35,263 nucleotides of DNA, taken from Bacteroidota bacterium (GTDB lineage: Bacteria > Bacteroidota > Bacteroidia > Bacteroidales > F082). The translations under genes and the position numbers were made by a program. Shown piece after piece: positions 1 through 35,263 of the stretch. Each line of letters begins with the position of its first letter. Position 1 is the stretch's first letter. Location: NCBI GenBank assembly GCA_003650425.1, contig QMPP01000008.1, forward strand, positions 1 to 35,263. Direction: 5' to 3'. The notes beneath the pieces were generated by a model. It was not told the DNA's origin. It worked only from the letters and a program-made list of their open reading frames with translations, and did no database searches.

Positions 1-1
1 C

Positions 2-88
2 GTGTCTGATTTACCAAGCGGACTATATGCAGTTATAGTTTACAGTAACAACAAATTATTGTATCGTGAAAAGTTTATTAAAAGGTAA
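2..88 (+). CDS. C-terminal fragment of a protein with a T9SS type A sorting tail (5' end outside window)
   Basis: Open frame from the window edge: VSDLPSGLYAVIVYSNNKLLYREKFIKR, stop TAA at 86-88. Matches the L-P-x-G-x-Y ... K-F-I-K pattern of Por-secretion C-terminal tails. Not in the ORF track. Confidence 0.75.
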   Translation: MSDLPSGLYAVIVYSNNKLLYREKFIKR

Positions 89-197
89 CCGGTTTTAGAA
101 AAATATCAATTTCGTTAAACTTTTAACATCTATAAAATCATAGTAAATTTTAGTTCCAAAGTAAAAAACGTAAGAAGTAACAGCCCTTTTCCTCATT

Positions 198-3110
198 CTA
201 TTTTCCCAACGCGTCGTAAAACAGCTGATGGATATTGGTTCTGATATCGAGTTCCGAGAGTTTGTTGTTGTGCATATCAGGATAAACCCTGTTGGAGATA
301 AACACGTAAACCAGCCCGTTTTGGGGGTCAGCCCAGGTGTAGGTTCCGGTAAACCCCGAATGGCCAAACCCTTCCGGCGACGCACTTTTACAGTTGGTTC
401 GGTGGTCTTCGTACTCCAGCAAGGCCTTGTCAAACCCCAATCCGCGACGATTACCCAGTTCAGGAAACTGATAAGCGGTAAACTCCTTTACCGTCTCTTT
501 TTTCAAATATTGCCTGCCATTATAGACACCGCCGTTAAGCAACATCTGCATGATAGAAGCCACGTCGCACGCGTTGCCAAACAATCCCGCATGACCTGAA
601 ACCCCGCCCAGCATAGCGGCTCCCTGGTCGTGTACATCACTCCGGAGTTGCTGTTTCCTGAAAACCGTATCGTTTTCGGTGGGTGCTATTTGGCTCAACG
701 GAAACTTTTGGCGGGGCAGATAGGTAAGATGCGTTAACCCCATGGGTTGATAAAAGGTTTTTTGCACGTACTCCTCCAATGGCCGGTTGGTGATATTTTC
801 AACCATAGTCCGGAAAAGATAAAAACCCAAATCGCTGTAATGATACTCCTTATTATCGCTCATGGGCGATTCCAGCAGCTCACGGTAAATCTCGTGGGCG
901 TAATTTTTTTTGATATACATCTTTTCTGCCACACGGGTTGGATAGCCCTCCGAAATGGTTTTATGATAAACAGAAGTATCCGGCCCATAATCGCGCAGCG
1001 TAGAATCGTAATAGGGTATCCAGGCCGTTAAGCCCGCCTGATGAGTAAGCACATCCCTGAACCGCAAATCTTCTTTGTTGGTACCGCGCAAAAAAGGTAA
1101 ATAAGTTACCATCTTTTTATCAAGGTTAATACGGCCTGTCTCCTCCAGCTTCATCAGCGAGATGGTGGTGGCCAGTATTTTAGTGAGTGATGCCAGGTCG
1201 TACACATCCTCTTTTTTTACAGCCTGTTTTTTATCGTAAGTTTGAAATCCAAAGGTCTTGTCGTAAAAAATATGTCCCTCTTTGGCAGCCAGTATCTGAC
1301 AACCGGGAAAGGCTCCTATTTCGATGCCATTGAGGGCTGTTGAATCAATCTTTTTTAAAATATCGGTATTGATACCCAGTTTTTCAGGTTTTACAAAGTC
1401 CATCGTTGTGTGTAAATTACTAATTCCTGTTCCGGCTTCAAACCCTGCAATGCTAACCGGCAAACTACCCACGGGCGTTCGCTTTCCTTTAATTATCTCC
1501 CCGGATGCTTTTTGACAAGCAACTTTTTCCTGATAGGATACCATCACTACCGGTATCTTGTCCAAATTGTTAAAGTAGGCCAACGAATAAGGACTGGCAT
1601 AAACATCCAGTATCACGTTAGTAAGTTGTGCCAGTGAATCCACCAATTTTATATCAGCATCGGCAATACCAAAATGTTTGGTGGCTAGGATATTTGTGTT
1701 TAAAATAGCCACGATGGCACGATCATACTTATGAGCCTGCTTTAAAACCCAGTTAATATCTTTTGCTTCAGCGTTATGCGCGAGCCGAATGGTTCTTTTT
1801 ATTTTCAAGGGTGACAACGCCTTTTCAAAAGGTACCGGCTTTGTTTCACCGATAATTAATAACAGCGTTTTTTTTCTATCCTTTTTTAAGGGAAGTAAAT
1901 CGCCCCTGTTTTTCACCAGGGTGATGGACTCGGAAAAAAGTTTATTGGCTAAAACGGCATATTCAGGCTTATTAAGATCATCTTTTAGATCGTCCGTTTC
2001 AATTTTTTCTCTCTTCCATGCTCCCGTGAGATATTTATATTTCAATATTTTTTTACAACTCTCTTCTAACCTCTGTTCCGGTATCCGTCCTTCCTTTACA
2101 GCGTCCGAAATAGTTTTAACGGCCGAAGGAACATCATCCGGGATCAGCAACATATCGTTACCCGCCACGAACGCCAGGTACGACACACTATCGTTGCCAT
2201 AGTTGTTAGTAACCCCTCTCATATCGAGGCCATCGGTAATAACCATACCATCAAACCCCATCTTCTCTTTTAAAAGCTCTGTTACAATGGGGTACGACAA
2301 GGTAGCCGGATGATTTTTAAGGGTATCAAAGGCGGTAACCGACAAGTGGGCAATCATAATAGAGCCCACCCCTTCAGCAATCATTTTTTTAAAGGGAACC
2401 AGCCCTTCGCGTTCAATTTTATCGTACGACGCCGTCACCACGGGAAGGGTTTTGTGCGAGTCTTGCCAGGTATCGCCATGACCGGGAAAATGTTTAGCAC
2501 AAGCCACGATATTTTCCTCCTGAAGGCCTTTCATGTAAAGAGCACCGCGTTGGCCAACCACCTCCGGGTTCGACCCGAACGAGCGCATTCCTATAACCGG
2601 ATTACGCGGATTACTGTTTACATCCACCACGGGGGCAAAATTAATGTGCACCCCTACCCTTTTACACTGCACGCCAATCTGTCTGCCCATTTCGTAAATG
2701 AGTGAATCGTCAGGAATGGCACCGAGGGTCATCTGCAAAGGATATTTCAGCGTTCCTTTAAGGCGCATACCCAACCCCCATTCGGCATCGATAGTTGACA
2801 TCAAGGGGGTTTGGGCTTTTTTGTTCCAGGCATTAAACTGCTTTGCCTGCGACACCGGGTCGCCACCAAAAAAACAAACCCCGCCAAGGTTGTACTTACG
2901 AATGTACTTACCTGATGATTTAAGATAAGGCTGATAAGGATAATTGGCTCTTACAAAAATTAGTTGTGCCACCCGTTGTTCCACCGAAAGGGAAGAATAT
3001 ACCGAATCAACCCAACGGTTCATGGACTGCTGACCGTTGTACTGCTGCGCATTTACATTTAAAAAAGAGGCTGAAAAAACAAGGATGAAGAAAGAAAACA
3101 GGTATCTCAT
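198..3110 (-). CDS. Fusion of GH3 (NagZ-like beta-N-acetylhexosaminidase) and class C beta-lactamase-like serine hydrolase, secreted
   Basis: N-terminal signal peptide; GH3 NagZ motif AKHFPGHGDTWQDSH and VITDGLDM; C-terminal half has SLTK (SxxK), YSD and HSG motifs. Confidence 0.92.
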   Translation of the reverse strand: MRYLFSFFILVFSASFLNVNAQQYNGQQSMNRWVDSVYSSLSVEQRVAQLIFVRANYPYQPYLKSSGKYIRKYNLGGVCFFGGDPVSQAKQFNAWNKKAQTPLMSTIDAEWGLGMRLKGTLKYPLQMTLGAIPDDSLIYEMGRQIGVQCKRVGVHINFAPVVDVNSNPRNPVIGMRSFGSNPEVVGQRGALYMKGLQEENIVACAKHFPGHGDTWQDSHKTLPVVTASYDKIEREGLVPFKKMIAEGVGSIMIAHLSVTAFDTLKNHPATLSYPIVTELLKEKMGFDGMVITDGLDMRGVTNNYGNDSVSYLAFVAGNDMLLIPDDVPSAVKTISDAVKEGRIPEQRLEESCKKILKYKYLTGAWKREKIETDDLKDDLNKPEYAVLANKLFSESITLVKNRGDLLPLKKDRKKTLLLIIGETKPVPFEKALSPLKIKRTIRLAHNAEAKDINWVLKQAHKYDRAIVAILNTNILATKHFGIADADIKLVDSLAQLTNVILDVYASPYSLAYFNNLDKIPVVMVSYQEKVACQKASGEIIKGKRTPVGSLPVSIAGFEAGTGISNLHTTMDFVKPEKLGINTDILKKIDSTALNGIEIGAFPGCQILAAKEGHIFYDKTFGFQTYDKKQAVKKEDVYDLASLTKILATTISLMKLEETGRINLDKKMVTYLPFLRGTNKEDLRFRDVLTHQAGLTAWIPYYDSTLRDYGPDTSVYHKTISEGYPTRVAEKMYIKKNYAHEIYRELLESPMSDNKEYHYSDLGFYLFRTMVENITNRPLEEYVQKTFYQPMGLTHLTYLPRQKFPLSQIAPTENDTVFRKQQLRSDVHDQGAAMLGGVSGHAGLFGNACDVASIMQMLLNGGVYNGRQYLKKETVKEFTAYQFPELGNRRGLGFDKALLEYEDHRTNCKSASPEGFGHSGFTGTYTWADPQNGLVYVFISNRVYPDMHNNKLSELDIRTNIHQLFYDALGK

Positions 3111-3245
3111 ATTCTAAGTATCTTTGAAAGTGATTATTATGCCACCTTAAAACGGTTGTTAAATGGCCGGCAAATTCCTTTCAAAAATAATCTTTCCGTT
3201 TAAATAGAAAAAGATAATTTTACCTTTTAAAAAAGTGCATCTGCC

Positions 3246-4883
3246 ATGAACCTTTTTGAACAGATAGAAACCATTGCCTCCAAGCAAAAAATGGTTTCGG
3301 TATTAAGCCAGTTAGAAAATATCAGGTTGGCCAACCACGAGAGAGATTATCTTGATATATTGGTTCTGGGTCAGTTTAAGGCTGGGAAAAGTTCGTTTAT
3401 TAACCACTTATTATCGAACAACCTGTTACCCACGGGTGTTTTACCGGTTACAGCCATCATCACGCGAGTTAGTTATGGGTCAGAAACCAAAGCCGTGGTT
3501 AGTTATTTTGATGAAAACCGTGAAGAGATTACAATAAACCGCCTTACTGAATTTATCAGCGAAACGGAAAACCCTGAAAATAATAAGAAGGTTTCGGTGG
3601 TCGATGTTTTTCTTCCGGCCATGAAACCGCTTCATCCTATCAGGCTGGTAGATACGCCGGGTCTTGGTAGTATCTTTACCCATAATAGCAAGGTTACCCA
3701 CCACTGGATGGGTAGGATAAAGGCAGCGATCGTGGTCATCAGTGCCGTTCAACCCCTGTCGGAAAACGATGTAAAGCTTATTGCAGAAGCAGCTGAGCAA
3801 AGTCCAAAAGTATATATCTTGCTGAGCAAAACCGATTTGGTAGCAGCTAATGAGCTAATACAGATAAGTCATTTTATCAAAGATAAACTTCAAAGCACCT
3901 TTCAGCACGATTTTGAACTTTTTCCTTACTCTATCAATGGTAGTGGAGCAGACCTCAAACAGGCCATCCTCGATAAAATATTCAATCCGCTGGCAAAAAC
4001 ATCCAAGCAGGTTCAGCAAGAGGTTTACCATCATAAGCTACACTTTCTGGCAAAAAAAGCCATCAGCTACCTCGAGATTAATTTAAAGGTACTGCGACAA
4101 AAAGAGGATGAGCGCAAGCAGTTGGAGTCGCAAATAATTGACGAAACGCTGAATTTAAAATACATCAGGCAGGAGCTTACCCAAATTGGGAACAGCTATA
4201 AAGAGGCTACACGCGACCTTTTAAAAACGCTGCTTTTAGAAAAGCACACCCAAAACCTTTCGAAAGAACTCTCGGACAGTTTAACGCGAGAATTTGATAC
4301 CTGGCATGGAAACCTGGCCAAAGTTACACATCAGTATGAAAAATGGATTAGGGAAACCATGATAACAACCATTAAACAGGTGGAGCTTTATGAATGGAAA
4401 AATATTGCCGGCCATCCCGGGGAGGCTTACCATCATTTTAACAGCTACCTGAAAAATTTCAGGGAACGATTAAATCAAAACATTAAAAAGATACTGAATA
4501 TTGACATGCCGGCAGGGCAAATCGAAATCAAAGTTACTCCATTGCAATCGCCGCCCATTCACATTTCACGCACTTTCGACTCACACATCGACATGCTTTG
4601 GTTTTTCGTGCCCATGCCCATTTTCAAAAAGCGTATTAAAAAACATTTTTTGAATGAAATTCCATACGAAATAGAAAAAAACAGCTATCGACTCATTGCC
4701 CAGCTTACCGATAACATCAACCGTATCATCGACGAGATGCAGCAGCAAGCCATCAACTACGTATCGCACGAGCTGGAGAGTCTTGCCACGGCCATCACAC
4801 TACATCAAAATGACGAAAGCGATGTTCAGCAAATGATAGAGAAGCTAACCAAAGCAGTTTCAACAAAAACAAAACAACCATGA
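3246..4883 (+). CDS. Dynamin-like GTPase
   Basis: P-loop GQFKAGKSSF, G3-type DTPGLGS, G4-type SKTD, long helical C-terminal half. Confidence 0.88.
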   Translation: MNLFEQIETIASKQKMVSVLSQLENIRLANHERDYLDILVLGQFKAGKSSFINHLLSNNLLPTGVLPVTAIITRVSYGSETKAVVSYFDENREEITINRLTEFISETENPENNKKVSVVDVFLPAMKPLHPIRLVDTPGLGSIFTHNSKVTHHWMGRIKAAIVVISAVQPLSENDVKLIAEAAEQSPKVYILLSKTDLVAANELIQISHFIKDKLQSTFQHDFELFPYSINGSGADLKQAILDKIFNPLAKTSKQVQQEVYHHKLHFLAKKAISYLEINLKVLRQKEDERKQLESQIIDETLNLKYIRQELTQIGNSYKEATRDLLKTLLLEKHTQNLSKELSDSLTREFDTWHGNLAKVTHQYEKWIRETMITTIKQVELYEWKNIAGHPGEAYHHFNSYLKNFRERLNQNIKKILNIDMPAGQIEIKVTPLQSPPIHISRTFDSHIDMLWFFVPMPIFKKRIKKHFLNEIPYEIEKNSYRLIAQLTDNINRIIDEMQQQAINYVSHELESLATAITLHQNDESDVQQMIEKLTKAVSTKTKQP

Positions 4884-5857
4884 CCTTTTGGAAAAATATC
4901 GTTACAAAATTGAATTTACGACATTCAGTTATTTTGATGATCGTTGTCAAAAGCGAGGGATCAAGTCCCGGTAAACCCGGTTTTAAAATGGCCGTTTCCG
5001 AAGATGGTGACCTATGGGGATCGATAGGGGGCGGTAACATGGAGTACCGGCTTGCCGAGCAGTGCCGCAGGATGTTAGAGAAGAAAGAAGCAACCATCCT
5101 GATTAAAAAGCAAGATCATCATCCCGACTCAAAAGAGGGTAACTCAGGAATGATTTGCTCGGGCATACAGTGGATTGCCTTTTACCCGCTCACTCCCAAT
5201 AAATTGACCCTTGTGCAACAACTGGTTACCATCGAAGAAAACCGGCAGGATGATGTAGTAACATATATAGAAACGGGCATTCTGCTATCAAAACCCACGA
5301 GTGAATATGAGCTTCCCAATCCCGTTGTCAACGGCAGTAGTTGGCGTTTTACTGAACAGCCAGGACTTAAAAGCAGACTCTATATTTTTGGTGCCGGCCA
5401 CGTAAGCCTGACACTGAGTAAAATGGCTTCGGATACAGGCTTTGATGTGGTGGTTTTTGATAACCGGAAAGGAATTAACACCTTTGATGCCAACCATTAT
5501 GCTGTTAAGAAATCGGTGATCAATTATACCGAAGCTGCCCGATTTGTGGAACAAGGCAACCATATTTATATTGTCATCATGACTTTTGCCCATCAAAGCG
5601 ATAGGGACGTGTTAAAGCAGATGATACCAAAGCGGGTTCGCTATTTGGGTATGATGGGCAGTGAGCTAAAGGTAGAAAGTATTTTTGAAACGTTGCAAAA
5701 CGAAGGAGTTACAAAAGAGGAGCTATCAAAAGTTGATGCCCCCATCGGACTACCCATCAACAGCATAACCCCAGCCGAGATAGCCGTCAGCATCCTGGCA
5801 AAGATTATCCAGATTAAAAACAGGAATATCGTTAATTCAGAACAACTGACCCAGTAA
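4880..5857 (+). CDS. XdhC/CoxI family protein
   Basis: SxGSSPGKPG..., GSIGGGNMEYRLAEQ, C-terminal Rossmann motif FGAGHVSLTLSKMASDTGFDVVVFDNR and GMMGSELKV. Start overlaps the upstream stop (ATGA). Confidence 0.88.
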   Translation: MTFWKNIVTKLNLRHSVILMIVVKSEGSSPGKPGFKMAVSEDGDLWGSIGGGNMEYRLAEQCRRMLEKKEATILIKKQDHHPDSKEGNSGMICSGIQWIAFYPLTPNKLTLVQQLVTIEENRQDDVVTYIETGILLSKPTSEYELPNPVVNGSSWRFTEQPGLKSRLYIFGAGHVSLTLSKMASDTGFDVVVFDNRKGINTFDANHYAVKKSVINYTEAARFVEQGNHIYIVIMTFAHQSDRDVLKQMIPKRVRYLGMMGSELKVESIFETLQNEGVTKEELSKVDAPIGLPINSITPAEIAVSILAKIIQIKNRNIVNSEQLTQ

Positions 5858-5942
5858 TTCTAACATGTTGATTATCGGGTAGCATTAAAATCCGCTTAGG
5901 TCAGTTGTTCAGAATTAGCAGCGCTACCCAAACGGCAGGCTA

Positions 5943-6890
5943 TCAAACAGAAAACAACTTCCCTTGCCAGGTGTCTCGCTTTTCCAACTCTTTTTCGATG
6001 GTTACGTTTATTTGATCATTGCGAATAAGACCCCAACCGGGTCCGGCCAGATAACGTGGTGGCACTTCACCCGCGAAACGCTCCACAATAAAAGCGGGAT
6101 TCAGTCTTTCAACATAACGAACAATAAAATCGACATACGCTTCAAAAGAAAAGAGGTTATATTCGGAAGGATGTTTTTTATAGTCCGCTCCCATGGCGGT
6201 ATTTTGTACAATCTGTAGCTGATGAAACTTGATGGTGGTAAGTGGAAGCGATGAAACTTCATTTACTGAATCCATCATCATTTCGGGAGTTTCGCCGGGC
6301 AACCCAAAAATAAAATGAGCCCCCACCGGTAATCCCATGGAAGCTGTCATCTGAATGGTTTCTTTCGACTTTTCGTAAGTATGACAACGGTTTATTCGGT
6401 TTAACGTTTCATTGTAAATGCTTTCCACACCGTATTCAACAATAATGTAATAGCGCTTTGAAAGTTCCAGCAAATAGCGCAGTTTCTCTTCATCAACACA
6501 ATCGGGACGAGTACCAATAACCAAGCCCACTACCCCTTCCACCGAAAGCGCTTCTTCATATAACTTCTTAAGCTGATCCAGCGGGGCGTAGGTATTGGAA
6601 TAGGGCTGAAAATAAACAAGGTAATCTTTCGCCCGCCGGTATCTCACCTTGTGAAACTCAATCCCTTCGGCAATTTGCTGTTTTAGCGGCTTGGACGGAT
6701 TGCAATAGGATGGATTAAACGCGTTGTTATTGCAATAGGTGCAACCGCCCTTTGCCAGTGTTCCATCACGGTTAGGGCAAGTAAACCCGGCATCCACACT
6801 TATCTTTTGCACCCTTCTGCCAAAGGTGCGCTTAAAGTAATCGGAATATGCATTAAACCTTCGATTATGTAACCAGGGATAAGTTTCCAT
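5943..6890 (-). CDS. Radical SAM protein, YhcC / TIGR01212 type
   Basis: Radical SAM cluster CPNRDGTLAKGGCTYCNN; Y.FGRRVQKISVDAGFTCPNRDG start; VGAHFIFGLPGE; C-terminal PPRYLAGPGWG. Confidence 0.9.
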   Translation of the reverse strand: METYPWLHNRRFNAYSDYFKRTFGRRVQKISVDAGFTCPNRDGTLAKGGCTYCNNNAFNPSYCNPSKPLKQQIAEGIEFHKVRYRRAKDYLVYFQPYSNTYAPLDQLKKLYEEALSVEGVVGLVIGTRPDCVDEEKLRYLLELSKRYYIIVEYGVESIYNETLNRINRCHTYEKSKETIQMTASMGLPVGAHFIFGLPGETPEMMMDSVNEVSSLPLTTIKFHQLQIVQNTAMGADYKKHPSEYNLFSFEAYVDFIVRYVERLNPAFIVERFAGEVPPRYLAGPGWGLIRNDQINVTIEKELEKRDTWQGKLFSV

Positions 6891-6910
6891 TTTTTTTTGT
6901 AAGATATGTC

Positions 6911-6937
6911 AAAGGCTGCCTTATAAGGGCAGCCTTT
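6911..6937. terminator. Hairpin terminator-like element downstream of the POT transporter
   Basis: AAAGGCTGCC-TTATAAG-GGCAGCCTTT, perfect 10-bp arms with a 7-nt loop, just after the POT stop at 6963. Confidence 0.6.
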
Positions 6938-6962
6938 AACATTTATATTTACCGTGAAAAAG

Positions 6963-8600
6963 TTACGATACCTTTTCCAGCTTTTTCATGATAGAGAAAA
7001 TAAATCCGGCGGCAATCAGTGTTAAAATCACAAAAACACCCCAAACCTGCCAAATCTGAATACGTTCGTAAAGGAAACTTCCAATACCCAAAAACAGGTT
7101 ACCAACGGCAGTAGCACCAAGCCATGCCCCCTGCATAATTCCCTGGTATTTGGGTGGCGAAACCTTCGATACAAAAGAAATCCCCATGGGACTAAGAAAC
7201 AACTCGGCCACGGTTAGGATAAAGTAAGTACTAATCAGCCACTGAACGCCCACTCGCGGAGATTCCGGGGTTAACTCGTGGTAAGGAACCAGGTTAAGTG
7301 AGCCTATCAACAACACCACAAAAGCTACCGAAGTCAACAACATACCATACCCGATTTTACGCGGTGTTGAGGGCTCCATATTGCGTTTTCGCAACCAGCT
7401 AAAAAAACCTACAATAATAGGGGTTAAGATAACAATAAACGATGGGTTAAAAGGCTGAAATAGTTCGGGTGAGAAGGGATTAATATCGTTAAACGAAGCA
7501 TACCTGTAATAAGCTACCGCACCGCCAACGGCCACCATGGCCACGCCTATTATCTTCGATAGTGATTTACTGTTTCTATCGAGTGCCGTTAAAATACCAT
7601 AAAAAGCTACAATCAGCCCCAGCAACGACCAAACATCGAAAAACAGGTACGCAGAAGGAGCAACCTGCTGCACAGTATAATCACGCGCGAAGAAACTCAT
7701 GGTAAGCCCGTTTTGATGGAATGACATCCAGAAAAAGATAACCACACCAAACACCAAAAATAGTGCGGTCATGCGCTGTTTTGTTTCTTCTTTTGACAGC
7801 TCCACAACTCTTTCGCCTAATTCTTCCTGTTTTTTAACATCGGGTAACCTGTTTTTAAACAGCATGTAAACAACAAATGAAAATACCATGGTTAATCCTG
7901 CCACGGCAAAAGCCCAGTTAAATCCCTGACTGTAAACATCCATATAGTGGGCTGACCAGGTAGTAAGATCGGCCACGGTGCTATGCGACACCTGGTTGGC
8001 AATTTGCTGTAAGTCGTCGGCCTCCTTACCGGTAAGAGTTCCGTCGTTAAACTTATGAATAAGCGAAGGCAAGAGGTCGTTTCTTTCTAAACCCTGACGT
8101 TTGATGAACCAGTTAATGGTTCCTGCTGCAGCATGGGGAGCAAAAAGGGCTCCAATATTAATACCCATGTAAAAAACGTTGAAAGCAGAGTCTCTTAAAT
8201 GAGAGTACCTTTTATCATCGTAAATCTGTCCCACAACAGCCTGCAGGTTTCCTTTAAACAAGCCGTTACCAAAGGCGATAACAAAAAGAGCAAAAATAGT
8301 AAAAGCAAGACCCAAACCCGGCAACGACATCAACACATAACCTATCAACATCGTTAAAAGGCCAATAAAAATTACTCCTTTATAGTTTTTTGTACGATCG
8401 GCAAAAATACCACCCACCAACGCCAAACCGTAAATTGAGGCATAAAATAAACTATAAATAAAACCAGCTTTTGTTGGTGTAAGCCCATACTTTGCAGTAA
8501 GGTAATAGACCAAAATACCCATCATGGTATAAAATCCGAAACGTTCGCCCATGTTGGCAAAAAATGCAACATACAACGACTTAGGGTGTCCTTTAAACAT
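6963..8600 (-). CDS. POT/PTR family proton-dependent oligopeptide transporter
   Basis: N-terminal ANMGERFGFYTMMGILVYYL (PTR signature), multiple TM segments, large central insertion. Confidence 0.9.
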   Translation of the reverse strand: MFKGHPKSLYVAFFANMGERFGFYTMMGILVYYLTAKYGLTPTKAGFIYSLFYASIYGLALVGGIFADRTKNYKGVIFIGLLTMLIGYVLMSLPGLGLAFTIFALFVIAFGNGLFKGNLQAVVGQIYDDKRYSHLRDSAFNVFYMGINIGALFAPHAAAGTINWFIKRQGLERNDLLPSLIHKFNDGTLTGKEADDLQQIANQVSHSTVADLTTWSAHYMDVYSQGFNWAFAVAGLTMVFSFVVYMLFKNRLPDVKKQEELGERVVELSKEETKQRMTALFLVFGVVIFFWMSFHQNGLTMSFFARDYTVQQVAPSAYLFFDVWSLLGLIVAFYGILTALDRNSKSLSKIIGVAMVAVGGAVAYYRYASFNDINPFSPELFQPFNPSFIVILTPIIVGFFSWLRKRNMEPSTPRKIGYGMLLTSVAFVVLLIGSLNLVPYHELTPESPRVGVQWLISTYFILTVAELFLSPMGISFVSKVSPPKYQGIMQGAWLGATAVGNLFLGIGSFLYERIQIWQVWGVFVILTLIAAGFIFSIMKKLEKVS

Positions 8601-8655
8601 ACGCTAAAATGTTAATTATTAATTAATTTATAAGTTTCACTTATTTTAAAAACAA

Positions 8656-8686
8656 CAAAAATAACCAAAAAAGCATGGTATCCAAA
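8656..8686 (-). promoter_or_regulatory. Bacteroidota-type promoter of the POT gene
   Basis: Minus strand: TTTG (8686-8683), N19, TATTTTTG (8663-8656); matches TTTG-N19-TAnnTTTG. Confidence 0.6.
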
Positions 8687-8747
8687 TTTAGGTTTGCAGA
8701 AGTTATCACAATTTTGGCGCATTCAAGAAAACACAGAAAAACATTAT

Positions 8748-9548
8748 TTATTTCAGGATATCACCATAATCCTGCGGAAACCGGTCGTTTAGCACGTGAT
8801 TATCTGGAGTTATCATTTTATCTTTCGCCAGCTCGAGATCAATTTTTGTTGTTACCACCTCGGGCAGGTCAGCCGAGGCAATGGCCAGTTGATTTCCTTT
8901 CGGGTCAACGGCAAAAGATTTTCCGGCAAACGTGATATCTCCTTCCGAGCCAATCCTGTTGGTTGTAAAAATGTAGTAGCCATTCATGATGGCCTGCACC
9001 GGCACTATTTTAAAAGCATTATCGGTTACAAGGTTTGATGGATGTGCCATAATATCGGCACCTTTTAGTGCCATGATGCGCCAGGGTTCAGGAAAAAGAT
9101 AATCAAAACAGATGAGCATTCCCAGTTTATACTCCCCCATTTGAAACACCGGAAACCCTTTATCGCCACGATCAAAAATCTTCTTTTCATGCATAAAAAG
9201 GTGCACCTTTCGATAGACCTCTTTTTTACCACGTTTGTTAATATAAACCGACGAGTTATAAAGTTTGTCGCCCTCTTTTTCCAAAAATCCGGTTACAATG
9301 TTGGTTTCGTGCATCAGCGCCCACCGACGAAGCCAATCGATAAACTCACTCTCTTCAATGGTTTGTGCATGTTGCATCGCGTGGTTTCTGTCACGAAAGT
9401 TATAGCCCGCATTAGCCAATTCGGGCAAAATAATTAAATCGGCCCGGTGACGGGTTGAAAAAATCAACTCTCTGAAATTCTCCATCGAACCCTCTTCATT
9501 ACCCAACACCGGGGCATATTGTATTTGTGCTACTCTAAATTTTTTCAT
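8748..9548 (-). CDS. Nitrilase / carbon-nitrogen hydrolase family protein
   Basis: Glu-Lys-Cys triad context: LIILPELANAGY, RKVHLF, GMLICFDYLFPE. Confidence 0.9.
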   Translation of the reverse strand: MKKFRVAQIQYAPVLGNEEGSMENFRELIFSTRHRADLIILPELANAGYNFRDRNHAMQHAQTIEESEFIDWLRRWALMHETNIVTGFLEKEGDKLYNSSVYINKRGKKEVYRKVHLFMHEKKIFDRGDKGFPVFQMGEYKLGMLICFDYLFPEPWRIMALKGADIMAHPSNLVTDNAFKIVPVQAIMNGYYIFTTNRIGSEGDITFAGKSFAVDPKGNQLAIASADLPEVVTTKIDLELAKDKMITPDNHVLNDRFPQDYGDILK

Positions 9549-9599
9549 ATCTGTTTTATTCTATTTTATTGTAATAACATAAGTAGTTTTAATAAATTG

Positions 9600-10769
9600 T
9601 TATTTTACTAACGCAACTCGCTGGTAAATATGGTACAACTCTCCTCCTATTGCTTCTGCCGAAAATTCTTTTCTTGACTGCTGCCATAAGTTTTCAGAAT
9701 TAAAAATAATATTACCATCTAAAAATTCTCTAAGTTTTTGTTCCAAAGCATCTTCATCAGCCGGTTGAATTAAAATACCATTGGTTTTGTTAACCCTTTC
9801 GGGGATACCCCCCACAGCGGTAGCCAACACGGGTACTCCCATGCAGAAGGCTTCGTTAATCACCACCGGAAAGTTTTCGTAGTTACTAAACATCACCAAC
9901 AAATCGGCATCAGCCATTTCGGTAGCAATTTGCCGGCTATCCATCAAACCATGAAAAAAGATGCGTGATTTGTCCAGTTTTAATTCGGAAGCCAAATCTG
10001 TAACTCGCGAAAAATCAATTCCTTCGCCAATAAAGTGAAACTCGAAACCATCACGATCAGCCAGCCTGCTTAACACCCGCACTATTCCTGAAACATTTTT
10101 AGATACATCTTCAAAACAGGAAACATGCAATAGTTTTTTTCTTTTTCCGGGCTTCCAGGTCATTGGCTGCGTGTTCAAGAAAGGATCATCCACCACGTTT
10201 GCCAACAAACGATACTTGTTGTTGTACAAACGGTGTGCTTTCATGGCATTCATCATGTTTTGGGTAACCACCGTAACCATTTCAGCCTTTTTTACCACCA
10301 GCCGCGTTAACTGTATTCTGAAAAACCCATTAAAACCATTGGTAAGCGGTAAATACCGTGACCAGTGTTCACTAATCATAAATGGAATTCCTTTCATCCA
10401 TTTGTAATAGAGAGCCACCAATCCGAGCCTTGTTAATATGTGTACATGAATCACATCAAAAGTCCCCATTTCATGACGAATTTTGGCCATTCCCAACCGG
10501 TTGGCTTTCCAAAACTTAATGACTTTTCCCATTGGGTTAGCAGAAGCGTTGTAATAAACCCTCGCTACCTGCACCCCATCCTCTAATTGGTAATCAATTT
10601 CAAAACCGTCAATGGTTTTTTCCGTATCAACATGAGTGTAAACGGTTCCCACGGCACAAAACCGACTCACAGCGACAGCATGGCGATGCACGAACAAGCC
10701 CAGCATGGGATCGTAGCGGTGGGGATACCACCGAGCCAGAAAAAGCACTTTCAGGTTTTTTGGGTTCAT
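9600..10769 (-). CDS. Glycosyltransferase family 4
   Basis: GT-B fold; HVHILTRLG, FHGLMDSRQIATEMADADLLVMFSNYENFPVVINEAFCMGVPVLATAVGGIPERV. Confidence 0.9.
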   Translation of the reverse strand: MNPKNLKVLFLARWYPHRYDPMLGLFVHRHAVAVSRFCAVGTVYTHVDTEKTIDGFEIDYQLEDGVQVARVYYNASANPMGKVIKFWKANRLGMAKIRHEMGTFDVIHVHILTRLGLVALYYKWMKGIPFMISEHWSRYLPLTNGFNGFFRIQLTRLVVKKAEMVTVVTQNMMNAMKAHRLYNNKYRLLANVVDDPFLNTQPMTWKPGKRKKLLHVSCFEDVSKNVSGIVRVLSRLADRDGFEFHFIGEGIDFSRVTDLASELKLDKSRIFFHGLMDSRQIATEMADADLLVMFSNYENFPVVINEAFCMGVPVLATAVGGIPERVNKTNGILIQPADEDALEQKLREFLDGNIIFNSENLWQQSRKEFSAEAIGGELYHIYQRVALVK

Positions 10770-10779
10770 ATTAACAATG

Positions 10780-11307
10780 TTAACTCGTTGAATGGTTAAA
10801 CATCCGGCTTACCACATTCAAAGCGTATTTAAGACGCTCCTTTCCCTGCCCCCTGATGACAGTATAAGGCAGGTTACGTACCTTCATTTCCTTAACATAC
10901 AACTCAAAAAGTTCCAATCTATTATCCGGGTTCTCCCTTAAAATATCAGGATCCCATGCTATATCGGGATAGCAGAGCAAGTACAAATCGTAAGGATATT
11001 TCTTTATTTCAAACTCTATCCAGGGGTCACATTTGTTAAAAACCACTTCACTCCATATTTTAGTCACCAAGGGTTCAGTATCGCAAAACAACAAATTTGT
11101 AGCCACGTTAGCCAGCGACTCCTCCCGCTCCTTCTGCCCTTTGGCGATAAAAACAATGTCGTCAAAATCGTACTCTGGCCCGTTGACTTCCAGATATTCA
11201 CGTGCGTATTCGGGTACCCAAACTGTGTTAAAATGTTTGGCCAGCTCTTTCGCCAGCCACGATTTTCCCGTTGACTCCGGACCCGTTATGGCAATTCTTT
11301 TAAGCAT
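10780..11307 (-). CDS. NadR-type ribosylnicotinamide kinase-like ATPase
   Basis: MLKRIAITGPESTGKSWLAKELAKHF...VPEYAREYLE; start set to ATG at 11307, overlapping the PnuC stop (ATGCTTAA), rather than the track start 11328. Confidence 0.82.
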   Translation of the reverse strand: MLKRIAITGPESTGKSWLAKELAKHFNTVWVPEYAREYLEVNGPEYDFDDIVFIAKGQKEREESLANVATNLLFCDTEPLVTKIWSEVVFNKCDPWIEFEIKKYPYDLYLLCYPDIAWDPDILRENPDNRLELFELYVKEMKVRNLPYTVIRGQGKERLKYALNVVSRMFNHSTS

Positions 11308-12013
11308 CAACCTGTTTTTGATTCTCAATAATTTTTCGCCATGAGAAGTAACCCATGATGGCCAGTACTAAAAAGATGGAGTATTGAATTCCGGTAAAGC
11401 CGTAACCTTTCACAAAATAGAGCGGGATAGAAACGATATTTCCAGCAATCCACAACGTCCAGTTTTCAATTTTTTTATTGGCCATCAGCCACATGGCCGA
11501 AAAAAACACGCCGGTAGTAAAAGTATCTAAAAAGGGTGTGGCCATTCTGAAATCGGTCAGGTTTCCGGAGGTAAGTTTTTTTAAAGCATAGTCAACACTC
11601 TCGCTAAAACCCAGCTTGTTGGGCATCACATCAAAATGGCGGTAAACCAGGATGACAAATATGGAAGTAAAAATAAAAATTCCGATGGCCTTTAGTTTAT
11701 CAGCAACATTCGTTCTGGAAATGACAATATGAGTATTGTTATCATCAACTGCCTTATGCCATTGATACCAGCCGTAAATACTCATCAGTGTATAGTAAAC
11801 ATTGATAATCAAATCGCCATAGAGATTCCATTGTGAGAGCAGGTAAACATAAATGCCCGTGCTGATAATACCGGTGGGAAAGACAAGGATGTTTTCTTTG
11901 CGTGCATAAAAAACACTAATCACGCCAAAAATTGCGGCCAATAACTCTAACAGAATGTTATACCATGCCGCGGCTTCGTAGGGCGCGATAAAAAAATGAA
12001 TCAGGTCGCTCAT
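11300..12013 (-). CDS. PnuC-family transporter (nicotinamide riboside or thiamine)
   Basis: LELLAAIFGVISVFYARKENILVFPTGIISTGIYVYLL...YYTLMSIYGWYQW: PnuC family. Confidence 0.87.
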   Translation of the reverse strand: MSDLIHFFIAPYEAAAWYNILLELLAAIFGVISVFYARKENILVFPTGIISTGIYVYLLSQWNLYGDLIINVYYTLMSIYGWYQWHKAVDDNNTHIVISRTNVADKLKAIGIFIFTSIFVILVYRHFDVMPNKLGFSESVDYALKKLTSGNLTDFRMATPFLDTFTTGVFFSAMWLMANKKIENWTLWIAGNIVSIPLYFVKGYGFTGIQYSIFLVLAIMGYFSWRKIIENQKQVDA

Positions 12014-12025
12014 TAAATTAGATTA

Positions 12026-12286
12026 TTAATGTTTTTCCAAATCGGTATTAATAATTTTTAAAATAAACACCGAATGTGGCAACTCAAACGATTGGTGTAT
12101 CTCTTTGGTAAGGGCATTCATTACATCAAAATAATTGCCAAACACCTGCGTGCTCATACCATTGGTTTGAACCGTAAGCGTCTTGTATTTATTCATTCTG
12201 TCGATAAAATCTAAAATCGGAGGAATAAATTCATCCTTTAGCGGATAATAACTGATATCTACTGAAATTTTCATCGTAACATTCAT
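12026..12286 (-). CDS. Small thiamine-binding (MTH1187/YkoF-like) domain protein
   Basis: 86 aa; ISVDISYYPLKDEFIPPILDFI...TNGMSTQVFGNYFDVMNALTKEIHQSF resembles the Thiamine_BP (MTH1187/YkoF) superfamily; next to PnuC. Confidence 0.65.
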   Translation of the reverse strand: MNVTMKISVDISYYPLKDEFIPPILDFIDRMNKYKTLTVQTNGMSTQVFGNYFDVMNALTKEIHQSFELPHSVFILKIINTDLEKH

Positions 12287-12503
12287 TTATCGGTATTCAA
12301 TGGAATTTGCTTTCTGATTTTCAATATTCTTCATAAACAATTGGCGAGTTAACTTTAAACAAGTTCAATAAATTATCCTAACTCGATTCTTAACTCGGCA
12401 AAAGTAAATTAAATAACGTGTAAAAAAAAGCATTCTGGTATAAGCTTCACATCGACAATAATTTTATTTTTGCAATTATTATATTTCATATAAATTATAC
12501 AAC

Positions 12504-12962
12504 ATGACGAAGAGGTATTTGGTTACAGTCGGGGTTTTTGGTTTTTTGGCGGTGATATTTGGCACCATTGGTAATCACGTCTTAAAAGATAAACTAATTA
12601 CAGCCAACCTGGAAAGCTTTCAAACAGGCGTCCAATACATGATGTATCACACACTGGCACTGTTAGCCCTTTCGTTTGGCCATAAAATGTTCTCCAAATC
12701 GTTTTTAAACGTTGTTTATGTACTTTTCTTCGTGGGGATTGTACTTTTTTCGTTTGGGCTTATCATCCAATCAACCACCGAATATACAGCTTTAGGCTTA
12801 GGGCCGATGTCGTTTTTAATTCCCATGGGCGGTCTTTCGTTTTTGGCTGGATGGGTTTACATTATCTATATGGGCTTGAATTTCAAACATACTAAAAGTC
12901 ATAGCAAGCACCATCATTCGCGATCAAGTTCAAGCTCCTCATCAAATAGTAGTGAAGAGTAA
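12504..12962 (+). CDS. DUF423 family small membrane protein with Ser/His-rich tail
   Basis: FLAVIFGTIGNHVLKDKL...FQTGVQYMMYHTLALLAL pattern of DUF423; four TM helices. Confidence 0.82.
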   Translation: MTKRYLVTVGVFGFLAVIFGTIGNHVLKDKLITANLESFQTGVQYMMYHTLALLALSFGHKMFSKSFLNVVYVLFFVGIVLFSFGLIIQSTTEYTALGLGPMSFLIPMGGLSFLAGWVYIIYMGLNFKHTKSHSKHHHSRSSSSSSSNSSEE

Positions 12963-12984
12963 ATAGTAAACAAAAAAATAAATT

Positions 12985-14277
12985 ATGTTTATTCCTGATA
13001 TTGAGAAACAATCGGTTAAAGATATCAAGAGGTATCAGGAAAAAGAGTTGCAAAAACTGCTTCCCTATCTCAAAACTCACTCGGCCTTTTATGGTGCGCT
13101 GTTTCGTGAAAACAACATTAGTATTGAAGATATTACCACGCTGGAGGATTTGACTAAAATTCCTCCCACAACCAAACACGACCTTCAAACCCGTACCAAC
13201 GACTTTCTTTGCGTTGACAAAAGGCAGATAATTGATTATGTTACCACTTCGGGCACATTGGGTGAACCGGTAACTTTTGCCATAACCGACAACGACTTGG
13301 AACGGCTGGCCTACAACGAGTACATATCGTTTGCCTGCGCCGGCGTAACCAACGAAGATACTTTTCAATTGATGGTTACTATGGACAAACGCTTTATGGC
13401 AGGGCTGGCCTATTATCTGGGATTGCGAAAACTGGGAGCCGGCATCATCCGAACCGGCCCGGGGTTGCAAGAGTTACAGTTTGAAAGCATTCATCAGCAT
13501 CAACCCACGGGATTGGTTTCGGTTCCATCTTTTTTACCTAAACTGATAAGCTACGCTGAAGCCCAAGGTATCAATTACAACAACACGAGCATCAAAAAAG
13601 CTGTTTGTATTGGCGAGCCTATCCGCAACAACGATTTCACCTTAAATACCCTTGGCAAAAAAATTACCGATAAATGGAATATTAAGCTCTACTCTACGTA
13701 CGCTTCCACCGAAATGGGGACTGCTTTTACGGAGTGTGATGCCGGTAAAGGAGGTCATCATCACCCGGAAATGATTATCGTAGAATTTTTAGATGAAAAC
13801 AATCAGCCAGTTGGTGAAGATGAGCCGGGCGAGGTAACCATTACCACACTTGGGGTAGAAGCCATGCCGCTGCTACGATTTAAAACCGGCGATATCTGTT
13901 ACCATCATACCGAACCCTGCACCTGCGGAAGAAACACACTACGTCTGGGTCCGGTGATAGGCCGTAAAAAGCAGATGTTAAAATTTAAGGGTACTACCCT
14001 ATTCCCACCTGCTATTTACGATGTTTTAAACGAAATCGACTGCATCGAAAACTACATTATCGAAGTCTCAACTAATAGTCTGGGAACCGATCAAATCTTA
14101 ATTAAGGCAGGATGTAATCAGGATAAACCTCTTTCGGAGAAAAGTATTAAAGATCACTTTAGAGCCAGGTTGCGGGTAGCCCCTGAAATTTCATTTTATG
14201 ATATAAGTGAAATTCGCAAGCAACAATTTCCATCAGGAAACCGAAAACCCATTACCTTTATCGACAAAAGAAAATAA
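12985..14277 (+). CDS. Phenylacetate-CoA ligase-like (PaaK-like) AMP-forming enzyme
   Basis: TSGTLGEPVTF, YASTEMG, FKTGDIC, RLGPVIGRKKQMLKFKGTTLFPPAIYDVL. Confidence 0.85.
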   Translation: MFIPDIEKQSVKDIKRYQEKELQKLLPYLKTHSAFYGALFRENNISIEDITTLEDLTKIPPTTKHDLQTRTNDFLCVDKRQIIDYVTTSGTLGEPVTFAITDNDLERLAYNEYISFACAGVTNEDTFQLMVTMDKRFMAGLAYYLGLRKLGAGIIRTGPGLQELQFESIHQHQPTGLVSVPSFLPKLISYAEAQGINYNNTSIKKAVCIGEPIRNNDFTLNTLGKKITDKWNIKLYSTYASTEMGTAFTECDAGKGGHHHPEMIIVEFLDENNQPVGEDEPGEVTITTLGVEAMPLLRFKTGDICYHHTEPCTCGRNTLRLGPVIGRKKQMLKFKGTTLFPPAIYDVLNEIDCIENYIIEVSTNSLGTDQILIKAGCNQDKPLSEKSIKDHFRARLRVAPEISFYDISEIRKQQFPSGNRKPITFIDKRK

Positions 14278-14308
14278 ATCAGGTAAAAATTCAAATTCAG
14301 TCACTAAA

Positions 14309-14959
14309 ATGATTAGCAGCATAAACCTTTTGAAAAAAATATTATTAGTGATGTTAATAGTACTTTTCAGTATTAACCTCAAAGCTCAAAACAGTATTGA
14401 GGCCTATAAAACAAATTCGATTACTTTTTTAGGCCTTGATTACACGGGCGCCATTTTCATTGGTACCAACGGCTTTAGTGATCCGACAGCCCTAAAACCG
14501 CTGACCCAATCGTGGAACAGCCTCTTTGTTACCGAACACAATAAATACAACATTCAAAAATGGTTTCATGTTCTAACTACTGTCCGGCTCAACCTCGTTA
14601 GCACACGAAACAACCAAACCAATTTTTTTAACCGCGTAACCGATAAACACATCGAGTTACCGCATCTTACCAAAAGTGATTTAGAAACAATCGTAAGCAG
14701 CTATCCCGATACACCCGAAAAAGGAGTTTCGCTGATCTTTATAGTCGATGCTTACGACAAAACTACCGCTATAGCCTATTATCACTTTGTATTCTTCGAT
14801 AACCTCACTAAAAAAATATTGTTATCCTATCCTGTTACCGGAACCGCAGGAGGCGGTGGACTGCGGAATTACTGGGCTAACGCTTGCTATGAAGCAATTA
14901 TTAAAGGAGGAAAACAATTTAGTGCTACAGCCGGTTTTTATCGTAACTACACCAATTAG
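14309..14959 (+). CDS. Uncharacterised secreted protein, about 216 aa
   Basis: Start set to ATG 14309 because it yields a signal peptide (MISSINLLKKILLVMLIVLFSINLKAQNS). The track start 14207 lies inside the upstream CDS. Confidence 0.7.
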   Translation: MISSINLLKKILLVMLIVLFSINLKAQNSIEAYKTNSITFLGLDYTGAIFIGTNGFSDPTALKPLTQSWNSLFVTEHNKYNIQKWFHVLTTVRLNLVSTRNNQTNFFNRVTDKHIELPHLTKSDLETIVSSYPDTPEKGVSLIFIVDAYDKTTAIAYYHFVFFDNLTKKILLSYPVTGTAGGGGLRNYWANACYEAIIKGGKQFSATAGFYRNYTN

Positions 14960-14967
14960 TGCAGGGG

Positions 14968-15000
14968 TTGCTTGCTGTTTCCCGAGTATGTTTATCTTTG
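14968..15000 (+). promoter_or_regulatory. Bacteroidota-type promoter upstream of the glycosyltransferase
   Basis: TATCTTTG at 14993-15000; TTG at 14972 (spacer 18) or 14968 (spacer 22). Confidence 0.5.
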
Positions 15001-15022
15001 CCTGTTCTTTAAAACAGTTAAT

Positions 15023-16165
15023 TTGAAAATAGCGGTCAACACCAGGTTATTGCTTAAAAACAAACTCGAGGGGATTGGATGGTTCACCTACGAATCGTTC
15101 AAAAGAATCGTGCAAAATCATCCCGAACACGAGTTTCACTTTATTTTCGACCGACCATGGGATGAAACGTTTATTTTTGGGAACAACATAATTCCCCACA
15201 AAATCAGTCCCCCGGCACGCCATCCTTTTTTAATCTGGTCATGGTACGAAATCTCTTTACCACGCTTACTAAAAAAGATAAAACCCGATTTGTTAGTTTC
15301 ACCGGATGCTTTTAACACCCTGCACTCCAAGGTAAAAAAGCTTACGGTTATTCACGATCTTAACTTTGAACACCATCCGGAGCAAATGACCTTGTTAAAC
15401 CGAAAACTCTACCAATATTACACGCCAAAAATTGTTAAAAACGCCGACAGGATTGCCACTGTTTCAACCTTTTCAAAACAGGACATCGTAAAACATTATG
15501 GCATCGACCAGGATAAAGTTGATGTGGTGTACAATGGTTCAAACAGCAAGTTTAAACCCATCACAACGCAGGAGCAGGCCGAAACAAAGGCTCACTACAC
15601 CAATGGTGCCCCCTATTTTATCTTCATCGGTGCACTCAACCCACGAAAAAACCTGGCTCGCCTTTTTAACGCTTTCGACTTGTTTAAAAAAGCTACCGGC
15701 AGCCACATTAAATATGTCATTGTAGGCGAAAGAATGTACTGGTCGCGCGATATTAAAGAGGCATACGAAACCATGGAGTTTCGGAACGATGTAATATTCA
15801 CCGGAAGGTTGGAGCCCGATCAACTTGGCAAAGTGCTTGGGTCGGCCATAGCCATTACCTACGTTTCTATTTTTGAAGGATTTGGAATCCCCATCATCGA
15901 AGCCTTTAATGCAGAGGTTCCCGTTATTACCGCCAACACCAGCTCAATGCCCGAAGTGGCAGGCGATGCAGCCCTTATCATCAACCCATTTGATATTGAC
16001 AAAATGGCTGAAGCCATGAAAATTATATCAACCGACGAAGTCCTGCGACAAAGTTTGATTGCAAAAGGAAAAGTGCAAAAGCAAAAGTTTAGTTGGAACA
16101 AAACAGCTGACCACCTTTGGCACTCTATCGATAAAACATTAAACAGCAAACCACAAACCAAATAA
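15023..16165 (+). CDS. Glycosyltransferase (GT-B, family 4)
   Basis: TTG start at 15023 gives LKIAVNTRLLLKNKLEGIGWFTYESF; later GALNPRKNLARLF, VSIFEGFGIPIIEAFNAEVPVITANTSSMPEVAGDAALIINP. Confidence 0.85.
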   Translation: MKIAVNTRLLLKNKLEGIGWFTYESFKRIVQNHPEHEFHFIFDRPWDETFIFGNNIIPHKISPPARHPFLIWSWYEISLPRLLKKIKPDLLVSPDAFNTLHSKVKKLTVIHDLNFEHHPEQMTLLNRKLYQYYTPKIVKNADRIATVSTFSKQDIVKHYGIDQDKVDVVYNGSNSKFKPITTQEQAETKAHYTNGAPYFIFIGALNPRKNLARLFNAFDLFKKATGSHIKYVIVGERMYWSRDIKEAYETMEFRNDVIFTGRLEPDQLGKVLGSAIAITYVSIFEGFGIPIIEAFNAEVPVITANTSSMPEVAGDAALIINPFDIDKMAEAMKIISTDEVLRQSLIAKGKVQKQKFSWNKTADHLWHSIDKTLNSKPQTK

Positions 16166-16166
16166 T

Positions 16167-17447
16167 ATGAATATACTTGTTTTAGGTTCAGGAGGCCGCG
16201 AATATGCCCTTGCCTGGAAAATAGCCCAAAGTCCGAAAACAGATAAGCTGTTTATCGCCCCGGGAAACGCGGGAACCGGTGTTTTGGGAGTTAACCTGCC
16301 CATTGAAACTACTGAATTTGAGAACATAAAAAAAGCAGTAGTGGAAAACGATATCGATATGGTAGTTGTCGGACCTGAAAACCCGCTGGTAGAGGGTATT
16401 CACGATTTCTTTATAGCAGATGATTATCTAAAGAAGATTAAAATTATTGGCCCTCTGAAAGAGGGAGCCAGACTGGAAGGGTCGAAAGATTTTGCCAAGC
16501 AGTTTATGGTAAAAAACCATATTCCTACGGCTGCTTATAAAACTTTTAACCATGATAACTTAGATGAAGGCTATACTTTTTTGGAATCGTTACAACCGCC
16601 TTATGTTTTAAAGGCTGACGGATTAGCCGCCGGCAAGGGCGTGGTAATTGTTAACAACCTTGAGGAAGCCAAATCGGAGCTTAAGGCCATGATTGAAGAG
16701 GCAAAATTTGGTGATGCCTCGGCAAACGTGGTTGTCGAAGAATTTTTGTCAGGCATCGAGCTGTCGGTGTTCGTAATAACCGATGGCAATTCTTACCTTT
16801 TGCTCCCCGAGGCAAAAGATTACAAGCGCATAGGGGAAGGCGACACCGGGCTTAATACCGGAGGCATGGGGTCGATTTCGCCGGTTCCTTTTGCCGGAAA
16901 AGAGTTTATGAGCAAAATTGAGGAAAAAATTATCAAACCCACCATCAACGGACTTAAATCGGATGGTATTCCTTATCAGGGATTTATCTTTTTCGGGTTG
17001 ATAAAAGTGGACGACGAACCTTTTGTAATTGAATATAATTGCCGGTTGGGTGACCCCGAAACAGAATCGATCATTCCCCGAATTAATAGTGACTTGGTGG
17101 ACATCCTGACAGCCACGGCTGATGGCACTCTTCATGAACAAAAAATAAGCATTGACGATCGCTATGCAGCTACGGTTATGCTGGTTTCGGGAGGATATCC
17201 CAAACAATATGAAAAGGGTAAAACCATTTCGGGACTTGACAATGTGAACAATTGTATTTTGTTTCACGCGGGTACTACTACTGATGTGGAGAGTATGGAA
17301 GTAAAAACCAGCGGCGGGCGGGTATTGGCAATTACTGCTTTGGGGAATAACTTGAAGGAAGCGTTAAACACGGCCTATCAAAATGCAGAGATAATACAAT
17401 ACGAAAGAAAAAATTATCGTAAGGACATTGGGTTCGACCTTCTATAG
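16167..17447 (+). CDS. purD: Phosphoribosylamine--glycine ligase
   Basis: MNILVLGSGGREYALAWKIAQS, KADGLAAGKGVVI, DYKRIGEGDTGLNTGGMGSISP, RLGDPETE. Confidence 0.97.
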   Translation: MNILVLGSGGREYALAWKIAQSPKTDKLFIAPGNAGTGVLGVNLPIETTEFENIKKAVVENDIDMVVVGPENPLVEGIHDFFIADDYLKKIKIIGPLKEGARLEGSKDFAKQFMVKNHIPTAAYKTFNHDNLDEGYTFLESLQPPYVLKADGLAAGKGVVIVNNLEEAKSELKAMIEEAKFGDASANVVVEEFLSGIELSVFVITDGNSYLLLPEAKDYKRIGEGDTGLNTGGMGSISPVPFAGKEFMSKIEEKIIKPTINGLKSDGIPYQGFIFFGLIKVDDEPFVIEYNCRLGDPETESIIPRINSDLVDILTATADGTLHEQKISIDDRYAATVMLVSGGYPKQYEKGKTISGLDNVNNCILFHAGTTTDVESMEVKTSGGRVLAITALGNNLKEALNTAYQNAEIIQYERKNYRKDIGFDLL

Positions 17448-17462
17448 CGTTCTGTTTCAACT

Positions 17463-18470
17463 ATGCTTAAATTTTTTAACAAGGGTTTTTTCGTACAATA
17501 TGCTTTCACTTTCGTGTTGGGATTGTTGCTTTGGTTGCCGGCGATAGTTATGTCACCACTCGTCGAAGAACCCAACTTTTATTGGGGAGAGTTGGCCAAA
17601 GTAATTTTTGATGTTAATACAAATTTTCCGGTTACAGGCATTATTTTGGCCTATTTACTCGTATATATCACAGCTCTTTTCATCAACCGAATGGCCACAG
17701 ATTTTGGCTTAGTAAGTAAAACCAGTACCCTGCCTCTGTTTGTCTTTATTGTAATGATCGGCTTTTCACCATCCTTTCACTACATGTCGCCATTCATTAT
17801 TATACTGCCTCTTTTAATGCTGCTGTATCTTCTGCTCTTTAAGCACTACCATAATGAAAACAATGTTTTTCTTTCGTTTGATACAGGCGTTATTTTAGGA
17901 ATAATAGCCTTAATTTATCCACCAACGGCTATTGTTATTCTTGTGATATGGATTTCTCTACTCTCTTTTAAAGGGATTTCGTGGCGCAATTTTGTGGTTA
18001 GTTTACTAGGACTTCTTTTCCCGGCATTTTTAGCTTACAGTTACTATTTCTTTTCAGGCAACGAGTCGCTTGCTGCCGGTCTTTTTCCGATAAAGACGTT
18101 GTTCAACTTTAACCTGACGTATTTCCCTTTATCGTTGAACTCATTACTGAACCTGATACTGCTTCTGGTTTCATTTATTTCAGCCATTAAAGTAATGCAG
18201 CAACAAAAAAATCTAACAATTCAACAACGAAGCCATTATACGGCAGTCGCGGTATCAATCTTCTTACTCTTATTTGTTCAACTTTTTTTGAGTCTTCAGC
18301 TTAGCACCAGCTTGTTGCTGGTACCTGCCGCAGCACTCACCGTTAGCAACATGTTAAGCAACAGTTCTCTAAAATCAAAATGGATTAATTTATTGCTTGT
18401 TTCGGTTGTGATAGTCTCGTTGATTAACTCCTTTTTACCAATGATTTATGCTACTTGGGAATTATTATAG
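17463..18470 (+). CDS. DUF6427-like integral membrane protein
   Basis: 335 aa polytopic membrane protein starting [27 protein letters not shown]; resembles the Bacteroidota DUF6427 family. Confidence 0.65.
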
Positions 18471-19044
18471 TAACGCTATCGAGGCCGGGTGTGATGAAGC
18501 CGGTCGGGGATGCCTTGCCGGGCCTGTCTTTGCCGCGGCAGTAATCTTGCCCACTGACTTTAAAAATGAGCTTCTTAATGATTCCAAACAGCTATCTGAA
18601 AAGAAAAGAGTTTTCCTGCGTGAGATGATCGAAAAGGAGGCAGTTGCCTGGGCAGTTGCCACAGTGGATGCACCCGAAATTGATGAAATCAATATTTTAA
18701 ATGCCTCTTTTCTTGCCATGCACCGAGCCATCGAACAACTTACCATTCTCCCAGAACACCTGTTGATAGATGGTAACCGGTTCAAACCATACAAGACCAT
18801 ACCGCATCATTGCATTATTAGAGGTGATGGAAAGTACCTCTCCATTGCCGCCGCCTCCATTTTGGCTAAAACCTACCGCGACGATTTTATGAAACGGATT
18901 CATGAAGAATATCCATCTTACGGCTGGAAAAGTAATAAAGGCTATCCAACTATGCAACATAAAATTGCCATCCGTGAGCATGGCTTCACCCCCTGGCACA
19001 GGAAAACCTTTAATGCCAATATTCAAACCAAAATGAAATTCTGA
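18448..19044 (+). CDS. rnhB: Ribonuclease HII
   Basis: [56 protein letters not shown]; 23-nt overlap with the preceding ORF. Confidence 0.96.
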
Positions 19045-19163
19045 CGTGTGATTGCATCACCAATGCAAAACGAAGTTTATCATGTTATTAAAACCATAAA
19101 ATCAATAACATAGAAGCTTTTATAAAACTTGTTAAAACAAATTTTCGATTCATTCTTTTTTAA

Positions 19164-19171
19164 TATCTTTG
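19164..19171 (+). promoter_or_regulatory. TATCTTTG -7 box of the PPDK gene
   Basis: TATCTTTG matches TAnnTTTG, 33 nt before ATG 19205; no clear -33 element. Confidence 0.45.
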
Positions 19172-19204
19172 CCTTTCTTTTTAAAACTAATTAATAGTAA
19201 AGAA

Positions 19205-21952
19205 ATGTCCAAGAAAAAGTATGTTTACCTGTTTGGCGACAGAAAAGCCGATGGGAACACAAAAATGAAAAATTTACTGGGTGGCAAAGGTGCCAACCTG
19301 GCCGAGATGAGTTTAATAGGTGTTCCGGTACCTCCCGGATTTACCATTACAACTGAAATCTGTACTCTTTACAACGAGAAGGGTCAGGATTATGCTGTAG
19401 CTCTTATTAAAGAGAATGTTGAAAAGGCAGTAGCCTTTGTTGAAAATATTATGGGCACCAAATTTGGTGACAAAGAAAACCCATTATTGGTTTCGGTACG
19501 TTCGGGTGCTCGTGCTTCCATGCCTGGGATGATGGACACCGTTCTTAACTTGGGAATGAATAACGAAGCCGTTGAAGGCCTTGTTAAAAAAACAGGCAAC
19601 GAACGCTTTGTATGGGATTCGTACCGTCGTTTTGTACAGATGTATGGTGATGTAGTATTGGGTATGAAACCCGAATCGAAAGAAGCCGCCGATCCTTTCG
19701 AGATTATCATCGAAAAGATGAAGGAGAAGAGAAAAGTAGAGCTGGACACCGACCTTTCAGCCAAAGATCTTAAAGAACTTGTAAAACAGTTTAAAGCAGC
19801 CGTTAAAAAACAAACAGGTCACGATTTTCCTGACAATCCCTGGGAACAGCTTTGGGGTGCCGTTATGGCTGTTTTCGATAGCTGGATGAACGAACGTGCT
19901 ATCCTCTATCGTAAACTCAATAAAATTCCTGACGAATGGGGAACCGCTGTTAACGTTCAAGCCATGGTATTTGGTAACATGGGCGACAGCTCTGCTACCG
20001 GTGTTGCCTTTACACGCGACGCCGCTACCGGCGAAAACATTTTCAACGGCGAATACCTTATCAATGCTCAGGGCGAAGATGTAGTTGCCGGTATTCGCAC
20101 GCCACAACAAATTACCCTTGAAGGATCACACCGTTGGGCTGCTTTACAAGGAATTTCGGAAGAGGATCGTGCTGCCAATTACCCATCACTGGAAGAAACC
20201 ATGCCGGAACTTTATAAAGAGCTTGATGATGTTCAGAATAAACTGGAAAAACATTATCGCGACATGCAGGATCTGGAGTTTACCATCCAGGAAGGAAAAC
20301 TTTGGCTGTTGCAAACCCGTAACGGAAAGCGTACCGGACAGGCCATGGTAAAAATGGCGCTGGATATGCTTCACGAAAAACTCATCAATAAAGAAGAAGC
20401 ACTAATGCGTGTTGAACCTGAAAAATTAGATGAGTTACTTCACCCTGTTTTTGATACTACTGCCTTGAAAAAGGTAAAAGTGATGACCAAAGGTCTTCCC
20501 GCCTCTCCCGGTGCTTCAACCGGTCAGATTGTTTTCCATGCTGATGAAGCAGAAAAATGGGCCGCCGATGGTAAAAAAGTAATCTTAGTTCGAATCGAAA
20601 CCTCTCCTGAAGACCTTAAAGGCATGAACGTTGCCGAAGGCATTCTTACCCAACGCGGAGGCATGACTTCGCACGCAGCTGTTGTTGCCCGTGGAATGGG
20701 AAAAACTTGCGTTTCGGGTGCTGGTCAAATCAAAATCGATTACAAGGCACGCACCATCGAGATGGGTGATAAAAAATATAAAGAAGGTGATTTTATTTCA
20801 CTCAACGGTTCTACCGGGGAAGTTTACGATGGTCAGATTAAAACCATGGAAGCCGGACTTAGCGGCGATTTTGGTGAGCTGATGAAACTGGCTGACAAAA
20901 AAGCCAAACTTTATGTTCGTACCAATGCCGACACCCCCTACGACGCTCAGGTAGCACGTGATTTCGGCGCTAAGGGCATCGGCCTTTGCCGTACAGAACA
21001 CATGTTTTTTGGTGGCGATAAAATTATTGCCATGCGCGAGATGATTTTGGCCGAAGATGAAAAAGGCCGCCGCGAAGCCCTTGACAGATTATTACCCATC
21101 CAGCGTGAAGACTTTGAAGGTATCTTTGAAGCCATGGCGGGGTTACCTGTAACAGTTCGCCTGCTCGACCCACCCTTGCACGAGTTTGTACCTCACGACG
21201 ATAAAGGTCAGAAAGAGATGGCCAAGGTGATGGGTGTTGATGTTAAAATTATCAAACAGAAAGTGGAAGACCTTTCTGAATTCAACCCGATGCTTGGTCA
21301 CCGTGGTTGCCGTTTAGGAAATACCTACCCTGAAATTACCGAGATGCAGGCTCGTGCCATCATAGAGGCTGCACTTAACCTGAAAGAGCGTGGCATCAAA
21401 ACGCATCCTGAAATCATGATTCCTTTAACAGGAACTTATGCCGAGATGAAGATGCAAGAAGATATTGTTCGTGCTACCATTGCCAAAGTTTTTGAAGAGA
21501 GAGGGATGAAAATTGATTACATGGTAGGTACCATGATTGAAATTCCACGGGCAGCGCTTACTGCCGATCAAATTGCTAAATCAGCCGAGTTCTTCTCATT
21601 CGGTACCAACGACCTCACCCAGATGACCTTTGGATATTCGCGTGATGATGCTGGTAAATTCCTGCCTGTTTACCTTGAAAAAGGTATCCTTAAAAACGAT
21701 CCATTCCAGGTTCTCGACCAGGAGGGAGTAGGACAACTTGTGAAGATGGCCGTTAAAAAAGGAAAAAAGACCCGTCGGAAAATCAAACTCGGTATCTGTG
21801 GTGAACATGGTGGCGAGCCCAGCTCGATTGAGTTTTGCCATCGTGCCGGATTGCATTATGTAAGTTGCTCGCCCTATAGAGTACCTATAGCGCGCTTGGC
21901 GACTGCACAAGCAGCCATTATGAACTCCAGAAAATGGAAAAAGAATAATTAG
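19205..21952 (+). CDS. ppdK: Pyruvate, phosphate dikinase
   Basis: [31 protein letters not shown]; phospho-His motif [40 protein letters not shown]; [18 protein letters not shown]. Confidence 0.97.
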
Positions 21953-21968
21953 TTTTTAATATTCTTAT

Positions 21969-22001
21969 GATAGCCACTCATCTTATTTTTGAGTGGCTAT
22001 C
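21969..22001 (+). terminator. Hairpin terminator after PPDK
   Basis: GATAGCCACTCA-TCTTATTTT-TGAGTGGCTATC, perfect 12-bp arms, 9-nt loop, followed by TTGTTATT. Confidence 0.75.
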
Positions 22002-22053
22002 TTGTTATTAACCATATTTTTAAAAAAAAGAAACCCCTAAAGACAACATAATT

Positions 22054-23691
22054 ATGGCAAAAAATTTGAAAAAAATTATTAATGATCTTGAATCGTATGG
22101 CATATCTGATGTAAAAGAATTATTTTACAATCTGTCCTATGACGAGTTACATGAACATGAAATTCATCCCGAAAATGAAGGCTTTGCTCAGGGAAAAGTT
22201 ACCAATACAGGTACTGCTGCCGTTGATACAGGTATTTTTACCGGACGGTCACCTAAAGACAAGTACATCGTGGAAGAAGAGACTTCCAAACACAATATCT
22301 GGTGGAAAAATGAGCAACGCAAGTCCTCCGACAACAAACCACTTTCAGAAGAACACTATCAGTATTTAAAAAAGATTAGTGCCAAACAAGTTTCCGGCGG
22401 CAGGGTTTATGTGCAAGACGGGTATGCCGGAGCCAACGAAAACACACGCATCAGAATCCGTGTTATTACCGAAGTTGCCTGGATGGCGCACTTTGTAAAA
22501 AATATGTTCATTAGACCTACCGACGAAGAACTTAAAACTTTTGAGCCTGACTTTGTTATGATTAATGCCTGTCATACCACCAACGACCGGTGGGAAGAGA
22601 TGGGCATGAACTCGGAAGTGTACGCGGTTTTTAACCTGAAGGAAAAATTTGCCCTTGTTGGTGGAACCTGGTATGGTGGAGAAATTAAAAAGGGATTTTT
22701 CTCTATTATGAATTACTATCTGCCGCTTCAGGGTATTGCTGCTATGCACTGCTCTGCCAATGCCAGTAAAGATTTGAGCGATGTGGCTATCTTTTTTGGC
22801 CTTTCCGGAACCGGAAAAACTACCCTTTCAGCCGACCCTAAACGGCTTTTAATTGGTGATGATGAGCACGGCTGGGATGATGAGGGTATTTTTAACTTTG
22901 AAGGTGGTTGCTACGCTAAAGTAATCGATCTTGAACCTGAAAAAGAACCTGATATCTGGAAAGCAATTAAAAAAGACGCGTTGCTGGAAAATGTGGTGGT
23001 TGATGAAAATGGACATGTTGACTATAGCGACACCTCAAAAACTCAAAATACACGTGTTTCTTACCCTATTTTTCATATTGAAAATATTGTAAAACCTGTC
23101 TCGAAAGCCGGGCATGCTCAAAAGGTAATTTTCCTTACTGCCGATGCTTTCGGCGTGCTGCCTCCAGTTTCAAAGCTTACCAAAGATCAAACAAAATATC
23201 ATTTTTTGAGTGGTTATACAGCCAAGGTTGCCGGTACTGAAAGAGGAATTACCGAACCTGTCCCTTCTTTCTCTGCTTGTTTTGGTGCTGCTTTTCTGTT
23301 GCTTCATCCAACCAAATATGCTGATGAGTTGATTAAGCGAATGGAACAAAACGGATCGGAGGCCTACCTTGTTAACACGGGCTGGATTGGAGGCCCTCAT
23401 GGTGTTGGAAAGAGAATAGACCTTCCAACAACCCGTGCTATTATTGACGCGATACTTGACGGAAGGCTTGATAAAGCTGAATATGAAAACCTGCCTTTCT
23501 TCAACCTTGCTATTCCTACAACACTTGAAAACATCGACAGTAAAGTACTCAACCCACGCAACCTGTGGGCAGACCCCACAAAATGGGATGCTCAGGCTAA
23601 AAAACTTGCCGGGATGTTTATCAAAAACTTCGAAGGTTTTACCGACAACGAAGAAGGAAAACGACTGGTGGCTGCCGGCCCTCAGTTGTAG
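22054..23691 (+). CDS. pckA: ATP-dependent phosphoenolpyruvate carboxykinase
   Basis: [70 protein letters not shown]. Confidence 0.97.
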
Positions 23692-23757
23692 TTTTCCAAT
23701 TCTGTAAATTAAAAAAGCAAAGAATAATACGAAAACTTTTTGGTTCGTAAATTCTGT

Positions 23758-23765
23758 TATTTTTG
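23758..23765 (+). promoter_or_regulatory. TATTTTTG -7 box of ndk
   Basis: TATTTTTG 26 nt before ATG 23791; TTTTTG about 15 nt upstream. Confidence 0.45.
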
Positions 23766-23790
23766 CACAAATTTTAAAACACGAAAAACA

Positions 23791-24210
23791 ATGTCAGGAA
23801 ACATTACATTTACCATGATTAAGCCTAAAGCCGTTGAAAACGGTCATATTGGCAACATTTTAGCAAAAGTTATCGAAGGCGGATTTACCATTAAAGCCAT
23901 GAAATACCTACGTCTAACCAAAGAACAGGCCATGGAATTTTATGCTGTTCACAAAGAACGTCCTTTTTACAACGATTTAACCGAATTTATGTCGTCGGGA
24001 CCTATTGTAGCCGCTGTAATTGAAAAGGAAAACGCTGTAGAAGACTATCGTAAACTGATTGGCGCTACCAATCCAGCCGATGCAGTCGAAGGAACGATTC
24101 GTAAGTTATATGCTACCTCTATCGAAGCAAATGCTGTACATGGTTCCGACAGCGATGAAAATGCACAAATTGAAGCCGGCTTCTTTTTCTCTAAATTAGA
24201 GGTATTTTAA
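23791..24210 (+). CDS. ndk: Nucleoside-diphosphate kinase
   Basis: [24 protein letters not shown]...[21 protein letters not shown] (active-site His). ATG 23791 replaces track start 23740. Confidence 0.96.
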
Positions 24211-24216
24211 CAGGTT

Positions 24217-24675
24217 CTATTCCGGTTGATAGCTTTTAAATCGACCGTTTTTATAAAAGATAATGATCTTTTCAATTTCTAAATCCCCTTGATCAACCGA
24301 TCCGGGGGATTTTTTTTTACTTACGTTACTACTTTTCCCGACTGCCTTAGCATAAACAGCAGGCTCCTCCGATTGAGCCATGGGCAATACCCCCTCTTCA
24401 CTAATATCATCAACAGGTAAATTTAATACACCTTGTTTAACTTCTTCTTTTTTTAACGTACTGCTTCCATCCAGCATCATGCCCTTTCCCCATAAAAGCC
24501 AATCAGTATTAATTTCATTAAATCTATGCTTTAATTTCAACACAAAATCTAAACTGGGTTTATTCCTTCCCGACATGATGTGCGATAAAGCGGAACGCTG
24601 TATACCAATTTCGGTGGCAAATTGTGAGGCAGTTAGATGATAATGTGTTATTACTTTCTTAATCCTGTCGTTCAT
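24217..24675 (-). CDS. XRE-family HTH transcriptional regulator
   Basis: LTASQFATEIGIQRSALSHIMSGRNKPSLDFVLKLKHRFNEINTDWLLWGKG: XRE HTH; C-terminal IIIFYKNGRFKSYQPE. Confidence 0.88.
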   Translation of the reverse strand: MNDRIKKVITHYHLTASQFATEIGIQRSALSHIMSGRNKPSLDFVLKLKHRFNEINTDWLLWGKGMMLDGSSTLKKEEVKQGVLNLPVDDISEEGVLPMAQSEEPAVYAKAVGKSSNVSKKKSPGSVDQGDLEIEKIIIFYKNGRFKSYQPE

Positions 24676-24695
24676 TATATTTATGATTATGTTGA

Positions 24696-24703
24696 CAAAA
24701 GTA
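24696..24703 (-). promoter_or_regulatory. -7 box of the XRE gene
   Basis: CAAAAGTA on plus = TACTTTTG on minus, 20 nt upstream of the ATG at 24675. Confidence 0.45.
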
Positions 24704-24715
24704 ATAATTTAGATT

Positions 24716-24734
24716 AACAAATGTAACATTTGTT
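24716..24734. promoter_or_regulatory. Palindrome, putative XRE operator
   Basis: AACAAATG-TAA-CATTTGTT; flanked by GATT...AATC, extending the symmetry. Confidence 0.55.
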
Positions 24735-24749
24735 CAATCTATTTCTGTG

Positions 24750-25086
24750 TTACATTTGTAAACACGTCAATTCTTAAAGTAGAATCTATCATAAATGTCA
24801 TATTATGTTCTGTATTAATTATTTACGCTCTGCTATTTATCTATATTTCCTTCTTTAAGTTAGCAAATTCCACTTAAAGTATTTTCTAGGTTAGGTATTT
24901 AAATATACTGGTTCTGTGTAATATACATCTGCTTATTGTATATGGTTGTAACGATAGGTTGTTTATAATGATAGGCAGTACAAAATGTATATTATTACAA
25001 TTGTAAACGTGCCTGGTTAACAAGGTTTTTTAAATATCTAACCATAATAGACTATACATTTGTAAACTTAGTTACATTTGTATAAC
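24750..25086. repeat. Dispersed TTACAwTTGTAAAC-like motif copies
   Basis: TTACATTTGTAAAC (24750), TTACAATTGTAAAC (24995), TACATTTGTAAAC (25055), GTTACATTTGTATAAC (25071). Confidence 0.6.
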
Positions 25087-25194
25087 ACAAGAATATTTTA
25101 CTGATTTTCCTATTATAATTTTGATCTAAATAAACTGGTTATTTAACTTCCTATTCCTCCCTCCTATTTTTTATCAAATTATTTTTAATAAAAC

Positions 25195-25225
25195 TTGACA
25201 TGGCATACGGTTTGCTGTATATTTG
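25195..25225 (+). promoter_or_regulatory. sigma70-like promoter also compatible with TAnnTTTG
   Basis: TTGACA (25195-25200), N17, TATATT (25218-25223), read also as TATATTTG. Confidence 0.65.
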
Positions 25226-25226
25226 C

Positions 25227-25248
25227 ATTATGAACTTATGTTCATAAT
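25227..25248. promoter_or_regulatory. Inverted repeat operator at predicted transcription start
   Basis: ATTATGAAC-TTAT-GTTCATAAT, perfect 9-bp arms. Confidence 0.6.
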
Positions 25249-25286
25249 AGGTTAAAAGTAAAAACATTATTAAAAAGGAGGTTATT

Positions 25287-25562
25287 ATGCCTAGAGGTGA
25301 CAGAACCGGTCCATTTGGAGAAGGTCCCATGACCGGTCTTAAAAGAGGTCGGTGTGTCGACAACAGCACGACGGGAGGATTTAGTGGTTTCGGCAGAGGT
25401 ATCGGAAGAGGATTGGGTTATGGACGAGGTTGGGGAGGCCGATGGTTTAGCAACACCGGAAACTCCGAAACCGAGTCGGGACTTAATTCGGCCATTGATG
25501 CTCTTAAAGAGCAGTTAGCCGGTTTGAAAAATCGGCTTGACAAAATTAAGTCGGACGACTAA
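25287..25562 (+). CDS. DUF5320-like small Gly/Arg-rich protein with C-terminal coiled coil
   Basis: MPRGDRTGPFGEGPMTGLKRGRC; Gly/Arg-rich centre; LKEQLAGLKNRLDKIKSDD tail; AAGGAGGT at 25275-25282. Confidence 0.8.
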   Translation: MPRGDRTGPFGEGPMTGLKRGRCVDNSTTGGFSGFGRGIGRGLGYGRGWGGRWFSNTGNSETESGLNSAIDALKEQLAGLKNRLDKIKSDD

Positions 25563-25568
25563 CTTATC

Positions 25569-25601
25569 ATGTCATCCTGACACTGGTTGTCAGGGTGACA
25601 T
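25569..25601 (+). terminator. Rho-independent terminator after the DUF5320-like gene
   Basis: ATGTCATCCTGAC-ACTGGTT-GTCAGGGTGACAT (one T:G wobble) followed by TTTTT. Confidence 0.8.
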
Positions 25602-25726
25602 TTTTGGTAATATCCTTACAACATAAGGTATAATCAGGAGGTTGTTAATGCTTTTATCAGAAAGACTTGTGCAATTCAATAATTATATGTAACTTTACAT
25701 CATGTGAAATATAAAAAATTATAGCC

Positions 25727-26008
25727 ATGTATCAATTAAGAAAGTATCACGGTGATCTGGTTCAGTCGTTGACCTACAGTGATGAAAATCAGGAATTCTC
25801 GGTAGGCATTATTGCTCCCGGTGAATATGAGTTTGGTGCCATTAAAAAAGAAGTTACCACTGTCACCCTTGGCGCCATTAGTGTATGGATAGAAGGTAAT
25901 GACTACTGGAAAACCTATAGCAAGGGCGAAACCTTTGAAATTCCAGAACACAAAAATTTTAAATACAAAGTGGAAACGGTAAGTTCGTATATTTGCCACT
26001 ATAAATAA
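25727..26008 (+). CDS. ppnP: Pyrimidine/purine nucleoside phosphorylase (DUF1255)
   Basis: 93 aa cupin: SVGIIAPGEYEFGAIKKEVTTVTLGAISVWIEG...GETFEIPEHKNFKYKV. Confidence 0.85.
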   Translation: MYQLRKYHGDLVQSLTYSDENQEFSVGIIAPGEYEFGAIKKEVTTVTLGAISVWIEGNDYWKTYSKGETFEIPEHKNFKYKVETVSSYICHYK

Positions 26009-26022
26009 ACGATTTTTTTTAC

Positions 26023-26337
26023 ATGAGAGAAGTGTCAGAGATTATCCATGAAGTGGAATCAACAGAGGATAAAAAGAAACTTGAACGTTTGCTAACAGAA
26101 ATTAACACACGGCTTAATAACAAAGTTGACGTGGACTTATTGTTATGTCGGGCAGGTATCCTCACTAAGTTTCAGCAATATGGCATGGCTATAAACGATT
26201 ACAGCAAGGTATTGGAAATCGATCCTGATTCGAAGCATGCTACCACCCAGATAGACCTGCTCAAAACCATATTACGTTACACCAATACCGACATATACGC
26301 CAGTCCCAACACCAACATGGATCCCTGGTTAGAGTAA
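26023..26337 (+). CDS. Small TPR-like protein
   Basis: LLCRAGILTKFQQYGMAINDYSKVLEIDPDSKHATTQIDLLK: TPR repeat; 14 nt after ppnP. Confidence 0.7.
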   Translation: MREVSEIIHEVESTEDKKKLERLLTEINTRLNNKVDVDLLLCRAGILTKFQQYGMAINDYSKVLEIDPDSKHATTQIDLLKTILRYTNTDIYASPNTNMDPWLE

Positions 26338-26373
26338 AAAAAGCGTTACTTTCACACTATTCGATTAAAAGCG

Positions 26374-26381
26374 TAAATTTG
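26374..26381 (+). promoter_or_regulatory. TAAATTTG -7 box upstream of the DMT transporter
   Basis: TAAATTTG matches TAnnTTTG, about 105 nt before ATG 26487. Confidence 0.45.
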
Positions 26382-26486
26382 CACCCTACAATGGCAAACC
26401 GGCAATTTTCACTACCTCAATTTATTCATTTACTCAACATTATCTATATCTTACAATGCTGAGAATCGTTGTATTAAAATAGGTGC

Positions 26487-27401
26487 ATGGAAAGAATAAT
26501 AAAATACCGCGTTCACTTGCTAACCCTGTTGGCCATGCTCTTCTGGGGTATCTCATTTGTTTGGTCAAAAGTGGTGTTCCTTACCTACTCCCCCATTACA
26601 ACTATCTTTTTCAGGTTAACCATTTCGGTTATCTTTCTTTTTCTCTACATGATAATAACGCGACAGTTTGAAAAGATCAAACAAAAGGATCTGAAATATC
26701 TATTGCTTTCAGCCCTGTTTAATCCGTTTTTATACTTTCTTGGCGAGAACTTTGGTTTGCAACGGGTTTCTGCCTCATTGGCTTCTGTTATCATCGCCAC
26801 CATACCCGTCATCACCCCTTTTATCGTCATCTTTTTTTACAACGAAAAAATTACACGAATCAATATTTTAGGATTAATTATATCTTTTGTGGGAATATTA
26901 ATTATTGTATTCTCTGACATGCAACAGCTTCAAGGCGATTTTTCGGGCATTCTTATTTTATTTATTGCTGTATTTTCAGCCATCTTTTACACCATCTTTG
27001 TAAAAAAACTAAGTCATTCGTACCGAGCCGTTACCATTGTTGCCTATCAGAATCTGATTGGTGTTCTGATGTTTTTACCGCTGGTGCTGCTATTCGACCT
27101 TGATAACATCCGGCACACCACTCCCAGTAACGAAACCCTTGTTTCTCTTTTAATGCTTGGCATTTTTGCCTCTTCGGCAGCCTTTATCTTTTTTACCGGA
27201 GCCATTAAAAATCTGGGCATCATCAAAACAAACCTTTACACCAACTTAATACCGGTATTCACTTTTCTTTTTGCCTTTGCTATATTAGGAGAAGAGATGA
27301 CCCTGTTTAAAACCATCGGTTTGATAACCGTTATTATAGGGATAATTCTGTCGGAAAGAAATAAAGGGCAAAAGATTACGATTAAGAAATTGGTTGAATA
27401 G
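26487..27401 (+). CDS. EamA/DMT family transporter
   Basis: Ten predicted TM helices; FWGISFVWSKVVFLTYSPITTIFFRLTIS; duplicated EamA pattern. Confidence 0.9.
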   Translation: MERIIKYRVHLLTLLAMLFWGISFVWSKVVFLTYSPITTIFFRLTISVIFLFLYMIITRQFEKIKQKDLKYLLLSALFNPFLYFLGENFGLQRVSASLASVIIATIPVITPFIVIFFYNEKITRINILGLIISFVGILIIVFSDMQQLQGDFSGILILFIAVFSAIFYTIFVKKLSHSYRAVTIVAYQNLIGVLMFLPLVLLFDLDNIRHTTPSNETLVSLLMLGIFASSAAFIFFTGAIKNLGIIKTNLYTNLIPVFTFLFAFAILGEEMTLFKTIGLITVIIGIILSERNKGQKITIKKLVE

Positions 27402-27518
27402 TATTATCATTGAAAATAATTTATCAAAGATAATTATCATGCCTGAGGTAGACAGATTGATTGTGCAATATAGGCACACAAACAATTGGAAAATTGCATG
27501 ATTGGGTCATAAAAACAA

Positions 27519-29924
27519 CTACTTATCAAAACTATCTAAAAAGAACTTTTCCTTTTGTTTTTTCTGATATTGCTCTTTTCCGTTAATATTGTAAATAAAA
27601 CTCAAAACAAAATATTGCGATTCATTTTTCCTCCTGTTTGTTTGGCTATATCTATAATTATTTTCATCAACGGCATCAAGATCGAGCCTGAAAATATAAG
27701 TATTGAAAACATCCGACACTTTAAAAATCAATTGCGCTTTATTTTTTAATATCTTTTTGTTTACTGCCAAATCAACATAATATCTTTCTTTATATGTTCC
27801 TAAAATAGATGGTAGTTTCGACCTGAAATATCCGGAAACCTGAAAATCAAAATCATGTGGAAGCTTAAAACTGTTAGATATATTAAAAGTCCAACCTATT
27901 TTGCTGTTGTTGATGAGATTATTTTCATATTCACCCAACAGACTAGTATAAAAGATATTACTATTTGAATTAATCTTCCACCAATCGAATGCTTTTAAGT
28001 TTAACGAAATTTCGCCACCCACAAATTTTGCTTTATTAAGATTAATAAATGTAACAGACAAAGCACTATCGTTTAATGCTGATTTAACCCTTGAAATTGC
28101 CTGATTAATATTACGGTAATAGATGGAGCCTACAACTGAAAACTTGCTAACAACAAAACGACTTCCTATTTCAATGGAATTCACGTATTCGGGCTTCAAA
28201 TCAGGGTTTCCTTTATGCGTATTTAATAAATCTGCATATTCATCGGAAAATGGGTTTAGCATTTTTATTGTTGGGCGATTTATCCTCCGGTTGTAGCCAA
28301 CAAAAATCGAGAATTGTTCATTCATTTTCCGGGATAAATTTACCGAAGGAAAAAAATCGATATATTCATCAGCATACTCGTTGTTTTGCTTATTAGAAGT
28401 ATATTCACCTCTAAGCCCGACCTGCAAAACAAAGTATTTAAATTTGGCATTTACATCAACATACGCAGCCTGTATAAGCTGATTATAAATGAATTTATTC
28501 ACCAGCGCAGTGTCGCTAATCCATTCCCCTGAATTAGAGTAACTTTCAGAATCAAAATCATTCATCAGATCCTTTCCATTAAAGTTATAACCTGTTTCAA
28601 ATTTTAATGAATCATTTACCGGATGGATATAATCCAAAGAAAAATTAGTCTGTTTGTTAACTTGTTTTGAGAAAGTATTTTGCAGTTCAGAATTTGTGTT
28701 CGAAGGCTCATCATAATATTTATTTCTCATTTCCTGCCATTGATCTAAAATGGAATAATGGATTTTCGAGGAAAGGTTTCTCCCTTTTCCAAAATAATAA
28801 CTATATTTCAAATTCCCGTCTATGGTGTAGTTGTTTAAATCTATATCAACATCCTTTAATGATTCGCCTGCTGTTTGCCCTGATTTATCAAGTGTTTTAT
28901 AGTTTATTTGCCTGTCGGCATTATTGAACTTTTTTGATGCCATAACAGAAACTCCAATTTGTTGTTTTTTACTTATTGTAATATTTAAGTTTGAATTAAC
29001 AAACACATCATTCAAATTCTCGTCTTGTCGGTCGAATTGATAATAATTATAAGTATTTGGATTTTCATAATTATCACGAAAATGTTCTTTTGTTTGAAAC
29101 ATGGTTTTATGTTTCATTCCAGCATTTATAAAAAAACTAGTTTTTCCTATTTTTCCTGAATAGCCGGCATTTCCGCCAACTGATTCAGGATAACCGGCAT
29201 AAACCATTATTGTTGTTTTACTTTTTTCAAACTTTCCGGATTTTAAAACAATATTAATTATTCCCGACATGCCTTCGGCTTCGTATTTTGCCGATGGGTT
29301 ATTAATCAGCTCTACTGTTTTTACCTGCTCGGCAGGTATTTGGTCAAGCGAATTTACAAGTTCCGATTTCTCACCATTTATCAGAATTATAACTTTATTG
29401 CTTCCCCTATAATTTATATTCCCGTCAATATCAATGTCAACCGAAGGAAGTGTTTGCATAATATCGATAGCGGTGCCTCCTGAAACAGTGGTGTTTTTGC
29501 TAACGTTTATTTTTGTCTTCACAAGATTATTTTCAATAAGATTTTTTTCAGCAGTTATCGAGACTTCTGATAATGAGATGCTTTTCCTAATAAGATAAAA
29601 ATCAAATTTTGTTTTTTTCGATCGAACATTCAATTGTTTTGTTGCTTTAACATAACCCATATACGATGCTTCAATAATATAAACACCGGCTTGAATATCT
29701 TTAAACAAATATTTACCGTAAGCATCCGTCATTGTACCTTTAACAAAACCAGAATCGTTTACCGATAAAACCTGAACTGAAGCGAACGGAAGTCCTTCTC
29801 CACTTGTGCTATCCCGCACAATACCATTTATTTGACTCGTTCCGGATATGGTAAAACCGTATATTTTTGTACTTATAAAAACCACTACAAACAAGAATGT
29901 AATTATTCTTTTATTATATTTCAT
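27519..29924 (-). CDS. TonB-dependent receptor-like outer membrane protein with carboxypeptidase regulatory-like N-terminus
   Basis: Signal peptide, INGIVRDSTSGEGLPFASVQVLS (CarboxypepD_reg-like), plug ALNNPSAKYEAEGMSGIINIVLK-type motif, aromatic beta-barrel. Confidence 0.88.
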   Translation of the reverse strand: MKYNKRIITFLFVVVFISTKIYGFTISGTSQINGIVRDSTSGEGLPFASVQVLSVNDSGFVKGTMTDAYGKYLFKDIQAGVYIIEASYMGYVKATKQLNVRSKKTKFDFYLIRKSISLSEVSITAEKNLIENNLVKTKINVSKNTTVSGGTAIDIMQTLPSVDIDIDGNINYRGSNKVIILINGEKSELVNSLDQIPAEQVKTVELINNPSAKYEAEGMSGIINIVLKSGKFEKSKTTIMVYAGYPESVGGNAGYSGKIGKTSFFINAGMKHKTMFQTKEHFRDNYENPNTYNYYQFDRQDENLNDVFVNSNLNITISKKQQIGVSVMASKKFNNADRQINYKTLDKSGQTAGESLKDVDIDLNNYTIDGNLKYSYYFGKGRNLSSKIHYSILDQWQEMRNKYYDEPSNTNSELQNTFSKQVNKQTNFSLDYIHPVNDSLKFETGYNFNGKDLMNDFDSESYSNSGEWISDTALVNKFIYNQLIQAAYVDVNAKFKYFVLQVGLRGEYTSNKQNNEYADEYIDFFPSVNLSRKMNEQFSIFVGYNRRINRPTIKMLNPFSDEYADLLNTHKGNPDLKPEYVNSIEIGSRFVVSKFSVVGSIYYRNINQAISRVKSALNDSALSVTFINLNKAKFVGGEISLNLKAFDWWKINSNSNIFYTSLLGEYENNLINNSKIGWTFNISNSFKLPHDFDFQVSGYFRSKLPSILGTYKERYYVDLAVNKKILKNKAQLIFKVSDVFNTYIFRLDLDAVDENNYRYSQTNRRKNESQYFVLSFIYNINGKEQYQKKQKEKFFLDSFDK

Positions 29925-29985
29925 TATTTTGTCTCGTTATCAATTGAAGTTGTTTAAAGTTACGACACAATCCACATCGCAGCCA

Positions 29986-31119
29986 TCACCCTTTTTTTGA
30001 GCGACGACTACCTCTAAACACCCTTTTTATCTTGTCGATGGTTACCGCGTGCTCTTCGGCACCTATCTTACCCAAAAGAAAACCAATTGGCTTAAGCCTC
30101 TCCACATTTTCACCCAAAACACGCAATACAGCTACCACAGGAACCGCAATAAACATACCCGGCAAGCCCCAAATAAATCCGCCAAAGGTGATGGCCAGAA
30201 TAATCATAAAAGGGTTAATATTAACATGAGCACCAACAATGTTAGGGGTTAAAATATTATTTTCGGTAAACTGAACAATAATAAACTGAAGCACCACCAA
30301 AAAAGCATATTCCGGCGAGTCCATGGTGAAAACAGCAATAAAAAAGGGAAACAGATAACCGATAATCGTTCCGTAATAGGGAATAAAATTCATCAACGCA
30401 GCAAATAATCCCAGCAGCAGGGCAAAGCGCAGACCGATGATAAGAAATCCAAGACTGTTAATCACAAACAAAATGGTTACCACGAAAAACACACCGGTAA
30501 TATAGTGCATGGCAACAGAGTTAACCTCTTCGATAATGCGCTCTGCTTTATCGTGATTTTCCCGGGGAATCAGCATTAACACAAACGCTTTAAATTTATT
30601 GCGATAATAGAGTAGAAAAAAAACATATACCGGAATTACAAAGATGGTAAACAAGGTATTAAAGGTAATGCCAAAGGCCGTGTTTGCCACGTTGGCACTA
30701 TTGGACAGCACCGTCTCAATCATTCCTGAAACACTGTTCTTTATCTCCCCTGAAGTAATACCCAACATGTTTTCAAACGAACTGAAAATAGTGTTTATGT
30801 TTTGCGCGGCCTGGTATTTCATCTCCGGAATATTTGTTAAAAACAGTGCCGACTCCTTAGAAATAAAAAACAAAACACCATAAACTATGGCAAGCCCCAG
30901 TATAATTCCGATGATATTGGAAAGAATTCGCGGTAAATGCCTCTTCTCAAGATAATTTGCAACAGGAAAAATAAAGTATGCGAAAAGTACTCCGAGTACG
31001 ATAGGACGCAGGTAGTTTTTAAATTCTGACAGAATATAAAAGGTTAACCAAATAAACAACAGGGCAATGGTTACGTTAAAAAGTAACGGAAATTGTATTT
31101 TACCCCTCGACCGTTTCAT
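29986..31119 (-). CDS. AI-2E family transporter
   Basis: Polytopic; NFIPYYGTIIGYLFPFFIA, NILTPNIVGAHVNINPFMIILAITFGGFIWGLPGMFIAVPVVAVLR. Confidence 0.92.
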   Translation of the reverse strand: MKRSRGKIQFPLLFNVTIALLFIWLTFYILSEFKNYLRPIVLGVLFAYFIFPVANYLEKRHLPRILSNIIGIILGLAIVYGVLFFISKESALFLTNIPEMKYQAAQNINTIFSSFENMLGITSGEIKNSVSGMIETVLSNSANVANTAFGITFNTLFTIFVIPVYVFFLLYYRNKFKAFVLMLIPRENHDKAERIIEEVNSVAMHYITGVFFVVTILFVINSLGFLIIGLRFALLLGLFAALMNFIPYYGTIIGYLFPFFIAVFTMDSPEYAFLVVLQFIIVQFTENNILTPNIVGAHVNINPFMIILAITFGGFIWGLPGMFIAVPVVAVLRVLGENVERLKPIGFLLGKIGAEEHAVTIDKIKRVFRGSRRSKKG

Positions 31120-31215
31120 AGAAACTTTTTTTTTTGAATTAAGGCAAATTTACTAAGGATTTCGGTTACATCCACAATTTGCCTATTTTTACTCATTAAA
31201 AAATTATATAAAATA

Positions 31216-34200
31216 ATGGCAGTCGAACCCAAAAAATTTGGTGCATTTTCAGGCGTTTTTACCCCCTCAATACTAACAATACTGGGTGTTATCATGTACC
31301 TTCGTTTAGGCTGGGTGGCAGGAATAGCGGGGCTAACGGGTATTATTGCCATTATTTTACTGGCTCATGTTATTTCGTTTACAACGGGGTTAAGCATCTC
31401 GTCGATTGCCACCGACAAGCGCATTAAAGCAGGTGGTATTTACTATATTCTTTCGCGATCGTTAGGACTTCCCATGGGAGGATCTATCGGCATTACACTC
31501 TTTGTGGGCACTGCATTAAGCATCTCACTGTACATTATCGGTTTTACCGAAAGTTTTTTATCCATCCCCACTATTCAGGGATGGATAGAAGCCATTGGCA
31601 TGACCCCCGACAGCTTAAACACCACCAGGGTTATCGGTACAGCCATACTCGTGTTACTGGTAATAATAGCCTTTATAAGCACCGACATAGCCATAAAAAC
31701 CCAGTTTATCATTTTAACTGCTATCGCCCTGTCGTTGGTTTCAATTTTCATCGGTTTTTTTGTCCACCCCAACATAGCCCCTCAAACCGGCGGTATTGAC
31801 ATCTCCCCTTTTAAAGATTTTTCGTTTGAAGTGGTGTTTGCCGTATTTTTTCCGGCAGTAACAGGCTTCACAGCAGGAGTGGCCATGTCGGGCGATTTAA
31901 AAGACCCGAAAAAGGATATTCCCAAAGGAACTATGTGGGCCATTATCATCGGGTTTGTTGTTTACCTTTTGCTGGGCATCAGTTTCGTTTTATTTATTGA
32001 CCGCGACTTGTTGTTACACGACTATAACTTCCTGTTGCGTCTGGCCTGGATTCCGGCTCTGGTAATTGCCGGAATATGGGGCGCTACCCTCTCGTCGGCA
32101 CTAGGAGGTATTTTAGGCGGTCCCCGTATATTACAAGCCATAGCCAATGACAAGATTGTACCAAAGCTCTTTGCCAAAGGATACGGTGCCAGCAACGAAC
32201 CACGCAACGCCCTTTTGTTTACCTTTCTTATCTCGGAACTTGGTGTACTCATTGGCGATTTGAATATTATCGCGGGGATTGTTACCATGTTTTACCTGAC
32301 TGCTTACGGATTTATTAACCTGGCATTTGCCCTTGAAAAGTGGGCCAGCGCCGATTTCCGTCCCTCCTTTAATGTTTCGGTGTGGGTTGGCGTAGTTGGC
32401 TTTGTTGCCAGCTTCATGATCATGTTCAAGCTCGATATGGTTAACATGTTTGTGGCGCTTATTATACTGGGTATCATATACTACTACATAAGTCGCAAGC
32501 ACCATCACAAGCGTATGAGCAGCGTATGGGAAGGCGTTAACATGGCTCTGGTGCGAACCGTACTTAATAAACTAAACAAGCAAAAAACCAGCGAGCAAAA
32601 CTGGAAACCAAACATCCTGCTTTTTAGTGGGGGCATCAAAAAGAGACCATATCTCATTGAATTTGCTAAAGCATTGGTGGCACAACAAGGCATGGTTTCT
32701 AATTTCGACCTGAGATTAAACCCTTCGACCAAAGAGCTTTTCCCCAAAAGAAGAGAGGTCATTCAGGAAGAGGATACAAATAGCAACAAGGGTATATTTG
32801 CCCAAAAGATGGAATGCAACGATATTTTTAAAGGCATTGAGACCATCACGTCTGTGTACGGTTTTAGCGGTGTAGAACCCAATACTGTTTTAATGGGCTG
32901 GGGCAGGAACAGCGACAACCCCAGACGGTTTGTTAGTATGATTAACAGGCTTATAAACCTCAATATGAACGTAGTACTGCTCGATTACGATAAAGAGAGA
33001 GGTTTTGGCAGTTACAGCACTATAGACTTATGGTGGCGTGGTGGTTCGAACAATGGGAATTTTATGCTGGCGCTTATCAAGTTTATCCATGTTACCTACG
33101 AGTGGCGTAACGCCAGGGTACGCATTATGATTGTGAACCCGGTAAACGAAAACAAATCGTGGATTGAGCGCGATGCCCGCAACGTACTGGCTAACATGCG
33201 CATCGATGCCGAAATAAGGGTAATTAATAATGAAATCGAAAAGCGCTCAATTTATGACATCATCAAACACGAGTCGATTAACACCGATCTGGTATTTATC
33301 GGCTTCCCGGATATTGTAAAAGGAAAGGAAAAAGAATTTATCAAAAGTACTGACCGGATATGCTTAAACATTGGTACCACAGCGCTGGTTAAAGCTTCTT
33401 CGCTATTTCAGGAGCTCCACATTGGCTTTGTACCCAGCACAAGTCAAAAAGGGTTTTCTGCTGATAACAAACAGGCACCCATTAAAGTCCCCTCCCTAGC
33501 CAAACCCATCTCCGAAACTTTTGAAATAGAGATAACCCGTTATTACAACCATTACATTCAATTTACCAAATCGATACTCAAGCAACATCTTGACCCTTTG
33601 TTCTCAAAATGGTATCTATTGATTGCCAACATCGAAAAAGCATGGAATTCTTCTTATGAGTTAATTCATCAAAAACTTCAAGAGCAGGAAACTGACTTAC
33701 GAATTTTTATTACCAATCAGAACCTTCAGCTCGCTATCAAAACCAAAAAACTGACTCAAAAGTTTTACGACAATAACGAAATGATGATGCAAGGAAAGGT
33801 GGAAGCATTGACCGTTTCACTGGAAGAGCTGCAAACAAAAATTGCTTCCCTGGTGCCGGATGAAATAACCATTACCCTTACTGACGAGGAGCAACAAATG
33901 TTACTGAAAAACAATAACCTGACTCCCGGCGAAGAACAGTTGCTAAAACAAGAAAAAGGATTCACCGTTCCCTTTCAAAAAATTAAAGAACGTGTGTTAC
34001 TGGCCGATTTAGCCCCTGCATGGCTGGAAATGCTAAAAGAGTTGGGCTATGCCGTGTTTAAACTGGAAATAAAACTTAGTAAACTCAACGATTTAATCGA
34101 ACAGTATCAGGTAGGAAAATACTATTCAAAAGTGGAATACCAGGAGGTAATAGACACCTTATCCAATATAGAGAGCTCCTTTACAGAGTTGATTGATGAG

Positions 34201-35166
34201 TTTCGTGAAACAACCAGACAAAACCGCGACGTCACTGAAAAAACCATCCTTGCCGGCATTACCCGATCGTTTAACAAATCAATCGCATTATGTGAAACAC
34301 CTTACGCGTGGAAACGAGTTCCGGGCAGAAGCGCCATTACCCAAATGAAAAAAGCCGAAAAAACCATCATTCAATTTGAAGAAGTCTGGATAAAAAACCG
34401 GCAAATTATCTCAAACTCCCGGATAATCTCGTTACAGCTGCTCGCTTTTAAACTCAGGCTCCGGCAGATGCTCGTTAACGACATTAATCTTTTCAACCGG
34501 AGATATAACGAATACCGGGAAAATATTTTGTTCAAGCTGAAAAAAGATATTCAGACCAGCCTTAATCAGAACGAGGAATTAATAACACGCCTTCCCATCG
34601 AGACAATTGAAGCCTTTAGAGTAGAATTTCAAAAGCTCTACGAAAGCGATATAGTGCTGGCAAATAAATTTCTGGACGATTTCCCGAACCGTATTATACT
34701 GTTTAACGATGATAAATTTCAAAACTACAAAGCCCATCAATTTAACATGGAAGAAAACACGGTAATCGACCTTTCTAAACTACTTACTCACATTGTAAAC
34801 AACGATTTGTTAACCTCTCTAAAAAAGCTCTATCGATTGGTGAGCGACCAATTCCAAAAACAGATTGACGAAATCTATACGATCATAAATCAATTGAAAC
34901 ACGAAAAAACTGTTTCCTCAAAAAGCAACCAGATTGACCAGGCACTTAAAGCCCTCGATAAACTGGATAAGAAAACCAGCCTCTTGCGTGAAAACACCGA
35001 GCTTAGCATTAACGAGCGGTTAAACGCCACCTGGGACAAGCTCACTTTATCGACACTCTCCATTCAAAATGAAATGCTCAGCAACTACGTTCGCGAAGAT
35101 AAAAGTGCACTCCGAAAAGATATGCTCACGAAATTTTTAAAGAAGAGTTTAAAATTAAAACGCTAA
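31216..35166 (+). CDS. SLC12-like (Na-K-Cl cotransporter type) APC permease with long C-terminal helical extension
   Basis: KFGAFSGVFTPSILTILGVIMYLRLGWVAGIAGL; GGIYYILSRSLGLPMGGSIG; FPAVTGFTAGVAMSGDLKDPKKDIPKGT; 1316 aa in total. Confidence 0.88.
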   Translation: MAVEPKKFGAFSGVFTPSILTILGVIMYLRLGWVAGIAGLTGIIAIILLAHVISFTTGLSISSIATDKRIKAGGIYYILSRSLGLPMGGSIGITLFVGTALSISLYIIGFTESFLSIPTIQGWIEAIGMTPDSLNTTRVIGTAILVLLVIIAFISTDIAIKTQFIILTAIALSLVSIFIGFFVHPNIAPQTGGIDISPFKDFSFEVVFAVFFPAVTGFTAGVAMSGDLKDPKKDIPKGTMWAIIIGFVVYLLLGISFVLFIDRDLLLHDYNFLLRLAWIPALVIAGIWGATLSSALGGILGGPRILQAIANDKIVPKLFAKGYGASNEPRNALLFTFLISELGVLIGDLNIIAGIVTMFYLTAYGFINLAFALEKWASADFRPSFNVSVWVGVVGFVASFMIMFKLDMVNMFVALIILGIIYYYISRKHHHKRMSSVWEGVNMALVRTVLNKLNKQKTSEQNWKPNILLFSGGIKKRPYLIEFAKALVAQQGMVSNFDLRLNPSTKELFPKRREVIQEEDTNSNKGIFAQKMECNDIFKGIETITSVYGFSGVEPNTVLMGWGRNSDNPRRFVSMINRLINLNMNVVLLDYDKERGFGSYSTIDLWWRGGSNNGNFMLALIKFIHVTYEWRNARVRIMIVNPVNENKSWIERDARNVLANMRIDAEIRVINNEIEKRSIYDIIKHESINTDLVFIGFPDIVKGKEKEFIKSTDRICLNIGTTALVKASSLFQELHIGFVPSTSQKGFSADNKQAPIKVPSLAKPISETFEIEITRYYNHYIQFTKSILKQHLDPLFSKWYLLIANIEKAWNSSYELIHQKLQEQETDLRIFITNQNLQLAIKTKKLTQKFYDNNEMMMQGKVEALTVSLEELQTKIASLVPDEITITLTDEEQQMLLKNNNLTPGEEQLLKQEKGFTVPFQKIKERVLLADLAPAWLEMLKELGYAVFKLEIKLSKLNDLIEQYQVGKYYSKVEYQEVIDTLSNIESSFTELIDEFRETTRQNRDVTEKTILAGITRSFNKSIALCETPYAWKRVPGRSAITQMKKAEKTIIQFEEVWIKNRQIISNSRIISLQLLAFKLRLRQMLVNDINLFNRRYNEYRENILFKLKKDIQTSLNQNEELITRLPIETIEAFRVEFQKLYESDIVLANKFLDDFPNRIILFNDDKFQNYKAHQFNMEENTVIDLSKLLTHIVNNDLLTSLKKLYRLVSDQFQKQIDEIYTIINQLKHEKTVSSKSNQIDQALKALDKLDKKTSLLRENTELSINERLNATWDKLTLSTLSIQNEMLSNYVREDKSALRKDMLTKFLKKSLKLKR

Positions 35167-35218
35167 ATTAGCCTTCTAATGTTTCCTCAACCATTTAATC
35201 AATTCCACAATAATAATA

Positions 35219-35263
35219 CTAATAAAACATTTTAGCTACTTTTTTACGGTCGCCCATAATAAC
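35219..35263 (-). CDS. Possible C-terminal end of a CDS entering from the right edge
   Basis: Minus frame VIMGDRKKVAKMFY followed by TAG; short, so only tentative. Confidence 0.3.
   Translation of the reverse strand, partial: VIMGDRKKVAKMFY

Follow-up and report, generated by a model that had tools for sequence, protein, structure and literature searches.

Autorepressors of the XRE/HTH_3 type, such as the 434 and P22 repressors and SinR, combine an HTH fold with palindromic operators, several of which lie over their own promoter. Other DNA-binding proteins belong to the terminus region. One of them is MatP of enterobacteria, with matS sites distributed across the terminus. Another is RTP of Bacillus subtilis, a winged-helix protein that regulates its own gene, rtp, by way of neighbouring Ter sites. 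The B. subtilis rtp gene lies near dif in the terminus region (PMC13220808). The open-licence papers that we searched contained nothing relevant on a terminus factor in Bacteroidetes or on an operator of the XRE type described below.

We analyzed a window of 35,263 nt, that is, the whole stretch of DNA considered here. Its gap at 24676-25286 is flanked by an XRE-family gene (hereafter XRE) and, on the other side, by a plus-strand DUF5320 gene. When at most one mismatch was allowed, the motif TTACAWWTGTAA matched five times in the window. All five matches were in the gap, within a span of 370 nt (Table 1). The five palindromic sites that the preliminary description had reported were all present at the positions it gave. 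In 100 dinucleotide shuffles of the window the mean number of matches was 1.02 and the largest was 4. A degenerate sixth copy, TGACAAAAGTAA, overlaps the XRE -7 box, which reads CAAAAGTA on the plus strand. Therefore the array extends onto the promoter itself. Exact TTACAWTTGTAA occurred at six distinct places in the genome of the window, two of them in the gap, so lone exact sites are approximately at background and it is the clustering that constitutes the signal. The pair TACANNTGTA-N8-38-TACANNTGTA was found in this genome solely at the gap, and in three other genomes (G022, G291 and G164) it was confined to the XRE locus. In this genome the array stood out in its paired form, but not as a single 12-mer.

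Table 1. Positions of the XRE gene and of the features of the gap in the window.
Feature	Position	Strand	Basis or remark
XRE-family (HTH_3) regulator gene, 152 aa; HTH, disordered linker and C-terminal beta hairpin	24217-24675	-	Pfam, model, orthologs
Degenerate innermost operator	24693-24704	-	10/12 match at -29; over XRE -7 box (24696-24703)
Proximal operator, overlapping double palindrome AACAAATGTAACATTTGTT	24715-24734		TTACAWWTGTAA scan (match at 24715) and sequence
Proximal operator TTACATTTGTAA	24750-24761		TTACAWWTGTAA scan; many relatives have a site at this offset (-84 to -86)
AT-rich spacer with blocks TTAAAGTA (24774-24781, 24874-24881) and ACTGGTT (24907-24913)	24764-24990		Conserved; no RNA fold
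Distal operator TTACAATTGTAA	24995-25006		TTACAWWTGTAA scan and comparison of upstream regions
Distal operator ATACATTTGTAA	25054-25065		TTACAWWTGTAA scan, upstream-region comparison and paired-site search
Distal operator TTACATTTGTAT	25072-25083		TTACAWWTGTAA scan, upstream-region comparison and paired-site search
Weak copy (8/11) of G-rich block GGGTAGGAGGG	25159-25169	-	Beyond the distal cluster in relatives

The XRE protein matched the Pfam family HTH_3 (PF01381) with 33.1 bits (curated cut-off 23, E = 6e-08), while an NCBIfam search gave no family above its cut-off. In the predicted structure the HTH, a nearly invariant region, consists of five well predicted helices; it is followed by a disordered linker and, at the C terminus, by a beta hairpin. 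The nearest solved folds in a Foldseek search with this model were SinR, 434 Cro, DdrO and P22 c2. Since the best E value was only 0.007, this likeness speaks to the fold class only. By sequence, the solved relatives came to a single weak HTH match, 3bs3. The preliminary description had likened the density of sites to a phage-type switch. A lysogeny switch or prophage remnant would agree with the multi-operator layout and with an HTH that matches phage repressor families and folds. However, XRE is usually single-copy and occurs across the class, next to genes that vary. The ORF list of the window holds no phage genes, the neighbours are metabolic both here and in relatives, and no convergent cro-like gene lies in the gap. 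A phage origin is therefore scarcely credible, even though the DNA-binding domain still resembles phage repressors. XRE shares with 434, P22 and SinR the HTH fold, the palindromic operators and the placement of several of them over its own promoter. It differs from them in being a class-wide core gene with no known peptidase or phage partner, in the second operator cluster 200-350 nt away and in its linkage to dif.

Relatives of XRE were found in the window's family (127 of 149 genomes), in its order by a profile search (72 of 81) and in its class by a single-sequence query (57 of 147); among the class matches, the weaker-scoring ones probably include paralogs. When the upstream sequences of 30 members of the family were compared, operator-like sites were present beside nearly every XRE although the neighbour genes differ. 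In the three sets of loci scored, about 53/59, 72/74 and 16/20 loci (approximately 140/153 overall) had one or more sites that matched at 11/12 or better, against approximately 0.04 sites per region in shuffles done for the 59- and 20-locus sets. The motif therefore exceeds the AT-rich background, equality with which was to have told against the earlier proposal. Among the upstream regions scored, those with no clear operator sites include L013, L015, L096 and L102. In relatives the sites typically formed two clusters, a proximal one that lay on the promoter and a distal one beyond it by another 200-350 nt. The offsets recurred: in the window's family they were about -84, -50 and -27 together with -300 to -430, and in Flavobacterium -75/-39 together with -296/-272/-239. 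A TAnnTTTG box, which we take to be the Bacteroides -7 consensus, lay no more than 60 nt from the start in 124 of 136 loci, compared with 7 after shuffling. In one lineage (L101) the outer base was changed identically at all four sites (variant GCTACAWWTGTAGC), suggesting that the whole array has a single binder. Judged from these comparisons of sequence, the gene together with its array is kept across families and conserved through much of the phylum Bacteroidota. The neighbourhood of the gene offered two minor observations: pyrK- and pyrD-like genes lie downstream of XRE in the same direction in families f2 and f4 (L254, L257, L258), and ndk is convergent to XRE in the window and in G002.

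The array most likely belongs to the adjoining XRE gene. We consider it likely that the gap controls an XRE-family autorepressor gene which has been inherited vertically, with a two-cluster and probably cooperative mode of control. XRE dimers would bind the TTACAWWTGTAA operators in both clusters. The proximal cluster would occupy the XRE promoter, its innermost copy over the -7 box, so that filling it would block the promoter and repress XRE. The distal cluster, approximately 250-350 nt beyond, would be contacted across the AT-rich spacer, and this would probably make repression cooperative or looped. We infer binding by XRE itself, repression and looping from the sites, their spacing, their overlap with the -7 box, their conservation and the near-uniqueness of the paired array. 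The autoregulation suggested in the preliminary description is indirectly well supported: operators overlap the -7 box of the gene's own promoter and are conserved across families, and the concerted operator change in L101 is in turn indirect support for XRE binding and repression. The conservation of two clusters at recurring spacing makes looping or cooperative binding between them plausible. In family f43 (L075-L077, L080, L085), when the sequences were read by eye, the distal operators seemed to overlap the promoter region of a divergent gene, and XRE might control two promoters there.

The spacer between the clusters could also be transcribed into a small RNA, as had been proposed earlier for the gap. 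The site at 24750 contains a -7-like TACATTTG facing the spacer, and the short conserved blocks would suit such an RNA. Yet the fold z-scores of the spacer (+0.67 and +0.57) gave no folding signal on either strand, and the consensus structures were empty, which is a weak test since the alignments were gappy. Further, the gap held no Rfam match and no terminator-like site. We regard a small RNA as very improbable; the conserved blocks may instead be bound by a further protein, either regulatory or DNA-bending. On the DUF5320 side of the gap, a separate palindrome, ATTATGAACTTATGTTCATAAT (25227-25248), lies just past a promoter-like TTGACA-17-TATATT (25195-25223) of the DUF5320 gene and is probably the operator of a different regulator.

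We measured how far XRE lies from dif, the site at which the copies of the chromosome come apart. The distance was 0.03-133 kb in 52 of the 53 relatives that had both on one contig, a requirement that favours short distances in fragmented assemblies. Briefly, distances were calculated by hand from listed coordinates, and the best dif match was taken where there were several. The first set was picked for large contigs before dif was considered, and G270, with weak XRE matches, was omitted from it. In this set XRE and dif shared a contig in 25 genomes and were at most 133 kb apart in 24; the exception was G028 (274 kb). The second set was drawn independently afterwards as a test of the linkage. 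XRE was on the dif contig in 28 of its 37 dif-matched genomes, within 114 kb in all 28 and with a median of approximately 13 kb. The shortest distances were 28 bp (G367) and 105 bp (G346) past the XRE stop codon. Complete or megabase contigs agreed (G002, 40 kb; G239, 7 kb; G261, 98 kb; G164, 80 kb; G199, 6 kb; G332, 22 kb), and in G356, where the dif match was weak, the distance was 68 kb. In named genomes, dif-like sequences lay at a distance of a few kb from XRE. The pattern derived from the search was usually present once or a few times in a genome. In the window itself dif had no match within 3 mismatches.

Such linkage is the ground for a terminus-linked nucleoprotein element, in which array-bound XRE would take part, near dif, in organising the terminus, in segregation or in ending replication. 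We consider this possible but doubtful. The control gene purD was within 135 kb of dif in just 1 of 25 genomes, in controls that were run in genomes already selected for XRE-dif linkage. XRE lay near the plus-to-minus switch of GC skew in G002, G164 and G199 and roughly so in G239; the skew of G261 was too noisy and that of G019 uninformative. A position near dif, as in RTP/Ter or Tus/Ter fork traps, was found in relatives, and XRE resembles rtp as a DNA-binding protein gene near dif in the terminus region. In contrast to rtp/Ter, the XRE operators are symmetric and give no sign of polarity, and the skew switch is not at the array. In G002 and G164 it coincided with dif rather than with XRE, which does not favour polar fork arrest. 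As a possible terminus-region DNA-binding protein XRE is also comparable to MatP, but the XRE sites are confined to one locus. A matS-like spread over the terminus was looked for and rejected, as exact sites apart from the XRE locus were few and scattered. The locus was also considered as a replication origin; in G002 and G199 it lies near the plus-to-minus skew switch instead. Further points against a terminus function are that XRE-dif distances range over orders of magnitude and that there are exceptions to the linkage, namely G028 and genus g14. In the latter (L249, L251) the XRE locus neighbours an rRNA operon, with 1.6-2 kb between it and the start of a 16S rRNA gene, which is probably why many contigs break there.

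The reading towards which we lean is that XRE is a plain autoregulated gene and that its closeness to dif is passive, an ancestral gyrA-dif-XRE neighbourhood having been kept by inversions symmetric about the terminus. In many Bacteroidota genomes (L254, L256, L259, L260, L261) gyrA is approximately 1.4 kb from dif, and the same holds in the genome of the window, on another contig (G000:C9:5-2116 and 3489). Further, in 3 of 12 genomes, again among those already selected for the linkage, the second control gene, ppdK, likewise lay no more than about 111 kb from dif. On the other hand, gyrA had left dif in at least 8 genomes in which XRE stayed closer, and the linkage of XRE to dif extends across dozens of families with different neighbours. 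Since the sites are not spread, the skew switch is at dif and XRE lies beside rRNA in g14, passive ancestral synteny is the likelier account of the position, and a functional terminus role is a serious alternative. It is a tentative suggestion that XRE and its array form a phylum-wide Bacteroidota terminus factor, a nucleoprotein complex dedicated to the region near dif and serving termination, terminus organisation or dimer resolution. Such a role would extend the autorepressor model and not exclude it, autoregulation being part of the design, and the model holds whether the closeness to dif is functional or passive. The interest of the locus is raised by the deep conservation of the element as a unit linked to dif. 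A very large bacterial group, with Bacteroidales of the gut and Flavobacteriia of the environment among its members, shares this chromosomal landmark together with the predicted regulator and its predicted operator. Should the linkage to dif prove functional, one gene deletion would make the ending of replication and the segregation of chromosomes testable in Bacteroidota.

A G-rich block, GGGTAGGAGGG, that we observed beyond the distal cluster was without exception on the sense strand of XRE; it was present at 9/11 or better in 8 of 24 loci and in none on the other strand. We considered it as KOPS, and the counts of GGGTAGG over four sampled genomes (18 leading, 10 lagging) were not convincing. 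In the sampled segments of G239, AGAAGGG occurred 17 times on the leading strand and 0 times on the lagging strand, and it is a candidate chromosome-orienting motif in that lineage.
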